Part shown: piece by piece, positions 1 through 64,000 of the stretch | How the letters are laid out: the number at the start of each line of letters is the position of its first letter | Numbering within the stretch: the first letter of the stretch is position 1 | Origin: Amycolatopsis pretoriensis | GTDB taxonomy: Bacteria > Actinomycetota > Actinomycetes > Mycobacteriales > Pseudonocardiaceae | Direction of reading: 5' to 3' | Assembly: GCF_900107925.1 (NCBI RefSeq) | Contig: NZ_FNUJ01000004.1 | Coordinates: 372,001 to 436,000 of the forward strand | Length of the DNA stretch: 64,000 nucleotides | Translations under genes and position numbers: made by a program | The notes under the pieces: model-generated | What the model saw: only the letters and a program-made list of their open reading frames with translations | Told to the model about the DNA's origin: nothing | The model's database searches: none

Positions 1-804
1 CCACCGGCCCGCGCGGTCCGCGTCACCCTTCAACCCGCGCTGGTCCTCGGCATCGCGACCGTCCTCGGGCTGGCCATGTTCTGCTGGCCCCTCTTCGCCC
101 ACCCGCAACCCGCCGCGGCCGCGCACACCGCCGATGCCCCGTTCGTCTTCATGGCGACCCTGCCGGTGCTGATCCTGGTCGTCCTCGCCGAACTCTCCCG
201 CGGTGGCATCGATGCCAAAGCCCTGGCCCTGCTCGGCGTGCTCTCGGCCGTCAACGCCGGCCTGCGCCCCCTCGGGGCCGGCACCGGTGGGATCGAGCTG
301 GTCTTCTTCCTGCTCGTCCTCGCCGGGCGCGTGTTCGGGCCCGGGTTCGGCTTTGTGCTGGGCTCGACGTCGCTGTTCACCAGCGCGCTGCTCACCGCCG
401 GCGTGGGGCCGTGGCTGCCGTTCCAGATGCTCGCGTCGTCGCTCATCGGGCTCGGGGCCGGGCTGTTGCCGCGAAAACCGCGTGGCAAAGCCGAAGTCGC
501 CATGCTCGTCGCGTACGGCGTCTTCGCGGCCTACTTCTTCGGGCTGCTGATGAGCCTGTGGTCGTGGCCGTTCCTCGCCGGCACCAGCACCCAGCTCGGG
601 TTCGTGCCGGGCGCGCCGCTGCTGGACAACCTGCACCGGTTCGCGGCGTTCACGATCCTCACCTCGACGCTCGGCTGGGACACCGGCCGGGCGATCACGA
701 ACGCGGTCGCGATCGTGCTGCTCGGGCCGGCCGTCCTCGCTGTCCTTCGACGCGCCGCCCGGCGGGCCGCCTTCGATGCGCCCGTCCGCTTCGATCAGCC
801 GTAG
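1..804 (+). CDS. ECF transporter S component-like membrane protein (5' end outside window)
   Basis: The reading frame is open from base 1, so the true start lies upstream and only the last 267 residues are visible. They hold about six hydrophobic segments separated by short basic loops, with small-residue-rich helices. This fits the substrate-binding S subunit of an energy-coupling-factor vitamin or cofactor importer, which would sit in the cytoplasmic membrane and pair with EcfA/EcfT. No such partners are in the window; they may lie upstream. The stop codon overlaps the end of the convergent hydroxybutyryl-CoA dehydrogenase gene by 10 bp. The family call rests on overall hydropathy and likeness to actinobacterial S components. 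The substrate is unknown. Confidence 0.6.
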   Translation, partial: PPARAVRVTLQPALVLGIATVLGLAMFCWPLFAHPQPAAAAHTADAPFVFMATLPVLILVVLAELSRGGIDAKALALLGVLSAVNAGLRPLGAGTGGIELVFFLLVLAGRVFGPGFGFVLGSTSLFTSALLTAGVGPWLPFQMLASSLIGLGAGLLPRKPRGKAEVAMLVAYGVFAAYFFGLLMSLWSWPFLAGTSTQLGFVPGAPLLDNLHRFAAFTILTSTLGWDTGRAITNAVAIVLLGPAVLAVLRRAARRAAFDAPVRFDQP

Positions 805-1649
805 GAGTAGAAGCCCCGGCCGGTCTTCTTGCCCAGGAGGCCCGCGTCCACCATGCGCAGCAGCAGTGGCGGCGACGAGTACAGCGGCTCCTTGAACTCC
901 GCGTACATCGAGTCCGCGATGGCCTTGATCGTGTCCAGCCCGATCAGGTCGGACAGGCGCAGCGGGCCCATCGGGTGCGCGGTGCCCAGCTCCATGCCGC
1001 GGTCGATGTCTTCCGCCGACGCGAAACCCGACTCGATCATGCGGATCGCCGAGAGCAGGTACGGCACCAGCAGTGAGTTCACGATGAAGCCGGCGCGGTC
1101 CTGGGAGCGGATGACCGTCTTGCCCAGGGCCGTCGTCGCGTGCTCCTCCGCGCGGCGGGCCGTCTCGTCGCTCGTCAGCAGGGAGGGCACCAGCTCCACC
1201 AGCGGCAGCACCGGCACCGGGTTGAAGAAGTGGATGCCGACCACCTGCTGCGGCCGGCTCGTCGCCATGCCCAGCTTCATGATCGGGATCGACGACGTGT
1301 TGGACGCGAACAGCGCGTCCTCCGCCTCGACGATCTTGTCCAGCTGGCGGAAGACGTCGACCTTCGCCTGCTCCTGCTCGAGGATCGCCTCGATGACCAG
1401 GTCGCGGTCGGCGAACTCGGCGATGTCCGTCGTGAAGCGGAGCCTGTCCAAAGCGGCGTCGGCGTCTTCGGGGGACAGCTTGCCGTTCTTGACGCCGCGC
1501 TGCAGCGACTTCTCGATGCGGGCCTTGCCCGCGTCGAGCGCCGGCTGGTTCACCTCGGTGACCACGACGTCCAACCCGGACCGGGCGTGCACCTCGGCGA
1601 TGCCGGACCCCATGAGGCCCGCCCCGACGACTCCAACCCGACTTACCAC
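795..1649 (-). CDS. 3-hydroxybutyryl-CoA dehydrogenase
   Basis: NAD(P)-dependent oxidation of (S)-3-hydroxyacyl-CoA to acetoacyl-CoA in cytosolic fatty-acid or butanoate metabolism. The 284-residue length matches the stand-alone short-chain enzymes (FadB2/Hbd type). The Rossmann motif GAGLMGSG is at residues 9-16. The NTSS segment (117-120) and HFFNP with catalytic His140 follow, and the C-terminal helical domain ends in a KKTGRGFYSYG signature. The GTG start is preceded by AAGGAGTGA at good spacing. It is monocistronic, convergent with the ECF gene, and separated from the DUF3073 gene by a long hairpin. Function is clear; physiological substrate length is not. Confidence 0.93.
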   Translation of the reverse strand: MVSRVGVVGAGLMGSGIAEVHARSGLDVVVTEVNQPALDAGKARIEKSLQRGVKNGKLSPEDADAALDRLRFTTDIAEFADRDLVIEAILEQEQAKVDVFRQLDKIVEAEDALFASNTSSIPIMKLGMATSRPQQVVGIHFFNPVPVLPLVELVPSLLTSDETARRAEEHATTALGKTVIRSQDRAGFIVNSLLVPYLLSAIRMIESGFASAEDIDRGMELGTAHPMGPLRLSDLIGLDTIKAIADSMYAEFKEPLYSSPPLLLRMVDAGLLGKKTGRGFYSYG

Positions 1650-1698
1650 CGGCTCACTCCTTCATCGCTTCGCAAGCCCGTTCTTGGGCAGCATGCAG

Positions 1699-1744
1699 CG
1701 CGCGAGGGCGGTCGCCGGATGTGTCCCGGCTACGCCCTCGCGCG
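1699..1744 (-). terminator. Hairpin terminator after DUF3073 gene
   Basis: A perfect 12-bp GC-rich stem (1699-1710 with 1733-1744) encloses a smaller GCCGG/CCGGC stem. It lies 12 nt past the DUF3073 stop. There is no U-tract, as is common for actinobacterial terminators. Confidence 0.6.
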
Positions 1745-1755
1745 GTTACGCGTGC

Positions 1756-1944
1756 TCAACGACGGTACTCGTCGTACCCGTCGTCGTACGGGTCTTGATC
1801 TTCGCTGTCGGACTCCTCGTAATGACTGCTGGAGGAGTTACTCGACAGCTCGCGCTGCAAAGCATCGAAGTCGGTCTCGTGCGAGCTGTACTTGAGCTCG
1901 CGCGCCACCTTCGTCTGCTTGGCCTTAGCCCGGCCGCGCCCCAT
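1756..1944 (-). CDS. DUF3073 domain-containing protein
   Basis: A small, highly charged protein of 62 residues. It has a basic N-terminus starting MGRGRAKAKQTKVAREL, then a serine-rich stretch and an acidic Asp/Tyr-rich tail. This is the actinobacterial DUF3073 family, whose function is unknown. The frame stays open further upstream, but the ATG at 1944 is chosen because the family begins with MGRGRAKAKQ and a GAGGGGGT ribosome site lies just ahead. In mycobacteria the homologue (Rv0810c) sits next to purM and a YgfZ gene, so its presence here anchors the conserved block to the right. The opposite charges of the two ends suggest a nucleic-acid or protein-binding peptide, which is inference only. 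Confidence 0.88.
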   Translation of the reverse strand: MGRGRAKAKQTKVARELKYSSHETDFDALQRELSSNSSSSHYEESDSEDQDPYDDGYDEYRR

Positions 1945-2151
1945 GGCTCGACCCCCTCGCACAGGGGCGGGGCGGCCGGGGGAATCGGCGGCCCCGCATC
2001 GTCTCGACAATTCTTTCCTGCTCACACCGTACCGTGTCCGGGGGGTTCGATGCGACGTGGCACGGTGTGCCGGTGGTGACAGTGTCGGCCGGACACCGGT
2101 TACCGGCCGGTCGGTGGCGATCGGTGCAGGTAGGCGTGCCACGATCTACTC

Positions 2152-3048
2152 GTGCTCCGTCCCTTCGCGGCCTACTTGCGGGTGTACGAACCCCTGCTCG
2201 CCCTGGGCGAGCCGCCGGACGAACGGCTGCGTGCCGCCGTCACGGCGGCCAAGCTGCGGCGGACGGACGCGGGGGCGCGCGAGCAGGCCATGTGGCTCAA
2301 GTCACAGGTCGCGGCGCCGCGGCGGCTGCTGCCCGCCGAGCTCGCCGACGGGCGTCCCGCGCCGAGCCTGCTGACCGACGTCCTGGTGCTCTCGCCCGAC
2401 GACGTCCCGGACGGCCGGGCCGGCCAGGGGCCGTTCGTCTGCCCGCTGGAGCTGCGGGCCCGCTCGGCCGCGGCACTGGTCACCTTCCTCGGTGACGCGC
2501 ACCCGGCGCTGAAGAACGTCGTCCTCGACGAAGGCGGCTTCACGCAGGAGACGATCCGCGCGCGGACGAAGTCGGCGATGGCGGACCTGAGCACGACGGC
2601 GGCGCACACGCTGTCGACGACCTGGACGGTCCCGCTGCCGTGGTTCGTGCTGGTCGACCCGGACGAACGCCGGCTGGTGCTCGGCGACGGCCGCGACGAC
2701 CCGAAGCGCGAACTGTCCTGGCGGACCACCCTCGCCGACGCCCAGCACCGGGCGCGCGAGGCGGGCGAGCTGCTGGAGCAGACGTTCGGCGACTCCGGAC
2801 CCGGCCGGGTGCTGTTCGAGACGCGGCGGTGGCTGGACAACTTCCACGCGGACTCGGTCGTCGAGCTCGACTACGGCGGGCTGGTCCAGCTGTTCGCCGA
2901 CCCGATCCTGGAGTCCGACAACACCGCGGACGAGGTCCACGACATCCTGGACGCGCTGCGTTCGGGCAACGTCGAGGAGCTGGCCGAGCTGTTCTCGGAC
3001 CTGCGCGAGTTCTGGGGAGATCTGGCGTCGAAGGAACGCTCGAACTAG
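2152..3048 (+). CDS. Conserved hypothetical actinobacterial protein
   Basis: A 298-residue soluble protein with no signal peptide or membrane segment, starting with GTG. The N-terminal 60 residues are helical (FAAYLRVYEPL and following). The middle carries a hydrophobic core ending in a PLPWFVLVDPDERRL segment (about 165-179), and the C-terminal third is acidic and helical. It resembles a family of unknown function that is widespread in actinomycetes. I recognise no catalytic motif. It stands alone between divergent DUF3073 and convergent asparaginase genes, so context gives no hint of role. That it is a real gene is supported by length, codon pattern and a protein-like sequence. Confidence 0.75.
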   Translation: MLRPFAAYLRVYEPLLALGEPPDERLRAAVTAAKLRRTDAGAREQAMWLKSQVAAPRRLLPAELADGRPAPSLLTDVLVLSPDDVPDGRAGQGPFVCPLELRARSAAALVTFLGDAHPALKNVVLDEGGFTQETIRARTKSAMADLSTTAAHTLSTTWTVPLPWFVLVDPDERRLVLGDGRDDPKRELSWRTTLADAQHRAREAGELLEQTFGDSGPGRVLFETRRWLDNFHADSVVELDYGGLVQLFADPILESDNTADEVHDILDALRSGNVEELAELFSDLREFWGDLASKERSN

Positions 3049-3092
3049 CGAAACCGTCGGTGCCCACCGGTAGCGTGGAAAACGGGGGCTGC

Positions 3093-4025
3093 TCAGCGCA
3101 GTTCGGGCACCCGGACCTCGCCGACCGGGCGCCCGCCACCCAGCACCGACCCGCGAGCCAGCTCGGAAAGCCCCGAGACGTCGACACCCAGGTACCGCAG
3201 TGCCTCGACCGCCAGGGGTGCGCAGGCCCGCTTGTTGCCGTCGTCGATCTTCATCGCCACCGCGAACCCGTCCGGGAGCGCGAACGCGTGGACGCCTTCC
3301 GCGCCGCCCTTGGCGACCAGACCGTCCACGGCGGACATCAGCTCGGTGTCCTCGCGGCCCGTCCCCGCCACCAGCCACGGGTGCGCGCGCATCGCCGCGG
3401 CGACCTCGGACGCGGGACCGTCCGGCGCGGACGCGACCCGGCCGAACGAGCGGGCCAGCCCCGTCAGGGAAAACGCGAAGAGCGGCGCGCCGCAGCCGTC
3501 GACACCCGTGTGGGCGATCGGCTCACCCGTCAGCTCCGCCACGACCGCCGCGAGCGCCTGCTGCAGCGGGTGGTCCGGGGACTCGTACCCCGACGTCGGC
3601 CAGCCGGCGCGGACGCAGGTCGTCAGCATCGCCGTGTGCTTGCCCGAGCAGTTCATCATCACGCGCCGCGGCTCGGCGGCGTCGCGCATGCTCGGGACGT
3701 GCAGCGGGAAGTCGGGTGGGCACGCCAGGTCGTCCTCGCGCAGCCCGGCCGCGCCGAGCAGCTCGAGCACGCGCTTCACGTGCCCCGGCTCGCCGGAGTG
3801 CGACGCGCACGCCAGGGCCAGCTCTTCGCCGGTGAAGTCCAGCCCGGACCGCAGCATGCCGACGGCCTGCAGCGGCTTGTTCGACGAACGCGGGAAGACC
3901 GGCGAAGTCACGTCGCCGAGGGCCAGGCGCGCCTCGCCTTCGGGGCCGGTGATCACGAGCGCGCCGCGGTGGACGCTTTCCACGAAACCGGACCGGACGA
4001 CTTCCGCGAGGACGGGGTTCGTCAC
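3093..4025 (-). CDS. L-asparaginase II family protein
   Basis: Predicted amidohydrolase splitting L-asparagine to aspartate and ammonia. It belongs to the thermolabile Rhizobium AnsA-type family (asparaginase_II), unrelated to the E. coli AnsB fold. The 310 residues carry the family landmarks: SSNK (47-50), ASHSGE (74-79), NCSGKH (125-130), a GVDGCGAP segment, and a C-terminal KIDDGNKRA segment. There is no signal peptide, so it is cytosolic. Its ATG overlaps the TGA of the upstream rsiG-like gene by 4 nt, so the two are translationally coupled and probably form an operon with ygfZ. Why an asparaginase travels with a c-di-GMP-dependent anti-sigma factor is unclear. Confidence 0.88.
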   Translation of the reverse strand: MTNPVLAEVVRSGFVESVHRGALVITGPEGEARLALGDVTSPVFPRSSNKPLQAVGMLRSGLDFTGEELALACASHSGEPGHVKRVLELLGAAGLREDDLACPPDFPLHVPSMRDAAEPRRVMMNCSGKHTAMLTTCVRAGWPTSGYESPDHPLQQALAAVVAELTGEPIAHTGVDGCGAPLFAFSLTGLARSFGRVASAPDGPASEVAAAMRAHPWLVAGTGREDTELMSAVDGLVAKGGAEGVHAFALPDGFAVAMKIDDGNKRACAPLAVEALRYLGVDVSGLSELARGSVLGGGRPVGEVRVPELR

Positions 4026-4585
4026 TCGCCGTGCCCGCCTTCGCTCTCCAGCAGCTCGTCCACAGTGGCCGAACCCTGCTGGTAGCGCTTCGCGATTTCG
4101 GCGTTGAGCGTGTCCATCACGCCTTGGACCTCACGGCGGAAGGACGAGACCGACAGCTCTTCGCTCGCGTAGGTGTCCAAAGCGGAGGCGAGCTTCTCGT
4201 CCGTCAGGGACTCGACGTCGGTCAGGTCGGTGTCGCCGATCAGCGCTTCCGCGTGCCGCCGGTGCTCGCCGGCGCGGGACGGTTCGAGCTGCTGGTGACG
4301 TCCGGAGCCCGCGGCCGGGCCCAGCGCGTTGTCGGCGAGGATCGTGGCCAGCTGGTCGACGATGCTCGACTCGCCGCCGGAGCTGCGCCGGGCCTGCTCG
4401 GCGCGGACGATGTCGATCCGCGCGTGGAGCAGCCGGCGCAGGTAGGACAGGTCCGTCTCTTCCTGCGCGGCTTCGTCGCGCCGCTCGCGCAGCACCTTCA
4501 GCGGCAGTTCACCCAGGCCGCTGAGGTACCCCGGGCCGAGCACGCGGTCGATCCGCCGCCTGCCGCCGGGCCGCACTTCGATCAC
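4022..4585 (-). CDS. rsiG: RsiG-like c-di-GMP-dependent anti-sigma factor
   Basis: In Streptomyces, RsiG binds cyclic di-GMP through two E-x3-S-x2-R-x3-Q-x3-D helices and then sequesters the sporulation/late-development sigma factor WhiG. Both motifs are visible. The second is exact (E143, S147, R150, Q154, D158). The first has His in place of Gln (E43, S47, R50, H54, D58). A two-helix coiled-coil protein of 187 residues fits the family. The GTG at 4585 is chosen because the sequence from there matches a typical RsiG N-terminus. An ATG at 4642 that would overlap ygfZ by 8 nt is possible. No WhiG gene is present in the window. A GGDEF protein 20 kb away could supply the ligand. Confidence 0.82.
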   Translation of the reverse strand: MIEVRPGGRRRIDRVLGPGYLSGLGELPLKVLRERRDEAAQEETDLSYLRRLLHARIDIVRAEQARRSSGGESSIVDQLATILADNALGPAAGSGRHQQLEPSRAGEHRRHAEALIGDTDLTDVESLTDEKLASALDTYASEELSVSSFRREVQGVMDTLNAEIAKRYQQGSATVDELLESEGGHGE

Positions 4586-4634
4586 AGCGCAGTTTATCCC
4601 GGTTGAGCGTGATCTCGCCGTCAGGGGCTTTGGT

Positions 4635-5765
4635 TCAACCACGAAGTTGCGCCGCCGCCGTCCGGCCGGGCGCGGGCTGCTCCGACGGGACGGAATCGGG
4701 GTCGATCGCCGCCTGGACGAGGTTGTCCTCCGAGCCGGTCAGCAGCTCGGCGCCCACCGGGGTCGACCGCTTGACCAGCGCCAACGCGATCGGCCCGAGC
4801 TCGTGGTGCTGGATCACGGTGCCGATCCGGCCGACGGTCCGGCCGTCGAGCAGCACCGGGTCGCCGGTCTCCGGCGTGACCTCGGGCGAGCCGTCGAGGT
4901 GCAGCAGGAGGAGGTTGCGCGGCGGGCGTCCCACGTTGTGGACCTTCGACACCGTTTCCTGGCCGCGGTAGCAGCCCTTGGCGACGTGCGCGGCCGAGCC
5001 GACCCAGCCCACCTCGTGCGGGATCGTGCGGTCGTCGGTGTCCACGCCCAGCCGCGGCCGCAGCGATTCGACGCGCAGGGCGTCGAACACCCAGCTGCCG
5101 GCCGCGCGGGCACCGGCGTCGGTGAGCTTCTTCCACCAGTCCACCAGCGACGCACGCGGCACCGCCAGGTCGACGCTCCACCGGCCGGGCCACGGCATCC
5201 GCCGCGCGAAGCCGCCGCCGGGCAGCGCCGCGACCGCGTACGGCTCCGGGCCGACCTCGGCGCCGACCGCGCTCAGCACGCGCTCGGCGTCCGGGCCGAG
5301 CACGGTGAGCAGGGCGAGTTCTTCCGTCGCGTCGCGGATGTCCACCTTGGACCAGAACTTCATCGCCTCGAGGTACTCGAGCAGCGTCTGGGGACCGCCC
5401 TTGGGCAGCGCGCTGGTGACGCTCGTGCCGGGGTCGGTGTCGAGGTAGACCGTGCCGTCGAGGTGCGCGACCACCATGTGCGTTTCGACGCGGCCCTGGC
5501 TGTCCAGCACCAGCGCCTCGGTGCCCGAGCCTTCGGCGAGTTCGGTCACGTGCTGCGAGATGACCAGGTGTAGCCACGACAGCCGTTCTTCGCCGCTGAC
5601 GGCGAGGAATTCGCGGTGCGACCGGTCGATCACGACCGCGCTGCGCGAGGCCGTGCGCTGCTCCGCGAAGGGGTCTCCCCAGTGCCAGGGGACGCCGGCT
5701 TCGGGGTGGTCGTCAGGAGAAGGGATCGATCCGGGCACGTCCAGCAGCGGCGAGCGGTACGGCAT
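4635..5765 (-). CDS. ygfZ: YgfZ/GcvT-domain folate-binding protein
   Basis: Tetrahydrofolate-dependent factor for maintenance or assembly of Fe-S enzymes, related to the aminomethyltransferase GcvT. The hallmark KGCYRGQE, with the functionally essential Cys, is at residues 263-270. The frame is open for another 180 codons upstream, but the ATG at 5765 gives the usual 376-residue protein beginning MPYRSPLL. It diverges from pabC across only 31 bp, so the promoters must overlap. The pairing of a folate-binding protein with a folate-synthesis gene is conserved in mycobacteria (Rv0811c/Rv0812). It heads the ygfZ-rsiG-asparaginase unit. Confidence 0.92.
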   Translation of the reverse strand: MPYRSPLLDVPGSIPSPDDHPEAGVPWHWGDPFAEQRTASRSAVVIDRSHREFLAVSGEERLSWLHLVISQHVTELAEGSGTEALVLDSQGRVETHMVVAHLDGTVYLDTDPGTSVTSALPKGGPQTLLEYLEAMKFWSKVDIRDATEELALLTVLGPDAERVLSAVGAEVGPEPYAVAALPGGGFARRMPWPGRWSVDLAVPRASLVDWWKKLTDAGARAAGSWVFDALRVESLRPRLGVDTDDRTIPHEVGWVGSAAHVAKGCYRGQETVSKVHNVGRPPRNLLLLHLDGSPEVTPETGDPVLLDGRTVGRIGTVIQHHELGPIALALVKRSTPVGAELLTGSEDNLVQAAIDPDSVPSEQPAPGRTAAAQLRG

Positions 5766-5796
5766 ACCGCCCAGCCTAGGTGAGTACGGTGTCGGC

Positions 5797-6645
5797 ATGC
5801 GCGTGCTCGTCCTCCTCGACGGAACCCCGGCCGACCCCGAAGCCGCCCAGATCAAGGTCGACGACCTCGGTCTGCTGCGCGGCGACGGCGTCTTCGAGAC
5901 GATCCTGGTCGTCGACGGCAAGCCCCGTGAACTGCGCCCGCACCTGGAGCGGCTGGCCCGGTCGGCGGCGATGCTGGACCTGCCCGAGCCCGACCTCGCC
6001 GCGTGGGAACGTGTGGTCGCGCAGGTGCTCGAGCGGTGGACCGGCGGTCGTGAGATGACGCTGAAACTGGTGTACACCAGGGGATCCGACGGCGATCCCG
6101 CAGCCGCCCCGACCGGGTTCGCGCTCGGTTCCGAGGTGCCGGCGTCGATCTTGACGGCGCGTGCCGAGGGCGTCGCCGCGATCACGCTCGAACGCGGCTT
6201 CCCGCCGGACCTCGCCGAGCGCGCGCCCTGGCTGCTGCTCGGCGCGAAGCCGTTGTCGTACGCGATGAACATGGCGGCCGTGCGCGAAGCCGGCCGCCGC
6301 GGCGCCGACGATGTGATTTTCACCGCCGCCGACGGTTCGGTCTTCGAAGGCCCGACGTCGACCGTGGTGCTCGCGAAGGGGCGGACGCTCTACACGCCGC
6401 CGTCGAGCATCGGCATCCTGCCGGGCACGACCCAGGCCGCGCTCTTCCGCGGCGCCGAGAAGGCGGGCTGGGCGATCAAGGTCGAGCCGCTGACCGTGCG
6501 CGACCTCGTCGAGGGCGACGGCGTCTTCATGGCGTCGAGCGTGCGCAAGCTGACCCGCGTGCACACGCTGGACGGCGAGCGGCTGCCGGACTCGTCGGCG
6601 GGGTACGCCGAGCTCGTGGCGGCCTACGAGGCCGAGTACGCCTGA
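5797..6645 (+). CDS. pabC: Aminodeoxychorismate lyase (class IV aminotransferase)
   Basis: PLP enzyme that converts 4-amino-4-deoxychorismate to 4-aminobenzoate plus pyruvate for folate synthesis. The 282-residue fold-type IV protein has the PLP lysine at K151 in GAKPLSYAMNMAA and the cofactor-binding EGPTSTV segment near 184-190. It also has the LRGDGVFET segment near 27-35 seen in class IV enzymes. The ATG at 5797 is chosen over longer in-frame starts that would run through the divergent ygfZ gene. D-amino acid and branched-chain aminotransferases share the fold, so the assignment leans on the conserved mycobacterial context (Rv0812). The end overlaps the convergent gene by 22 bp. Confidence 0.87.
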   Translation: MRVLVLLDGTPADPEAAQIKVDDLGLLRGDGVFETILVVDGKPRELRPHLERLARSAAMLDLPEPDLAAWERVVAQVLERWTGGREMTLKLVYTRGSDGDPAAAPTGFALGSEVPASILTARAEGVAAITLERGFPPDLAERAPWLLLGAKPLSYAMNMAAVREAGRRGADDVIFTAADGSVFEGPTSTVVLAKGRTLYTPPSSIGILPGTTQAALFRGAEKAGWAIKVEPLTVRDLVEGDGVFMASSVRKLTRVHTLDGERLPDSSAGYAELVAAYEAEYA

Positions 6646-7151
6646 CCGAGGCGGATCCGGACGACGGCGGGGGCGACCTCTTCGGCGCGGTAGGCGGCGA
6701 TCTTGTGGTGGCCGTCGATGATCAGCTCGCGGTCGCCGTCGGCCAGCACGACCGCGACCGGGCGGTGGCCGGTGCGGATGGCGGTCCGGTAGTAGCCGAC
6801 GCGGGCCTCGTCGGACGGCGGCCACGTGTCGGTCGGGGTGAGCACCCGTTCTTCGGGCAGCCGTTCCGGGCCGCTGACGCGGTAGTCGCCGTCGACGAGC
6901 AGGTCGAGGACCGGGCCGAGCGTGGTGGCGAGCGGGCGGCGCAGCTGACCGGTGGCCAGCGCGATCCGCAGCGATTGCGGGAGCTCCGCCCGCGTCCGCG
7001 TGTTCACGTCGAGGAAACCCGTGCCACCGCTGATCGTCACCTGTTCCACGCCTATCAGGACGGGTGACGGCGCGACATGGTTCCAGCACTCACGCGTACG
7101 GGTGCACCAGGTGATCCGGGTCTCACCCGCGTAGCGGTACCGGACTTTCAG
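6624..7151 (-). CDS. ParB/sulfiredoxin-like domain protein
   Basis: About 175 residues. A C-terminal GHRPVAVVLADGDRELII segment runs into DGHHKIAAYR, the loop-helix signature of the ParB N-terminal/Srx nucleotide-binding fold. The N-terminal part is rich in beta strand and Arg/Thr. There is no helix-turn-helix after it, so it is not a chromosome-partition ParB. The start is uncertain. A CTG at 7151 would make a 4-nt overlap with the pxpC stop, while the first conventional start is GTG at 7049 (141 residues). It is the last gene of the nitrobindin-pxpB-pxpC run. Its function is unknown and a small-molecule kinase or nuclease is only a guess. Confidence 0.6.
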   Translation of the reverse strand: MKVRYRYAGETRITWCTRTRECWNHVAPSPVLIGVEQVTISGGTGFLDVNTRTRAELPQSLRIALATGQLRRPLATTLGPVLDLLVDGDYRVSGPERLPEERVLTPTDTWPPSDEARVGYYRTAIRTGHRPVAVVLADGDRELIIDGHHKIAAYRAEEVAPAVVRIRLGQAYSAS

Positions 7152-7993
7152 GACATCCGGAACCGGACGCGGGTGCCGGGCCGCGCCTGGGCGAGCGCGC
7201 TCAGCGCGGCGGGCCGGACGACGGCCGCGACGGGGTAGCCGCCGGTCGTCGGGTGGTCGGCGAGGAACACGACCGGCAGGCCGCTCGGCGGCACCTGGAT
7301 CGCGCCCGTGAGGACACCCTCGCTGGGCAGCTCCCCGTCGCTCGCGCGGCGCAGCGGCGGCCCGTCGAGGCGCAGGCCGACGCGGTTGGACTCCGCCGTG
7401 ACGGTCCACCACGCGGAGAGGCCGCGCGCCGGGTCGTCGAGCCAGTCGTCGCGCGGGCCGAGCGTCACCGGCACCACCAGCTCGGCCGGCGCCTGCGCCG
7501 GGACGACGACGTCCGCGCCCACCGGGATGCCGGGCTCGCCGAGCGGGAGCACGTCACCGGCGGACAGGGGTTCGGGGCCGATGCCGGACAGGACGTCGCG
7601 CGAGCGGCTGCCCAGCACCTCCTCGAGGGCGAGCCCGCCGGACACCGCGAGGTAGCTGCGCAGACCGGTCGACGGCGTGCCGACGGTCAGTGTCTGGCCG
7701 GCGCGCACCGGCACCGGGACGTGCGAGCCGAACGGGCGGCCGTCGACCCGGACGTCGACCGCCGGGCCCGTCACCGCGACGGTCGCCGACGCCGTGAGCC
7801 GCACCGCGAGGCCGCCCAGCAGCGCTTCGATGCCCGCGGCCGCCGGAGCGTTGCCGACCAGCCGGTTCGCCAGCGTCAGCGACGCGGTGTCCAACGCGCC
7901 GGACGGTGCTACCCCGAGGTGCGCGTAGCCGGGCCGGCCGAGGTCCTCGACCAGCGCGTACCGCCCGGGGTCGAGCACTTCGAGGGACCTCAC
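7148..7993 (-). CDS. pxpC: 5-oxoprolinase subunit PxpC (biotin-dependent carboxyltransferase family)
   Basis: KipA-type subunit. With PxpA and PxpB it hydrolyses 5-oxoproline to glutamate using ATP. The 281-residue length is typical, and the sequence carries the family segments LEDLGRPG-like (residues 16-22), VAPSGALD, and HPTTGGYP near 240. Its ATG overlaps the stop of pxpB by 4 nt. No pxpA (LamB/YcsF family) gene is visible in the window, so the enzyme would have to draw on one elsewhere. Alternatively the pair acts as the older KipI/KipA regulatory proteins. The domain call is firm, the pathway call moderate. Confidence 0.87.
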   Translation of the reverse strand: MRSLEVLDPGRYALVEDLGRPGYAHLGVAPSGALDTASLTLANRLVGNAPAAAGIEALLGGLAVRLTASATVAVTGPAVDVRVDGRPFGSHVPVPVRAGQTLTVGTPSTGLRSYLAVSGGLALEEVLGSRSRDVLSGIGPEPLSAGDVLPLGEPGIPVGADVVVPAQAPAELVVPVTLGPRDDWLDDPARGLSAWWTVTAESNRVGLRLDGPPLRRASDGELPSEGVLTGAIQVPPSGLPVVFLADHPTTGGYPVAAVVRPAALSALAQARPGTRVRFRMS

Positions 7994-8586
7994 CGGACGG
8001 CCCGGAAGCGGACGCGGTCACCCGGCGCGAACAGCGCGGGCGGGTCGGCGTGCGGGTCGAACAGCGTCGCCGACGTGTGGCCGAGCAGCCGCCAGCCACC
8101 CGGCGACTCGCGCGGGTAGACGCCGGTGAACTCGCCCGCCAGGCCCACAGACCCGGCCGGGACGCGGGTGCGCGGCGACTCCAGCCGCGGCTGTCGCAAC
8201 TGAGCGGGAAGCCCGGTCAGGTAGCCGAAGCCGGGCGCGAAGCCGGTGAACGCGACCGTGTAGACGGCTTCGGTGTGCAGCTCGACGACGGCGTCTTCGG
8301 ACATCCCGGCGTCCGACGCGACGAGGGCGAGGTCTTCGCCGTCGTAGCGGACGTCGAGGGTCACTTCGCGCGGCTCGCCGGCGGGCGGGTGCGTCAGATC
8401 GGCGTCGTCGAGCAGGGCTTTCACGGCGGCGACCCCGCCGACGACGAGCAGGCTGCGAGCGCCGGGCACGAGGTCGACGACGCCGGCCGGGCGGGCGGCG
8501 GCCACGGTCGCGTGGGCCGCCCGCATCTGCTCGAGCGAGTCGCAGTCCAGCAGGGCGGCGTCCGCGCCACACGGCCGCCAGCGCAC
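7990..8586 (-). CDS. pxpB: 5-oxoprolinase subunit PxpB (allophanate hydrolase subunit 1 family)
   Basis: A 198-residue KipI-family protein, slightly shorter than usual. The family core YTVAFTGFAPGFGYLTGLP is present near residues 115-133, followed by the PRTRVPAGSVGLA block and an ESPGGWRLLGHT block. It starts at GTG 8586, 4 nt after the nitrobindin stop, and overlaps pxpC, so all are one transcript. Role: one half of the PxpBC complex that phosphorylates or activates 5-oxoproline. See pxpC for the missing PxpA. Confidence 0.87.
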   Translation of the reverse strand: MRWRPCGADAALLDCDSLEQMRAAHATVAAARPAGVVDLVPGARSLLVVGGVAAVKALLDDADLTHPPAGEPREVTLDVRYDGEDLALVASDAGMSEDAVVELHTEAVYTVAFTGFAPGFGYLTGLPAQLRQPRLESPRTRVPAGSVGLAGEFTGVYPRESPGGWRLLGHTSATLFDPHADPPALFAPGDRVRFRAVR

Positions 8587-8590
8587 GGTG

Positions 8591-9205
8591 TCAGCCGACG
8601 ACGCGGCGCAGCAGGGCCGAGGAGTGCGGCTGCATCTCCTGGCCCACCATCGCGCGTTCCTCGACGTAGCCGAGGGAGCCCTCGATCAGGCCGTACAGGC
8701 GCTGGGCCGCGGTGACGTCCTTGGCCGTGGCCGTGCGGATCACCGCGTCGGTGCCGAGCTCCCAGGACGTCTGGTTGCGCGGCTTGCCGTAGTACAGCTC
8801 GACGATGCCGGTGTTGTGGGTGAGCAGCAGCTCGATCGTGTCGTCCTCCTGCGGCCGCCAGAACCCGGACTCGCGGGCGGCCGGGCGGATGACGTTGCCG
8901 TCGTCGTCCAGCAGCCACGCGCGGGCCTCGTGGATCAGGAAGGGGCGGCCGTCGTGGGAGATCGTCAGCTGCTGCGCGAACTTGCGAGGGCCCTCGATGG
9001 TCGGGTAGTCGACCTCGCCCTCCCCGCGCCAGACGCCGACGAGCGGCAGGAGCGCGAGACAGGCGTCGTTGAGGTTCGGGCCCTCACGCAGGTTCGCGGT
9101 GTCGTTCGGGATGGGCAGGTCGTCCCACAGCGGGAGGTTGCGCGTGCGGGTGCTCTCCGCACGGACCTCCGCTGCCGCGATGGCTTCGTCGCCGCTGGCG
9201 CTCAT
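8591..9205 (-). CDS. Nitrobindin-family heme beta-barrel protein
   Basis: Fatty-acid-binding-protein-like beta barrel that holds ferric heme and, in the characterised mycobacterial and human relatives, isomerises peroxynitrite to nitrate. The family motif GxWxGxG appears as GVWRGEGE (57-64). The predicted proximal heme ligand is His194 in MQPHSSALLRRV near the C-terminus. The 204 residues include an N-terminal extension of about 40 residues. It is cytosolic. The mycobacterial homologue Rv0813c sits in the same neighbourhood, beside the sulfurtransferase and mycothiol genes, consistent with a role in nitrosative and oxidative stress. Confidence 0.88.
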   Translation of the reverse strand: MSASGDEAIAAAEVRAESTRTRNLPLWDDLPIPNDTANLREGPNLNDACLALLPLVGVWRGEGEVDYPTIEGPRKFAQQLTISHDGRPFLIHEARAWLLDDDGNVIRPAARESGFWRPQEDDTIELLLTHNTGIVELYYGKPRNQTSWELGTDAVIRTATAKDVTAAQRLYGLIEGSLGYVEERAMVGQEMQPHSSALLRRVVG

Positions 9206-9208
9206 GGG

Positions 9209-9307
9209 TCAGCGCTGGTCCGCGTACAGCCGGTAGACGACGTAGACGGCGAACCACGTGATCGCGACGCCCGCCAGCACCAGGAGGGTCGTAAACAAGG
9301 CTTCCAC
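9209..9307 (-). CDS. Small single-span membrane protein
   Basis: A 32-codon frame starting with GTG at 9307 and ending 3 nt before the nitrobindin start. After a short acidic lead (VEALFTT), residues 8-27 form one hydrophobic helix, followed by a tyrosine/arginine-rich cytoplasmic end (YRLYADQR). Tight spacing to nitrobindin suggests co-transcription. It is too short for confident homology, so the support is the strong TM pattern and gene packing. It could be a non-functional frame, but the hydropathy is unlike the local antisense frames. Confidence 0.5.
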   Translation of the reverse strand: MEALFTTLLVLAGVAITWFAVYVVYRLYADQR

Positions 9308-9317
9308 GGCTGGCAGC

Positions 9318-10225
9318 TTAGTCCGCGTCCGGCCGCGGGGCCCGGCCCAGGGTCGCCGCGGTGAGCACGGTCACCGCGAGCAGGGCGACGCCGGCCGCGC
9401 CCATGGCCAGGTGCGGCCCGCTCGACAGCGTCGAACCGCGGGCCAGCAGCGCACCGAGCGCGGCCACGCCGGGCGCGGTGCCGGTCTGGCGGGCGGCGTT
9501 GACCGTCGCGGACAGGATCCCGCTGCGGTGGCCCGACAAGCCCGACGATGTTCGACGGCGTCACCGACAGCCCGACCCCGGCGCCGGCCAGCGCGAACGC
9601 GATCGCCACCAGCCGCTCCGCGCCGAAGCGCGCGGAAAGCCGGCCGGCGGCGACGTTCGCCAGCACGTACGGCAGCATCTGGACGCCCGCCTCGGTCGCC
9701 GTCGCGCCGCGCGCCTGCTGCAGGTAGACGCCGATCAGGAAGACGGCCGGGTAGGTCCCGAAACCGAGGCTCCACGCGGCGAAGATGGCCACCGAGAACC
9801 GCGGCCGGGCGAACAGCCGCACCGGCAGCATCGGGTGCTCGACGCGAAGCTCGACGACGACGAACGCGACCAGCGCGGCGAGCCCGAGGGCCCCGGTGAC
9901 CAGCACGTCCGGGCTCGGTCCGAGCCGGCCGGCTTCGATCACGGCGAACGTGAGCAGACCGATCCACAGCGCACCGAGCAGCTGCCCGGTGAGGTCCGGC
10001 GCGCCGTGCCCCGGGTCGCGGGATTCGGTGATCCCGCGGCGGCCGGTGACCACGGCGACGAGCCCGATCGGCACGTTGACCAGGAAGATCGCGGGCCGGC
10101 CGAAGGCGTCGGTGAGCGGTCCGCCGGCCAGCGGGCCGAGCACCAGCGCACAGCCCGCGACCGTGCCCCACAGCCCCATCACCCCGCGCCCGCGCGGCCG
10201 GCTCCGGGAACGCGTGCGCGACCAC
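9318..10225 (-). pseudogene. Remnant of a DHA2-family MFS drug transporter
   Basis: Three consecutive reading frames together spell the C-terminal two thirds of an EmrB/QacA-type exporter. The order is VAHAFPEP..., then GLWGTVAGCALVLGPLAGGP with DAFGRPAIFLVNVPIG, then SGHRSGILSATVNAARQTG. Frameshifts occur near 10180 (in a G-rich run) and near 9540. The N-terminal roughly 110 residues (first helices) are missing: the similarity begins abruptly at about 10225, right after the terminator of the upstream gene. Hydrophobic helices are otherwise well preserved, so the decay is recent. Two sequencing indels are an alternative for the frameshifts but not for the missing 5' end. Confidence 0.78.
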
Positions 10226-10244
10226 ACCGACCGGGTCCTGAACG

Positions 10245-10284
10245 CCGCGAAGGCCTCCCCACCGGAGTGAGGAGGCCTTCGCGG
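10245..10284 (-). terminator. Strong hairpin after DUF1416 gene
   Basis: A perfect 14-bp inverted repeat (10245-10258 and 10271-10284) with a 12-nt loop, 11 nt beyond the DUF1416 stop. It marks the end of the sulfurtransferase operon and the breakpoint next to the MFS remnant. Confidence 0.8.
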
Positions 10285-10295
10285 GTGAAGCGGAG

Positions 10296-10607
10296 TCAGC
10301 CGACCGAGATGGCCAGCTGGTGCAGGCCCGGGCCCTCCGCCGTGACCGAAGCCTCGCCGTTGCCCGTGCGGTGCAGCGCGCGGACCGTCCAGTCGCCCGG
10401 GGCCGCGTAGAAGCGGAAGTCGCCGTCGGCCGAGGAGACCACCTCGCCGGTGAAGTCGCCGCCGCCGTCCAGCAGCCTCACGAACGCGCCGCCGACCGGG
10501 CCGTTCTCGCCCGTCACCTTGCCGGCCAGGACGACCTGGCCCCGGGTGTCGTAGTCCGCCGGCGTGGCCTCCTGGACCGGTGCGCCGCAGCTGTCGTCTA
10601 CCGCCAT
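10296..10607 (-). CDS. DUF1416 domain-containing protein (SseC-like)
   Basis: A 103-residue protein of the actinobacterial DUF1416 family, annotated SseC in mycobacteria. It has a short N-terminus with a single cysteine (DDSCGAP), then a small beta-sandwich resembling carboxypeptidase-regulatory/transthyretin-like domains (GKVTGENGPVGGAFVRLLD, then DGDFRFYAAPGDWTVRAL). Its ATG overlaps the sulfurtransferase TGA by one base, so the two are coupled. Conserved pairing with CysA-type rhodanese suggests a sulfur-carrier or scaffold role, but the biochemical function is unproven. A longer in-frame start inside the upstream gene is rejected on family length. Confidence 0.88.
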   Translation of the reverse strand: MAVDDSCGAPVQEATPADYDTRGQVVLAGKVTGENGPVGGAFVRLLDGGGDFTGEVVSSADGDFRFYAAPGDWTVRALHRTGNGEASVTAEGPGLHQLAISVG

Positions 10608-11443
10608 CACTTGGCTCCCAACTCGACCGGCACGCCGACCAGCGAGCCGTATTCCGTCCACGAACCGTCGTAGTTCTTGACGTCCTCGTAGCCCAGCAGC
10701 TCGTGCAGCGCGAACCAGGCGATGGAGGAGCGCTCACCGATGCGGCAGTAGGCGATGGTGCCCTTGCCCGCGTCGATGCCCTCGTCCTTGTAGAGCTCCT
10801 CGATCTCACTCTCGGTCTTGAAGGTGCCGTCCTCGTTGGCGACCTTCGCCCACGGCACGTTCAGTGCGCCGGGGATGTGACCGGGAACCTGGGACTGCTC
10901 CTGCGGCAGGTGCGCCGGGGCGAGCAGCTTGCCGGAGAACTCGTCGGGCGAACGCACGTCGACGAAGTTCTTCGCGCCGATGGACTGGACGACCTCGTCG
11001 CGGAACGCGCGCAGCGACAGGTCCTGGTCCTGCGCCTTGTACTCGGTGCGGTCGCGCTTGACCTCGTCCGAGTTCAGCTCGCGGCCGTCGAGCTCCCACT
11101 TCTTGCGGCCGCCGTCGAGCAGCTTGACGTTGCCGTGGCCGTACAGCTTGAAGTACCAGTACGCGTACGCCGCGAACCAGTTGTTGTTGCCGCCGTAGAG
11201 GACGACGAGGTCGTCGTTCGAGATCCCCTTCTCCGACAGGAGCTTCTCGAAGCCCTCCTTGGAGACGAAGTCGCGGCGCACCCCGTCCTGCAGGTCGTTC
11301 CGCCAGTCGAACTTCACCGCGCCCCGGATGTGGCCGGCGTCGTAGGCGGTGGTGTCCTCGTCGACCTCGGCGAACACGACGCCGGGGGTGTCCAGGTTCT
11401 CCTCGGCCCACTGGGTGGTGACCAGGACGTCTTCACGGCTCAT
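10607..11443 (-). CDS. Thiosulfate sulfurtransferase (two-domain rhodanese)
   Basis: Transfers sulfane sulfur from thiosulfate to cyanide or protein thiols. It has two rhodanese domains of about 135 residues each, the first inactive. The second holds the active-site cysteine C233 in CRIGERSS, the loop type of the mycobacterial CysA2/SseA proteins. The 278-residue length is standard and it is cytosolic. It lies between a DUF4395 membrane protein and DUF1416, with a thioredoxin-like gene close by, a set that looks like a persulfide-handling unit (compare Rv0814c-Rv0816c). The ATG at 11443 is supported by AAAGAGAG upstream. Confidence 0.93.
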   Translation of the reverse strand: MSREDVLVTTQWAEENLDTPGVVFAEVDEDTTAYDAGHIRGAVKFDWRNDLQDGVRRDFVSKEGFEKLLSEKGISNDDLVVLYGGNNNWFAAYAYWYFKLYGHGNVKLLDGGRKKWELDGRELNSDEVKRDRTEYKAQDQDLSLRAFRDEVVQSIGAKNFVDVRSPDEFSGKLLAPAHLPQEQSQVPGHIPGALNVPWAKVANEDGTFKTESEIEELYKDEGIDAGKGTIAYCRIGERSSIAWFALHELLGYEDVKNYDGSWTEYGSLVGVPVELGAK

Positions 11444-11473
11444 GGGAACTGAACTCTCTTTCTGGGTTGGACT

Positions 11474-11908
11474 TCAGGACGACGCGCGGGCGGGACTGAA
11501 GCGCTTGATGAGCAAGAACATTTCGCAGCCGAGGCAGAAGTCGAAAGCCGCGTTGAGGAAGGCCGCGAACAGCGCGAAGGCCGTCGCGACGATGCCGAGC
11601 GGGGTGATCCCCACAGCGAAGCCGACCGTGCCGACGAGCGCGAACACGAACCCGACGGCCTGGGCGAACCGCAGCGGCGCCGCGTCCTCCCGCTCGTCGG
11701 TCGGGCCGAGGCGCGGGGCGACGAGCGTGCGGTACACGATCGAGTAGGGCGCCGGCTTGAGCCCGACGAACGCGCCGATGGCGAACACGACGGTCTGGAT
11801 CGCCAGCAACGGCCACCACTGGGTGACCAGGACGACCGCGAGCACGATCGTCGTCAGGATGGCGGCGAACCGCGGGCCACGCGGGTCGACGGCCGGTCCG
11901 GCGGACAT
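11474..11908 (-). CDS. DUF4395 domain-containing membrane protein
   Basis: A 144-residue membrane protein with about four hydrophobic helices. The family pattern is a DPRGPRFAA N-terminus and a C-terminal DFCLGCEMF motif, with two cysteines (CxxC) at the membrane face near residue 130. DUF4395 proteins are often linked to rhodaneses and thioredoxins, and the CxxC pair suggests transfer of electrons or sulfur across the membrane. That function is inference. The start at ATG 11908 fits the family; longer frames upstream lack homology. It begins the operon that continues into the sulfurtransferase 30 nt downstream. Confidence 0.85.
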   Translation of the reverse strand: MSAGPAVDPRGPRFAAILTTIVLAVVLVTQWWPLLAIQTVVFAIGAFVGLKPAPYSIVYRTLVAPRLGPTDEREDAAPLRFAQAVGFVFALVGTVGFAVGITPLGIVATAFALFAAFLNAAFDFCLGCEMFLLIKRFSPARASS

Positions 11909-12115
11909 GGTTCCTCCAGCTGGAGCAGAGGGGGTGCGTGCGAACGGCACGCTTCAGCGGCTTCGGGCCTGGCTGGTTCCGGGCGTGGTTCAGCGCCGGT
12001 CGGCGGAAGCGCGACACAGGCTGCTGCGGACGCGGCAGAGGTCGACTGCGCGTCGCTGCGTCAAGAAGGTGGTCAGCCCGGTCACGGGTGCGAGGGTACC
12101 CAGAGCTCCCTCAGA

Positions 12116-12150
12116 GTGGGAACCACGTTCATACCTTGGGACGATTCCCA
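12116..12150. promoter_or_regulatory. Two palindromes upstream of the sulfurtransferase operon
   Basis: The 262-bp gap between the thioredoxin gene and the DUF4395 gene carries GTGG-GAA-CCAC (12116-12126) and TGGGA-CGAT-TCCCA (12137-12150), 10 bp apart. The gap must contain the promoter of the minus-strand DUF4395 operon. The palindromes are possible repressor sites, with no regulator identified. Confidence 0.3.
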
Positions 12151-12170
12151 GCGGACGGGACAATGCCTGG

Positions 12171-12602
12171 TCAAGACGTCCGGGTCGTGAGATGCGGCTG
12201 CAGCGCGGCCAGCAGTTCGGGGCCCTTGGGGACGCCGCCGACGCGCAGCAGCTCCCGGCCGTCCGGGGTCAGCGCGATCGTGGTCGGCGTCCGCAGCACG
12301 GACAGCGACTGCGCGACCTCCGGGGAGTTCGTGACGTCGAGCTCGACGTGGTGCAGGCCGTCGGTCCGCTCGGCCAGCGGCGCGAGCACGGCCTTCGCGT
12401 GCCGGCAGGGCGCGCAGAAGGTGGTCGAGATCTGGACCAGCGTCACGGCGGACGCCGGGTCGAGCACGGCGGTGACGGGGCCGGGCAGCTCCCGGGCGGG
12501 CGACTTCCGAGCGTCCCGCACCCGGCCGTTGCGCGCCCGCAGCAGCAGGCCGACGGCCGAAGCCGCCACCAGCACCGCCACGAGCACCCACAGCCCCGTC
12601 AC
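12171..12602 (-). CDS. Membrane-anchored thioredoxin-family protein
   Basis: 143 residues with an N-terminal membrane helix (about 4-22) followed by a thioredoxin fold. The active site CAPC is at 63-66 within TFCAPCRHAK, and the cis-proline is in LRTPTT. It probably faces the outer side of the membrane as a thiol reductase. Mycobacterial counterpart: ThiX (Rv0816c), also next to the thiosulfate sulfurtransferase. The GTG start at 12602 lies 11 nt beyond the DUF2993 stop, so the two are likely co-transcribed. The classic thioredoxin CGPC is altered to CAPC, which tends to shift redox potential. Confidence 0.85.
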   Translation of the reverse strand: MTGLWVLVAVLVAASAVGLLLRARNGRVRDARKSPARELPGPVTAVLDPASAVTLVQISTTFCAPCRHAKAVLAPLAERTDGLHHVELDVTNSPEVAQSLSVLRTPTTIALTPDGRELLRVGGVPKGPELLAALQPHLTTRTS

Positions 12603-12613
12603 CGCACCGCTCC

Positions 12614-14409
<1,796 letters not shown>

Positions 14410-14476
14410 CGTTCCCACCTTCACCAGGACGCGCCGACAGCCGTCGCGTTGCCTGTCCCGCGGGTACGGTCGCAGG

Positions 14477-15382
14477 GTGAGCGGAGACGGCGAGTGGCGC
14501 CAGGAACTGGACGACAAGCAGCTCGAGGACGTCCGCGGGCTGCTGGTGGCCGTCCGCGCCACCGACGGGCGGCCGGAGGTCGAACCCGAAGGGGCGCTGC
14601 CGGGTGAGTTCGACGGCGGCGAGCACCTCGTCGCCTGCGTCGAGGGCGAGGTCGTCGGCTACGCCCACCTGGACACCACCGGTGACTCCTTCGGGCACCA
14701 GGTCGCCGAGCTGTTCGTGCACCCCGCCCACCGCGGGCGCGGTTACGGCGCGAAGCTCCTGCAAGCGGTCGACGAGCGCGCCGCCGTCGGGTTCCGCATC
14801 TGGGCGCACGGCGACCACCCGGCGGCGCGGAAGCTGGCGCTGAAGGTCGGCTTCGAGCGCAAGCGCGAGCTGCTGATCCTGCACACCGACGTCAAGGGCG
14901 CGGACTGGCCGGAGCCGCGGCTGCGCGACGGCGTCTCGCTGCGCACCTTCGTCCCGGGAGAGGACGAAGACGCCGTCGTGCGGGTCAACGCGCGGGCCTT
15001 CGACTGGCACCCCGAGCAGGGTGCGCTGACCGCCGACGACATCCGCGCCGACGAGGCCCGCTCCTGGTTCGACGCGGACGGGTTCTTCCTCGCCGAAGAG
15101 CGGGGGCAGGTCATCGGCTTCCACTGGACCAAGGTCCACGAGGCGACGCCGGGCCGCTTCGACGGCGAGCGCGTCGGCGAGGTCTACGTCGTCGGCGTCG
15201 ACCCCGCGGCGCAGGGCGGTGGCCTCGGCCGGGCGCTGACGCTCGCCGGGCTGCGGTACCTCGCGAGCCGCGGGCTGCGGCAGATCATCCTGTACGTCGA
15301 GGGCGACAACGCCCCGGCGCTCGCGGTCTACACCAAGCTCGGGTTCACCCGTCACGAAACCGACGTCCAGTACGGTCGGTGA
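14477..15382 (+). CDS. mshD: Mycothiol synthase
   Basis: Acetyltransferase that completes mycothiol by acetylating the cysteine amine of Cys-GlcN-Ins. It is cytosolic and diagnostic for Actinobacteria. The 301 residues contain two GNAT domains in tandem. The N-terminal one has VHPAHRGRGYGAKLL at about 77-91. The C-terminal, catalytically active one has VYVVGVDPAAQGGGLGRAL near 238-256 and ends with the KLGFTRHETDVQY signature. The start is GTG 14477. It follows glnR by 67 nt and precedes pstS by 225 nt. The gene order glnR-mshD-pst is preserved from mycobacteria (Rv0818-Rv0820). Confidence 0.94.
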   Translation: MSGDGEWRQELDDKQLEDVRGLLVAVRATDGRPEVEPEGALPGEFDGGEHLVACVEGEVVGYAHLDTTGDSFGHQVAELFVHPAHRGRGYGAKLLQAVDERAAVGFRIWAHGDHPAARKLALKVGFERKRELLILHTDVKGADWPEPRLRDGVSLRTFVPGEDEDAVVRVNARAFDWHPEQGALTADDIRADEARSWFDADGFFLAEERGQVIGFHWTKVHEATPGRFDGERVGEVYVVGVDPAAQGGGLGRALTLAGLRYLASRGLRQIILYVEGDNAPALAVYTKLGFTRHETDVQYGR

Positions 15383-15490
15383 CCACGATGGACGCCGCGC
15401 GAACACCTCGTCACGGTGCGCGAACGCCCAGGTCACGGCCCGGACACGGCACCCTGTCGGGCTAGTAGCACTCCTCACATCCGGAGCCTT

Positions 15491-15512
15491 GTTCACTTTT
15501 CGTTCACCTGGA
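15491..15512 (+). promoter_or_regulatory. PHO box upstream of pstS
   Basis: Two adjacent 11-bp direct repeats, GTTCACTTTTC and GTTCACCTGGA, match the actinobacterial PhoP binding pattern (repeats starting GTTCAC). They end 95 bp before the pstS start. A possible -10 TAATGT lies at 15540-15545 with no good -35, as expected for an activated promoter. Confidence 0.85.
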
Positions 15513-15607
15513 CAGGGCCGACCGTCCACCGGCGCTGCCTAATGTCCGGATCCGTTGCGGCAGCACGCCGCGGCGACCCGGTCAAGCTCCTGATGGAGGA
15601 AACAGCA

Positions 15608-16738
15608 GTGAAGATCATGCGGCCCCTGAGCGCGGTGGGCATCGTCGCGAGCGCCGCCCTCGTGCTCGCCGCCTGTGGTTCCGACCCCGCGGCGTCCAAC
15701 AGCAGCAGCTCGAACTCGGCGTCGGCGCCCGCTGCCACCGGCACCGCCGACGTGGCCTGCGGTGGCAAGAGCCCGCTGTCCGCGGAAGGTTCGTCGGCCC
15801 AGAAGAACGCCATCGACATCTTCACGCAGCAGTTCGGCAAGAAGTGCTCCGGCCAGCAGGTGAACTACAACCCCAGCGGTTCGGGCGCGGGCGTCAAGCA
15901 GTTCAACGCCAACCAGATCGACTTCGGCGGCTCGGACTCGCCGATCACCGGTGCGGACCTCGAGGCGGCCAACAAGCGCTGCGCGAGCGACGCCTGGAAC
16001 ATCCCGATGGTCGTCGGCCCGGTGGCCGTCGCCTACAAGCTTTCCGGCGTCGACAAGCTGACGCTGACCCCGTCGGTCATCGCCAAGATCTTCAGCGGTG
16101 GCATCACCAAGTGGAACGACCCGGCCATCAAGGCGGTCAAGGGCAACGAGAGCGCCAACCTGCCGGACAAGGCCATCCAGGTCGTCTCGCGCGCCGACGA
16201 GTCGGGCACCACCGACAACTTCCAGAAGTACCTGGGCGCGGCGGCGAAGGCCGACTGGACCAAGGGTGCCGGCAAGAAGTTCAACGGTGGCGTCGGCAAC
16301 GGTGCGCAGGGCTCCAACGGTGTCGCGACCGCGGTGAAGGCCGCCGACGGCGCCATCACCTACGTGGAAGGCGCGTTCGCCAAGGACGGCCTGACCCCGG
16401 CCCTCATCGACAGCGGCTCCGGCGGCGTCGAGCTCAACGCGGCGAACGTGGCGAAGTCCCTCGACTCGGCCAAGTTCCTCAAGGACGGCTCGAACGACCT
16501 CGCGCTCGACCTCAACGGCATCTACGCCAGCAACACCCCGGGTGCCTACCCGCTGCTGCTGACGACCTACGAGATCGTCTGCTCGAAGTACGCGAACGCC
16601 GACGTCTCGAAGGCCGTCAAGGCGTTCCTGACGGTGGCCGCCACCGACGGTCAGCAGCCGCTGTCCGCCAAGGGCTACGTGCCGATCCCGCAGTCGCTGC
16701 AGACCAAGGTCCTGGCCGCCGTCAAGGCGATCTCCTGA
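15608..16738 (+). CDS. pstS: Phosphate ABC transporter substrate-binding lipoprotein
   Basis: High-affinity inorganic-phosphate receptor anchored outside the membrane. 376 residues: a signal peptide with lipobox LVLAAC (Cys at about 22), a Ser/Asn-rich tether, then a periplasmic-binding fold. This includes the phosphate-contacting segments EGSSAQKNA, NPSGSGAGVKQF, FGGSDSPITG and RADESGTTDNF. The GTG at 15608 has a GGAGGA ribosome site at 15595-15600 with 7-nt spacing, favoured over an ATG at 15593 that overlaps that site. First gene of pstSCAB, behind a PHO box, so induced by phosphate starvation through PhoP. Confidence 0.96.
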   Translation: MKIMRPLSAVGIVASAALVLAACGSDPAASNSSSSNSASAPAATGTADVACGGKSPLSAEGSSAQKNAIDIFTQQFGKKCSGQQVNYNPSGSGAGVKQFNANQIDFGGSDSPITGADLEAANKRCASDAWNIPMVVGPVAVAYKLSGVDKLTLTPSVIAKIFSGGITKWNDPAIKAVKGNESANLPDKAIQVVSRADESGTTDNFQKYLGAAAKADWTKGAGKKFNGGVGNGAQGSNGVATAVKAADGAITYVEGAFAKDGLTPALIDSGSGGVELNAANVAKSLDSAKFLKDGSNDLALDLNGIYASNTPGAYPLLLTTYEIVCSKYANADVSKAVKAFLTVAATDGQQPLSAKGYVPIPQSLQTKVLAAVKAIS

Positions 16739-16788
16739 CCCGGCGTTGCGACTGACATCCGAGTGATAGAGGCTGGTCAGAAGTCCTG

Positions 16789-17856
16789 ATGAGCGAGTCA
16801 TCCTCGACGCGAACGCCCACCGGTGACCCCGGTGGGCGTTCGTCGTCCGCCACGACGCCCCCGGAGGTCCCGATTTCGGAGCAACCAGCCCCGCCGGCGG
16901 CGCCCGAGCCGCCCGCGAGCGAGAAACCGAAGAAGGTGCGGCCCGGTGACCGCATCTTCCAGAACCTGACCACCGGGGCCGGGATCTTCGTCGTCGCCCT
17001 GATCGGCCTGATCGGGCTCTTCCTGCTCATCCAGGCGATCCCGGCGCTGCAGGCCAACAAGGCCAACTTCCTCACCAACCACGGCTGGTCGACCAACGAC
17101 CCGGCGAACATGTCGTTCGGCATCCTCGACCTCCTGGAGGTCACGGTGGCGACGTCGCTCGTGGCGCTGATCATCGCGATGCCGATCTCGCTGGGCATCG
17201 CGCTGTTCCTGACGCAGTACGCGCCCGCCCGCCTTTCGCGGCCGTTCGCCTACGTCATCGACCTGCTGGCCGCGGTCCCCTCGATCATCTTCGGCCTCTG
17301 GGGCATCCTCGTGTTCGCCCCGGCGATCGAGCCGTTCTCCCAGTGGATCAACGACACGTTCTCGTGGTTCCCGCTGCTGGCGCCCGGCAACGTCTCGCCG
17401 AGCGTGCGCGGCACGATCTTCACCGCCGGCATCGTGCTGGCCGTGATGATCCTGCCGATCATCACGTCGCTCTCGCGCGAGGTGTTCGAGCGGACGCCGA
17501 CCCCGCACATCGAGGGCGCGCTCGCCCTCGGCGCGACGCGCTGGGAAGTCATCCGCACGACGGTGCTGCCGTTCGGCAAGGCCGGCTACATCGGCGCGTC
17601 GATGCTCGGCCTCGGCCGCGCGCTCGGCGAGACGATCGCGCTCGCGGTCATCCTGCTCATCCCGCAGGGCAAGAACTTCGACTGGAGCCTGTTCGACGGC
17701 GGGTCGACGTTCGCGTCGAAGATCGCCGCGAACTACAGCGAGTTCAACAACGAGACGTCGGCGGGCGCGTACATCGCGGCCGGTCTCGTGCTGTTCGTGC
17801 TCACGTTCCTCGTCAACTTCGCCGCGCGTTCGGTCATCGGGAAGAAGGTGGACTGA
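16789..17856 (+). CDS. pstC: Phosphate ABC transporter permease
   Basis: One of the two membrane subunits of the phosphate importer. 355 residues: a long Pro/Ser-rich cytoplasmic N-terminus (about 55 residues) precedes six membrane helices. The EAA coupling loop is EGALALGATRWEVIRTTVLP near 240-259, and a GLGRALGETIALA segment follows. Starts 50 nt after pstS at ATG 16789 and ends 1 nt before pstA, so it is co-transcribed. Confidence 0.95.
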   Translation: MSESSSTRTPTGDPGGRSSSATTPPEVPISEQPAPPAAPEPPASEKPKKVRPGDRIFQNLTTGAGIFVVALIGLIGLFLLIQAIPALQANKANFLTNHGWSTNDPANMSFGILDLLEVTVATSLVALIIAMPISLGIALFLTQYAPARLSRPFAYVIDLLAAVPSIIFGLWGILVFAPAIEPFSQWINDTFSWFPLLAPGNVSPSVRGTIFTAGIVLAVMILPIITSLSREVFERTPTPHIEGALALGATRWEVIRTTVLPFGKAGYIGASMLGLGRALGETIALAVILLIPQGKNFDWSLFDGGSTFASKIAANYSEFNNETSAGAYIAAGLVLFVLTFLVNFAARSVIGKKVD

Positions 17857-17857
17857 C

Positions 17858-18775
17858 ATGACCGCCTCCACACTCGAAGCGCCCGCGAGCACGCCGGCGT
17901 TCCAGCAGGTCAGCCTGGGTCGCAAGGTCAAGAACGGCCTCGCGACCACGCTGGTCTGGCTCTCGTTCCTGGTCGCCGTCGTCCCGCTGGTGTGGGTGCT
18001 GTACACGGTGGTCGCGAACGGCATCAAGCGCATCCCGTACAGCAACTGGTGGAGCGAGGACTTCGGCAGCGTGCTGTCCGACGAGGTCGGCGGCGGCGTG
18101 CTGCACGCGATCATCGGCAGCCTGCTGCAGGGCCTGGTCTGCGCGATCATCGCGGTGCCGATCGGCATGCTCGTCGCGATCTACCTCGTCGAATACGGCC
18201 GCGGCAAGCTCGCCAAGGCCACCACGTTCATGGTCGACATCCTCTCCGGGGTGCCGTCGATCGTGGCCGCGCTGTTCATCTACGCGCTGTGGGTCACCAC
18301 GCTCGGCCTGCCGCGCAGCGGTTTCGCCGTGTCGCTGGCCCTGGTGCTGCTGATGATCCCGGTGGTCGTCCGCTCGTCGGAGGAGATGCTGCGGATCGTC
18401 CCGGACGACCTGCGCGAGGCGTCGTACGCGCTGGGCGTGCCGAAATGGAAGACGATCATGAAGATCGTCCTGCCGACGGCCCTGTCCGGCATCGTCGGCG
18501 GCATCATGATGGCGCTGGCCCGCGTGATGGGCGAGACGGCACCGCTGCTGGTGCTGGTCGGCTACTCCGCCTACACGCACTGGGACATCTTCAGCGGCGA
18601 GCAGGCGGCGCTGCCCCTGCTGATGAACAACGAACGCGTCAGCAACCCGATGGACCCCGGCTCGGTCGGCTTCGATCGGATCTGGGGTGCGGCCCTGACG
18701 CTCGTGCTCATCATCGCCGTCATCAACCTCCTCGCCACCGTGTTCGCGCGCCTCGTCGCCCCGAAGAAGAAGTGA
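17858..18775 (+). CDS. pstA: Phosphate ABC transporter permease
   Basis: Second membrane subunit of the Pst importer, 305 residues. It has a soluble N-terminus, six helices, the [18 protein letters not shown] segment near 128-145, an EAA-type loop ([19 protein letters not shown] near 187-205) and an [11 protein letters not shown] block. Its ATG follows the pstC stop after a single base. pstB starts 10 nt after its stop. Confidence 0.95.
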
Positions 18776-18785
18776 GCTGTTCCTG

Positions 18786-19562
18786 ATGGCCAAACGACTC
18801 GATGTCAAGGACGTGGACATCTACTACGGCAAGTTCCACGCCGTGGACGGTGTCACCCTCTCGGTGCCGCCGCGCAACGTCACCGCGTTCATCGGCCCGT
18901 CGGGCTGCGGCAAGTCGACGGTGCTGCGCACGCTGAACCGCATGCACGAGGTCATCCCCGGCGCCCGTGTCGAGGGCGATGTCCTGCTGGACGGCGAGAA
19001 CATCTACGCCTCGACCGTCGACCCGGTCCAGGTCCGCCGCACGATCGGCATGGTGTTCCAGCGCCCCAACCCGTTCCCGACGATGTCCATCAAGGACAAC
19101 GTGGTGGCGGGCCTGAAGCTGGGCGGCACCAAGGGCAAGAAGACCCTCGACGACATCGCCGAGCGCGCCCTGCGCGGCGCGAACCTGTGGAACGAGGTCA
19201 AGGACCGCCTCAACAAGCCGGGTGGCGGCCTCTCGGGTGGTCAGCAGCAGCGTCTGTGCATCGCGCGGGCGATCGCGGTCCAGCCGGACGTCCTGTTGAT
19301 GGACGAGCCGTGCTCGGCCCTGGACCCGATTTCGACGCTCGCGATCGAGGACCTGATCGGTGAGCTGAAGAAGGACTACACGATCGTCATCGTGACGCAC
19401 AACATGCAGCAGGCGGCGCGGGTTTCCGACCAGACGGCGTTCTTCAACCTGGCCGGCGTGGGGCAGCCGGGGCGTCTGGTGGAGCTCAACGACACGGAGA
19501 AGATCTTCTCCAACCCGGACGAAAAGGCCACGGAGGACTACATTTCCGGCCGTTTCGGCTGA
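18786..19562 (+). CDS. pstB: Phosphate ABC transporter ATPase
   Basis: Energises phosphate uptake. 258 residues with Walker [10 protein letters not shown] near 37-45, a Q-loop in VFQRPNPFP, the signature [14 protein letters not shown], Walker [14 protein letters not shown], and H-loop histidine in VTHNMQQA. It is the last gene of pstSCAB and is followed by a strong terminator. In M. tuberculosis only this subunit (phoT) remains next to mshD, whereas here the operon is complete. Confidence 0.96.
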
Positions 19563-19578
19563 GTCGTCGTTGGGAGAC

Positions 19579-19628
19579 AAGGCCTTTCTCGCCGGAGCTC
19601 GGGGTCGGCGAGAAAGGCCTTTTCTTTT
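19579..19628 (+). terminator. Rho-independent terminator of pstSCAB
   Basis: A perfect 14-bp stem (19581-19594 with 19606-19619), 11-nt loop, followed by TTTTCTTTT. This is the clearest intrinsic terminator in the window. Confidence 0.93.
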
Positions 19629-19640
19629 GTCCTTTGTGGA

Positions 19641-20198
19641 TCACTTCGGTGCGTAGCGCAGCGTCAGGATTCCCGATTCCCACGCTTTGCTGTCCACCAA
19701 CCGCAATTCCGTCCGCCGCTCGGTGAACATCGGCTGCCCGGCACCGATCGCCGTCGGGTAGAGCTTGATCCAGTACTCGTCCACCAGCCCCGCGCCGACG
19801 AACTCCTGGACGACCGACACCCCGCCGAACAGCACCATGTCCTTGCCCGGCAACGCCTTCAGCTCGGCCACCGTGCCGGCGAGGTCGCCGGTCAGCCGGT
19901 GCGGAGCGGCCACTTCGGTCAGCGACCGCGAAAAGACCACCTGCGGCGTCGAAATCATCCACGTCGCGAAGTCGGCCAGCTCGGCCGGGCTCGCCGGGTC
20001 CGTGGCCTGCGCGCGGAAGTTCTGCTCGATCCCGTGGTGGAAGTTCCGCCCGGTGAGGATCGTGTCGACACGCCCCCGCAGCTCGTCCGACAGCGCGATG
20101 TTCAGCTCCGGGTCGGGGAGCATCCAGTCCAGCTCGCCCGCCGGGCCGGCCAGGTGGCCGTCGAGGGTGAGGTTGACGTAGGCGATGACCTTGCGCAT
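19641..20198 (-). CDS. Dihydrofolate reductase-fold protein (RibD C-terminal family)
   Basis: 185-residue NADPH-binding reductase fold shared by RibD C-termini and DHFR. It begins MRKVIAYVNLTLDGHLAGP, with the strand-loop TILTGRNFHHGIE (about 70-82) and nucleotide-binding segment LFGGVSVVQEFVGAGLVDEYW. It is too short and too divergent for a riboflavin enzyme, so the substrate is unknown. Such small reductases are common in actinomycetes. The ATG at 20198 is supported by AAGGAG in the leader; longer frames upstream lack homology. It lies between pstB and phoU but on its own transcript, judging by terminators on both sides. Confidence 0.82.
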   Translation of the reverse strand: MRKVIAYVNLTLDGHLAGPAGELDWMLPDPELNIALSDELRGRVDTILTGRNFHHGIEQNFRAQATDPASPAELADFATWMISTPQVVFSRSLTEVAAPHRLTGDLAGTVAELKALPGKDMVLFGGVSVVQEFVGAGLVDEYWIKLYPTAIGAGQPMFTERRTELRLVDSKAWESGILTLRYAPK

Positions 20199-20274
20199 GT
20201 CCGGCTCCTTCGTGGGTTGTGCTGTCACCCGTTGAGAGACACCGGCCGCGCGAAACTCATCGGTCGCCACGAAA

Positions 20275-20302
20275 AAGGCCCCTGACCTGCGTCAGGGGCC
20301 TT
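20275..20302 (-). terminator. Rho-independent terminator of phoU
   Basis: A perfect 12-bp stem AAGGCCCCTGAC/GTCAGGGGCCTT with a CTGC loop, followed on the minus strand by a T-rich tract. Located 15 nt after the phoU stop. Confidence 0.9.
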
Positions 20303-20316
20303 CTCGAAGGGGTTGC

Positions 20317-20982
20317 TCAGATGTCGTCGTCGGAGCCGTAGCCCGGCATCTTGCCGGTCACCACGAAGATCATCCGCTTCGCGACCGACACCGCGTGGTC
20401 GGCGTAGCGCTCGTAGAAGCGGCCCAGCAAGGTCACGTCGACCGCCGCGGCCACGCCGTGCGGCCACTCGCGGTCCATCAGGACCGTGAACAGGTGGCGG
20501 TGGATGTCGTCGACCTGGTCGTCGTCGGACTCGATCGTCTTCGCCGCTTCGACGTCCTTCGAGTGGATGACCGCCTCGACCTGGCGGGCCAGCTTGACCG
20601 CGACCTCGCCCATCTCGGTGAAGTACGGCTTCACGGCCTCGGGCAGCACCGGGTCGGGGTGCCGGCGGCGCGCGGCCTTCGCCACGTGCAGGGCCAGGTC
20701 GCCCATCCGCTCCAGGCTTTCGGCGGCGTGGATCGCCGCCAGCACCGTGCGCAGATCGGTGGCCACGGGCGCCTGCAGGGCCAGCAGGGCGTACGCCTGC
20801 TCCTCGCACTGGGCGCGGGCGTCGTCGACCTTCGCGTCGTCGCTGATCACCTGTTCGGCGAGACTGAGGTCGACCTCCAGGAGTGCCCGCGTGGCGCGCT
20901 CCATGGCGTCGGCGACCTGGACCGACATGGCGGCCAGGTGGTCGGCGAGCTGTTCGAGTTCGACATGGTAAGCCTCACGCAT
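20317..20982 (-). CDS. phoU: Phosphate signalling/transport regulator PhoU
   Basis: Couples Pst transporter state to the phosphate-sensing kinase and so shuts off the Pho regulon when phosphate is plentiful. 221 residues form the expected pair of three-helix bundles. Each has the metal-binding E/DxxxD-like signatures ([18 protein letters not shown] in the first, [13 protein letters not shown] in the second) and [11 protein letters not shown] near the C-terminus. It starts at ATG 20982. It is transcribed opposite to pst, with its own PHO box 40 bp upstream. PhoR/PhoP genes are not in the window. Confidence 0.94.
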
Positions 20983-21021
20983 GGCCCAACCCTACGGCCA
21001 ACCGTGACCAAACACCGCATC

Positions 21022-21043
21022 GTCGGGTGAACCGCACGTGAAC
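21022..21043 (-). promoter_or_regulatory. PHO box upstream of phoU
   Basis: Read on the minus strand: GTTCACGTGCG followed directly by GTTCACCCGAC, two 11-bp PhoP-type repeats ending 39 bp before the phoU ATG. Same arrangement as the box in front of pstS. Confidence 0.8.
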
Positions 21044-21065
21044 CCGGTCTAACAATCCTCGCGGG

Positions 21066-23885
21066 TCAGCCCGTCGTGCCGGTCTTCTTGCTCGTCGTCG
21101 TCTTCGACGTGCTGGTCTTCGACTTCGACGTGCTCGTCGGCGGGGCCTGCTCGCTCGCCGGGATCGGCGCGTTCGGGTCCGGCAGCGGGGTGTTGTTGCG
21201 CAGCGCGTCGAAGAGGGCCTTCGTCTTGCTGCGGACGAGCACCTCGTTGCCGCGGCTGTTGGCGATGCCGACCGTCGGGACGGTGAGGAACGTGATCTTC
21301 GAGGAATCCAGGCCCTTCATCGACTGCGCCAGCGTCATCATCTGCTTGACGCCGAGGTTGTCGCCGAAGGTGGCCTTCGCGAACGCCGTGATGAAGTCGC
21401 TGAGCTTGCCGGGGTCGAGCACGACGTCCGACGACATGACCTTCTTCAGCAGTGCGCCGATGAACTCCTGCTGCCGCTTGATCCGGTCGTAGTCCGACTT
21501 CGCCACGTCGGCCTTGACGTGCCGCGCGCGCACGAAGTTCAGCGCCTGGTCGCCGGAGATCGTCACGTCACCGGTCTGCATCAGCACTTTGCCGAGGATC
21601 TCGTCGTCGATCGGGACGTCGGTGTGGACGGTGACCCCGTGCACGGCGTCGACCATTTCCTTGAAGCCGTTGAAGTCGATGCCGACGAAGTGGTTGATCC
21701 GCAGACCGGTGATCTGCTGGATCACCTTGGTCACGCAGGCCGGCCCGCCCACCGCGTACGCGGTGTTGAGCTTGGCGATCTTCTGCCGCGGCGAGACCTG
21801 GTCGGTGGTCTTGTTCTGCGCCGGGTCCCAGCGCTGGCAGTCGGGCCGGTCGATCTCGAGGTCGCGCGGGAACGACGTGACGACGACCCGCTTCCGGTCG
21901 GCCGGGATGTGCGCCACCATCACGGTGTCGCTTCGCGCACCGGGGTTGCTGTCGGCGGTGCCGACGCCTTCCTCCGCGGCCGCGCCGTCGCGGGTGTCGG
22001 AGCCGACCATCAGGAAGTTCTCGTCGTTCGCCTGCGCGTCGGCGTCCTGGATGTCGGAGGAGTTCTCGTCGAGCGCGGAGACCTGCGTGAACTTGGCGTC
22101 GAAGTAGGTCTGCGCACCCCAGGCCCCACCGATGCCGAGGAAGACGAGCCCGGCGACGACAGCCGCGGCGATCCGCCCGAACCGCACCGAGCGCTCGATC
22201 TTCCGCGCTTTCTTTTCCTGCAGCCGGGTTTGCTCGGCATCCACCTCTTCGGCCGCCGGCGTAGGAGCGACGACGCGCTGAAGGGCGGTACGCGTGCTCT
22301 CGATGAGCGAAGTGGGCGAGAGGCGCTCACGGCGTTCGCGGCGCTTCGCTTCTTCGGCTTCCATCTCGTCGTGGGCGGCGGAGAAGCGGGCGAGGGTGTG
22401 GTCGATCTTGCGGCGGTACTGGGTCGCCTCGTCGATCGCTTCCATCTCGTCGGTCATGGTGAGCGGATCGAGCTCGGCCCTCGCGGGGACGGCGCCCGGG
22501 CGCCGCTTGGGAGCATCAACGGCGGCTTCGGCACCGCTCTCGGCCACGGCTCGCCGCGGGGTGGGGCTGTCCGGTGTGGCGCCGGGGCGCCGGGGTCCGG
22601 CTTCGGTGCCGTCGGCTGCGCCGGCGCGGCGAGGTGCGGGCCCGTCGGCCGCGGGACGGCGGGCCGGGCGCTGCGGAGTGGCTCCCTCGGCGACTGCGCC
22701 TTCGGCTCGCCGGGCGGCGGGGCCACCAGTGGCGGCCGGCCGCTGCGGAGCGGCCGAATCGGGAGAGCTTTCGGCGCGCCGGGCGGCGGGGCCATCGGTT
22801 GCGCCGCGCCGCGAGGCGGCGGCGCCCGCGCGCTGGGCTGCTTCGGGAGAGCCTTCGGCGGTCCGGCGAGCGCCCGCACGTGGTGCCGCGTCGGGAGCGC
22901 TTTCAGCGGCCCGTCGGCCGCCTGCCGCGCGAGGCGCGGCGGCTTCGGGCGAGCTCTGGGGACCGGGGCGACCCTCTGCGGCTCGGCGGCCGGCGGCTTC
23001 GGGCGAGCTTTCCGGACCGGGGCGCCCTTCGGCGGCGCGGCGGGCGGCCGGGCGTGCGGCGGCTTCGGGTGAGCTTTCCGGGCCGGGGCGCCCTTCGGCG
23101 GCTCGGCGGGCGGCCGGGCGTGCGGCGGCTTCGGGTGAGCTTTCCGGACCGGGGCGCCCTTCGGCGGCCCGACGGGCGGCCGGGCGTGCGGCGGCTTCGG
23201 GCGAGCTTTCCGGGCCGGGGCGCCCTTCGGCGGCTCGGCGGGCGGCCGGGCGTGCGGCGGCTTCGGGCGAGCCTTCCGGCCCCGGGCGACCTTCGGCAGC
23301 GCGGCGGCCTGGGCGAGGCGCGGCTTCAGGCGACCCCTCCAGCCCCGGGCGACCCTCACCGGCTCGGCGGGTCGGCCGCGGTGCAACTCCCTCCGAGGAA
23401 CCTTCAGCCCGTCCCTCGCCGGCACGCCGGGCGGGACCAGCCGTGGCCGGCCGCTGCGGTGCCGCTCCCTCACCCTCCGGAGCCGGCCGCCGCAACCGGC
23501 GCGGGGGCTGGGGTGCCGCCGCCGTCTGCTGGGGGCCTGGGTTGGCCGCCGGGGGCCTGCGCTGCAGCGGGGCCTCCGGGGCCGGTGCCGCCGCCGATGT
23601 CCGGCGGGGCTGGCGCGGCCTCGGGGGGCGCGATTGACGTGTCGCGTCCGTGGGTACTGGGTCTATGCCGGGGTCCGATGGCCTCGCAGGCTGCTCGGCC
23701 GCCCGGGCTCGGCGGCCCGGCTGCTCCTCGCGCGCCGGGAGCGGCCGGACTCCGGTGGACTTGGCGACGACGTCCGAGACGCTGATCCCGCCCTGGTCCT
23801 CCATCGACCGGCGTCTGCCGGTGCGGGGCCGCGCGGGACCGTCCGAACGGCGACCGGTTCCCGGGCTGTCGTGCTCGTCCGGCAC
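21066..23885 (-). CDS. LytR-CpsA-Psr (LCP) family cell-wall ligase with giant disordered arm
   Basis: LCP proteins transfer undecaprenyl-linked glycopolymers (arabinogalactan in this group) to peptidoglycan. This 939-residue protein has about 560 residues of Arg/Ala/Pro/Glu-rich disordered sequence with 22-residue repeats. One membrane helix (about 567-590) follows, then an extracellular LCP domain. Its pyrophosphate/lipid-binding residues are visible in GSDTRDG, TVMVAHIPADRKRVVVTSFPRD and GDQALNFVRARHV. The tail is Ser/Thr/Lys-rich. The GTG start 23885 has AAGGAGA 6 nt ahead, and the frame upstream is non-coding in character. The usual LCP arm is under 100 residues. Syntenic with Rv0822c. 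Confidence 0.88.
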   Translation of the reverse strand: MPDEHDSPGTGRRSDGPARPRTGRRRSMEDQGGISVSDVVAKSTGVRPLPAREEQPGRRARAAEQPARPSDPGIDPVPTDATRQSRPPRPRQPRRTSAAAPAPEAPLQRRPPAANPGPQQTAAAPQPPRRLRRPAPEGEGAAPQRPATAGPARRAGEGRAEGSSEGVAPRPTRRAGEGRPGLEGSPEAAPRPGRRAAEGRPGPEGSPEAAARPAARRAAEGRPGPESSPEAAARPAARRAAEGRPGPESSPEAAARPAARRAAEGRPGPESSPEAAARPAARRAAEGRPGPESSPEAAGRRAAEGRPGPQSSPEAAAPRAAGGRRAAESAPDAAPRAGARRTAEGSPEAAQRAGAAASRRGATDGPAARRAESSPDSAAPQRPAATGGPAARRAEGAVAEGATPQRPARRPAADGPAPRRAGAADGTEAGPRRPGATPDSPTPRRAVAESGAEAAVDAPKRRPGAVPARAELDPLTMTDEMEAIDEATQYRRKIDHTLARFSAAHDEMEAEEAKRRERRERLSPTSLIESTRTALQRVVAPTPAAEEVDAEQTRLQEKKARKIERSVRFGRIAAAVVAGLVFLGIGGAWGAQTYFDAKFTQVSALDENSSDIQDADAQANDENFLMVGSDTRDGAAAEEGVGTADSNPGARSDTVMVAHIPADRKRVVVTSFPRDLEIDRPDCQRWDPAQNKTTDQVSPRQKIAKLNTAYAVGGPACVTKVIQQITGLRINHFVGIDFNGFKEMVDAVHGVTVHTDVPIDDEILGKVLMQTGDVTISGDQALNFVRARHVKADVAKSDYDRIKRQQEFIGALLKKVMSSDVVLDPGKLSDFITAFAKATFGDNLGVKQMMTLAQSMKGLDSSKITFLTVPTVGIANSRGNEVLVRSKTKALFDALRNNTPLPDPNAPIPASEQAPPTSTSKSKTSTSKTTTSKKTGTTG
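22993..23322 (-). repeat. 66-bp in-frame tandem repeat within the LCP gene
   Basis: Five near-identical 66-bp units start at 22993, 23059, 23125, 23191 and 23257. They encode a 22-residue unit of the form AEGRPGPESSPEAAARPAAR. Degenerate copies flank the array. Perfect codon phase shows it expands protein rather than disrupting it. Confidence 0.9.
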
Positions 23886-24030
23886 TCGGTCTCCTTTCGC
23901 GCGATCGATGGCGGGGTCATGACTTGGCCGTCTTCCCCCGCGAGAGGTGATCGTTCCCCCGGAGGTTTTCGTTATCGTACGGATACCCCCCGTTCGTGAC
24001 GACACCCTCCCGGAATTTTCTTCACCTTGA

Positions 24031-24057
24031 GTCGACGAACGGCCGCTGGCCGTCGAC
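24031..24057 (-). terminator. Hairpin after GGDEF gene
   Basis: GTCGAC pairs with GTCGAC and CGGCC with GGCCG around a short loop, with a three-base bulge. It lies about 50 nt past the GGDEF stop and upstream of the LCP start, with no T-run. Moderate support. Confidence 0.4.
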
Positions 24058-24106
24058 AAACGGGTGAGGGGTGCCCGCACCTTTCCGGGGTAACAAGAAG
24101 TTTGCG

Positions 24107-24859
24107 TTACTCAGAGTGGGTTATTAACCGCGTGCTTTGCGCGTCCTGATAGGCGACTTTGTTCCGTCCGGCCCGTTTCGCGGCGTAAAGCAGGTCGTCG
24201 GCGCTGCGCAGCTGGCGCTCGGGCACCGCCGGGCCCTCGTGGGCGAGGCCGGCGCTGATCGTCACGCGCAGTCCCGGCTGCAGTTCTGACCAGGGGTGAC
24301 GGGCGACGCGCACGCGGGCGGCCTCGACGATCCGGACCGCGTGCCCGGCGTCGACACCCGGCAGCCACAGCACGAACTCCTCGCCGCCGTAGCGGGCGCA
24401 GAAGCCCTCCGGCGGCAGCTCCTCCTGGAGCAGGTCGGCCACCCGGCGGAGGACGCGGTCGCCGACGAGGTGACCGTACGTGTCGTTCACGCGCTTGAAG
24501 CGGTCCAGATCGACGAGCGCGATGGCCAGCGGGCCGGGCTGCCGATCGGCGAACGGTCCGTACAGGCGCTCGTCGAGGTAGCGGCGGTTGTAGCTCGACG
24601 TCAGCGCGTCGCGCAGGCTGCCGTCGCGCGCGATGTCCAGCGCGGAGCGGAGGTGCTGGTAGGCGCGCCGCCAGTCGCCTTGGGTGGCGAAGAGCGTCGC
24701 GACGGCCTCGTGGAGGCGCAGCAGGTCCGGCGCCTGCGGGCTTCGGCGCAGCACGCCTTCGTCCCCGGCGACCATGCCCACCTCCACCACGCATTGGTTG
24801 TCGTCGTAGCGGAGGCCGCGCTTGAGGTGTGTGTGCGGACGAAGGTGAATTTCGCTCAA
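24107..24859 (-). CDS. GGDEF-domain diguanylate cyclase
   Basis: Makes cyclic di-GMP from two GTP. 250 residues: an N-terminal helical region (about 35-80) resembling a TPR-like or coiled linker, then a full GGDEF domain. It has LVDLDRFKRVNDTYGH near 115-130 (metal Asp and substrate site) and the active GGEEF at 158-162. No RxxD inhibitory site precedes the motif, so product inhibition is not expected. There is no membrane segment. The start is uncertain: TTG 24859 gives the longest form, and an ATG at 24772 is an alternative. It follows idi by 36 nt. Its product is the ligand of the RsiG-like protein at 4 kb. Confidence 0.88.
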   Translation of the reverse strand: MSEIHLRPHTHLKRGLRYDDNQCVVEVGMVAGDEGVLRRSPQAPDLLRLHEAVATLFATQGDWRRAYQHLRSALDIARDGSLRDALTSSYNRRYLDERLYGPFADRQPGPLAIALVDLDRFKRVNDTYGHLVGDRVLRRVADLLQEELPPEGFCARYGGEEFVLWLPGVDAGHAVRIVEAARVRVARHPWSELQPGLRVTISAGLAHEGPAVPERQLRSADDLLYAAKRAGRNKVAYQDAQSTRLITHSE

Positions 24860-24895
24860 ACGGGACTACGGCGGTGACGCTCCGAAGTCACGACG

Positions 24896-25459
24896 TCAGA
24901 GTCCGGAAAACGGCTCGATCCCCTTGAGCTGCGCGAACTGGTCCTTGGCCCAGTAACTCACATTAGCCGTCTCGTCGTTCAGTAGCTCTTGGTAGTCGCG
25001 CCACGGAACCCAGCGCCACTCGCCGACCTCGGCCGGGTTCGGCTCGGGGTCGGCGTCGGCCCAGGCGGCGAAGACCGGGCAGAACTCGTTCTCGACGATC
25101 CCCTGGAACGGCGGCGTGCGGTACCGGTACTTCGGCAGCACGCAGTGCAGGCCGGACAGCGACGGCAGCCCGATTTCGTAGCCCGCGCGCCGGCGGACGG
25201 CGTCTTCGAGGGACTCGCCCGGTGCCGGGTGGCCGCACACGCTGTTGGTCCAGACCCCCGGCCAGACCTTCTTGTGCAGCGCGCGCTGGGTGATCAGCAG
25301 GGCGTTGTCGCTGCGTCGCAGGACGTAGCAGGAGAAGGCCAGGTGCAACCGGGTGTGTTCGTGGTGGCTGGCCAGCTTCGGGCCGGTTTCGCCGGTGGGC
25401 ACGCCGTCTTCGGTGACGAAGACGACCTGCTCGGTCTCGGGTTCGGTCGCGATGTCCAC
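24896..25459 (-). CDS. idi: Isopentenyl-diphosphate delta-isomerase (type I)
   Basis: Nudix-fold enzyme that interconverts isopentenyl and dimethylallyl diphosphate for isoprenoid synthesis. 187 residues with the active-site Cys in TNSVCGHP and the catalytic Glu in the IVENEFCPVF segment. It also has the metal-binding HLAFSCYVL strand and a conserved PGVWTN. The GTG at 25459 gives the usual type I length; a GTG five codons upstream is possible. It may be co-transcribed with the GGDEF gene downstream. The protein is cytosolic and needs Mg and Zn ions. Confidence 0.93.
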   Translation of the reverse strand: MDIATEPETEQVVFVTEDGVPTGETGPKLASHHEHTRLHLAFSCYVLRRSDNALLITQRALHKKVWPGVWTNSVCGHPAPGESLEDAVRRRAGYEIGLPSLSGLHCVLPKYRYRTPPFQGIVENEFCPVFAAWADADPEPNPAEVGEWRWVPWRDYQELLNDETANVSYWAKDQFAQLKGIEPFSGL

Positions 25460-25545
25460 AGCCCCAGTGAACACGACCGCCGGGCGGTCCTCGTACCGCG
25501 ATGCGGGTGGGTTACCGGTGGTCCGCCCGGCCGGGTGACGGACGG

Positions 25546-26379
25546 TTACCGCGCGTCGAGGTGCTCGACGATGAGCGTCGTGACGGCCTCGGGTGCCTCC
25601 TCGGGCGCCCAGTGCGTGACGTCTTCGAGCATTTCGAAGCGGTAGGGCCCGGTGACCCAGTTCGCGGTGTCGAGCGCGGCGACCGAGCCGAACGAGACGT
25701 CCTCGGTGCTCCAGACGTACAGCGTCGGCACGGAGATCTTGCCGATCTTCCCACCGGGCCGGCCGGCGCGGTACCAGTTGAGGGCCGCGGTGAGCGCGCC
25801 CGGCTCGGACAGCCGCTGCACGTAGTCGTCGACCTTCGACGGCGGCAGCCGCCGCTCGAACATCTCCCGCAGCGCGCGGCCGTCGTTCTCCAGCATCCGC
25901 CGCTCGGTGACGCGGGTCTGGCGCCACTCGGTCATGTATCGCGTCCGCAGGTGCTGGTCCTCGTCGGTCTTCATGGCGTTGGCGAGCGCGGCCGGGTGCG
26001 GCGTGGAGACGACGGTGAGGCTGCGCAGCCGTTCGGGGTGCGCGTCGGCGGTCCACCAGGCGACGGCGCCGCCCCAGTCGTGCCCGACGAGGTCGAACTG
26101 CTTCCAGCCGAGCTGTTCGGTGATCGTGACGACGTCCCCGACGAGGTGGTCGATGGAGTAGTCGGTGGCCGCCTCGGGCCGCACATCGGGCGAGTAGCCC
26201 CGCTGATCGGGCGCGACGGCCCGGTAGCCGAGCACCCCGAGCGTGGCAACCTGGTGCTCCCACTCGACGGCGGCCTCGGGGAAGCCGTGCAGCAGCAACA
26301 CGGGCCGCCCGTCCTCAGGCCCGGCGGCGATGGCGTCGAAGGAACCGGCCTCGGTGGGGATGCTGATGTGGTCGATCAC
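25546..26379 (-). CDS. Alpha/beta-fold hydrolase, epoxide-hydrolase-like
   Basis: 277 residues. The oxyanion segment HGFP is at 31-34, the nucleophile elbow GHDWGG has Asp101, and the catalytic histidine is H256 in VTHWAPEEAPE. An Asp nucleophile with a Trp next to it is typical of soluble epoxide hydrolases and haloalkane dehalogenases rather than esterases. The cap region (about 130-210) contains the YMTEWRQT helix. Substrate unknown; cytosolic. Stands alone between idi and the NACHT gene in the same orientation. Confidence 0.85.
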   Translation of the reverse strand: MIDHISIPTEAGSFDAIAAGPEDGRPVLLLHGFPEAAVEWEHQVATLGVLGYRAVAPDQRGYSPDVRPEAATDYSIDHLVGDVVTITEQLGWKQFDLVGHDWGGAVAWWTADAHPERLRSLTVVSTPHPAALANAMKTDEDQHLRTRYMTEWRQTRVTERRMLENDGRALREMFERRLPPSKVDDYVQRLSEPGALTAALNWYRAGRPGGKIGKISVPTLYVWSTEDVSFGSVAALDTANWVTGPYRFEMLEDVTHWAPEEAPEAVTTLIVEHLDAR

Positions 26380-26424
26380 GAGGCCGAATCTACTTCGCGC
26401 GGTTGAACGTCCGGTGTCAGGCCG

Positions 26425-29412
26425 TCAGCGTCGTTCGACCGTGCTGCCCGGACCCAGGAGGTCCGCGCCGGCCAGCCGGGTGTCGTCGGTCACGCGGACC
26501 GTGAGACCGGGTTTGCCGGCGAGCGGCGTGAGGTCGACTTCGGGGACGTCGACGAGTTGCAGCGTGCGCAACTCGGACAGCGCGCCGAGCGGCCCCAGGT
26601 CCACCGGAGGACAGCTTCGCAGCCGGATGTCGGTCAGGCTCGCGGCCCACCGCGTGAGAGCCGAGATGTCCCGAAGCTCTGCGCAGGAGTCGAAGCTCAG
26701 CGTTCGCGGTGCGGCCAGGAAGGACACCGAAGTCAGGTCCGTGAGGTGGTCGACTTGGTACAGGGCCAGCGAAGGCAGGTAGCCCAGCGGAGTCAGCTCG
26801 GCCAGTGGCCGGGGGTCCTCGACCCAGCTCAGCTGCAGGTGTTCCAGGTGCCGGAGCCGCGCGAACCGTGACCACCCGTGGGTCTCGACGTCGGAGATGA
26901 AGGTGGTCAGGCCCGGGATGTCCGCGAGCGGGCCGATGTCGACGGACCGCGGCAGCGGGTTCCCCATCAAGGTGATGCGGTCCAGTGCGGTTCCGGCCAG
27001 CGAACGCAGGTCGAAGCCGGCGAGGTCGCCGATGCCCAGGCTCCGGAGCCGGGGCAGCTTCCGGACGAAGCCGAGGTCTCCGTGGCCGGACTCGAACCAG
27101 CAGTCGAGCTTTTCCAGGTACCGCAGGTGTTCCAGGCCTTCGAGCAGCGCGGGGTCCGTCACGCGCAGGTAGCCGTCCGGCAGCACGGCATCGGCCAGCA
27201 CGCTCTCGGCGTACTCGGCCGGGTCGAACCGATCCCGGGCCGAAACCAGTTCCTTCACCACGGCGGGATTCGACCGTCCGCCGTAGCGGGTCAGCAGCTC
27301 CAGTGCGCCCTGGCCGCCGATCAGCCCGATCGCGCGGACGGTCGCCGCGGCGGTCTCGGGCTCCGTGGGGTCGCATTCGGCGAGGAGGTCGAGCACGAAC
27401 TCGCCCGCTTTCCCGAGGATTTCGGCGCTGGTCTTGTTCTTGGGCGGGATCAAGGTCGCGGTCCGTCGGTGGATCTCCGCGCGCAACCGGTCGGGCAGCT
27501 CGGGCGAAGTTTCCAGGCACGCCAACGCCACCAGGCCGAGATGGGTGATCCGGCGGTCGAGGATGCCCTGAATCAGCTTTTCCCGCTGCGCCGGGTACGC
27601 GTGACCGGCCGCCATGACGACGACCTCGCGCCATTCGTCCCGGTCGGCGTTCGCGACCAGGACGCCGATGTCGTCTTCTTCGACCGCCGCCTTGGCGGCG
27701 AGGTACTCGCCGAAGGTCCGGTGGACGAAGTCGATCCTCCCCGGCACCGGCTCCCGCAGCACGCCGCCACGATCGAGCAGGTGCCGGAACACCTTGTGCG
27801 GGCCCGCGTCGATCTGGCCCATCGACGCCAGCTTCGCGGCGATTCGGGTTTCCGCGTCTTCGGCGGAGATGTCCGCGTGCCCGTTGCGGACCAGCCAGTA
27901 CGCCAGGTGCCGCAGCAGCACGAGCTTTTCGGTGAGCGACAGCCGGACGTCGGATTCGATCCGCCGTTCGAGGTCACGGCTGTCGAGCAGCATCCGCAGC
28001 GCGACGTCGTACAGTTCCATCCGGTTGTCCGGTAGCCGCCCGTTGCCTTCGTGGTGCAACGCGCACAACAGCGCGCACAGCAACGGGTTCTCGGCCAGCC
28101 GCCGCAGGGCACTTCGCGCGCCGATGGCCGTCACCAGTGCGTCGCGGCGCTCGTCCAGATCCTCGCCCATCGCCGTGTGCCAGCGGGTGACGAACGTCCG
28201 GACGTCGCGCGGGGTCATCGGCTGCAGCCGCACCTCGGTGAAGTCCTCGGCGGAGAGCCAGCCCGGGCCCACCGCGGCCGGCCGGGTCGTGACGACGTAC
28301 CGGGCGCGCGGGAACGTCTCGATCAGTTCGCCGAGCCATTCCCGCACCTCCGGGCGACGCTCCTCGGGCAGTTCGTCGATCCCGTCCACGAGCACGACGG
28401 CCCGGCCCTGACGCAGCCGCCGGTGCACCCAGCCCTTGGGCATCTCGTCGGCGATGTGCCGGCCGACGTCGTCGAGGAACCGCTCCGGCGCCGGCAACGA
28501 AGACCAGCTGAACTGGCGCAACCGCACCAGGAACGGCGTGAGGTCGTCCCAGCCGTCGACGGCCCGCAGCTCCCGGTTCGCGCACTGGACGGCCAGCCAC
28601 TGCAGCATGGTCGTCTTGCCCGAGCCCGCTTCGCCTCGGAGCAGGATCCGCCGGGTCCGCGGGAGGACGTGCTCGATCCGGTCTCCCGGGACGTCGTCCT
28701 GGTCGGTGCTGACGGTGAGGCTGAGGTAGGCGACAGACAGCGGGTACAGCCGGGTCGCCTCGGTCAGGCCCGCGCCGAACAGGGCCATCCGGTCCAGCGT
28801 GGTCACGACCTGGCGGCGGAAGTCCGCGGCGAAGTCGTCCGGGTGACGGCGTTCGGGCAACGCGGCCAAGACGTTCCGGACCGTCTCGAGGATTTCGGTC
28901 TCCCGGCGCAGGACCTCGACGAGCGCGCCGGGCTGGAAGCGGGGCAGGGTGCTGGTCACCTGCACCACGTAGGCGCAGCACTCGCGGAGAACGCGCTGGT
29001 AGAGCTCGGTTCCGTTGGCCGGTAGGAGGTTGGTGACGCCGGGGACGGTGCGGAGCAGGTAGCGGTAGAGGAACGTCGCGTCCAGGTCGGTCGCGAACAG
29101 GTCGTCGTCGGTCAGGGCGGCGCGGTCGAACGTCTCGCGGACCGCGTTCACCGCGGCCGCCCGTTCGTTCTCCGGCAACGAGCGGAACTCGACGTCGATG
29201 AACGGCAGCAGCCGGTCGGCGACCCGGGATTCCAGGTTGGTGAACAGCAGCTGGAGCTTGCGGCGGTCGTTCAAGCCCGTCAGCTGCTTCTCGAGCAGGT
29301 CGAGCGCCTTGGCTGAAGCGTCGGCCGCGATCGGGCGGTCGCCGAGCCAGATCTTTGCGGCGGCCTTCACCACCGCTGTCGTCAACGCGATCGCCGAGGC
29401 TTCGAGACTCAC
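26425..29412 (-). CDS. NACHT-domain NLR-like protein with C-terminal leucine-rich repeats
   Basis: A 995-residue STAND ATPase. The N-terminal helical region (1-230; start SLEASAIALTTAVVKAAAKI) resembles the helical NNH-type domains that precede bacterial NACHTs. The NACHT core has Walker A GEAGSGKTT (about 258-266), Walker B VVLVDGIDEL (338-347) and a TTRP sensor loop. A helical arm follows, then irregular leucine-rich repeats from about residue 755 to the end. Bacterial NACHT proteins of this layout protect against phages and are relatives of animal NLRs. There is no recognisable nuclease or TIR effector, so killing must come from the N-terminal domain. GTG start, 10 nt behind the cysteine hydrolase. 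Confidence 0.85.
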   Translation of the reverse strand: MSLEASAIALTTAVVKAAAKIWLGDRPIAADASAKALDLLEKQLTGLNDRRKLQLLFTNLESRVADRLLPFIDVEFRSLPENERAAAVNAVRETFDRAALTDDDLFATDLDATFLYRYLLRTVPGVTNLLPANGTELYQRVLRECCAYVVQVTSTLPRFQPGALVEVLRRETEILETVRNVLAALPERRHPDDFAADFRRQVVTTLDRMALFGAGLTEATRLYPLSVAYLSLTVSTDQDDVPGDRIEHVLPRTRRILLRGEAGSGKTTMLQWLAVQCANRELRAVDGWDDLTPFLVRLRQFSWSSLPAPERFLDDVGRHIADEMPKGWVHRRLRQGRAVVLVDGIDELPEERRPEVREWLGELIETFPRARYVVTTRPAAVGPGWLSAEDFTEVRLQPMTPRDVRTFVTRWHTAMGEDLDERRDALVTAIGARSALRRLAENPLLCALLCALHHEGNGRLPDNRMELYDVALRMLLDSRDLERRIESDVRLSLTEKLVLLRHLAYWLVRNGHADISAEDAETRIAAKLASMGQIDAGPHKVFRHLLDRGGVLREPVPGRIDFVHRTFGEYLAAKAAVEEDDIGVLVANADRDEWREVVVMAAGHAYPAQREKLIQGILDRRITHLGLVALACLETSPELPDRLRAEIHRRTATLIPPKNKTSAEILGKAGEFVLDLLAECDPTEPETAAATVRAIGLIGGQGALELLTRYGGRSNPAVVKELVSARDRFDPAEYAESVLADAVLPDGYLRVTDPALLEGLEHLRYLEKLDCWFESGHGDLGFVRKLPRLRSLGIGDLAGFDLRSLAGTALDRITLMGNPLPRSVDIGPLADIPGLTTFISDVETHGWSRFARLRHLEHLQLSWVEDPRPLAELTPLGYLPSLALYQVDHLTDLTSVSFLAAPRTLSFDSCAELRDISALTRWAASLTDIRLRSCPPVDLGPLGALSELRTLQLVDVPEVDLTPLAGKPGLTVRVTDDTRLAGADLLGPGSTVERR

Positions 29413-29422
29413 CGAGCCAACG

Positions 29423-29950
29423 TTAGCCCAGCACTTCCTCCGTGGTGACCACTTTCACCAGCGGGCCGTACAGCCGCATGATGTCCAGGGCCTTCGCGTG
29501 GCTCTCGTCGTCCACTCCCGCGCACGCGTCGGACACCACCGTTACCGACACTCCCGCGTCCGCTGCCGCCAACGCCGTCGACAGCACGCAGCAGTCCGTC
29601 GACACTCCCGCCAGCACCAGGCGCGCGCCGCCTACTCGGGTGGCCATGCGGGCCGTCCACTTGCCGAATGTTGTCGCGTCCACTGTGGACTGTGGCTGGA
29701 ACTCGGGGATCACTTGGTAGAGCGGGTCGTCCGGGGGGCGCAGCGCGAACGGCCACTGCTCGTAGTACTGCTTCCACGCCCCTTCCGGGCGCGCCGGCGC
29801 GATGAACCTCGTGAACACGACGTCGTTGCCGAAGGCCGTCACCAGGCGGTGGATCCGCGGGAGTATCTCGGCGAAGCGCGGGGTGAACCATTCGCTCGCC
29901 GGGGTGGCGAAGACGTTCTGCAGGTCGATGACCGCCAGGACCGATCTCAC
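29423..29950 (-). CDS. Isochorismatase-family cysteine hydrolase
   Basis: 175 residues with the complete triad of the family: Asp9 (VIDLQN), Lys97 (FGKW) and nucleophile Cys121 (GVSTDCCVLSTA). Members hydrolyse amide or imide bonds, such as nicotinamide, ureidoacrylate or N-carbamoyl compounds. The GTG start overlaps the permease stop by 4 nt. As last enzyme of the GntR-controlled salvage operon it may deamidate or open the base released by the upstream ADP-ribosylglycohydrolase-like protein. Nicotinamidase activity is possible but the metal-binding Asp/His set is not obvious. Confidence 0.87.
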   Translation of the reverse strand: MRSVLAVIDLQNVFATPASEWFTPRFAEILPRIHRLVTAFGNDVVFTRFIAPARPEGAWKQYYEQWPFALRPPDDPLYQVIPEFQPQSTVDATTFGKWTARMATRVGGARLVLAGVSTDCCVLSTALAAADAGVSVTVVSDACAGVDDESHAKALDIMRLYGPLVKVVTTEEVLG

Positions 29951-31386
29951 GCCGCCTCCTGCGCGCGGATGCGTTGCCGCGTCGACAAAGTCACCACGAA
30001 ACCGAGCGCCAGCGCCACCAGCACGCCGAGGTTCGCGTACGCCCACGAGCCGTCGCGGCCGCCCAGGCCGAACGGTTCCAGGAGGTAGCCCTGCCACTTC
30101 AGCCAGTCCGCGGCCGAGTTCGTCACCAGGCCCCAGCCCAGCGCCGTCGCCACCAGCACCAGCGCGATCGGCCCGAGCCGGACGTCGCCGTAGCGGCCGG
30201 CCGGTTCGAAGAGGTCGCGCTCGGCGTAGTCGCGCCGGCGCAGCAGGACGTCGGCGAGCATCACGCCGCACCACGCCGCGACCGGGACGCCCAGCGTCAC
30301 CAGGAAACCCTGGAACTGGCCGAGGAATTCGCCGCCGAAGAAGACGATGTAGACCGTGCCCGCCACCATGATCACGCCGTCGACGAACGCCGCCACCGGG
30401 CGCGGCACGCGCAACCCCGCCGAGAGCAGCGCCAGCCCCGACGAATAGATGTCCAGCACCGCGCCGCCGACCAGGCCGAGCACCGCGACGATCGCGAACG
30501 GCACCAGGAACCACAGCGGCAGCAACGTCGTCAACGCGCCGATCGGGTCGGCCGCGACGGCCTTGTTCAGGTCCGGCGACGAGCCGGCCAGCAGCAGCCC
30601 GAACACCAGCAGCACCAGCGGGGCCGCCGACGCGCCGAACGTCGTCCAGCCGACCACGCCCCGGCCCGACGACGACCGCGGCAGGTAGCGCGAGTAGTCC
30701 GCGGCCGCGTTGACCCAGCCGAGGCCGAAGCCGGTCATCAGGAACACCAGCGCGCCGACCCACTGCTGCGCCGAGCCGGACGGCAGCGCGCTGACGGCGT
30801 CCCAGTGCACGTCACCGGCCACGAGGACCACGTAGACCACCGTGAGCACACCCGTGATCCAGGTGATCCACGTCTGCAGCTTCATGATCGCGTCGAAGCC
30901 GAGCACGCCGGCGGCGACCGTCAGCGCGGCGACCACGACCAGCGCGATCACCTTCGTCGCGGTCCCGCCGCCCCAGCCGAGGCGCTCGAAGACCGTCGAC
31001 GTCGCCAGCGTCGCCAACGCCGTCAGCACGGTTTCCCAGCCGACCGTCAGCAGCCACGAGATCGCCGACGGCAGCCGGTTGCCGCGGACGCCGAACGCCG
31101 CGCGCGAGAGCAGCATCGTCGGCGCCGAGCCGCGCTTGCCGGCGATCGCGATGAACCCGCACAGCAGGAACGAGAACAGGATGCCGACGACGCCGGCGAC
31201 CAGCGCCTGCCAGAACGAGATGCCGAAGCCGAGCGTGAACGAGCCGTAGCTCAGCCCCAGCACCGACACGTTCGCGCCGAACCAGGGCCAGAACAGCTGG
31301 CGCGGACGGCCCCGGCGCTCGGCGTCGTCGATCACGTCGAGGCCGTTGGTCTCCACCTTCAGCCCGCGGGTTTCGGAACCGCTCAT
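29947..31386 (-). CDS. NCS1-family cytosine/purine-type permease
   Basis: 479-residue transporter with about 12 membrane helices. It shows the NCS1 features near the N-terminus (RQLFWPWFGANVSVLGLSYG) and the GFDAIMKLQTWITWITG and NAAADYSRYLP segments characteristic of CodB-like proteins. It imports nucleobases or nucleoside-like compounds by cation symport. It overlaps the kinase gene upstream and the hydrolase gene downstream by 4 nt each. Substrate is not deducible, but the operon points to a ribosylated or heterocyclic compound. Confidence 0.9.
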   Translation of the reverse strand: MSGSETRGLKVETNGLDVIDDAERRGRPRQLFWPWFGANVSVLGLSYGSFTLGFGISFWQALVAGVVGILFSFLLCGFIAIAGKRGSAPTMLLSRAAFGVRGNRLPSAISWLLTVGWETVLTALATLATSTVFERLGWGGGTATKVIALVVVAALTVAAGVLGFDAIMKLQTWITWITGVLTVVYVVLVAGDVHWDAVSALPSGSAQQWVGALVFLMTGFGLGWVNAAADYSRYLPRSSSGRGVVGWTTFGASAAPLVLLVFGLLLAGSSPDLNKAVAADPIGALTTLLPLWFLVPFAIVAVLGLVGGAVLDIYSSGLALLSAGLRVPRPVAAFVDGVIMVAGTVYIVFFGGEFLGQFQGFLVTLGVPVAAWCGVMLADVLLRRRDYAERDLFEPAGRYGDVRLGPIALVLVATALGWGLVTNSAADWLKWQGYLLEPFGLGGRDGSWAYANLGVLVALALGFVVTLSTRQRIRAQEAA

Positions 31387-32258
31387 CTCGTGGCCTCCAC
31401 CAGCTCGTCGATCTCCGCCCGGCGCGGTGCCGTCGCCGGGCCGCGGCGGGTCACCGAAAGCGCTGCCGCCGCGTTGGCGCGCACGGCGGCGTCGAGGAGG
31501 GTACTGCCGCGCAGCAGCTCCGCGGCCAGTACGCCGCAGTGCGTGTCGCCGGCGCCGTTGGTGTCCACCGCGTCCACGGGGAAGCCCGGCACGTCGGTGA
31601 CGCGGCCGTGCTCGTGGACGCGGCAGCCCTTCGCGCCGTCGCGGACGATGGCCACCTCCGGCAGCTCGCCGAGCACCTCGGCTTCGCGCGCGTTGCAGCT
31701 CAATATGTCTACAAAGGACAGTAAGTCGTGAAGGTCTCCGGGGGTGAGGTCACCGGCCAGCGGGCCGGGATCGAAAAGGGTTCTCGAGCCGGAAGTGTGG
31801 GGAAGCCACTCGGCGAGAGCCCTGCGATTGCTCCTATGCAACCAACTGTAGCCGGATACGTACACGACGTCGTCACTCGTTGGGAGGATGTTGGCGAGCG
31901 CCGCGGGCGTCAGCCGTCCTTCCGCGCCGGTGCCGGTCGCGAAGGTGCGTTCGCCGCTCGCGTCGACCAGCGCGACGACGACACCGGTGTCCAGCTCCGG
32001 CGTCGGTTCGTGGGCCAGTTCGATGCCCTCGGACGTCAGAGCGGCACGTACGAGATCACCGAAGGCGCCGGTGCCGTGGCTACCCGCGTAGAGCACGGGC
32101 GCACCCGAACGCGCGGCCGCGGCCATGACGTTGAAACCGCCGCCGGGCAACAGGTTCGTCGACGACGCCATGACGTCGCCACCCGGCGGAGGCAAGGCCG
32201 GCACCGCCATGACGAGGTCGAGGACGACCTGCCCGGTGTGCACCAGCCGCCCGGTCAT
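31383..32258 (-). CDS. PfkB-family carbohydrate/nucleoside kinase
   Basis: 291 residues of the ribokinase fold. The substrate-binding PGGGFNVMAAAARSG segment is at about 38-52, and the anion-hole/catalytic motif DTNGAGDTHCG has its catalytic Asp near residue 249. The family includes ribokinase, adenosine kinase and pseudouridine kinase. Position between an N-glycosidase-like gene and a nucleobase-type permease favours ribose or a nucleoside as substrate. ATG overlaps the ADP-ribosylglycohydrolase stop by 4 nt. Confidence 0.9.
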   Translation of the reverse strand: MTGRLVHTGQVVLDLVMAVPALPPPGGDVMASSTNLLPGGGFNVMAAAARSGAPVLYAGSHGTGAFGDLVRAALTSEGIELAHEPTPELDTGVVVALVDASGERTFATGTGAEGRLTPAALANILPTSDDVVYVSGYSWLHRSNRRALAEWLPHTSGSRTLFDPGPLAGDLTPGDLHDLLSFVDILSCNAREAEVLGELPEVAIVRDGAKGCRVHEHGRVTDVPGFPVDAVDTNGAGDTHCGVLAAELLRGSTLLDAAVRANAAAALSVTRRGPATAPRRAEIDELVEATR

Positions 32259-33250
32259 CGGCGGCGCAGCTTGAGGAGCTCGTCGACCAGCGGGCGGAAT
32301 TCGAGGCGGTTGACGGCCAGGACCGTCTCGACGACGTCGGGGCGGAAGACGCCGACGCCGTGCGCGGCGCCGAGCATCGCCCCGCAGATCGCGGCGACCG
32401 TGTCGGTGTCGCCGCCCAGTCCGGCGGCCAGCCGCAAGGCCGCGGGCGGGTCGTCGCCCATGGCCTCGGCCAGCGCGAACGCGGCCACGACGGACTCCTG
32501 CGACGCGACGGACGTGCCGATGACCCGGGCGACCGCGTCGGCGACGGCGTCCGGCGCCATGCCCCGCACCCAGCCGCGGGCCCAGCGGATCCGCGCGGCG
32601 ATCTCCCCGCCGGGCGCCCAGTGGCCGCGCTCCCCGCCGACAACGGCGGCGCGCTCACCCGCGTCGAGCGCTTCGGGCAGGCTCGCGCCGTCGACCCCGG
32701 CGGACACGGCGGCCGCGACCGCGGCGGCGGCCGCGATGCCGAGACTGGTGTTGTGCGTGACGCGCGCGGTCGCGACGACGGCGTCGACCAGCCGGTGCAG
32801 GTCCTCGGAAGGCGTGGCGATGCCGACCGGTGTGACGCGCATGGCGGCGCCGTTGGTCGTGCCCGTGCGGCCGGCTTCGTCGGCCGGGACACCGTCCTGC
32901 AGCCGGGAAAGCGCGCGTTTCGTCGACGGGCCGAGCAGGTCGGCGGAGCCGCGGCGGACCATGTCCGCTTCCCAGATGAGCAGGGCGTCGGCGAAGACGT
33001 GCGGCTCGACGGTGCCGCGGCCGTCGATGAGCAGTCGGGCCAGCAGGACGGCTTGTTCGGTGTCGTCGGTGACCGAGCCGGCGGGCATGGACGGCGCGAC
33101 CGGCTGTTCGGCGACGGCGGTCAGCAGGCCGGTGACGGGCCCGTAGGCGGCGGCGATTGCGGCGCGGGACATGGACTGCGTCGGCATGCCGAGCGCGTCG
33201 CCGACGGCCAGGCCGGTGAACGCGCCGAGCGCCCGGTCCCGCACGTTCAC
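32255..33250 (-). CDS. ADP-ribosylglycohydrolase-family protein
   Basis: 331 residues of the all-helical DraG/ARH fold, which binds two Mg ions and splits N-glycosidic bonds to ribose. Metal ligands are visible in SVTDDTEQA and in the C-terminal GGDTDTVAAICGAMLGA. The N-terminus has the GLAVGDALGMP signature. In this operon it probably cleaves or processes a small ribosylated substrate rather than an ADP-ribosylated protein, which is inferred from the kinase and permease partners. The GTG at 33250 overlaps the GntR stop by 4 nt; longer starts inside gntR are rejected. Confidence 0.9.
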   Translation of the reverse strand: MNVRDRALGAFTGLAVGDALGMPTQSMSRAAIAAAYGPVTGLLTAVAEQPVAPSMPAGSVTDDTEQAVLLARLLIDGRGTVEPHVFADALLIWEADMVRRGSADLLGPSTKRALSRLQDGVPADEAGRTGTTNGAAMRVTPVGIATPSEDLHRLVDAVVATARVTHNTSLGIAAAAAVAAAVSAGVDGASLPEALDAGERAAVVGGERGHWAPGGEIAARIRWARGWVRGMAPDAVADAVARVIGTSVASQESVVAAFALAEAMGDDPPAALRLAAGLGGDTDTVAAICGAMLGAAHGVGVFRPDVVETVLAVNRLEFRPLVDELLKLRRR

Positions 33251-33945
33251 CGGTGTCCGAAGGTGAGGTGGAACTGGAAGCGGTCGGGGTCCAGCAGGCT
33301 GACGACGCGTTCGACGAGCCGGCCTTCGACGTCGACCGAGGTCCGCTCGGCGCGGAGGAAGAGCTCGCCGATGCTGCGGCCGAGGAGCCCGGCGGCGCAG
33401 GCGTCGAGGCGTTCGGTGCTGATCCACTGGTCGCCGCCGACGGAGATCCGCCCGGCGGCTTCGAGGGTCTTGGTGAGGGAGCCGTCGCGGAGGCCGGTTT
33501 CGGGGAGGTCCGCGAGCAGGCCAGTGGCGGGGACGGTGGCGGTTTCGAGCGAGACGCCCCGGTCGCGCTCCCGCCGCAGCCGCCGGACGGCGACGTAGGC
33601 CGTCTCGCCGAATTCTTCTTCGAGGGCTTGGTCTTCGACGGCCTCGATGCCGAGGAGTTCGGTGGTGACGGGCGCACCGGCGTCGGCGAGGGCGCGGGCC
33701 CAGCCGATCCGCTGGTCGAGCTGGACGCCGTCGAAGGTGACGAACGAGCCGACGCCGGCCTGGGTGGAGATGAGCTCGAGCTGCTGGAGCTCGGAGAGGG
33801 CGCTGCGGACGGTGCCGCGGCTGACCTGGTACTGCAGGGCGAGCTGGTTCTCGCCGGGGAGCCGTTCGCCGTGGGCGAGCCGGCCCGAGCGGATCAGGTC
33901 GGAGAGGTCACCGACGAGCCGCTGCCGCTTGCTGTACATGTACAC
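33247..33945 (-). CDS. GntR-family (HutC/UTRA type) transcriptional regulator
   Basis: 232 residues: winged helix-turn-helix (about 5-70, with GERLPGENQLALQYQVSRGTVRSAL) and a C-terminal UTRA ligand domain (about 90-228). UTRA regulators usually sense a sugar or metabolite related to their operon. It is the first gene of the salvage operon. Its GTG start lies inside a TGTACATGTACA palindrome, so it probably represses itself. The alternative ATG at 33939 is two codons on. Confidence 0.9.
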   Translation of the reverse strand: MYMYSKRQRLVGDLSDLIRSGRLAHGERLPGENQLALQYQVSRGTVRSALSELQQLELISTQAGVGSFVTFDGVQLDQRIGWARALADAGAPVTTELLGIEAVEDQALEEEFGETAYVAVRRLRRERDRGVSLETATVPATGLLADLPETGLRDGSLTKTLEAAGRISVGGDQWISTERLDACAAGLLGRSIGELFLRAERTSVDVEGRLVERVVSLLDPDRFQFHLTFGHR

Positions 33946-33954
33946 ACCTGTACA
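33933..33954. promoter_or_regulatory. Probable GntR operator
   Basis: A perfect 12-bp palindrome TGTACATGTACA (33933-33944), followed 4 bp later by TGTACA (33949-33954). It overlaps the regulator's start codon and ribosome site, ideally placed for autorepression of the whole operon. Confidence 0.65.
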
Positions 33955-33972
33955 CCCCCGGGTTGTCGCAGG

Positions 33973-34611
33973 TCAAGCGGCGACCAGGTGCTTCACGTCG
34001 GCCTCGATCATCTTGCCGGCCTGCTCGGCGGTCTTCCCGCCGATGACCATGATGACCGCGAAGGTGCCCACGAAGATGACGGTGCTCAGCCACACCATGG
34101 TTTCGATGGGCAGCGTGAAGGCGCCGATCACCCGGGCGGCGGACTCGAGCACGAACCCGATCCCCCAGATGACACAGGTGCGGCGCATGAGCGCCTCGAA
34201 CTTCGGCGTGCCGGCGAGACGGTCCCAGGCGGCTTCGTTCTCGGCCTTGCCGCGGGTGAGGAACGGCTGGATCGTCTTGGTCATGATCGGCGTCGCGGTG
34301 AAGGCGGAGGCGAGGATGACGAGCCCGGTGATGCCGCTGCCGAGCGAGTCCTTGGCGATCATCATCCGGGCATCGCCGGAGACGAAGGTCAGCAGCATGC
34401 CGACGACGTTCGTGACGAGGACGACCAGCGCGAGGCCGTTGAGGGTGCGGTGCTTGGCGAACTGCTGGAGCGTCCGCGCGAGCGGGACGACGCCGCTGAG
34501 GGCGAGGCTCAGGAAGACGCTGACGCCGAGGGCGTGGAGCCCGTAGTAGACACCGATCGGGACGGCGATGTCGATGGCGAGGGACTTGAGCGGGGATCCG
34601 TTGTTCGTCAT
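33973..34611 (-). CDS. VC0807-like integral membrane protein
   Basis: 212 residues with about five to six hydrophobic helices. The opening IDIAVPIGVYYGLHALGVSVFLSL and a conserved loop WDRLAGTPKFEALMRR between helices 4 and 5 fit the VC0807 family, whose role is unknown. The start is ATG 34611; the longer frame adds a non-conserved Arg-rich stretch. It is upstream of the GntR operon on the same strand, with a gap of only 27 bp that holds the GntR palindrome, so it may be read through into that operon. No enzymatic motif is seen. Confidence 0.72.
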   Translation of the reverse strand: MTNNGSPLKSLAIDIAVPIGVYYGLHALGVSVFLSLALSGVVPLARTLQQFAKHRTLNGLALVVLVTNVVGMLLTFVSGDARMMIAKDSLGSGITGLVILASAFTATPIMTKTIQPFLTRGKAENEAAWDRLAGTPKFEALMRRTCVIWGIGFVLESAARVIGAFTLPIETMVWLSTVIFVGTFAVIMVIGGKTAEQAGKMIEADVKHLVAA

Positions 34612-34676
34612 GGGAAAAGCTTGTCGCGGCAGGGGGTGCGGAACGGATGCCGTCCGCCACGACTTCGGCCTGACAG

Positions 34677-35087
34677 ATGTCACGGCTGCGTCGTCGGGTC
34701 CGCATGGGAACCTTCTTGCGCGGTTTGCAGACCCTCGCCGTCTTCCTCTCCGCCGTCACCGCCGGCCTGTTGCTCACCTACAAGGCCGGGCACCCTCTGC
34801 ACAGCGCCGCGGCGTACACCGTGTTCGGCGTGGCGGTCGTGCAGGTGATCGCGGCTCTCCTGGCTTGGAAGCCGGGCGGTGGCTCGCCACGGGAGATCTG
34901 GTTCGCCCTGGGGTTCCTCGCGCTCGTGCTGGCGCAGGTCTTCCTCGGCATCGCGCACGTCAAAGCCGTGCACGTGCCGCTCGGGGTGCTGCTCTTCGGG
35001 GTGAGCCTCAGCCGCCTGAGTGCATGTCTTCCGCCTCGGGGACGCAGTCGTCGTCCGGGTCGTCCAGCCAGCCGTGTGGCAGCGTGA
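34677..35087 (+). CDS. Small four-helix membrane protein
   Basis: 136 residues with four clear hydrophobic helices between residues 12 and 112 and a basic N-terminus (SRLRRRVR). The last 25 residues are Arg/Pro-rich and overlap the convergent dus gene by 80 bp. That C-terminus looks like non-homologous read-through, so the natural stop may have been lost by a small frameshift after residue 112. It diverges from the VC0807-like gene. Function unknown. ATG 34704 is an alternative start. Confidence 0.6.
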   Translation: MSRLRRRVRMGTFLRGLQTLAVFLSAVTAGLLLTYKAGHPLHSAAAYTVFGVAVVQVIAALLAWKPGGGSPREIWFALGFLALVLAQVFLGIAHVKAVHVPLGVLLFGVSLSRLSACLPPRGRSRRPGRPASRVAA

Positions 35088-36147
35088 CCTTGCCCGGTGA
35101 CCCCTGGCGTCCTCGGGGGCCGTCGGCGTTGTCCGGGAATGGGGCCTCGTGGTCGAGGCGGCCGATGAGGTCGTCGAGCTCCGACAGGCCGGACACCATC
35201 GCGAAGCCGCGGCGCAGCTCGGACCCGACCGGGAAGTTCATGAAGTACCAGGCCATGTGCTTGCGCAGGTCGCGCAGGGCCTTGGCCTCGCCGTCGTGCT
35301 GGATCAAGAGCTCGGCGTGGCGGCGCAGCACGCGTGCGACTTCGCCGAGGTTCGGCGGGGTCGGCAACGGGCGCCCGGCGAAGGCCGCTTCCAGCTCGCC
35401 GAACAGCCACGGCCGGCCGAGGCAGCCGCGGCCGACGACGACGCCGTCGCAGCCCGTCTCCTCGACCATGCGCAGGGCGTCGGCAGCGGAGAAGATGTCG
35501 CCGTTGCCCAGCACCGGGATGCTCGTGACGGCTTCCTTCAGCGCCGCGATCTTCGTCCAGTCGGCCTGGCCGGAGTAGCGCTGCGCGGCCGTGCGCGAGT
35601 GGAGGCTGACCGCCGCCGCGCCCTCGGCTTCGGCGATGCGGCCGGCGTCGAGGAACGTGTGGTGGTCGTCGTCGATGCCGATGCGGAACTTGACCGTGAA
35701 CGGGACGTCACCGGCCGCGCGGACGGACTCCCGCACGATCGCCTCGAACAGCTTCCGCTTGAACGGCAGCGCCGCCCCGCCGCCCTTGCGCGTCACCTTC
35801 GCTACCGGGCAGCCGAAGTTGGAGTCGACGTGGTCGGCGAGGCCCTCGCCGACGATGATCCGGACCGCTTCGGCCATGGTCTTGGGGTCGACGCCGTAGA
35901 GCTGCATGGACCGGGGCTTTTCGTCCGCCCCGAAGGTCATCATGTGCATGGTCCCGGGGTGCCGTTCGACGACGGCCCGCGCGGTGATCATCTCGCACAC
36001 ATAGATGCCGGCGCCGTACTCGGCGCACAGCTGCCGGAAGGCGACGTTGGTGATGCCGGCCATCGGAGCGAGCACCACCGGGGGATCGACCTGGTAGGGG
36101 CCGATCCTCAGGGCGGGTTTGCTCAGGGTGGCGGTCACGTCCTCCAT
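35008..36147 (-). CDS. dus: tRNA dihydrouridine synthase (DusB type)
   Basis: FMN enzyme that reduces uridines in tRNA D-loops using NADPH. 379 residues: a TIM barrel beginning VVLAPMAGITNVAFRQLC, catalytic Cys113 in SNFGCPVAKVTRKGGGAALP (flexible loop), then VSLHSRTAAQRYSG and IPVLGNGDIFSAADAL phosphate-site strands. The C-terminal helical tRNA-binding domain has HMAWYFMNFP. The tail is Asp/Pro-rich. Mycobacterial counterpart Rv0823c follows the LCP gene directly; here about 11 kb of accessory DNA separates them. Confidence 0.94.
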   Translation of the reverse strand: MEDVTATLSKPALRIGPYQVDPPVVLAPMAGITNVAFRQLCAEYGAGIYVCEMITARAVVERHPGTMHMMTFGADEKPRSMQLYGVDPKTMAEAVRIIVGEGLADHVDSNFGCPVAKVTRKGGGAALPFKRKLFEAIVRESVRAAGDVPFTVKFRIGIDDDHHTFLDAGRIAEAEGAAAVSLHSRTAAQRYSGQADWTKIAALKEAVTSIPVLGNGDIFSAADALRMVEETGCDGVVVGRGCLGRPWLFGELEAAFAGRPLPTPPNLGEVARVLRRHAELLIQHDGEAKALRDLRKHMAWYFMNFPVGSELRRGFAMVSGLSELDDLIGRLDHEAPFPDNADGPRGRQGSPGKVTLPHGWLDDPDDDCVPEAEDMHSGG

Positions 36148-36185
36148 TGTCGCCTGTGGTGTCGATCACTGGCGACTGGGCCACG

Positions 36186-36866
36186 TCAGAGGGGCTTGCC
36201 GACCCTCTCGTTCAGTGGTGGCGACGCCGGCACCGGCGCGTTGTCGGTCGGCCACGTCCGCAGCCATGCGGTCGCGTCGACCTCCTTAGCGCGTACCCGG
36301 ACCCGCTGGTAGTCGGCGGGATCGAGGCCGTAGTAGCCGTGGCGGATCACGCCTTGGTAGATCACGTCCGACACGATGAGGACGACGTCCGACTCGGTTG
36401 ACGCCCGCAGCCGCGCATAGGCGGCTTCCGCGTCCACCAGCCGGCAAGCCAAGTTGAGATCGGTGCCGAACCAGCCCGTGGCGTCCTGGATCAGCTCACC
36501 CGCGTGGACGGCGACGCGGAGACGAACCCGGTTGCCGGCGGGATCGGCATTCGCCGCGTGGATCGTCCGGGCGAGTCGTGGAAGCAGCAGGTCGAGCAGG
36601 TCCGCCTTCGAGATGGTCGGCGGGACCACCATGAGCATGCCGTCACCGCGGTGGTGAATGGCCAGGCTCGCTTGGGTCAGTCCGATCGTCCGGATGGCGG
36701 CGTTCATCGATTTGTTCAGGATCGCTCGGGCCTGGAGTTGACCGCGATTGTTCAGCTCGCCGTAGCCCGCCATGTCCACTACCAGGATCGAGTGGTGCAT
36801 CGGCCCCGGAGAGCGCCGTTGCCGCGGTGCCGGCGTCGAACGTGAATTCGTTCCTCGAAGGTTCAT
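36186..36866 (-). CDS. Atypical class III nucleotide cyclase-like protein
   Basis: A 226-residue stand-alone cyclase homology domain. Metal-binding Asp31 (ILVVDMAGYG) and Asp75 (HHRGDG) are present, as is the transition-state pair Asn138/Arg142 (DLNLACRL), so catalysis is plausible. The purine-specifying positions differ from adenylate cyclases: the usual Lys is His71 and the usual Asp is Thr135. That leaves the base specificity open. There are no membrane or sensor domains. Start chosen at ATG 36866; ATG 36800 is an alternative (204 residues). It diverges from an unknown gene and a radical SAM gene across a 337-bp gap. GC content is lower than the flanks. Confidence 0.7.
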   Translation of the reverse strand: MNLRGTNSRSTPAPRQRRSPGPMHHSILVVDMAGYGELNNRGQLQARAILNKSMNAAIRTIGLTQASLAIHHRGDGMLMVVPPTISKADLLDLLLPRLARTIHAANADPAGNRVRLRVAVHAGELIQDATGWFGTDLNLACRLVDAEAAYARLRASTESDVVLIVSDVIYQGVIRHGYYGLDPADYQRVRVRAKEVDATAWLRTWPTDNAPVPASPPLNERVGKPL

Positions 36867-37203
36867 CACGACTGGCCACCGAATCGTGTGCGGAAGGCAA
36901 AGCTCGCCCGCGTCGCGTGACACGCCGGTGTAGCATCCGGCCACAACCTCGAGGTACTTCTGCCGGGAGTGCCGGCGTAGTCGATGAACGCATTCCCGGC
37001 GTCGGGCGGCGAAGGGGGCGGCATGGCGATCACTCCATCTCGGATCGGGACCTGCCCAGTCTGGTGCCGTGGCGGTCACGAGTGAACGTCGAGATCCGTC
37101 CGGATCCGCCGAGTTCCGGCCCGGCCGCCGGATCGCGTCCGGATCCGTCGGAGAAACGTCGAGGACTGTCGAGTTGTCGATCAGTGAAGGTGCGCGTCGA
37201 ACC
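36867..37203. other. Divergent intergenic region with paired palindromes
   Basis: 337 bp between the cyclase-like gene and the unknown gene with no supported coding frame. It holds two copies of GTCCGGATCCG (37098-37108, 37137-37147), each containing the palindrome CGGATCCG, spaced 39 bp apart. That is close to four helical turns, so they may be operator sites for one dimeric regulator upstream of the plus-strand gene. Confidence 0.5.
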
Positions 37204-38235
37204 ATGAACCCGGCAATGCAGTCCCCGGACGACAAGAGCTATGTCGCGGCTCTGAGGGCGCTGATCGGTCCCGGACTGTACGCGGCGGACCTGGAGAATT
37301 CGCCGCTGATCGACCTTCCGGTCGTGCATCTGCTGGCCGGAACGGATTCGACACCGAATGCCAAGGCGCGTTGCTTCATCGAGCTTTTCGAGGGCGTGGT
37401 CACCGGGCAACTGGTCAAGAACGATCGTACGGCCGCAGAGATGCTGTTTGCATTGGACAATTGGGCAGGTGTCCCCGCTCGAGACAGGCGGGTCGAGGTC
37501 GCCAGATTGCGCGATCCGAACTGGACTTGGGAGAGCAGTTACCGGAAGGAACCGCTCGAACGGGATCTCACCATGATATTCCGCGCACTTGTCCGAGGGG
37601 GTGCTGAGGCCAAGCCCGCACGCGGCGGCATTGACTCGGGTCAAACCCGCAACGCAGGTGAAGCGCTGCTGGAACAGTCGGATTTCACGCCGGTCAGCTA
37701 CACCACAAAATTCGCCATGCCTGATGTGCCGAGGTTCTGGAACGACCTCTGCCTGACTGCGAAGCGCAGGTTCTACCTGGTCGGCGGGACGAACAAGTCG
37801 TGGTTCGGGAAGAGCAGTGAGCAGTCGCACGAACTGGGGCAGGCGATAACTCGAATTCTGCTCGGCGGCGGCACGGTGAAAATCGTGTCCAGGGGCGACG
37901 CGGTCGTTGTTGCTCAGACGAAGCACTTCTTCGATCGGTTCGTCTTCGATCCGGCGCGTCGAGACGGGCAGCAGGCGAGCCTGCAAACGGCCATCGATGA
38001 CCAAAGGCTTGTCTACGTCACGGTCGTGCACTCGAACTATGATGCGGTGATCTCCGATGACCGGATTGTTCTGCTTCCCATTCCCAACACGCCGAGCTTC
38101 CGAAATGAGGCGCTGGTGCTGGAATGGAAGCTGGAGAGCGGGTACCATCCTTTCATGAACTACCTGGCGGACATCGACCGGACGATTTCCCAGGCTGACC
38201 CGGTCGGTTTAGATGCTCGGGTGGCCAACGGATAG
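37204..38235 (+). CDS. Unknown two-domain protein (helical adaptor plus PLD-like domain)
   Basis: 343 residues. Residues 12-130 form a helical module (DLPVVHLLAG, DRTAAEMLFALDNWAG, RRVEVARL). It resembles an N-terminal module I recall from many multidomain actinobacterial proteins. Residues 175-330 are alpha/beta with RRFYLVGGTNKSWFGKSSEQ, a GGGTVKIVSRG strand and HSNYDAVISDDR (276-287). This recalls one half of a phospholipase D fold, but the canonical HxKx4D is absent, so it is probably non-catalytic or a divergent nuclease. Start chosen at ATG 37204. It is 5 nt ahead of the radical SAM gene, and codon use is less GC-biased than in neighbours. Confidence 0.65.
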   Translation: MNPAMQSPDDKSYVAALRALIGPGLYAADLENSPLIDLPVVHLLAGTDSTPNAKARCFIELFEGVVTGQLVKNDRTAAEMLFALDNWAGVPARDRRVEVARLRDPNWTWESSYRKEPLERDLTMIFRALVRGGAEAKPARGGIDSGQTRNAGEALLEQSDFTPVSYTTKFAMPDVPRFWNDLCLTAKRRFYLVGGTNKSWFGKSSEQSHELGQAITRILLGGGTVKIVSRGDAVVVAQTKHFFDRFVFDPARRDGQQASLQTAIDDQRLVYVTVVHSNYDAVISDDRIVLLPIPNTPSFRNEALVLEWKLESGYHPFMNYLADIDRTISQADPVGLDARVANG

Positions 38236-38240
38236 GCGAC

Positions 38241-39281
38241 GTGGTCATGAGCAGAGCCCTCTCGGCCGATGTTGCCCAGGCGCTGTGCCGGCTCGGGCTG
38301 CATCCGCGCGATCTGGTGCTCTACGTGACCTCGGCATGCAACCTGCGGTGCCGCCACTGCTACGTGGGAACAGACCTGCTGAACGCCGAGGAGAGCTATG
38401 ACGCGGCGGACGTGGTCGCGTTCGCCGCGAGTTTTCCTCGGCTGCGACGGGTGACCGTTCTCGGCGGGGAGCCGTTGCTGCACGAGCGGATCAACGAGAT
38501 CCTCACCGGGTTGGTCGCGCTCACGATCGAAGAACTGCGGGTGACGACCAACCTGACCGGCTTTTTCAACCTCGACCGGGGCCGGTTCCGGCCGGAGGAT
38601 CTGCTCGTGGCGGTCAGCCTGGACGGTCACGACGCCGCCACTCATGATGCCGTTCGCGGTCGTCGCCGCTTCGAACGCACGTGTGCGAACATCGCCGAAC
38701 TGGTCGAAGCGGGATGGCGAGTCGAGGTCACGCACACCGTGATGCGGCACAACGTCGACCACCTGCGTCACCTGATCGAGCTTTGCCGTCGGCTCGGGGT
38801 GGGGTTGCTCAACCTGCATCTGATGTCGAACATGGGCAACGCACTTCAGAACCCGGATCTCGTCGTTCCGGCCGAACGGTGGCTCGAAGCCCGTCGGATG
38901 CTGGAAGGTCTGAGCGATCCGCACGGCGGGTTGAGAATCCGCTACCCGCCGCTTTTCGTCACCGATGCCGAATACCGGAGAATGCTCGCCTCCGGTGAGT
39001 ACCACCCGCACGCGGCCGGCAGTTACTACGCGGATGGCGACCGAGTCGTGCTGTACCCCGACGGCCGTGTCTACATCTCTTCCGAGGCGTTCGGTACCGA
39101 GGCCCACATCGGCTGGATCGTGGACGGTCAGTTCCACGAAAACGTGTCGCCGAGCAGCGAACTCGCCCTTTTGTCGAGCGACCCTCAGCTCAGCATCGCC
39201 GAGGTGACGAAGGAACGTGCCGGCAGTGCCGAGCAGCCCAGAGTTCTCTCTGTGTCGTTCAAACGCACGATCTTCGCGTAG
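38241..39281 (+). CDS. Radical SAM protein with cysteine-less SPASM-like tail
   Basis: 346 residues. The Fe-S/SAM triad C33, C37, C40 sits in TSACNLRCRHCYVG. The SAM-contact motif GGEP is at 75-78, and VAVSLDGHDAATHDAVRG is typical of the SPASM/peptide-modifying branch. The C-terminal part (PDGRVYISSEAFGTEAHIGWI) aligns in outline with SPASM or twitch domains but the cluster cysteines are replaced by Ser and others, so only one 4Fe-4S cluster is expected. Start is GTG 38241; ATG 38247 is possible. No precursor peptide gene is visible. Probable partner: the unknown protein just upstream. Confidence 0.82.
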   Translation: MVMSRALSADVAQALCRLGLHPRDLVLYVTSACNLRCRHCYVGTDLLNAEESYDAADVVAFAASFPRLRRVTVLGGEPLLHERINEILTGLVALTIEELRVTTNLTGFFNLDRGRFRPEDLLVAVSLDGHDAATHDAVRGRRRFERTCANIAELVEAGWRVEVTHTVMRHNVDHLRHLIELCRRLGVGLLNLHLMSNMGNALQNPDLVVPAERWLEARRMLEGLSDPHGGLRIRYPPLFVTDAEYRRMLASGEYHPHAAGSYYADGDRVVLYPDGRVYISSEAFGTEAHIGWIVDGQFHENVSPSSELALLSSDPQLSIAEVTKERAGSAEQPRVLSVSFKRTIFA

Positions 39282-39293
39282 CCGTGACCTCGG

Positions 39294-39674
39294 TCAAGCG
39301 ACGAGGTCGTCCCAGCGGACCAGGACCGCCGTGGCCAGGACGCCGGCCGCGATGATCTTGATCAGGACCGCTCCCGTGGTCAGCCCGCTCACCGATGCGA
39401 AGTCCAGCAGCACGCTCGCCACGAACGCCGCTGCCAGCACCTTCGCGCCCCAGCGCCGCTTGAAGCCCAGCGCGACCACCGCGGCCAGCTGGATCGCCGT
39501 CGCGAACACCGAGAGCACGAACCACGGCGAGGGGTCGGGGTCGCTCGTCAGCACCCTGACCTCGGCGACCAGGAGCACCAGCGTGCCCAGGCCGAAGACG
39601 GCCAGCATCACCGGCAGGAAGACCCGGCCGGCTCCGACGGGGGTGGCGCGATCGGGCACACGGCGACGGGGCAC
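39294..39674 (-). CDS. Small integral membrane protein
   Basis: 126 residues with a basic N-terminus (PRRRVPDR) and four hydrophobic helices, loops containing TSDPDPSPW and FKRRWGAK. It ends convergent with the radical SAM gene, 12 bp apart. The GTG at 39674 is selected because CGGAGG lies 6 nt ahead; an ATG-like start at 39734 would invade the promoter of the divergent oxidoreductase. No known family recognised. Confidence 0.65.
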   Translation of the reverse strand: MPRRRVPDRATPVGAGRVFLPVMLAVFGLGTLVLLVAEVRVLTSDPDPSPWFVLSVFATAIQLAAVVALGFKRRWGAKVLAAAFVASVLLDFASVSGLTTGAVLIKIIAAGVLATAVLVRWDDLVA

Positions 39675-39763
39675 GGCGACCCTCCGCTCGACTCGGGAAC
39701 CTCCACCGTGCCCGACCGCGCGGCGGGCACCCACCGTGCTTTTGCCGACATAGGGTTCGCCGT

Positions 39764-40726
39764 ATGACCGACAAGCCCCTGCGCTGGGGAATCATGGGGA
39801 CCGGCGGCATCGCCGGGGCCTTCGCGGAAGACCTGAAGCTGACGGACTCCGGCGTCGTCGCGGCCGTCGGTTCGCGCACGGCCGAGAGCGCCGAGCGGTT
39901 CGCGGACGCCCGGGGCGTTCCGACCCGCCACGGCAGCTACGAAGCCCTCGCGAACGACCCGGACGTAGACGTCGTCTACGTCGCCACGCCGCACCCCATG
40001 CACCACGGCAACGCGCGCCTCGCCCTCGAAGCCGGCAAGCCCGTGCTCGTCGAGAAGCCGTTCACCATGAACGCCGAAGAGGCGCGAGACCTCGTCGCGC
40101 TGGCGAAGGAACGCGACCTGTTCCTCATGGAAGCGATGTGGACGCGCTTCCTGCCGCACGTCCGGCACATCCGCGAGCTGCTGCCGAGCCTCGGCGACGT
40201 CGTCACGGTCTCCGCCGACCACGGGCAGTGGTTCGCCGAAGACTCCGAGTTCCGGCTCTTCGCGCCCGAACTCGGCGGTGGCGCCCTGCTCGACCTGGGG
40301 ATCTACCCCGTCTCCTTCGCCTCGATGGTCCTCGGCGAGCCCGACCGCGTCGCTGCCATGGCGACCCCCGCCTTCACCGGCGTCGACGCGCAGATGTCGA
40401 TGCTGTTCGGCTACCCGGGCGGCGCACAGGCCGTGCTGAACTGCACGTTGAGCGCCGTTTCGCCGACCACCGCGGTCATCGTCGGCACGGACGCGCGCAT
40501 CGAGGTCGACGGGCCCTTCTACGCTCCCGCGTCCTTCACACTCATCCCGCGCGAAGGCGAGCGGGTCCGGTACGAGTACGTCGACGAGGGCCGTGGCCTG
40601 CGGCATCAGGCCGACGAAGTCGCGCGGCGGCTGGCGGCCGGCGAGACCGAGAGCCCGCTCATGCCGCTCGCCGAGACCGTTTCGATCATGACGATCATGG
40701 ACCGGGTACTCAGCGCGGTTGAGTAG
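39764..40726 (+). CDS. Gfo/Idh/MocA-family oxidoreductase
   Basis: 320-residue NAD(P)-dependent dehydrogenase acting on sugars, inositols or related polyols. The Rossmann motif GIMGTGGIAGAFA is at 9-21, and the family EKP motif occurs in VLVEKPFTMNAEEA. The active-site region is LLDLGIYPVSFASMVLG, with a predicted catalytic His/Lys-type loop. The protein is cytosolic, in the dimeric-dihydrodiol-dehydrogenase-like branch. No transporter or kinase beside it, so the substrate is unknown. Confidence 0.88.
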   Translation: MTDKPLRWGIMGTGGIAGAFAEDLKLTDSGVVAAVGSRTAESAERFADARGVPTRHGSYEALANDPDVDVVYVATPHPMHHGNARLALEAGKPVLVEKPFTMNAEEARDLVALAKERDLFLMEAMWTRFLPHVRHIRELLPSLGDVVTVSADHGQWFAEDSEFRLFAPELGGGALLDLGIYPVSFASMVLGEPDRVAAMATPAFTGVDAQMSMLFGYPGGAQAVLNCTLSAVSPTTAVIVGTDARIEVDGPFYAPASFTLIPREGERVRYEYVDEGRGLRHQADEVARRLAAGETESPLMPLAETVSIMTIMDRVLSAVE

Positions 40727-40771
40727 TGCTACGGATCCGCTGGTGGGCCGTTGTGGGCGACTCTGTCCGGT

Positions 40772-42586
40772 ATGACCACCGAAGCAGATGTGCTCCTCCG
40801 GCTCGCCGGCGAGATCGACGACTTGGGGCGTCGTCTCGCCGTGGTGGGCTCCGAACTCCGTTCCGTGCGCGCCGAGCAGCCGAAAGCTGCTGAGCAGCCG
40901 AAAGCCGCCGAGCAGCCGCAGCAGGCCGTGCCGCCCCAGCCGCAACCCCAGCCCTGGCCCCAGCCGCCGCCGCAGATGCCGCCGCCGTGGCCGCAGAACC
41001 CCTGGCAGCCGCCTCGGCAGCACTACGTCCCGCCGCCGTCGCCCTACCCGCCGCCTCCGCCGCGCCCGACGCTCGGCGAAAAGCTCGGCAAGGAAGGCGC
41101 CGGCAGCCGCGTCCTGGCCTGGGTCGGTGGCGCCGTCACGCTGCTCGGTGTCGTCCTGCTGCTCGTGCTGGCCGTCCAGCGGGGCTGGCTCGGGCCGCTG
41201 CCGCGCGTGCTCGTCGGCGCCGCCTTCGGACTCGCGCTGACCGGGGCCGGCGTCTGGCTGCACCGCAAGCCGGCCGGCCGCACCGGCGCCTTCGCGCTCG
41301 CCTGGACCGGTATCGCGACGCTCTACCTCGACGTCGTCGCCGCGACGTCGCTGTACGACTTCCTGCCGGTCCTCGCCGGGCTCGCGGCCGGCCTGGCGGT
41401 CGCCGCCGGCGGGCTGCTCGTCGCCGTGCGCTGGGAGTCGCCGCTGCTGGCTTCCGTCGTCGTGCTCGGGTGCGCGGTCTGCGCGCCGATGATCACCGGC
41501 GGCTTCACCCCCGAGCTCGTCGCTTTCCTGCTGATGGTCCAGCTCGCGACGGTGCCCGCGCAGCTGCGCCGCGACTGGTCGTCCCTGACGCTCGCCGCCG
41601 GCGTGCCGCCGCTGTTCGCCTCCGTCGTCAGTACCGCGGTGGTGCACAGCAGCTGGGCGAACACCGGCGCGGCGCTGGGCGCGGGGCTCGTCGGCGTCAC
41701 GCTCGCGCTCATCGTCCTGCGCCGCCGCGAGAACGACCCCGCCGCGCTTTCCCTGCTGGCGACGGCGATCCTGCCGACGCTGGTCGCAGCCGTGCTGCTG
41801 CCGAAGGCCCAGGCCGTGCCCGTCGCGGCCGGTGCCGGGGTGGTCCTCCTGGCCGGGTGGGCGGCGCGCCGCTGGTGGCCGGGCCTCGCGGGGCAGCTGG
41901 CCGGGCTCGCCGGGCTGCTGGCGATCCTGCAGGCGACCGTCACGCAGTTCGACGGCCCGGCGCGCGCCGGCGTGCTGCTCGGTGAGGCGCTGCTGCTCGT
42001 CGTGGCCGCGCTGGGCGGACGCAACAAGCTCGCTCTGGCCGCCGCGCTCGGCTTCGCGACGATCGGTGGCGTGATCGGCGTGTTCTTCGACGTCACCCCG
42101 GCTTTGCTGATGGTGCACCGGATCCGCCCGACCGGAGACGTCGCCGGCGCGCTCGCGGTCGCCGCGCTGCTGCTCGCCGTTTCGGTCGCGCTGCCGTGGG
42201 CGTCGCTGCGCCTGGCGGTCTTCCGCGGGCCGGTCGACGACCTGCCGATCTGGCTGATTGCCGGGGTTTCCGCCCTCTACGGCGCCGCCGGCGTCGTGCT
42301 GTGCGGGTCGCTGCTGGCCGTCCCCGGCCGCATCGGCTTCCTGCTCGGCCACGCGCTGATCACGGTGTCGTGGACGATCGCGGCGCTCGTGCTGCTCCTG
42401 CGCGGCATCGACGTCGTCGCGCTGCGCGTGATCGGGCTCGTCCTGGTCGGCGCCGCCGTGCTCAAGCTGGTGCTGTTCGACCTGGCGACGCTGGACGGCC
42501 TCGCGCGCGTCGGCGCGTTCCTCGGCGCGGGGTTGGTGCTGCTCGCGGCCGGGACGCGGTACGCGCGGCGGGTCGCTTCGCGCTGA
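40772..42586 (+). CDS. DUF2339 multi-spanning membrane protein
   Basis: 604 residues. The first 35 form an amphipathic heptad helix (LAGEIDDLGRRLAVVGSEL), followed by about 70 residues of Pro/Gln/Trp-rich linker (with PKAAEQ repeats). A conserved segment LGEKLGKEGAGSRVLAWVGGA then leads into roughly 14 to 16 membrane helices. This is the DUF2339 architecture; function is unknown, though an envelope role is often assumed. ATG 40772 chosen. A very long antisense frame over it reflects codon bias. Confidence 0.85.
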   Translation: MTTEADVLLRLAGEIDDLGRRLAVVGSELRSVRAEQPKAAEQPKAAEQPQQAVPPQPQPQPWPQPPPQMPPPWPQNPWQPPRQHYVPPPSPYPPPPPRPTLGEKLGKEGAGSRVLAWVGGAVTLLGVVLLLVLAVQRGWLGPLPRVLVGAAFGLALTGAGVWLHRKPAGRTGAFALAWTGIATLYLDVVAATSLYDFLPVLAGLAAGLAVAAGGLLVAVRWESPLLASVVVLGCAVCAPMITGGFTPELVAFLLMVQLATVPAQLRRDWSSLTLAAGVPPLFASVVSTAVVHSSWANTGAALGAGLVGVTLALIVLRRRENDPAALSLLATAILPTLVAAVLLPKAQAVPVAAGAGVVLLAGWAARRWWPGLAGQLAGLAGLLAILQATVTQFDGPARAGVLLGEALLLVVAALGGRNKLALAAALGFATIGGVIGVFFDVTPALLMVHRIRPTGDVAGALAVAALLLAVSVALPWASLRLAVFRGPVDDLPIWLIAGVSALYGAAGVVLCGSLLAVPGRIGFLLGHALITVSWTIAALVLLLRGIDVVALRVIGLVLVGAAVLKLVLFDLATLDGLARVGAFLGAGLVLLAAGTRYARRVASR

Positions 42587-42626
42587 CGGGGCGGCCCGCA
42601 CCGCGAAGTGCACGTATCGTTTTCCC

Positions 42627-43115
42627 GTGGCCGAACACACCGGCGAGAGCCGCAACGAGCAGCTGACGCGCAACGTCGGCGAGCTGCTGCAGGAGCTGCG
42701 CGTCGCCCAGGCGGGCGTGCAGATCCTCTTCGGCTTCCTGCTCTCCGTCGTGTTCACCGACCGCTTCCACGACGCCAGCGGCTTCGAAAAGTCGCTGCAC
42801 CTGTCCGCGGTCGCGCTCGCGGTGGCCGCGACCGCGTTGCTGACCGCGCCCGCGGCGTGGCACCGGCTGCTCTTCCGGACCGGGAGCCGGGAACGGATCC
42901 TGACGGTCGGCAACCGGCTCGTCCTGGTCGGCCTCGTCTGTCTGGCCCTCGCGATCACGTCGACCGTCGCGCTGATCGCCAAGGTGGTCTACGGCGGGAT
43001 CGCGATGGTCATCATGGCCGCGCTGTGCCTGCTGATCTTCGGGGTCCTCTGGTTCGTCATGCCGTTCCGGCTGAACCCGTCCGAACCCGATCAGCCGACG
43101 GGACCGCCCAAGTAG
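42627..43115 (+). CDS. DUF6328 family membrane protein
   Basis: 162 residues starting with GTG. Soluble helical N-terminus (RNEQLTRNVGELLQELRVAQAGVQILFGFLLSV, family signature) and four membrane helices. Commonly found in actinomycetes without assigned function. It lies 40 nt after the DUF2339 gene in the same direction, so they may be one transcript. Its end overlaps the convergent VOC gene by 25 bp. Confidence 0.82.
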   Translation: MAEHTGESRNEQLTRNVGELLQELRVAQAGVQILFGFLLSVVFTDRFHDASGFEKSLHLSAVALAVAATALLTAPAAWHRLLFRTGSRERILTVGNRLVLVGLVCLALAITSTVALIAKVVYGGIAMVIMAALCLLIFGVLWFVMPFRLNPSEPDQPTGPPK

Positions 43116-43474
43116 AGCGTGTCCTCCTGGACGAAGCAGAGCGGGTTGCCGAAGGGGTCGTCGGCGTAGAAGGACCGTTCGCCCCAGAACTGCGTCTCGA
43201 TCGCGTCGTCGATCCAGCGCGGACCGGCGCCGCGCACGCGCTCGAACGTCGCCTCGACGTCGTCGACCGCCAGGTAGACGATCCGCGGGTCCTTGCGCGG
43301 CCGCGGCTCGCGGTGTTCGAGCGGCGCCTCGACGCACGCGAGCACCACGCCACCGCAGGTGAAGTAGTGCCGGTTGACCGCGATCCGCTCGCCGGGGTCG
43401 CCGAGGACGGCGGCGTAGAAGGCGACCGCGACCTCGATGTCGTCGACGGGCTGGATGAGCCGGAAGACCCGCAT
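43091..43474 (-). CDS. VOC-family (glyoxalase/bleomycin-resistance fold) protein
   Basis: 127 residues forming two beta-alpha-beta-beta-beta units: one opens with FRLIQPVDDIEVAVAFYAAVLG, the other contains VYLAVDDVEATFERVRGAG and ends in ADDPFGNPLCFVQ. Members isomerise, cleave or bind small substrates with a metal held by His/Glu; a Glu is seen in the final strand region. The ATG at 43474 fits the domain boundary. Substrate unknown. Confidence 0.85.
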   Translation of the reverse strand: MRVFRLIQPVDDIEVAVAFYAAVLGDPGERIAVNRHYFTCGGVVLACVEAPLEHREPRPRKDPRIVYLAVDDVEATFERVRGAGPRWIDDAIETQFWGERSFYADDPFGNPLCFVQEDTLYLGGPVG

Positions 43475-43553
43475 GCGCGCACAGTACCGCTGTTCATCCC
43501 GTGTTCGGCGGCAGTTGCCGGGGCCGTCGGGCGGCGGCCGTAGCTTCCCGCCC

Positions 43554-45371
43554 GTGACTGACACCTCTCGCCGGACCTTTCTCCTCGGTGCCCCGGCCGT
43601 CGCCGCCGCGGCGACCCTGCCGAGCGTCCTCGGTGCGCCCGCCGCCCAAGCCCAGGGCCGGCACCGCCCGGACGCCGAAGATCCGCGCTTCACGCTCGTG
43701 GTCATGCCGGACACCCAGTACCTGTTCGACGAGGACCGCGGGGACGCGGCCCCGCTGGACGCCTCGCTGCGGTACGTCCTCGACGAGGCCGACGACAACG
43801 TTGTCTTCCTCGCCCACCTCGGCGATCTCACGCAGAACGGCCGCGCGGACGAGTTCGCCCGGATCAGCAAGTCGTTCCAGGCCCTCGACCGCCGCCGGTT
43901 CCCGTACAGCACCCTCGCGGGCAACCACGACATCGACGGCTCGAAGGACGACCAGCGCGGCCCGTCGCCGTACCTGGACGCGTTCGGCCCGCAGCGCCAG
44001 CGCAACTCGCCGACGTTCCGCGGTGCCTCGAAGGACGGCTACAACACCTTCCACGTCTTCCGCGGCGGCGGCCGGGACTGGCTGCTGCTCGCGCTGGACT
44101 GGCGGCCCTCGGCCGGCGGGCTGAACTGGGCGAAGCAGGTCCTCGCGCAGCACCCGACGCTGCCCGCGATCCTCACCGTCCACGAGCTCGTCTGGGCCGG
44201 CGACGACCACCAGGCGCAGTTCTCGACGTTCGGGGAGATGGTCTGGAAGGAGCTGGTCGACGGCAACGACCAGATCTTCCTGACGTTGAACGGCCACTAC
44301 TGGCCGACCGGCCGCACGGTCCGCAAGAACGCAGCCGGGCACGACGTCCACGTCCACCTCGCCAACTACCAGGACCGCTACTACGGCGGCGGCGCGATGG
44401 TCCGGCTCTACCAGTTCGACCTCGCGCGGGGCGTGGTCGACGTCCGGACGATCTCGCCGTGGCTCGCCGCGCAGGACCACCTGTCCGAACTGCAGCGGAT
44501 CGAGGTCGAACGCAGCGGCGCCGCCGACTACTTCAGCTTGGAGATCGACTTCGCCGAGCGCTTCGGTGGCTTCGCGCCGGTGCCGGTGCCGCCGGGACGT
44601 CCGGCGAAGCAGCAGCTGGTGCCGGGCACGGTCGCCTACTGGCGCTTCGAGGACGGCCAGGACGGCAAGCCGGTGCCCGCCGACGTCGTCGTGCGCGACC
44701 AGAGCGGGCGCGGCAACGACCTCACCCGCGTCACCGCGCCCGGCAGCGGGCCGGACGCGTTGAAGTTCTCGAGCGAGTTCTCGCCGCGGCAGCCGTCGCG
44801 GGCGAGCCTGCGGTTCGACGGCGGCCGCGACCCGAGCCGCGGCGCCTACCTGCGCACGGTCGACGCGGCGCCGATGAACAAGCTGAAGTTCGAACGCGGC
44901 TACACCGTCGAAGCGTTCTTCCGGCTGCCGGCGGACTTCAAGGACGGCCACCACGGCTGGTGCGGCCTGTTCGCCCGCGAGGGCAGCGGCGCGGCCGCGG
45001 GCAAGACCGGCGACGACCCGAAGGAATCGGCCGCCACACTGTCCCTTTCGGACGGTGGCGAGCTGCAGTGGGCGGTGTTCCCGCTGAACCAGGACCGCAT
45101 CTCGACGAACTGGGGCCACGAACTGCCGGTCGGGAAGTGGTGGCACGTCGCGGTGGTCAACGACGGGCGGCGCACGATCGTCTACGTCGACGGCTGCCCG
45201 GTGGTGCGGAACCCGGCCACGCCGGCGGTCGGATTGGCGAACCCGGGCGGCTCATGGCTGGTCGGAGCGTCGTCGTACGACGGGAAGGTGGACCGGAGCT
45301 TCGCCGGGTCGCTGGGGGACGTGCGGGTGGTCGACCGGCCGCTGAACCCGCGCGAATTCATGCTGGGCTGA
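43554..45371 (+). CDS. Tat-exported metallophosphoesterase with LamG-like domain
   Basis: 605 residues. A twin-arginine signal (SRRTFLLG, cleavage after AQAQ near residue 40) is followed by a calcineurin-like phosphoesterase. Metal ligands are visible in MPDTQY, HLGDLTQNG, AGNHDIDG, VHELVW and NGHYW, where an expected Asp or His is partly replaced. From about residue 365 a concanavalin/LamG-like beta-sandwich follows (AYWRFEDG, YTVEAFFRLP, YVDGCPVV), usually for binding sugar or polymer. It is secreted and may act on cell-wall or extracellular organophosphates. GTG 43554 start. Confidence 0.88.
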   Translation: MTDTSRRTFLLGAPAVAAAATLPSVLGAPAAQAQGRHRPDAEDPRFTLVVMPDTQYLFDEDRGDAAPLDASLRYVLDEADDNVVFLAHLGDLTQNGRADEFARISKSFQALDRRRFPYSTLAGNHDIDGSKDDQRGPSPYLDAFGPQRQRNSPTFRGASKDGYNTFHVFRGGGRDWLLLALDWRPSAGGLNWAKQVLAQHPTLPAILTVHELVWAGDDHQAQFSTFGEMVWKELVDGNDQIFLTLNGHYWPTGRTVRKNAAGHDVHVHLANYQDRYYGGGAMVRLYQFDLARGVVDVRTISPWLAAQDHLSELQRIEVERSGAADYFSLEIDFAERFGGFAPVPVPPGRPAKQQLVPGTVAYWRFEDGQDGKPVPADVVVRDQSGRGNDLTRVTAPGSGPDALKFSSEFSPRQPSRASLRFDGGRDPSRGAYLRTVDAAPMNKLKFERGYTVEAFFRLPADFKDGHHGWCGLFAREGSGAAAGKTGDDPKESAATLSLSDGGELQWAVFPLNQDRISTNWGHELPVGKWWHVAVVNDGRRTIVYVDGCPVVRNPATPAVGLANPGGSWLVGASSYDGKVDRSFAGSLGDVRVVDRPLNPREFMLG

Positions 45372-45472
45372 GGCCCTTGACAGCGGGTGGACAATAAAAA
45401 ATCGACGTGCCTTCCGAATAAAACAGGGAGGCCCATCGATTGTTCCGCCAGTCTAACCGCTGTGAGGGGAAA

Positions 45473-47677
45473 TTGTCAAATCAGGGGTACGACGAGGAAT
45501 TGCGGGCCGAGCGCGCGTACGTCGACGGGCTGTACGCGCGCCTGGACCGCGAACGTGACGAGGCGCGCGTCCGTTACCGCCGCGCTCTCGGGGAACCGGG
45601 GACCACGTTGGTGGAGCGGGACGCGGACGTGCGCGTCCGGGCGCGCGAGACGGTCCGGCTGAACGTCGCCGACAACGGGCTCTGCTTCGGCCGGCTGGAC
45701 GCCCTTTCGGGCGAAACCAGCTACATCGGCCGGATCGGTCTCTTCGACGGCGAAAACGACTACGAACCGCTTCTGCTGGATTGGCGGGCGCCGGCGGCGC
45801 GCCCGTTCTACGTCGCCACCGCGGCGACGCCGGAAAACACGCGCCGCCGTCGCCAGTTCCACACGATGGGGCGAAAGGTCGTCGAATTCACCGATGAGGT
45901 GCTCGGCCGGCCGGGAGACGACGAGCGCGGGGACGCGGCGTTGCTGGCCGCCGTCAACGCTCCGCGCGGCGAAGGCATGCGGGACATCGTCGCGACGATC
46001 CAGGCCGAGCAGGACGAGATCATCCGGCTCGGCCACGCGGGCGTGCTCGTCGTCGAGGGCGGGCCGGGCACCGGGAAGACCGCCGTCGCGCTGCACCGCG
46101 TCGCGTACCTGCTCTACACGCGGCGCGAGCGGATGTCGCGCAGCGGCGTGCTGGTGGTCGGGCCGAGCCCGCTGTTCCTGGACCACATCGGCCGGGTGCT
46201 GCCGTCGCTCGGCGAGTCCGACGTCGTCTTCCTGACCACCGGCGACCTCGTCCCGGGGCTGCGCGCGACCGCCGAAGACGCGCCGGAAGCGGCGCGGCTC
46301 AAGGGTTCGCTGAAGATCCTCGACGTGCTGAAGGCGGCGGTCGCCGACCGGCAGCAGGTGCCCGACGAGCCGGTGCCGGTCGAGCTGGCGGACGTCACGG
46401 TCGACCTCGACGCCGAGGTCGCGGACGAGGCCCGGCTCGAAGCGCGCCGGTCCGGGCTGCCGCACAACGAGGCCCGCGCGGTCTTCCGCGAGCACGTCGT
46501 GACGGCGCTCGCCGAGCGGGCCGCCGCGCGCGTCGGCGAGGGCTGGCTGACCAGCGAAGATCGTGGGGCGTGGGCCGAGCTGCGTGCCGACGTCCTCGAC
46601 GAGCTGGCCGCGCACGAAGGCCTCGACGCCGCGTTGGCCGCGCTGTGGCCGGAGCTGACGCCGGAAACGTTGCTGGCGCCGCTGTACATGTCGCCGCGCC
46701 GGCTGGCGGCCGCCGGGGCCGACCCGGTGCTGTTCCGCCGCGACGGCGCGGCGTGGACGGTCTCCGACGTGCCGCTGCTCGACGAGCTGGTCGACCTGCT
46801 CGGCCACGACGCCACCGCCGAACGCGCCGCGGCCCGCCGGCGGGCGGAGGAGGACGCCGAATACGCCGAAGGCGTCATGGACCTGATCAAGCTCGACCGC
46901 GAGGAGCTGGACGAGGACCTCGGCCTGGTCGCCACCGACCTGCTGTACGCCGAAGACCTGGCCGGCCGGTTCGTCGAGCGCGACACGCGTGACCTCGCCG
47001 AACGCGCGGCCGCCGACCGCGACTGGACGTACGGGCACGTCGTCGTCGACGAGGCGCAGGAACTGTCCGAAATGGACTGGCGGGTGCTGATGCGGCGGTG
47101 CCCGAGCCGGTCGTTCACGATCGTCGGCGACCTCGCACAGCGGCGCAGCCCGGCCGGGGCGGCGGCGTGGGGGCCGGTGCTGGCGCCGTACGTCGCCGAC
47201 CGGTGGGTGTACCGGGAGCTGACGGTCAACTACCGGACCCCGGCGGAGATCATGACCGTCGCCGGCGCGCTGCTCGCGGAGTTCGCGCCGGACGCGCGGC
47301 CGCCGGAATCGGTGCGCGCGTGCGGGATCCGGCCGTGGGCACGGCGAATCGCCGATGGCGAACTGCGCGACGCCATCGACGAATTCAACCGCGCCGAAGC
47401 CGGGCGCGAAGGAACCAGCGTCGTCATCGGCCCGCCGGGCGTGCCCGGCGCGGTCGCGCCATCGGCGGCCAAAGGCCTCGAGTTCGACGCCGTCCTCGTC
47501 GTCGAGCCGGCGCGGATCCTGGCCGGAGGCGCCCGCGGCGCGGCCGAGCTGTACGTCGCGCTCACCCGCGCCACGCAGCGCCTCGGTGTGCTGCACCGGG
47601 ATCCGCTCCCGCCGGTGCTGGCCGGGCTCGCCGAAGCGGGCACGCCCGTGCGCGCCGGGCACCGGCGGTTCCTGTAG
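45473..47677 (+). CDS. helR: RNA polymerase recycling motor ATPase HelR/HelD
   Basis: Superfamily 1 helicase-like ATPase that pulls stalled RNA polymerase off DNA. Actinobacterial HelR also displaces rifamycins from the polymerase and confers tolerance. 734 residues: an N-terminal coiled-coil arm (ELRAERAYVDGLYARLDRERDEARVRYRRAL), Walker A GGPGTGKTAV near residue 195, a central insert that enters the polymerase main channel, Walker B VVVDEAQELSEMDW, and TVNYRTPAEI and ALTRATQRLG motifs. The TTG at 45473 is preferred: GAGGGGA precedes it and MSNQGYDEEL fits family starts. An upstream TTG at 45440 is possible. The AT-rich leader has TTGACA at 45377-45382. Confidence 0.9.
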   Translation: MSNQGYDEELRAERAYVDGLYARLDRERDEARVRYRRALGEPGTTLVERDADVRVRARETVRLNVADNGLCFGRLDALSGETSYIGRIGLFDGENDYEPLLLDWRAPAARPFYVATAATPENTRRRRQFHTMGRKVVEFTDEVLGRPGDDERGDAALLAAVNAPRGEGMRDIVATIQAEQDEIIRLGHAGVLVVEGGPGTGKTAVALHRVAYLLYTRRERMSRSGVLVVGPSPLFLDHIGRVLPSLGESDVVFLTTGDLVPGLRATAEDAPEAARLKGSLKILDVLKAAVADRQQVPDEPVPVELADVTVDLDAEVADEARLEARRSGLPHNEARAVFREHVVTALAERAAARVGEGWLTSEDRGAWAELRADVLDELAAHEGLDAALAALWPELTPETLLAPLYMSPRRLAAAGADPVLFRRDGAAWTVSDVPLLDELVDLLGHDATAERAAARRRAEEDAEYAEGVMDLIKLDREELDEDLGLVATDLLYAEDLAGRFVERDTRDLAERAAADRDWTYGHVVVDEAQELSEMDWRVLMRRCPSRSFTIVGDLAQRRSPAGAAAWGPVLAPYVADRWVYRELTVNYRTPAEIMTVAGALLAEFAPDARPPESVRACGIRPWARRIADGELRDAIDEFNRAEAGREGTSVVIGPPGVPGAVAPSAAKGLEFDAVLVVEPARILAGGARGAAELYVALTRATQRLGVLHRDPLPPVLAGLAEAGTPVRAGHRRFL

Positions 47678-47682
47678 CCGCC

Positions 47683-47713
47683 CGGGGATGGCGGGTGGGA
47701 TCCGTCATCCCCG
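47683..47713. terminator. Bidirectional hairpin between helR and lrp-like gene
   Basis: CGGGGATG (47683-47690) pairs with CATCCCCG (47706-47713) around a 15-nt loop, midway between two convergent stop codons. Confidence 0.65.
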
Positions 47714-47719
47714 CACGGG

Positions 47720-48196
47720 CTACGCCGTGAGCCGGCCCCAGGCGTAGTTCTGCTTGGCCAGCTTGAGGTAGACGAACAGCTCGGTCCCGGACACGCCGTC
47801 GATCTTGCGGATCTCCTCGCCCAGCACTTCGAGCATGTGGTCGTCGTCCCGGCAGACGAGTTCGGCCAGCAGGTCGTAGCGCCCGGCGCAGAGCACGACG
47901 TAGTGCACGTGCGCGAGCTCGGAAAGCTTGTCCGCCACCTCGCGCGGATCAGCGCCGTCGACGCTGATCCCGACCATCGCCTGGCGCGTCAGATCGACGT
48001 TGACCGGGTCGGTCACCGCCACGATCTGCATGAGGTCGTCGCGCAGCAGCCGCTGCACGCGCTGGCGGACGGCTCCCTCCGAAAGCCCCACCGCCTTCGC
48101 GAGCGCGGTGAACGACGCGCGGCCGTCCTGCTGCAGCAGGGCGATGAGCGATCTGTCCGTGTTGTCCAGTCCGCGCGCACGTGAATCGTCACCCAT
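47720..48196 (-). CDS. Lrp/AsnC-family transcriptional regulator
   Basis: 158 residues: N-terminal helix-turn-helix (about 10-60; LDNTDRSLIALLQQDGRASFTALAKAVGLSEGAVRQRVQRL) and a RAM ligand-binding domain with the GRYDLLAELVCRDDD pattern. It probably senses an amino acid and controls the divergent APC permease 265 bp away. ATG 48196. Confidence 0.92.
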   Translation of the reverse strand: MGDDSRARGLDNTDRSLIALLQQDGRASFTALAKAVGLSEGAVRQRVQRLLRDDLMQIVAVTDPVNVDLTRQAMVGISVDGADPREVADKLSELAHVHYVVLCAGRYDLLAELVCRDDDHMLEVLGEEIRKIDGVSGTELFVYLKLAKQNYAWGRLTA

Positions 48197-48461
48197 GCCG
48201 TCCCTCCCTGTGTTTCGGCATGTGATTTGTCAAGTGCGCAGCGTATCGAGACCTGACCAGAAAGCGAGACCCCTGCGGCAGCTTCACGCGATCCGGCGCC
48301 AGGATCGTGATTTGCCGAGGATTCGGTGGCTGAGGGGGAAATTCACGAGTCATTCCGAGGCGGTTTTGTGCGTCCGCGCACAGCTGGACGCGCTCGCCGG
48401 GCCACGGCGGGTAGCGTCTGGCGGCTCTGCCGTCTCCCGCAACCCCAGGAGGACCAACGCA

Positions 48462-49988
48462 ATGACCGTGGCACTCGCCCCCGCCGTCCCGGAAAAGGGA
48501 CTGCGCGGCGGCGCGCTGGGCATGGTGTCGTCGATGGTCATCGGGATGTCGTCGACCGCGCCGGCGTACTCGATCGCGGCCACGCTGGGCCTGATCGTGC
48601 TGGCCGGCACCGGCTTCAAGGCGGCCGCGTTCGTGCTGCTCTCGTTCGTCCCGGTGCTGTTCGTCGCCGTCGCGTTCCGGGAGCTGAACACCGCGGAACC
48701 CGACTGCGGCACCAACTTCACGTGGGCGGCCCGCGCGTTCGGCGCGCACGCGGGGTGGTTCACCGGCTGGGTCGTCACGGTCGCCCAGCTGCTGGTGATG
48801 AGCAGCCAGTCCGCGCTGACCGGCCGCTACACGCTGCTGCTGTTCGGCGCGTCCGGCGCGGCGGGCAACCGGTGGGTCACCACGGCGATCGGTGCCGCGT
48901 GGCTGCTGGCGCTGTGCTGGCTCTGCTACCGCGGGATCGAGGTGTCGGCGCGGGCGCAATGGATCCTGCTTGGCGTCGAACTCGTGGTCCTGGTGCTCTT
49001 CTCGGTCGTCGCGCTCGTCCGCGTCTTCGACGGCACGGCCGGGCCGCAGGCGTCGGTGCCGCGGCTGGACTGGCTGTGGCCGGGCGGGGTCGGCGCGGGG
49101 ACGGCGGTTTCGGCGGTGCTGCTGGCCGTTTTCATCTACTGGGGCTGGGAAAGCTCGTTGTCGGTCAACGAAGAGTCCGCCGATCCGCGGCACGCGCCCG
49201 GCCGCGCCGCCGTGCTCTCGACCGTGTTGCTGGTGCTGAACTACCTGCTCGTCACGGTCGCGGCGCTCGCCTTCGCCGGCGTCGGCACCGAGGGGATCGG
49301 TCTGGGCAACGAGGCCAACTCCGACGACGTCCTCGCCGGCCTCGGCGGCGCGGTGTTCGGCGACGGCGCGGGCGGGAAGCTGCTGGGCGTGCTGCTGATC
49401 GTGTCGGTGCTCACCAGCGGCGCGGCCACCAGCCAGGCGACGATCATGCCGGCGGCGCGCACGACGTTGTCGATGGCCAGCCACGGCGCGCTGCCTCGCG
49501 TTTTCGGGCGGGTGCACCCGAAGTACCGGACGCCGTCGGTGGCCACCTGGGCGTTCGGGCTCGTGTCGCTGGCGGTGTACGTCCTCCTGGCGCTGGTCAG
49601 CGACAACGTGCTGTCGGACTCGGTCGACGCGGTCGGGCTGACCATCGCGATCGAGTACACGATGACGGCGCTGGCCTGCGTCTGGGTGTTCCGCCGCACG
49701 CTTTTCGCGAGCGTGCGCAATTTCGTGCTGCGCGGGCTGTTGCCGTTCGTGGGCGGGGTGTTCTTCCTGGCCGTCCTGGTGTTCGCGCTGGTGGAGTACG
49801 CGAAGCCGGACGCGGGCGAGACGACGGTGTTCGGCATCGGCGGGGTCGCGGTGATCGGCGTGGTGTCGATCGTGCTCGGCGTGCCGCTGATGTTCGCCGT
49901 GCACCGCGCGTGCCGCGACTTCTTCGCCGGCCGCCGGTTGCCGCGCGGGGTCGTGCGGCGCGACGGCGACGTGATCGAGCCGGTCTAG
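48462..49988 (+). CDS. APC-superfamily amino acid permease
   Basis: 508 residues with about 12 to 14 membrane helices. The first-helix signature SSMVIGMSSTAPAYSIAATLG matches APC transporters. The TNFTWAARAFGAHAGWFTGW segment and WGWESSLSVNEESADP loop are typical of the broad amino-acid/polyamine group. AGGAGG at 48446-48451 precedes the ATG by 10 nt. It diverges from the Lrp gene and its end overlaps the convergent monooxygenase by 4 bp. Substrate unknown, probably an amino acid. Confidence 0.9.
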   Translation: MTVALAPAVPEKGLRGGALGMVSSMVIGMSSTAPAYSIAATLGLIVLAGTGFKAAAFVLLSFVPVLFVAVAFRELNTAEPDCGTNFTWAARAFGAHAGWFTGWVVTVAQLLVMSSQSALTGRYTLLLFGASGAAGNRWVTTAIGAAWLLALCWLCYRGIEVSARAQWILLGVELVVLVLFSVVALVRVFDGTAGPQASVPRLDWLWPGGVGAGTAVSAVLLAVFIYWGWESSLSVNEESADPRHAPGRAAVLSTVLLVLNYLLVTVAALAFAGVGTEGIGLGNEANSDDVLAGLGGAVFGDGAGGKLLGVLLIVSVLTSGAATSQATIMPAARTTLSMASHGALPRVFGRVHPKYRTPSVATWAFGLVSLAVYVLLALVSDNVLSDSVDAVGLTIAIEYTMTALACVWVFRRTLFASVRNFVLRGLLPFVGGVFFLAVLVFALVEYAKPDAGETTVFGIGGVAVIGVVSIVLGVPLMFAVHRACRDFFAGRRLPRGVVRRDGDVIEPV

Positions 49989-51346
49989 AACCAGGTGGTC
50001 AACGCGGTCGCCGGCGAGCCTTCGCCCGCCCACGCGATGACGCCGTCGGGGCGCAGCAGCAGCGGGCCGGTGTTCGTCACGCGAACGACGTCGACCCGCG
50101 GTTCGGTCATCTGTTCCGTGGTCAGCAGGAGGCCGCGGCCGGTGCGGGTGTGCTCGTGCAGCCGGGACGGATGGCCGTGCTCATCGACGATTTCGAAGTC
50201 CGGGCAGTGCTGACCGACCGGCTTCGTTGCGGGGTAAGGGAAGTCGTAGCGGGTGTTGACCCCCGACAGGAGGTCCGCGAAGTATTTGTTCGCTTCGGGC
50301 AGGTCCATCAGCTCCGCGACGATCTCGCGCAGCGCGTCGACGTGCGGGCCGGGTGCCAGCAGTGCTGACTGGGCGCGCGTGTTGCGTAGCACCGCTTCGC
50401 CCGCCGGGTGCCTTTCGCGCGTGTACGTGTCGAGGAACGCTTCGGGCTTGTCGCCGCGCACGACGGCGCCGAGCTTCCAACCGAGGTTGGCCGCGTCGAG
50501 CAGCCCGAGGTTGAGCCCCTGGCCGCCGCTGGGCGAGTGCACGTGCGCCGCGTCACCGGCCAGGAGGACGCGCCCGCGGCGGTAGTCGTCGACCTGACGG
50601 GCCTGGTCGCCGAACCGCCGTTCCTCGCGGAACTCCTCCACGACGACGTCCGCGCCGGTGATCCTGCGGATGCTCGCGGCGAAGTCCGCCGGGGTGACCG
50701 GTTCCGGGTTCGACGCGGGTTCGGTGATCCCGACCATGCTGCCGCCGTGCAGGAAGGCGCCCCCGGCGTACCGCCCGGGCGGCGGGACGGTCCCGGCGAA
50801 CCGCGCCTGCCCGGCGACCGTGCGCAGCAACGCCGGCGTGCCGGGGAAGGCGAAGCCGGCCAGCTTCCGGACCGTGCTGCGGCCGCCGTCGCAGCCGACG
50901 ACGTACTTCGCGCGCCACGTCTGGCCGGCGGTCACGGCGACTCCGTCCACATCGGACTCCAGTGCGGTGACCGGTTGTCCGCGCAGCACCCGGACGCCTT
51001 CGGCGTGCTTCGCGAGGACGCGTTCCAGCTCCGGCTGCCAGATGTTCGTCCGCGGGCGGTCTTCGCGGGGCTCGATCTTGAAGATGCTCGCGAAGTGGCC
51101 GCGGGTGGTGCCGTGGTCGCGAGTGAGGTCCTTCGTGCCTTCGACGTCGGCTTCGGCGAGCTGGGCGCCGAGGCCGCGTCGCCAGAGCGCTTCGGTCGCC
51201 AGCGCGCCCAGGCCGCGGGCTTTCGGCTCTTCGGACGGTGTTTCCAGCCGTTCCAGGACCAGCGGTTCGGCGCCGGCCAGCTTGAGTTCGGCCGCCAGGA
51301 ACAGGCCTACCGGGCCCGCTCCCACGACGATCACATCGGCATCCAT
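49985..51346 (-). CDS. FAD-dependent aromatic monooxygenase
   Basis: 453 residues of the class A flavin hydroxylase family (PHBH fold): GAGPVG dinucleotide motif (9-14), DG motif in VVGCDGGRS, and GD motif in LLAGDAAHVHSPSGGQGLNLGL. The C-terminal thioredoxin-like domain is seen in phenol, anthracycline and rifampicin hydroxylases. NAD(P)H and O2 dependent, cytosolic. Divergent TetR gene with tandem operators suggests it is induced by its own aromatic substrate, as in tet(X)- or rox-like detoxification. The exact drug is not deducible. Confidence 0.87.
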   Translation of the reverse strand: MDADVIVVGAGPVGLFLAAELKLAGAEPLVLERLETPSEEPKARGLGALATEALWRRGLGAQLAEADVEGTKDLTRDHGTTRGHFASIFKIEPREDRPRTNIWQPELERVLAKHAEGVRVLRGQPVTALESDVDGVAVTAGQTWRAKYVVGCDGGRSTVRKLAGFAFPGTPALLRTVAGQARFAGTVPPPGRYAGGAFLHGGSMVGITEPASNPEPVTPADFAASIRRITGADVVVEEFREERRFGDQARQVDDYRRGRVLLAGDAAHVHSPSGGQGLNLGLLDAANLGWKLGAVVRGDKPEAFLDTYTRERHPAGEAVLRNTRAQSALLAPGPHVDALREIVAELMDLPEANKYFADLLSGVNTRYDFPYPATKPVGQHCPDFEIVDEHGHPSRLHEHTRTGRGLLLTTEQMTEPRVDVVRVTNTGPLLLRPDGVIAWAGEGSPATALTTWF

Positions 51347-51353
51347 GTGTCCC

Positions 51354-51395
51354 CCTTAACTTGTTAAGGACTAGGATGGCCTTAACAAGTTAAGG
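51354..51395. promoter_or_regulatory. Pair of mirror-image TetR operators
   Basis: CCTTAACTTGTTAAGG (51354-51369) and CCTTAACAAGTTAAGG (51380-51395). Each is a palindrome with CCTTAAC/GTTAAGG arms, and each is the exact reverse complement of the other, with centres 26 bp apart. One abuts the monooxygenase start, the other the tetR leader, so a single repressor would control both genes. Confidence 0.92.
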
Positions 51396-51409
51396 CGTCA
51401 AGGAGGAGC

Positions 51410-52030
51410 ATGTCGCTGGACGTCGACGGCGCGGTGCGCGTCGCGCTTCGCCTGCTCGAAGCCGAGGGGCTGGACAAGCTGACCGTCCGGCGGCTGGCCA
51501 CCGAGCTGGGCGTCAAGGCACCCGCGTTGTACTGGCACTTCCGCAGCAAGCGCGCGCTGCTCGACCACATGACGGACGCGATCGTCGCGCCGGTCGTGGC
51601 CGGCCTGCCGGCGTCGGGGCCGTGGCTCGAGTGGCTCGAAGACGCGGGCTTCGCGCTGCACACGGCGTTGCTCGCGCACCGGGACGGCGCTCGCGTCGCG
51701 CTGGGCGCGGACCTCACCGTGGCCCGCGCGCTCGGCGAGCTCGCCGAGCGCGCGGTCGGGGTGCTGCACGAGGCGGGCTTCCCGCTCGGCGAGGCGACCC
51801 GCGCGGCCGGGGTGCTGGTGCACTTCGTGCTGGGCCGGGCCGTCGAAGCCCAGACGCGGCCGTCGCCCGCGGAAGAGGCGGCGATGCTCGCGTCCGGTTC
51901 GTTCCCGTTTCCGCTGATGGCGCGGGGCCTGCGGGAACGCGCGGGATCAACGGTCGAGGACGACTTCCGGTACGCGCTGGGCGTGCTGCTCGCGGGGCTC
52001 GCCGCGGTCAGCCCAAGTCGCGGCGGCTGA
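51410..52030 (+). CDS. TetR-family repressor with TetR_C domain
   Basis: 206 residues. The helix-turn-helix is KLTVRRLATELGVKAPALYWHFRSKRALLDHM (about 22-53), where PALYWHF is the TetR-class recognition helix. The C-terminal domain resembles that of the tetracycline repressor itself. ATG 51410 has AAGGAGGAG upstream. It probably represses itself and the divergent monooxygenase until a planar aromatic ligand binds. The last 23 bp overlap the convergent lysA gene. Confidence 0.92.
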   Translation: MSLDVDGAVRVALRLLEAEGLDKLTVRRLATELGVKAPALYWHFRSKRALLDHMTDAIVAPVVAGLPASGPWLEWLEDAGFALHTALLAHRDGARVALGADLTVARALGELAERAVGVLHEAGFPLGEATRAAGVLVHFVLGRAVEAQTRPSPAEEAAMLASGSFPFPLMARGLRERAGSTVEDDFRYALGVLLAGLAAVSPSRGG

Positions 52031-53351
52031 GGTCCTCCTCGGTCTCGCGGCGCACGAGCAGCGTCGCGACGCCGTCCTTCACGCCGACCAGCGGCGGCCG
52101 GCCGACCTGGTTGTAGTTCGACGCCAGCGAGTGGTGGTACGCGCCGGTGCACGGGACGGCCAAGAGGTCGCCGGCGTGCAGGTCGGCGGGCAGGCTGATG
52201 CCGTCGGCGAGGACGTCGCCGGATTCGCAGTGCCGGCCGACGACGGTCATCGGGACGCGCTTTTCCTTGGAGCGGCGGCCGATCAGGCGTGTCGTGTAGC
52301 GGGCACCGTAGAGCGACGGGCGGGCGTTGTCGCTCATGCCGCCGTCGACCGCGACGAACGTGCGGCTGCCGCGTTTGACCGCGCAGACGCGGTACACGGT
52401 GATCCCGGCGGGCCCGACGATCGCCCGGCCCGGCTCGATCGTCAGGCGGGGCATCGGGAAGCCGTGGGCCGCGCACTCGTAGGCGAGGGCGACGCGCAGC
52501 CGGCGCGAGTAGCCGCCGAGGTCGAACGCGGGTTCGCCGCCGACGTACGGCACCGCGTGCCCGCCGCCGAGGTCGAGTTCCCGCAGCGTGACGCCGTGGG
52601 TGTGGCGGAGCCGGACGAGCACTTCGGCCATCCGCCGCGCGGCGGCTTCGTACCGGTCGATCCTGGTCACTTGGGAGCCGATGTGGCAATGCAGGCCTAC
52701 GAGTCGCAACCCGGGTTGCGCTTTTATGGCTTCGGTCGCGGCGTCGACGTTGTCGGGGACGCCGTCGAGGAGCGAGAAGCCGAACTTCTGGCCTTCGGTG
52801 CCGGTGCTGATGGCCTGGTGGGCCCCGGCCGGGACGCCTGGTGTCACGCGGATCATCACCTGCTGCCCGCAGTGCGCGAGCGCGCCGAGCTGTGCGATCT
52901 CGTCGAGCGAGTCGACGACGATCCGACGGACGCCGTACTCGAGAGCCGCCTTCAGGTCTTCAGGCGTCTTCGCGTTGCCGTGCAGCAGCATGCGCTCCGC
53001 GGGGAAGCCGACAGCGCGCGCGACGGCGATCTCGCCCGCGGAGCACGTGTCGAGCGACAACCCCTCTTCGGCGACCCAACGCAGTACGGACCGCGTACAC
53101 AGCGCCTTGCTCGCGTACGCGACTTCGACGTCCGGCAGCGCTTCGCGGTACTCGCGGGCGGTGTCGCGGACCTGCTGCTCGTCGAGGAGGTAGGACGGCG
53201 TCCCGAAGCGGGCCGCGAGGTGGCTGACCTTCGCGCCGGCGAAGAGGAGCTCGCCGTCTTCGCCGAGTCGAGTGCTTCGCGGCCAGACTCCTGGCTCGAG
53301 GTGATCGGCGGCTTCGCAGCCGAGGCTGGGAAGAAGCTCGCTGAGCGTCAC
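52008..53351 (-). CDS. lysA: Diaminopimelate decarboxylase-family enzyme
   Basis: PLP enzyme of the alanine-racemase fold that makes L-lysine from meso-diaminopimelate. 447 residues: PLP lysine K82 (AYASKALC), HCHIGSQ phosphate/cofactor loop, the IEPGRAIVG segment, VDGGMSDNARPSLYGA, and active-site Cys in GRHCESGDVLADG from the partner subunit. GTG start 53351. Slightly longer N-terminus than E. coli LysA, as usual in Actinobacteria. It lies alone, away from argS/thrA genes that often accompany the housekeeping copy, so a second, specialised copy is possible. Confidence 0.88.
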   Translation of the reverse strand: MTLSELLPSLGCEAADHLEPGVWPRSTRLGEDGELLFAGAKVSHLAARFGTPSYLLDEQQVRDTAREYREALPDVEVAYASKALCTRSVLRWVAEEGLSLDTCSAGEIAVARAVGFPAERMLLHGNAKTPEDLKAALEYGVRRIVVDSLDEIAQLGALAHCGQQVMIRVTPGVPAGAHQAISTGTEGQKFGFSLLDGVPDNVDAATEAIKAQPGLRLVGLHCHIGSQVTRIDRYEAAARRMAEVLVRLRHTHGVTLRELDLGGGHAVPYVGGEPAFDLGGYSRRLRVALAYECAAHGFPMPRLTIEPGRAIVGPAGITVYRVCAVKRGSRTFVAVDGGMSDNARPSLYGARYTTRLIGRRSKEKRVPMTVVGRHCESGDVLADGISLPADLHAGDLLAVPCTGAYHHSLASNYNQVGRPPLVGVKDGVATLLVRRETEEDLSRRDLG

Positions 53352-53547
53352 GGGTGCCTCCGGGCATCACGGCGGATCGGACTCGGTCAGGACACCGCTG
53401 TTCGTGCTGCCGGTGGTCGCCCGTGAATGCCGTCCTGACGGGTTTCCGCCGGCCGCTGACAGTTTGTTAACGCGCGAGTAACTTCGGCCACACCCCGGTT
53501 GACCTGCGAAGAGCTGAATCTCCGCGCCGGAGGCCGTCACACGGGGC

Positions 53548-54531
53548 ATGGTTACCGACACGATGGAAGAGACCGAGTTCGCCGAGCTGACCGAGCAGCA
53601 CCGGCGGGAGCTGCGGGTGCACTGCTACCGGTTCCTGGGGTCGCTCGACGAGGCCGAGGACCTGGTGCAGGAGACGTTCCTGCGCGCGTGGCGCGGGCGC
53701 GCGGGGTACGCCGGGCGCGCGAGCGTGCGGGCTTGGCTGTACAAGATCGCGACCAACGCGTGCCTCGACTTCCTGGAGCGCGCGCCGCGGGTGGTCCCGG
53801 TCGTCGACTTGCCGACCGCGTCCGGTTCGCGCCTGGCACCCCGCCCCGCGGCGGCGGTCCCGTGGTTGCAGCCGGCACCGGACGACGTTCTCGAGGCCGC
53901 CATCTCGCGCGAGACGGTCGAGCTGGCATTCCTCGCGGCGGTCCAGTACCTCTCGCCGCGGCAACGCGCGGTCTTGATCCTTCGCGACGTCGTCGGCTGG
54001 TCGGCGAAGGAGACAGCGACGGCGTTGTCGACAACCCCGGCTTCGGTGAGCAGCTCGCTTCAGCGGGCGCGGGCGGAGTTGAAGGAGCAGCTGCCTTCGC
54101 GGCGTACGGAGTGGCGTGTGTCTTCGAGCAGCGAAGAGCGCGAAGTGGTCTCGCGGTACATCGCAGCTCTGACAACGGCGGACGACGCGGCGATCGCGGC
54201 GGTGATCAGCGAGGACATCCGCTGCAGCCACCAGCCGGGCGCGGGCGGCCACGAGGGTCCGGAGCCGACTTGGTACAGCGGCCGGGAGACGGTCCTCGAA
54301 GGCTGGGCGCCGGTGTTGCACGGGTCGCGGTCGATGGAGCTGCGGATGCTGCCGGTCCAGGCGAACGGCGGCCCAGCGGTGGCGACGTACCTTCGGGTGG
54401 AGGGCGAGTTCCGGGCGTTCGGGCTCAACGCGCTGCGGGTCGTCGAAGGGCGGGTAGCCGAGGTGACGACCTTTGCGCCGACGGTATTCGGGGCATTTGG
54501 GTTGGCGGCAGTGTTGCCGGCGGAGAGGTAG
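53548..54531 (+). CDS. ECF sigma factor with C-terminal SnoaL-like domain
   Basis: 327 residues. Region 2 contains HCYRFLGSLDEAEDLVQETFLRAWR (about 26-50), and region 4 QRAVLILRDVVGWSAKETATALSTTPASVSSSLQRAR (about 140-176). A NTF2/SnoaL-like domain (about 195-315) with SEDIRCSHQP follows. Such C-terminal domains replace a separate anti-sigma factor and regulate the sigma factor directly. No anti-sigma gene is adjacent. Family resembles the SigG/TIGR02960-like group. ATG 53548; a second Met is at residue 6. Confidence 0.88.
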   Translation: MVTDTMEETEFAELTEQHRRELRVHCYRFLGSLDEAEDLVQETFLRAWRGRAGYAGRASVRAWLYKIATNACLDFLERAPRVVPVVDLPTASGSRLAPRPAAAVPWLQPAPDDVLEAAISRETVELAFLAAVQYLSPRQRAVLILRDVVGWSAKETATALSTTPASVSSSLQRARAELKEQLPSRRTEWRVSSSSEEREVVSRYIAALTTADDAAIAAVISEDIRCSHQPGAGGHEGPEPTWYSGRETVLEGWAPVLHGSRSMELRMLPVQANGGPAVATYLRVEGEFRAFGLNALRVVEGRVAEVTTFAPTVFGAFGLAAVLPAER

Positions 54532-54678
54532 GGGGCGCGGCTTGCGGGGGCGCGCGGCTCGCCGGCGCCCCGGCGGGCGCGCCAGCCTGCCTGCGTGCTG
54601 CCGGAGGAAGCATGGGCGGCACCGGCGGGCGCGCGAGCTGCCCGCTGTGCCGCCCGAGGAGGCGTAGGCGCTGGGTCG

Positions 54679-54846
54679 TCAGGCCGTCTTGTGGTCCGCC
54701 GCCGTTCCGCATACGCAGCCGCGGTCGGTTGCTTTGCCGGCCGCCGTTGCCGCGCAGTAGCGGCGGGCTATCGCGTCGTGCGTGCCCAGCGGGTGGGGGC
54801 AGCTCGGGCACTGCGTGCCGGAGCGGGGTGGCTCCGGGGCCGTCAT
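54679..54846 (-). CDS. RGCVC-family small cysteine-rich protein
   Basis: 55 residues. Two CxxC-like pairs (CPSCPHP and RGCVCG) with an intervening HDAIARRYCAAT segment suggest a zinc ribbon. The C-terminal RGCVCG matches an actinobacterial small-protein family named after that motif. Its ATG overlaps the desaturase stop by 4 nt, so both are made together. It may be a metal or redox accessory of the desaturase, by inference from coupling only. Confidence 0.75.
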   Translation of the reverse strand: MTAPEPPRSGTQCPSCPHPLGTHDAIARRYCAATAAGKATDRGCVCGTAADHKTA

Positions 54847-55874
54847 GTCGCCACCCGGGGCTTTCGCAGCGGTTCGCTCGCCTCGTGGAGGTGCTGCAGC
54901 ACGTACCCGTACGAGCGCGCCCAGCCGCATTGGGCGTACGAAATTCCGCGTCCGGTGCAGAACTCGCGGACGATCACCTGCGCGTGCCTGAGGTTCGGCC
55001 GGGCCATGCTCGGGAACAGGTGGTGCTCGATCTGGTAGTTCAGCCCGCCGAGCGCGAAGTCGACGATCCGGCCGCCGCGGATGTTGCGCGAGGTCAGCAC
55101 TTGCTTGCGCAGGAAGTCGAGCTTGTGGCCGGTCGCGAGCATCTCCATGCCCTTGTGGTTGGGCGCGAACGAACAACCCATGTACAGGCCCCACAGGAAC
55201 TGGTGCACCAGGATGAAGATGATCCCGGTCAGCGGCGACAGCACGACGAACACCGCGGCGAGGTAAGCCACCAGGTGCGCGATCAGCAGCGCGGACTCCA
55301 GCTTGCGACGTCGAAGGTCCTTGCGCAGCACCGCTTTCACGCTCGACACGTGCAGGTTCAGGCCTTCGAGCAGCAACAGCGGGAAGAACAGGAACGCCTG
55401 GTACTTCGCCACCCAGCGCAGGAAACCCCGCTTGCGCGAGCTCTGCGCCTTGCTGAACGCGAGCGCGGCGATGTCGACGTCCGGGTCCTCGTCCTCGTGG
55501 TTGGGGTTCGCGTGGTGCCGCGCGTGCGTCGCGATCCACCAGCCGTAGCTCAGCCCGGTCAGTCCACCGTGGACGATCCCGGTCACGTCGTTCGCCCGGC
55601 GGCCGCGGAAGATCTGCTTGTGCCCGGCGTCGTGGCCGATGAACGACAGCTGCGCGAACATCATCGCGAAGAAGGCCGCGAGGAACAGCTGCCACCACGA
55701 GTCGCCGAGGTAGGCGAACGCGACCCAGCCGCCGCCGAACGCGGCGAGGTTTAGCCCGATGCGGACCGCGTAATAACGCCGTCGCCGGCGGAGGAGTCCC
55801 GCGTCCTTGATGAGCCGGGACAGCTCGGCGAAATCACTGCCGTGCGACGTTTCCGGTGCCTGAAGCGAAGTCAT
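54843..55874 (-). CDS. Membrane fatty-acid desaturase (acyl-CoA/acyl-lipid type)
   Basis: 343 residues with the three histidine boxes that hold a di-iron centre: HDAGH (81-85), HARHH (117-121) and QIEHH (near 288). There are four membrane helices around residues 40-80 and 195-225. The QIEHH box, with Gln instead of the first His, is typical of front-end and linoleoyl-type desaturases. Introduces a cis double bond in membrane lipids using O2 and electrons from a reductase that is not adjacent. Start at ATG 55874. Confidence 0.9.
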   Translation of the reverse strand: MTSLQAPETSHGSDFAELSRLIKDAGLLRRRRRYYAVRIGLNLAAFGGGWVAFAYLGDSWWQLFLAAFFAMMFAQLSFIGHDAGHKQIFRGRRANDVTGIVHGGLTGLSYGWWIATHARHHANPNHEDEDPDVDIAALAFSKAQSSRKRGFLRWVAKYQAFLFFPLLLLEGLNLHVSSVKAVLRKDLRRRKLESALLIAHLVAYLAAVFVVLSPLTGIIFILVHQFLWGLYMGCSFAPNHKGMEMLATGHKLDFLRKQVLTSRNIRGGRIVDFALGGLNYQIEHHLFPSMARPNLRHAQVIVREFCTGRGISYAQCGWARSYGYVLQHLHEASEPLRKPRVAT

Positions 55875-56336
55875 GGCCGCCGTTCTGGGTCAGCTGAAAT
55901 GCTTGTCCAGCAACGGCTTCCGGCACTGGCGGGCCGGACCGATCCCGAATAAGGGCGCTTGGGCCTGACCGCGGGTTTGCTCCGCGGCATGCCCCCAGCG
56001 TGACATCCCCGGCGCTGGATGACAATTCCCCGCGGGTCACCGAAGAGGTGTACAGTCGGCCACATCGGGATGACAGTGACGTACCACACACCCGTGACTT
56101 CCGGTTGGCGCACGCCGGCCGGGGACAGGAGCTGAACCGGCTTCCGAAACCCGTTGGTCTCGCAGCCATGCCGGCCGATTGGCCGGCGAGCAGCCGCCCG
56201 CAGTCGCGCAGAGCGACGCCCGGGGCGCCCACCAGGGCTGCCGCAACGAGTTTCGCGCCCGGCTCCTGTCGTCAGGTGGTTCGTCGGCGAGCCGAGGTCC
56301 GGCGTCACCGCGCTTCGGCTCGCCGGCGAACCGCTT
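55875..56336. other. Intergenic region without a supported gene
   Basis: 462 bp upstream of the desaturase and downstream of the aldolase gene. Open frames exist on both strands but read as Arg/Pro/Ser-rich noise. The left part is less GC-rich and should hold the desaturase promoter. The right end carries a terminator hairpin. Confidence 0.5.
56280..56330 (-). terminator. Hairpin after DapA-like gene
   Basis: A 16-bp stem with a single G-T pair (56280-56295 with 56315-56330), 19-nt loop, 7 nt past the stop codon. No U-tract. Confidence 0.65.
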
Positions 56337-57242
56337 CTAGGAAAGACCCCATGAAGAGAGCAGCCCGAAGAGCTGTTCGCGCTCGGACGCCGTCAGCAGC
56401 CGGCTCGGCGGCCGGACGTCCGGGCGGCACAGGCCGAGCTGGCCGAGCGCGTCCTTGACCACGCTGACGTTGTTCGCGTTCCCGTTCGCGGCGCGCAGCT
56501 CCTCGAACGGCCGGATTCGCTCCCAGACCGTCATCGCCGCTGGATAGTCCCCTGTGGACAGTGCGTGGAACATCTCCAGCGAGATCGCCGGGTCGACGTT
56601 CACCAGGCCCGACGTGAACCCGGTCGCGCCGACGGCGAAGTAGCCCGGCGCCGAGAGTTCGGCCAGGCCGGCGATCCACACGAACCGCTCGAAGCCGGCG
56701 TCGCGCGCGACCGAGCCGAAGCGCACGGGGTCCGGCACCGCGTACTTCACGCCGAGGACGTTCGGCGCCGCCTCGCCCAACGCCCGCAGTTGTTCGCCGC
56801 CGATCGCCGGGTTGCGGACGTAGAGCACCACCCCGAGTTCGGGTACCGCCGCCGCGATCGCGGCGTGGTAGTCGACCCAGCCGTCGCCGGAGATGTAGGG
56901 GTGAACGGGCTGGTGGATCATGATCATGTCGGCGCCGGCCTCCCGCGCGTGCGCGGCGGCCCGCGTCGCCGAGGTGACGTCGTGGCCGATCCCGGCGAGC
57001 ACGCTGGCCCGGCCGGCCACGGCTTCGACGGTGACCTCCAGGCACTGCCGGGCTTCCGCCGCGTCGAGCGCGTAGAACTCGCCGGTGTTCCCGTTCGGCG
57101 TCACGACCTCGATGCCGCCGGTGACCAGCCGGTCGACGAGTTTCGCGTACGTCGGCCCGTCGACGGCGCCCTCGGCGTCGAACGGCGTGACCGGGATGGC
57201 CACGACCCCGGAAAGCCGCCGCCTCTGCTGCTCGAACGTCAT
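56337..57242 (-). CDS. DapA/NAL-family aldolase or dehydratase
   Basis: 301-residue TIM-barrel class I aldolase: Schiff-base lysine K166 (GVKYAVPD), catalytic Tyr141 (LYVRNP) and the carboxylate-binding loop NGNTGEF (50-56) in place of the usual GTTGE. The changed loop argues against diaminopimelate synthesis and towards sugar-acid enzymes such as 5-dehydro-4-deoxyglucarate dehydratase. The first codon overlaps the GntR gene stop by 4 nt, so both are one transcript. The divergent ABC importer may deliver the substrate. Confidence 0.87.
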   Translation of the reverse strand: MTFEQQRRRLSGVVAIPVTPFDAEGAVDGPTYAKLVDRLVTGGIEVVTPNGNTGEFYALDAAEARQCLEVTVEAVAGRASVLAGIGHDVTSATRAAAHAREAGADMIMIHQPVHPYISGDGWVDYHAAIAAAVPELGVVLYVRNPAIGGEQLRALGEAAPNVLGVKYAVPDPVRFGSVARDAGFERFVWIAGLAELSAPGYFAVGATGFTSGLVNVDPAISLEMFHALSTGDYPAAMTVWERIRPFEELRAANGNANNVSVVKDALGQLGLCRPDVRPPSRLLTASEREQLFGLLSSWGLS

Positions 57243-57940
57243 CGGGTTCCCTTCGTCTCGGTGCTGTGCTCACCCGGGAGGCCGCACGCGACCCGGTCGA
57301 GGAAATCCGTGATGTGCCGCCGCAGCAGGTGTTCGGCCTGCCGGGCGTTCCCGCTCTCGGCGGCGGCCAGGATCGCCCGGTGCTCGGCCGCCTCGCCCTG
57401 CCACGTCGGGCTGATGCCCCAGCCGGTGACGGTGATCAGCGCGGCCTGGTCGCGCAGGCCGTCGAGGACCTCGACCAGCAGCGGGTTCCCGCACCCGGCG
57501 TAGAGCGCGCGGTGGAAAAGCCGGTTGGTCAGACTGGCCTTCGCGCGGTCGGCGGCGTCCGCGCCGGTCTCGACGCCGGCCAGCACCTGCCGCGCGTCGC
57601 CGAAGTCCGCACCGTGCTCGACAGCGCGTCGGACGGCCTCGGGCTCGAGGAGCGCGCGCAGGTCGTACACCGCGTGCGCGCTCTCGGCGTCCATGACCCG
57701 GACCGAGGCCCCCTTGTAAGTGCTCATCGTGACCAAACCGGAACCGGCGAGGATCCGCAGTGCTTCGCGCACCGGCGTCTTCGACACCCCCAGCAGGGCG
57801 CCGACCTCGGCCTCGACGAGCGTTTCGCCCGGCCCGAACTCCCCGCTCAAGATCGCTTCTTTGATCGCGTCGCGCACGAAATCAGTGCGCGAGACGGGCG
57901 GCGGCGGCCTCCTGGCCGAAGAAGTGCTCGCCACTGGCAT
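57239..57940 (-). CDS. GntR-family (FCD type) transcriptional regulator
   Basis: 233 residues from ATG 57940: winged helix (about 18-85, ETLVEAEVGALLGVSKTPVREALRILAGSGLV) and an all-helical FCD ligand domain with the metal-binding histidines in LFHRALYAG and AEHRAIL. FCD regulators commonly bind carboxylic or sugar acids. An alternative upstream start (57979) would lie across the operator region. Controls the aldolase and probably the divergent importer. Confidence 0.88.
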   Translation of the reverse strand: MPVASTSSARRPPPPVSRTDFVRDAIKEAILSGEFGPGETLVEAEVGALLGVSKTPVREALRILAGSGLVTMSTYKGASVRVMDAESAHAVYDLRALLEPEAVRRAVEHGADFGDARQVLAGVETGADAADRAKASLTNRLFHRALYAGCGNPLLVEVLDGLRDQAALITVTGWGISPTWQGEAAEHRAILAAAESGNARQAEHLLRRHITDFLDRVACGLPGEHSTETKGTR

Positions 57941-57948
57941 GTCCGATC

Positions 57949-57978
57949 TGATATACGATGCGACATACAATATTATCA
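57949..57978. promoter_or_regulatory. AT-rich candidate operator between gntR and importer
   Basis: The 56-bp divergent gap holds an unusually AT-rich stretch bounded by TGATA (57949-57953) and TATCA (57974-57978), with ATGCGACAT near its centre. Symmetric placement between two divergent starts suits a GntR dimer site and overlapping promoters. Confidence 0.45.
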
Positions 57979-57996
57979 CGGACCCAGGGAGCAGCC

Positions 57997-59223
57997 ATGC
58001 AGCGTCGCACCGGCTTCCGATTCCGACGAGTGCTGCTGGCGGCGAGCCTCGCCGCCGGACTGGCGGCCTGTGGCGCGCCCGGCGGCGACGGCGGCCAGGC
58101 GGCGAATCCCTCGGCCGTGCCGGACAAGCCGAGCAAGCCCGTCGACCTGAACATCCTCGACGTCGCCGGCAACCTGCAGCTCACCAAGCAGATGATCGAG
58201 AACTTCAAGGCCGCACACCCGGAAGTGCTCTCGAAGGTCACGTACTCGACGGCGCCCGCCCCGAGCATGGCGGGCAAGCTGAAGGCCGAGCAGGACGGCG
58301 GCGTCGCCCAGACACACCTCGTCCTCAGCGGCACGGACGGCCTGTCCGCCGGCATCGCGAACGGCACCCTGGCGAAGGTGCTCCCGGACTTCGCCGGCCG
58401 GTTCCCGAACCTCATGCAGAACTACCTCGAGCCCGCGGCCAAGATGCAGGAACTCGCCAACGGCTACGGCGTCGAGGTCGTCTACTACCCGTCCGGTCCG
58501 CTGCTGGAGTTCAACCCATCCGCGGTCGCTCAGGCACCAGCATCGCCGCAGGAACTGCTCGACTGGGCCAAGGCGCACCCGGAGAAGTTCCAGTACGCCC
58601 AGCCCTCGAACTCCGGCCCGGGCCGCACGTTCCTGATGGGCCTGCCGTACCTGCTCGGCGACAAGGACCCGAAGGACCCGGACAAGGGCTGGGACAAGAC
58701 CTGGGCGTTCCTGCAGGAGCTGGGCAAGTACGTGAAGTACTACCCGTCCGGCACCACCGAGACCATGAAGAACCTCGCGTCCGGTTCGGTGGACATGATC
58801 ACGTCGACGACCGGCTGGGACATCAACCCGCGCAAGCTCGGCACGGTGCCCAACACGGTCAAGACCGCGATCATGCAGCCGATGCACTGGGTCACCGACG
58901 CCCAGTACGCCCTGATCCCGAAGGGTCTCTCGCCCGACCAGGAGTCGGCGATCCTGCAGCTGATCGCGTGGATGCTGAAGCCGGACCAGCAGGCGATCGC
59001 CTACGACGACGGCTACTTCTATCCCGGACCGGCGGTCAAGGACGTCACCCTGCAGATGGCGCCGCAGAAGAGCCAGGACACGATCAAGCAGTTCGGGCGC
59101 CCGGAGTACGAGCAGTGGATCGCGCAGTACCCCAAGGAGACCTCGCTGCCGGCCGAGCAGCAGGTCAAGGCGTTCGACAAGTGGAACCAGCTGGTCGGCG
59201 GCTCGAAGGTCGGCAAGAAGTGA
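57997..59223 (+). CDS. ABC importer substrate-binding lipoprotein
   Basis: 408 residues. The signal peptide ends in lipobox LAAC (Cys near 22), then a Gly/Pro/Ala tether and a type II periplasmic-binding fold of the PotD/iron(III) group. AGGGAGC stands 5 nt ahead of the ATG. It gives the importer its specificity, which cannot be read from sequence. The system resembles polyamine, phosphonate or sugar-acid importers. Its expression is probably under the divergent GntR protein. Confidence 0.88.
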   Translation: MQRRTGFRFRRVLLAASLAAGLAACGAPGGDGGQAANPSAVPDKPSKPVDLNILDVAGNLQLTKQMIENFKAAHPEVLSKVTYSTAPAPSMAGKLKAEQDGGVAQTHLVLSGTDGLSAGIANGTLAKVLPDFAGRFPNLMQNYLEPAAKMQELANGYGVEVVYYPSGPLLEFNPSAVAQAPASPQELLDWAKAHPEKFQYAQPSNSGPGRTFLMGLPYLLGDKDPKDPDKGWDKTWAFLQELGKYVKYYPSGTTETMKNLASGSVDMITSTTGWDINPRKLGTVPNTVKTAIMQPMHWVTDAQYALIPKGLSPDQESAILQLIAWMLKPDQQAIAYDDGYFYPGPAVKDVTLQMAPQKSQDTIKQFGRPEYEQWIAQYPKETSLPAEQQVKAFDKWNQLVGGSKVGKK

Positions 59224-60263
59224 CGTTCGGGCAGCTGCGGCTGGACGGCGTCTCGCGCAGCTTCGGCACCGCGAACGCCCTGAGCGGCCTCGACCTCGCC
59301 ATCGCGCGCGGCGAGTTCGTGGCCCTGCTGGGCCCGTCCGGCTGCGGCAAGTCGACCGCGCTGAACTGCCTCGCCGGCCTGCTGCCCCTGACGGGCGGCA
59401 GCATCTGGCTCGACGACACCCGCATCGACGGGCAGCCCCCGGAGCAGCGCGGGTTCGGGATGGTCTTCCAGAACTACGCGCTGTTCCCGCACATGTCGGT
59501 CCGCGCCAACGTCGGCTTCGGCCTCAAGATGCGCAAGGTCGCCCGCGCCGACGCCCGCCGACGCGTCGACGAGGCGTTGCGCCTGGTCCAGCTCACCGAC
59601 CACGCGGCGAAGTTCCCCGCGCAGCTGTCCGGCGGGCAGCAGCAACGTGTCGCCATCGCTCGGGCCGTGGTGCTCGAGCCACCGGTGGTCCTGATGGACG
59701 AGCCACTGTCCAACCTGGACGCCAAGCTCCGCCTCGAGATGCGGATGGAGATCCGCCGCCTTCACCAGACGCTCGGCTTGACCACGGTGTACGTCACCCA
59801 CGACCAGGAGGAGGCCCTGTCACTGGCCGACCGCCTGGTGGTGCTCCGCGACGGCGCGGTCCAGCAGATCGGTACTCCGGAAGAGGTCTACGCCCAGCCG
59901 GTCAACAGTTATGTCGCCTCCTTCATGGGTTATCGCAATCTCCTGGACGTGACGGTCACCGGAGCCGCCGGCACCTCGGTGACCGTGGAGGGCGCGGGAG
60001 TCCGCCTCACGGGCCGCGGCTCGCTCGCCCAAGGCCCGGCCAAGGTGGCGATCCGCCCGGAGGACTTCGTCGTCGGCGACGGCACCGAGAACGCCCTCGA
60101 CGTCACGGTCGAGATCGTCGAGTACCACGGCCGCGAGCTGTCGGTCTCGGCCCGGCTCGAGAACGGGACGCCGGTGTACTTCCGGACCGACAAGCGCCTC
60201 GCCCCCGGCGACACGACGCGGATCGGCGTCCCGGCCGAGCGCGTCCTGGTGTTCGAGCCGTGA
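59220..60263 (+). CDS. ABC importer ATPase (PotA-like, with TOBE domain)
   Basis: 347 residues. Walker [10 protein letters not shown] near 37-45, signature [14 protein letters not shown], Walker B VVLMDEPLSNLDAKLR, H-loop VTHDQEEA, and a C-terminal TOBE_2 domain (about 260-345). Length and TOBE domain are as in PotA/UgpC/CysA-type importers. GTG start overlaps the binding-protein stop by 4 nt. Confidence 0.92.
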   Translation: MTFGQLRLDGVSRSFGTANALSGLDLAIARGEFVALLGPSGCGKSTALNCLAGLLPLTGGSIWLDDTRIDGQPPEQRGFGMVFQNYALFPHMSVRANVGFGLKMRKVARADARRRVDEALRLVQLTDHAAKFPAQLSGGQQQRVAIARAVVLEPPVVLMDEPLSNLDAKLRLEMRMEIRRLHQTLGLTTVYVTHDQEEALSLADRLVVLRDGAVQQIGTPEEVYAQPVNSYVASFMGYRNLLDVTVTGAAGTSVTVEGAGVRLTGRGSLAQGPAKVAIRPEDFVVGDGTENALDVTVEIVEYHGRELSVSARLENGTPVYFRTDKRLAPGDTTRIGVPAERVLVFEP

Positions 60264-61153
60264 CGGCCGTCGCGAGTGCCCGCCCGGCACTGCGCCACCG
60301 CCTGGCCGAACGCGGCATCGACCGCACCCTGTTCCTCCTGGTGCCCGGCCTGCTGGTCACCGCCTGCCTGTTCCTGTACCCCTTCCTGTACGGCCTCCAG
60401 TTGTCGTTCGCCCCGCGCCGGGGCGGCGTCTTCGCCAACTACGCGCGCTTCTTCGGCGATCCCTACCTGCGCGACACCATCTGGACGACGCTCGGCATCG
60501 CACTGCCCGCGACGTTCATCAACGTGCTCGCCAGCATCCCGATCGCGTACGTGATGCGCGGCCGCGTCCGCGGCAAGCGCCTCCTGACCACGATCCTCGT
60601 CGTGCCGATCACGCTCGGCACGGTGCTCACCGCGCAAGGCCTGATCATGTACGGCGGCCCGGCGGGCTGGCTGAACAAGGTGCTCACCGTCCTCGGCGTC
60701 ACCGACCAGCCGCTCCCGCTGATCCACAACTACACCGGCGTGCTGCTCTCCCTGGTGATCACCGGTTTCCCGTTCTCCTTCCTGCTGACGTTGTCCTACC
60801 TCTCGGGCATCGACCCCTCCCTGGAGAAGGCGGCCGCGACGCTCGGCGCGAACTGGGTCCAGCGCTTCCACCGGATCACGCTGCCCCTGCTGGCTCCCGG
60901 CTTGGCGATCACCTTCTGCCTTTCGTTCGTCATGGCGTTCTCGGTCTTCCCGAGCGCGCAACTCGTCGGCGACCCCGCGAACGAGACCCGCGTCATCTCG
61001 ATCGCGGCCTACCACGCCGCGTTCGAGGAGTACGACTACTCGATGGGCTCGGCCGTCGCGATGCTCATGGCGGTGGTCATGCTGATCGTGATCGGCCTGG
61101 TCATGGCGTGGCGCGGCACGCTGTACCGCGGAGCGACCGGAGGCAAGGGATGA
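60260..61153 (+). CDS. ABC importer permease 1
   Basis: 297 residues, six membrane helices. The EAA coupling loop is EKAAATLGANWVQRFHRITLP near 192-212. First helix follows a short basic N-terminus (LAERGIDR). GTG start overlaps the ATPase stop by 4 nt and its end overlaps permease 2 by 4 nt. PotB-like position. Confidence 0.9.
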   Translation: MTAVASARPALRHRLAERGIDRTLFLLVPGLLVTACLFLYPFLYGLQLSFAPRRGGVFANYARFFGDPYLRDTIWTTLGIALPATFINVLASIPIAYVMRGRVRGKRLLTTILVVPITLGTVLTAQGLIMYGGPAGWLNKVLTVLGVTDQPLPLIHNYTGVLLSLVITGFPFSFLLTLSYLSGIDPSLEKAAATLGANWVQRFHRITLPLLAPGLAITFCLSFVMAFSVFPSAQLVGDPANETRVISIAAYHAAFEEYDYSMGSAVAMLMAVVMLIVIGLVMAWRGTLYRGATGGKG

Positions 61154-61977
61154 CCGGCTGGGTCGCGCGTCCCGGACGTTGGGTCGTCTGGACCGTCGTC
61201 GCGTTCTTCTTCGTCAACCTCGCCGGCGTCGTGCTCTCGGTGGTCGTCGACTCCTTCGGTGTGCAGTGGTTCGGCACGTGGCTGCCGGACGGCTTCACCA
61301 CCCACTGGTACGCCGACGCCTGGCGCGAGTTCGGCCTTTCCGACGTCCTCCTCACCACGGCGATCGTCGCCCTGGTCGTGATCGCCGTGTCGGTGGCGGT
61401 CGGCGTCCCGGCCGCCTACGCGCTGGCCCGCCGCACGTTCCCCGGCAAGCGCCTGGTGATGCTGCTGTTCGTGCTGCCGATCCTGATCCCTCCCATCACC
61501 TACGGCATCCCGCTGGCCACCGTGCTCTACAAGTTCCACCTGGCCGGCACGATCACCGGCGTCATCCTGGCCAACCTCGTGCCGTCGGTGCCGTTCGTCG
61601 TGCTGACCATGACGCCGTTCATCGAGCAGATCGACCCGAAGATCGAAGCCGCCGCGCGCATGTCCGGCGCGCGCACGGTCTCGGTGTTCACCCGGATCCT
61701 GGGCCCGCTGCTGCTACCGGGGATCCTGGCCGCCTCGATCCTCGTGCTGGTCCGGACGGTCGGCATGTTCGAGCTGACGTTCCTCACCGCCGGCCCGGAC
61801 TCGACGACCCTCGTCGTGGCGCTCTACAACTCCGTGTTCGCCGCGGGCATCCGCGCCAACCAGTCGGTCGACGCCATGGCGACCATCTACACCGCCTCCA
61901 TGCTCGTGCTCCTCCTCGTTGCGTTGCGGTTCGTGAACCCGACCCAGCTCGTCACGCGGATCCGGGAGGAGGCCTAG
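61150..61977 (+). CDS. ABC importer permease 2
   Basis: 275 residues, six membrane helices, EAA loop IEAAARMSGARTVSVFTRILGP near 167-188. PotC-like position as last gene of the importer operon. ATG 61150 forms an ATGA overlap with permease 1. A nested inverted-repeat structure follows the stop. Confidence 0.9.
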   Translation: MTGWVARPGRWVVWTVVAFFFVNLAGVVLSVVVDSFGVQWFGTWLPDGFTTHWYADAWREFGLSDVLLTTAIVALVVIAVSVAVGVPAAYALARRTFPGKRLVMLLFVLPILIPPITYGIPLATVLYKFHLAGTITGVILANLVPSVPFVVLTMTPFIEQIDPKIEAAARMSGARTVSVFTRILGPLLLPGILAASILVLVRTVGMFELTFLTAGPDSTTLVVALYNSVFAAGIRANQSVDAMATIYTASMLVLLLVALRFVNPTQLVTRIREEA

Positions 61978-61980
61978 CCC

Positions 61981-62044
61981 GTTCGCTCATGCGTTCGACT
62001 CTACCGCGAAAAGTCGAACACCTGATCGACACGATCGAGCGAAC
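61981..62044 (+). terminator. Nested stem structure after the importer operon
   Basis: An outer 8-bp stem GTTCGCTC (61981-61988)/GAGCGAAC (62037-62044) encloses an inner 8-bp stem GTTCGACT (61993-62000)/AGTCGAAC (62012-62019). It starts 3 nt after the stop codon and has no T-run. A terminator is likely; a regulatory site for the next gene is an alternative. Confidence 0.5.
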
Positions 62045-62053
62045 TCGCAGGTC

Positions 62054-62084
62054 TTGCGCCTCCCCCGAGGGGAGCTGCCACTCT
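62054..62084 (+). promoter_or_regulatory. MerR-type promoter with 19-bp spacer
   Basis: TTGCGC (62054-62059) and CACTCT (62079-62084) are separated by 19 bp. The spacer contains the palindrome CTCCCCCGAGGGGAG (62060-62074). The overlong spacer filled by a palindrome is the classic MerR target, which the activator twists into register. The ATG begins 7 nt after the -10, so the transcript is probably leaderless. Confidence 0.8.
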
Positions 62085-62090
62085 TGCGGC

Positions 62091-62933
62091 ATGCGGTATT
62101 CGATCGGCGAACTCGCCCACCAGACCGGGCTGACGGTGAAAGCTGTCCGGTTCTACTCGGATCGCGGCCTCGTGCCGCCGTCCGGGCGCAACACCGCGGG
62201 CCAGCGCCGTTACGACGACGCCGCGCTGGCCCGGCTCGACGTCATCCGGATCCTCCGCGACCTCGATGTCGACCTCGCCACGATCCGGCGGGTGATCGAC
62301 GGGGAGACCACCGTCGCGGAGGTGGCGGCGGAGCACGCCGCGGCGGTGGAGGTGCAGATCGGCGTGCTGCGCCGGCGAAGGGAAGTGCTGAACGCGGTGG
62401 CGGACCGTGGCTCGTGCCCCGGAGAAGGGGGTCTCCCGCACCAGCGGGCCCTGCTGTCCGAAGTGGAGCGGCGCTGCCTGATCGGCGACTTCCTCGCCGA
62501 TGCGTTGGGTGATCGTCCCGAGCTGGCGGGGATCGCCCAGACTCTGACCCCGGACCTGCCCGAGGACCCCAGCCCCGAACAAGCCGAGGCGTGGCTCGAG
62601 CTGGCCGCGCTGATGCGGGACACGGAGTTCCGCGCGAACCTGCGCCGGCTCGCGGACGGTCACGAAGGCGGGTTGCGTCGTGACCTGGCGGCCGAGGTGC
62701 GGGACGCCGTCACCCCGGCCGTCGCGGCCGGGATCGTGCCGAAGTCCCCGGCGGCGAAGGCGATCGTCGACGGGTTGGGGCGCGATCCCGGCGAGCTCTG
62801 GAAGTGGCTCGGCGTCGTCAACGATCCGCGCCGCGAGCGCTATATGGAGCTATTGGGGGTGATCAACGGCTGGGCGGCACCGGAAAGCCTGGGTCCCGCT
62901 TTCGACTGGCTGGCCGAGGCCATGGCGGCCTGA
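62091..62933 (+). CDS. MerR-family transcriptional regulator
   Basis: 280 residues. N-terminal MerR winged helix (1-70, MRYSIGELAHQTGLTVKAVRFYSDRGLVPP) and dimerisation coiled coil (about 85-110). A long helical C-terminal domain (about 125-275) is not of metal-binding type: the single Cys is in RGSCPGEGG. It probably senses an organic ligand or stress. ATG 62091, likely autoregulated from its own promoter. The last 71 bp overlap the convergent thrS frame. Confidence 0.88.
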   Translation: MRYSIGELAHQTGLTVKAVRFYSDRGLVPPSGRNTAGQRRYDDAALARLDVIRILRDLDVDLATIRRVIDGETTVAEVAAEHAAAVEVQIGVLRRRREVLNAVADRGSCPGEGGLPHQRALLSEVERRCLIGDFLADALGDRPELAGIAQTLTPDLPEDPSPEQAEAWLELAALMRDTEFRANLRRLADGHEGGLRRDLAAEVRDAVTPAVAAGIVPKSPAAKAIVDGLGRDPGELWKWLGVVNDPRRERYMELLGVINGWAAPESLGPAFDWLAEAMAA

Positions 62934-64000
62934 CCGCCTCCAGGACCGATGCCAGCGCGTCCTCCACCGGTCGGGCGTCCACTCGGCTTCCGTCGCGCAA
63001 CCGGACGGAAAGCTGCCTGGCGGCGACCTCCTGCGGGCCGATGACGGCCTGGAACGGCACGAGCCGACCGTCCCGGATCCGCGCGCCGAGGCTGCCCTCG
63101 GACGCGATCTCGACCCGCAGGTCGTCGCAACTGTCCACAAGCGACTGCGCGTACGGCAGCTCCGCGGCGGACAACGGCAGCAACCGCAGCTGCACCGGCG
63201 CCAGCCAGGCCGGGAACGCGCCGCCGTGGACCTCGACGAGTTGCGCCACCGCGCGTTCGACGCTGCCGATGATGCTGCGGTGGACCATGACCGGCCGGTG
63301 CTTGGCGGCGTCCGCGCCGACGTACTCGAGGCCGAACTGCTCGGGCTGGTGGAAGTCGACCTGGACGGTGGACAGGGTCGATTCGCGGCCCGCGCTGTCG
63401 GCGATCTGGACGTCGATCTTGGGGCCGTAGAAGGCGGCTTCGCCCTCGACGGCGTCGTAAGGGAGGCCGTCGAGGACCGACCGCAGGATGGCCACGGCGG
63501 CGTCCCAGTTCCCGGGCACGTACTTCCCACCGGGGCCGGGCAGGGAAAGACGGTAACGCGCGGGGCGGATGCCGAGAGCGTCGTAGGCCTGGCGGATCAG
63601 CGCCAGCGCGGCGGCGGCCTCGGCTTCGACCTGGTCGAGGGTGCAGAAGACGTGGGCGTCGTTGAGCTGGATCGCGCGTACCCGGTTCAGGCCGCCGAGC
63701 GCGCCGGAGAGTTCACTGCGGAACATGCCGCCGAGCTCGGCGATCCGCAGCGGCAATTCGCGATAGCTGCGGCCGCGGGACCGGTAGATCAGCGCGTGGT
63801 GCGGGCAGAGGCTCGGCCGCAGCACGAGCTGCTCGCCGCCGACGTCCATCGGCGGGTACATGTCGTCGCGGTAGTGCGCCCAGTGCCCGGAAACTTCGTA
63901 GAGTTCCCGTTTCCCGAGCACCGGTGAATGGACGTGCCGGTAGCCGGCGCGGCGTTCGAGGTCGTGGACGTACTGCTCGAGGCTGTGCCGGACGGCGGCG
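62863..64000 (-). CDS. thrS: Threonyl-tRNA synthetase, C-terminal part (5' end outside window)
   Basis: The frame is open to the window edge; 378 residues of catalytic and anticodon-binding domains are visible. Class II signature and zinc ligands are intact: Cys in LRPSLCPHH, His in NDAHVFCT and His in MVHRSIIGSVER. The Thr-site loop in GKRELYEVSGHW is present too. The anticodon domain is shortened and divergent (PVQLRLLPLS, then GARIRDGRLVPFQAVIGP), and the Pro/Arg tail overlaps merR. This is unlike the housekeeping enzyme, suggesting a paralogue, possibly one tied to antibiotic resistance. Whether editing domains exist upstream cannot be seen. Confidence 0.88.
   Translation of the reverse strand, partial: AAVRHSLEQYVHDLERRAGYRHVHSPVLGKRELYEVSGHWAHYRDDMYPPMDVGGEQLVLRPSLCPHHALIYRSRGRSYRELPLRIAELGGMFRSELSGALGGLNRVRAIQLNDAHVFCTLDQVEAEAAAALALIRQAYDALGIRPARYRLSLPGPGGKYVPGNWDAAVAILRSVLDGLPYDAVEGEAAFYGPKIDVQIADSAGRESTLSTVQVDFHQPEQFGLEYVGADAAKHRPVMVHRSIIGSVERAVAQLVEVHGGAFPAWLAPVQLRLLPLSAAELPYAQSLVDSCDDLRVEIASEGSLGARIRDGRLVPFQAVIGPQEVAARQLSVRLRDGSRVDARPVEDALASVLEAVRPPWPRPASRKRDPGFPVPPSR

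Follow-up and report, generated by a model that had tools for sequence, protein, structure and literature searches.

A short stretch with more A and T than its flanks raises the question of whether three neighbouring genes, which encode a nucleotide cyclase, an orphan protein (orf2) and a radical SAM enzyme, form one working unit, and what such a unit might do. A sequence-only reading of the window, which is the whole 64,000-nucleotide stretch analysed, had placed this trio at 36186-39281 with the cyclase gene diverging from a coupled gene pair. Both the position and the divergent layout were borne out (Table 1). The orf2 stop codon and the ATG of the radical SAM gene are spaced by 11 bp.

Table 1. 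Features of the three-gene locus and its flanks, in window positions.
Feature	Position	Strand	Remarks
Flank: dus, tRNA-dihydrouridine synthase	35008..36147	-	present in 80/80 genomes of the genus
Inserted unit	36170..39290		two relatives join window 36169 to 39291-39292
Cyclase, stand-alone class III-type nucleotide cyclase	36186..36866	-	start uncertain: ATG 36866, alternatively ATG 36800
Possible 52-codon upstream frame	36866..37024	-	TGATG overlap with cyclase start
Divergent control region, short inverted repeats	36867..37203		between cyclase and orf2
orf2, orphan two-domain protein, 343 aa	37204..38235	+	66% identical counterpart in a second species (G057)
orf2 N-terminal part, predicted all-helical	37228..37632	+	no detected relative; model
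orf2 C-terminal part, PLD fold predicted, HxK motif absent	37690..38217	+	model and Foldseek
Radical SAM enzyme, CxxxCxxC at residues 31-38	38247..39281	+	Pfam PF04055, alignment
Flank: small membrane protein gene	39294..39734	-	adjoins the empty site in relatives L054 and L072

The insert is the lowest-GC stretch of the window, as had been proposed. Its GC content is 0.640 against a window mean of 0.706, and when stretches of equal length were slid across the window in steps of 100 (standard deviation 0.022), a single one of 609 fell below the insert, and that one overlapped it. The unusual codons noted from the sequence were confirmed as GC3, the sole measure used, which is 0.82 in the cyclase gene, 0.74 in orf2 and 0.80 in the radical SAM gene against 0.94 in dus and 0.92 in a Gfo/Idh gene, these two neighbours being the only reference. 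The flanks had been described as ordinary genes. The small membrane protein gene is itself not widely conserved; it was found in 1 of 40 relatives, which is its own genome, and DNA alignment also shows it in L054 and L072.

The trio recurs, with order and orientation unchanged, at an unrelated locus of a single further species in the genus (G057). Protein identity between the two copies is highest for orf2, followed by the radical SAM enzyme (63%) and the cyclase (about 48%). The window site is empty in L054 and L072, where 12 bp and 14 bp, respectively, lie between the joined flanks, and some relatives of G057 carry an empty site for its insertion. Both inserts consist of the bare trio, about 2.9-3.1 kb. 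No integrase was found among the genes of either insert, and no terminal repeat or duplication was recognised at the insert ends. A check for core conservation showed that the window locus is not core, as each of 29 relatives examined has an empty or a different site there: the site just 5' of dus measures at most 50 bp in 8 of them, and in the remaining 21 it holds other DNA or was not bridged. In the two related species the complete trio entered the chromosome, at a different place in each. The transferred unit expected by the sequence-only reading is thus upheld by empty sites for both copies, by unrelated loci and by the deviating composition at the window locus. Low GC is no constant mark of the cassette, since GC in the G057 copy (0.688) differs little from that around it (0.699). 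A prophage or phage origin was considered and rejected, as no phage record matched orf2 at E<=0.01 and the radical SAM matches in phages are distant (20 records; among the five listed, best E 2e-9, 27% identity over 58%).

Whole-unit insertion at different sites in two species suggests a joint function of the three genes, which may lie in signalling or defence. Co-occurrence was examined across the 80 genomes of the genus; the same 2 carry both orf2 and the cassette radical SAM gene (E<=1e-25), adjacent in each and never unlinked. The complete unit is very rare, with the same count of 2/80. Searches of the family and of a class sample added no orf2, giving 2 of 390 genomes and 1 of 394 (itself), respectively; they scored at most five candidates per genome, and weak relatives could be missed. 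No further orf2 was found in genome contigs with either the single protein or the orf2-radical SAM pair, nor in viral contigs or plasmids, and viral contigs also held no cassette radical SAM gene. When searched apart, the orf2 halves gave only E>=2 on plasmids, and the helical part gave one chance-level match (E 4.86) in its own genome.

The cyclase is distributed differently, as its family is present in 71 of the 80 genomes. The set of three proposed earlier therefore stands as a rare orf2-radical SAM pair joined to a common cyclase family, and not as three exclusive genes. Five close cyclase homologues (43-54%) occur in genomes without orf2 or the cassette radical SAM gene and have other neighbours, which is what would be expected if orf2 and the radical SAM enzyme alone were the unit and the cyclase an independent gene picked up alongside. 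The cyclase is also the least conserved of the trio and has the highest dN/dS between the two species (0.44, against 0.36 for the radical SAM gene and 0.18 for orf2), values that are rough because dS is 0.9-1.4; in all three genes, amino-acid changes are fewer than silent ones. However, a divergent cyclase occurs in both cassettes, inside the insertion boundaries of both, and cyclases of this family tend to lie opposite a partner gene. Of the 29 family loci examined, apart from the 2 cassettes, 13 have the cyclase opposite a gene of a single HTH protein family and 3 have it opposite some other recognisable gene. A cyclase that was only picked up with the pair is regarded as unlikely. A sensor part shared by orf2 and the HTH protein paired elsewhere with the cyclase was also considered and found unsupported (hhalign probability 0.4%). 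An APH-type gene next to the close cyclase of one relative (L041) scores 33.5 bits against TCAD9 ('ternary complex associated domain'), under the cut-off of 40.

The window cyclase alone had no match in Pfam or NCBIfam at E<=1; nor, at E<=0.1, did five related cyclases searched against Pfam or three searched against NCBIfam. A family profile, in contrast to these single-protein searches, reaches the solved class III cyclases Ma1120 and 3mr7 (E 3.8e-8 and 6.8e-8). The protein has both metal-binding Asp residues (D31 and D75) as well as the Asn/Arg pair (N138 and R142). D31, D75 and R142 are kept in all 13 rows of the family alignment, and N138 is kept in 8 rows and in both cassettes. The profile and these residues bear out the class III assignment, and, judged from its sequence, the window enzyme probably makes a cyclic nucleotide.

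orf2 has no match in Pfam or NCBIfam at E<=1, and thus no cyclic-nucleotide-binding, TIR or transmembrane effector domain was recognised in it. Structure models of low to moderate confidence predict an all-helical part and a PLD-fold part. The helical part has a mean pLDDT of 63, and its fold search was not significant (best Foldseek E 2.1, best Z 3.1), so that this part may still have a known fold. For the C-terminal part, model confidence has block means of 57-81 at residues 181-290 and 31-58 beyond. This model gave 30 Foldseek matches at E<=0.001, with PLD-type and TrmB-type structures among the best (TrmBL2 5.9e-7, Nuc 7.2e-5). The best superpositions, with Z 11.6 (human BJ-TSA-9, FAM83B) and 11.5 (TrmBL2) tied with active PLDs, cover 137-144 residues at 3.1-4.0 A. 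TrmB/TrmBL2 and FAM83 are dead members of the PLD superfamily. Since active and dead members both score Z 10.5-11.6 and the Foldseek TMq is low (about 0.3), the fold cannot separate a receptor from an enzyme. HxK, part of the catalytic HxK(x4)D, is absent from both orf2 proteins, and the domain is probably inactive. The earlier description of orf2 as PLD-like is therefore retained for the fold, which structure comparison of a moderate-confidence model supports, but not for the motif. orf2 also differs from the PLD superfamily in lacking a Pfam sequence match and in being fused to an unrelated helical part. Its GGTNKSWF and SSEQS stretch is conserved.

The radical SAM enzyme matches its Pfam family with E 8.9e-17 (62.2 bits, cut-off 29.5) and carries the cluster cysteines C31, C35 and C38. 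Its C-terminal stretch is SPASM-like and lacks the auxiliary-cluster cysteines; the only cysteines common to both orthologues are the three named and C180. SPASM maturases (SkfB, PqqE, mycofactocin and relatives) share the radical SAM core and this type of C-terminal stretch, but they differ from the cassette enzyme in the auxiliary-cluster cysteines and in having a precursor peptide gene. None was seen with the cassette, where the frames of the two spacers matched each other only weakly (best E 0.011), though one may lie farther away. Three actinobacterial plasmid relatives retain SPASM-type cysteines. The single other enzyme found without them is 33% identical and lies on a Rhizobium plasmid, with neighbours that look metabolic by eye. 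Matches in the family and class (G644, G167 (two) and G186) were rejected as cassette members since they retain SPASM-type cysteine stretches; they sit with kinase-like, NUDIX-like or sugar-kinase-like genes (by eye).

Such neighbourhoods suit a small specialised-metabolism or metabolite-sensing cassette, in which the radical SAM enzyme would tailor a small molecule, orf2 would be a TrmB-like ligand sensor, the cyclase would tune expression and defence would play no part. Relatives of the enzyme adjoin genes annotated as nucleotidyltransferase, glutamate-tRNA ligase and, in Nocardia, monooxygenase, as well as NUDIX-like, kinase-like and transporter-like genes (by eye), and the PLD-fold matches of orf2 include a TrmB domain titled 'sugar binding domain'. 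However, the plasmid relatives are 28-33% identical, and all but the Rhizobium one, as well as four chromosomal relatives, keep the SPASM-type cysteines. Pfam and NCBIfam recognised neither a transporter nor a DNA-binding domain nor any additional biosynthetic gene among the three genes. A metabolic role is possible but doubtful. PADLOC pVip models also match the enzyme (6.5e-14 and 5e-8), as would be expected of viperin-like chemistry that turns nucleotides into chain terminators, with the other genes regulating it. This match is limited to residues 25-180 (model 4-161 of 257) and is due to the radical SAM core common to viperins, whereas the C-terminal half is unmatched and the gene company differs. 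In NCBIfam, several unrelated radical SAM families match at lower E-values, and viperin is absent from the best 25 of 77 matches. Antiviral chain terminators are given very little chance.

PycTM is one Pycsar effector type, beside PycTIR. In the available part of its description, Pycsar is defined by a stand-alone single-domain cyclase beside an effector with a cyclic-nucleotide-binding domain (PMC11224242). The cassette resembles this arrangement in its single-domain cyclase adjoining a candidate receptor gene, and it could be a variant with cCMP or cUMP as the cyclase product and orf2 as effector. It differs in that none of the effector domains searched for was recognised in orf2, in the added radical SAM enzyme and in the divergent orientation. 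PADLOC gave no match to the cyclase, and no entry named PycC was among the nine PDB sequences reached by the cyclase family profile at E<=0.01. A Pycsar variant is regarded as very improbable. Kaur et al. 2020 (PMC7159879), as far as the accessible text extends, place cNMP cyclases in predicted NTP-dependent ternary conflict systems (VMAP, iSTAND and FtsH types) of multicellular bacteria, the FtsH type having a stand-alone radical SAM effector. The cassette shares the cyclase as signal generator and the stand-alone radical SAM enzyme, whereas MoxR, vWA, VMAP and FtsH genes are absent from the insert, whose three genes include no Pfam match to the MoxR-vWA core or a third component, and no small radical SAM peptide gene is clearly kept between the two spacers. 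The earlier statement that no described system has this set agrees with these comparisons, as the cassette fits none of the systems tested. No title or abstract opening in the literature searched, with subscription papers mostly outside its scope, describes the trio.

The insertion spot itself varies among relatives. One insert there encodes a DUF4143 ATPase that matches the PADLOC candidate PDC-S01 at 6.5e-167, and another encodes a phosphorylase-superfamily/Sel1 protein that PADLOC models reach at 2.9e-17 and 8e-15, while two of the four proteins scanned (L081 and L083) had no match. DUF4143 ATPases are common and, to our knowledge, unproven as defence. Insertion 5' of a dihydrouridine synthase gene is also known from dusA-associated integrative islands, as described in the accessible portion of PMC4482086; unlike these, the cassette has no integrase and lies 22 bp upstream of the dus start codon, not within the gene. 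The variable spot 5' of dus in the genus is a place to look for accessory systems.

Taken together, the preferred reading, held tentatively at a probability of roughly 40%, is that of a horizontally moving three-gene cassette that acts as one unit in second-messenger signalling, most likely in a conflict or defence response. This purpose is favoured because cNMP cyclases are published in predicted conflict systems, so far as the source text at hand goes, and because at least one candidate defence gene occurs at the insertion spot in other species. A trigger would lead the cyclase to make a cyclic mononucleotide or a related compound. The PLD-fold part of orf2, lacking the catalytic motif, would bind this product or a target as a receptor. 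The helical part would relay the signal onward, and the radical SAM enzyme, with only its SAM-cluster cysteines kept, would modify orf2, the nucleotide or a host molecule to give the output. Observations against this reading include the lack of a PADLOC match for the cyclase or orf2, the widespread cyclase family, which may have an ordinary role, and the fact that only two cassette members are known. In a more specific and improbable version, the radical SAM enzyme, which lacks an auxiliary cluster, would edit the cyclase product or the pseudo-PLD receptor, giving a radically modified cyclic-nucleotide signal or a receptor radically matured before firing, and the pseudo-PLD fold would represent a new receptor class for cyclic nucleotides.

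The cassette combines radical chemistry and an orphan receptor-like protein with a cyclase family that is common in the genus and unreached by Pfam and NCBIfam. Should the cyclase prove to trigger the orf2-radical SAM pair, bacterial nucleotide signalling would gain a receptor fold and a chemical step. Since the cassette is compact, and its limits are set by the empty sites seen among relatives of both species, transferring or removing a 3 kb segment is enough to test all that it does.

The control region had been described as palindrome-bearing, and short inverted repeats are present, such as CGGATCCG at 37101-37108 and 37140-37147. Conservation with G057 is weak, being limited to one block of 46 columns (76%, E 4e-4), which includes the ribosome site and start, and another of 30 columns (77%, E 0.018). 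An operator role for the palindrome was considered and dropped, as the evidence was too weak to claim it. In the window, the ribosome site and ATG corresponding to those with which the G057 cyclase begins are at 37024, and the frame opened there ends in the overlap with the cyclase ATG. This frame may be a remodelled or frameshifted cyclase 5' end rather than a gene, and the 5' ends of the two cassette cyclases differ.

Positions 36186-39281 of the window are filled by three genes, which encode a nucleotide cyclase, a protein designated orf2, and a radical SAM enzyme (rSAM), in a genome of 10.3 Mb on 31 contigs. The insert that carries them has a GC content of 0.640, compared with a mean of 0.706 (sd 0.022) for sliding stretches of the same length within the window. 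One of 609 such stretches was lower and it overlaps the insert, which effectively places the window's GC minimum at this length in the insert. GC3 is 0.74-0.82 in the cassette genes versus 0.92-0.94 in the two neighboring genes measured. The low-GC three-gene island proposed in the sequence-only reading is thus borne out, and the cassette is real, transferred, and unusual in composition.

Genes of the cassette and a nearby NTPase gene, in window coordinates
Gene	Position	Strand	Length (residues)
Cyclase	36186-36866	-	
orf2	37204-38235	+	343
rSAM	38247-39281	+	344
NACHT NTPase	26425-29412	-	995

Among 80 genomes of the genus, orf2 was found in two and the cassette rSAM in the same two (E<=1e-25). 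The other carrier, G057, a second species, has the same gene order and orientation, with identities to the window of 66% for orf2, 62-63% for rSAM, and 47-48% for the cyclase. orf2 and rSAM are linked in both carriers, with the cyclase alongside. The G057 cassette (near C1:3938300-3941200) adjoins a lysR-type gene, away from dus (C1:2820302-2821444), the tRNA-dihydrouridine synthase gene that flanks the window cassette. In the relatives L054 and L072, the window site is empty, with 36169 joined to 39291-39292 and 12 and 14 bp between. The G057 site is likewise empty in L102, L103, and L104, where the flanks are joined with 1, 15, and 16 bp between; in this comparison 23 of 29 further lysR loci were aligned, and in the other 20 of these the flanks past the lysR side did not align. 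Occurrence at two different loci, each with an empty site in relatives, supports the cassette as a transferred unit, and the window locus, with its divergent composition, is not core. Neither insert showed a recognizable terminal repeat, target duplication, or integrase.

dus itself is present in all 80 genomes. The region 5' of it was surveyed in 29 further genomes, those that had the closest dus and yielded loci. The dus side lies <=50 bp from the next window-shared stretch in eight (L054, L055, L066, L069, L072, L075, L076, and L080), and the other 21 hold different DNA or were unbridged within the available stretch. Genes in 13 inserts at this site were called with a simple GC3 method; five of the encoded proteins were compared with Pfam and four with PADLOC. 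They include a DUF4143/AAA_14 ATPase that matches the PADLOC candidate PDC-S01 (6.5e-167), a Sel1-repeat protein of the phosphorylase superfamily (2.9e-17 and 8e-15 in PADLOC), a protein with pentapeptide repeats, and an S-adenosyl methyltransferase; Pfam gave nothing for the fifth protein, and PADLOC matched two of the four. Because relatives carry such varied inserts there, the position is a cargo site, although this does not prove a defensive nature of the cargo. At one locus of genome G077 (L095, 6608-6846), a 240-bp copy of an internal dus piece (91%) lies ~1.1 kb upstream of dus, as if it were a relic of a previous integration or duplication event at this position.

Single-sequence scans of Pfam, NCBIfam, and PADLOC gave no match for the window cyclase. 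A profile of 13 family members matched the solved class III cyclases Ma1120 (3.8e-8) and 3mr7 (6.8e-8). All 13 rows of the alignment keep both metal Asp and the catalytic Arg, and 8/13 keep the Asn, both cassettes among them, which upholds at the sequence level the earlier claim of a class III cyclase with plausible catalysis. The family occurs in 71 of the 80 genomes (E<=1e-10), and the five closest homologs outside the cassettes (43-54% identity) stand beside other genes. One close homolog (L037) neighbors a SARP/NB-ARC regulator (Pfam). Others (L041 by Pfam, L040 by eye) adjoin a GT20 trehalose-phosphate synthase-like gene that has an extra N-terminal region; the opposite neighbor in L041 is an APH-type protein with a sub-cut-off match to TCAD9. 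Twenty-nine cyclase loci, the best-scoring from the genus search with one dropped, were viewed. Thirteen have a divergent HTH protein (L018, L020-L025, L027, L028, L031, and L033-L035), two are the cassettes, three face the SARP or synthase genes, and the remaining 11 showed no clear divergent partner. The HTH partners form one family of 355 residues, 48-95% identical to the L022/L043 copy (the query came from L022); beyond the HTH, the L043 protein matched no Pfam family at E<=0.1. The cyclase is therefore a portable module, often set opposite a partner gene, and the cassette is one such pairing. In the window, the ribosome site and ATG of the G057 cyclase are kept at 37024. This ATG opens a separate frame of 52 codons, whose TGATG end overlaps the cyclase ATG at 36866, suggesting a remodeled start.

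No sequence relatives of orf2 beyond the G057 copy were found in genomes of the genus, family, and class sample, or in contigs, plasmids, phages, and viral contigs. A rough dN/dS of 0.18 between the two copies (dS 1.4) indicates that orf2 is under constraint. Confidence in its predicted model is low to moderate (mean pLDDT 49; block means 57-81 over residues 181-290). The N-terminal part is predicted to be all-helical, and structure comparison found no fold match for it. The C-terminal part is predicted to adopt a PLD fold, with Foldseek matches to TrmBL2 (5.9e-7) and Nuc (7.2e-5) at low TM-scores. By Z score, the modeled part matches human BJ-TSA-9 and FAM83B (11.6) and TrmBL2 (11.5), tied with active phospholipases D (10.5-11.3); the fold match by itself cannot separate dead from active members. 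The HxK motif is absent from both copies, which makes hydrolysis in the standard PLD manner unlikely; the simplest inference is a binding role. The helical-module/PLD-like description of orf2 is supported by the predicted folds.

The third gene was correctly read as a radical SAM enzyme; it carries the CxxxCxxC motif and, toward the C terminus, a SPASM-like stretch. C31, C35, C38, and C180 are the only Cys common to both orthologs; auxiliary Cys are kept in three actinobacterial plasmid relatives and are also missing from a Rhizobium plasmid homolog (33% identity). None of the best 25 of 77 matching NCBIfam families reached its cut-off, and no precursor peptide was clearly conserved between the window and G057 spacers (best E 0.011).

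The cassette genes occur together, were cleanly inserted, and are under constraint; both enzymes keep their catalytic residues, and orf2 lacks a motif. In a possible scheme, the cyclase would make a signal, the pseudo-PLD part of orf2 would receive it, and the radical modification by rSAM would be the output or a maturation step; candidate substrates are orf2 itself, the product of the cyclase, and a host molecule. There is a clear experimental path to cassette function. Pycsar, as PMC11224242 outlines it, consists of a cyclase and a receptor, and the cassette perhaps works likewise. However, Pfam and NCBIfam recognized no cyclic-nucleotide-binding domain in orf2, and the cassette is therefore not filed under Pycsar. 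In PMC7159879, predicted ternary conflict systems are described as including cNMP cyclases, with a stand-alone radical SAM effector in another type; cyclase domains in such systems are also mentioned in PMC8195603. Their MoxR-vWA core is missing from the insert. The match of rSAM to viperin is limited to the common radical SAM core, and the listings of a literature search showed no paper describing the three-gene set. The cassette is placed, as a variant, among accessory nucleotide-signaling cassettes. The cargo site, the sub-cut-off TCAD9 match beside a close cyclase homolog, and the published ternary-system predictions suggest that it may be a defense system. Of the proposed transferred defense or signaling cassette with a radical-modified second-messenger effector, the transfer stands, and the defense role and mechanism are inferred.

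The NACHT NTPase of the window, ~7 kb from the cassette, has an NNH1 N-terminal domain (PF22733 1.1e-50; PF05729 6.3e-27) and scores only 7.9e-5 against PADLOC PDC-S60. NNH1-NACHT NTPases are a type linked to antiphage defense. On Rhizobium leguminosarum pRlX5 (L045), the radical SAM gene without SPASM Cys lies near NUDIX hydrolase-, transporter-, and dioxygenase-like genes (by eye), possibly a small biosynthetic cluster. On Kitasatospora and Nocardia plasmids (L046, L047, and L049), two radical SAM genes recur with nucleotidyltransferase and glutamate-tRNA ligase genes, and the Nocardia version adds a monooxygenase.
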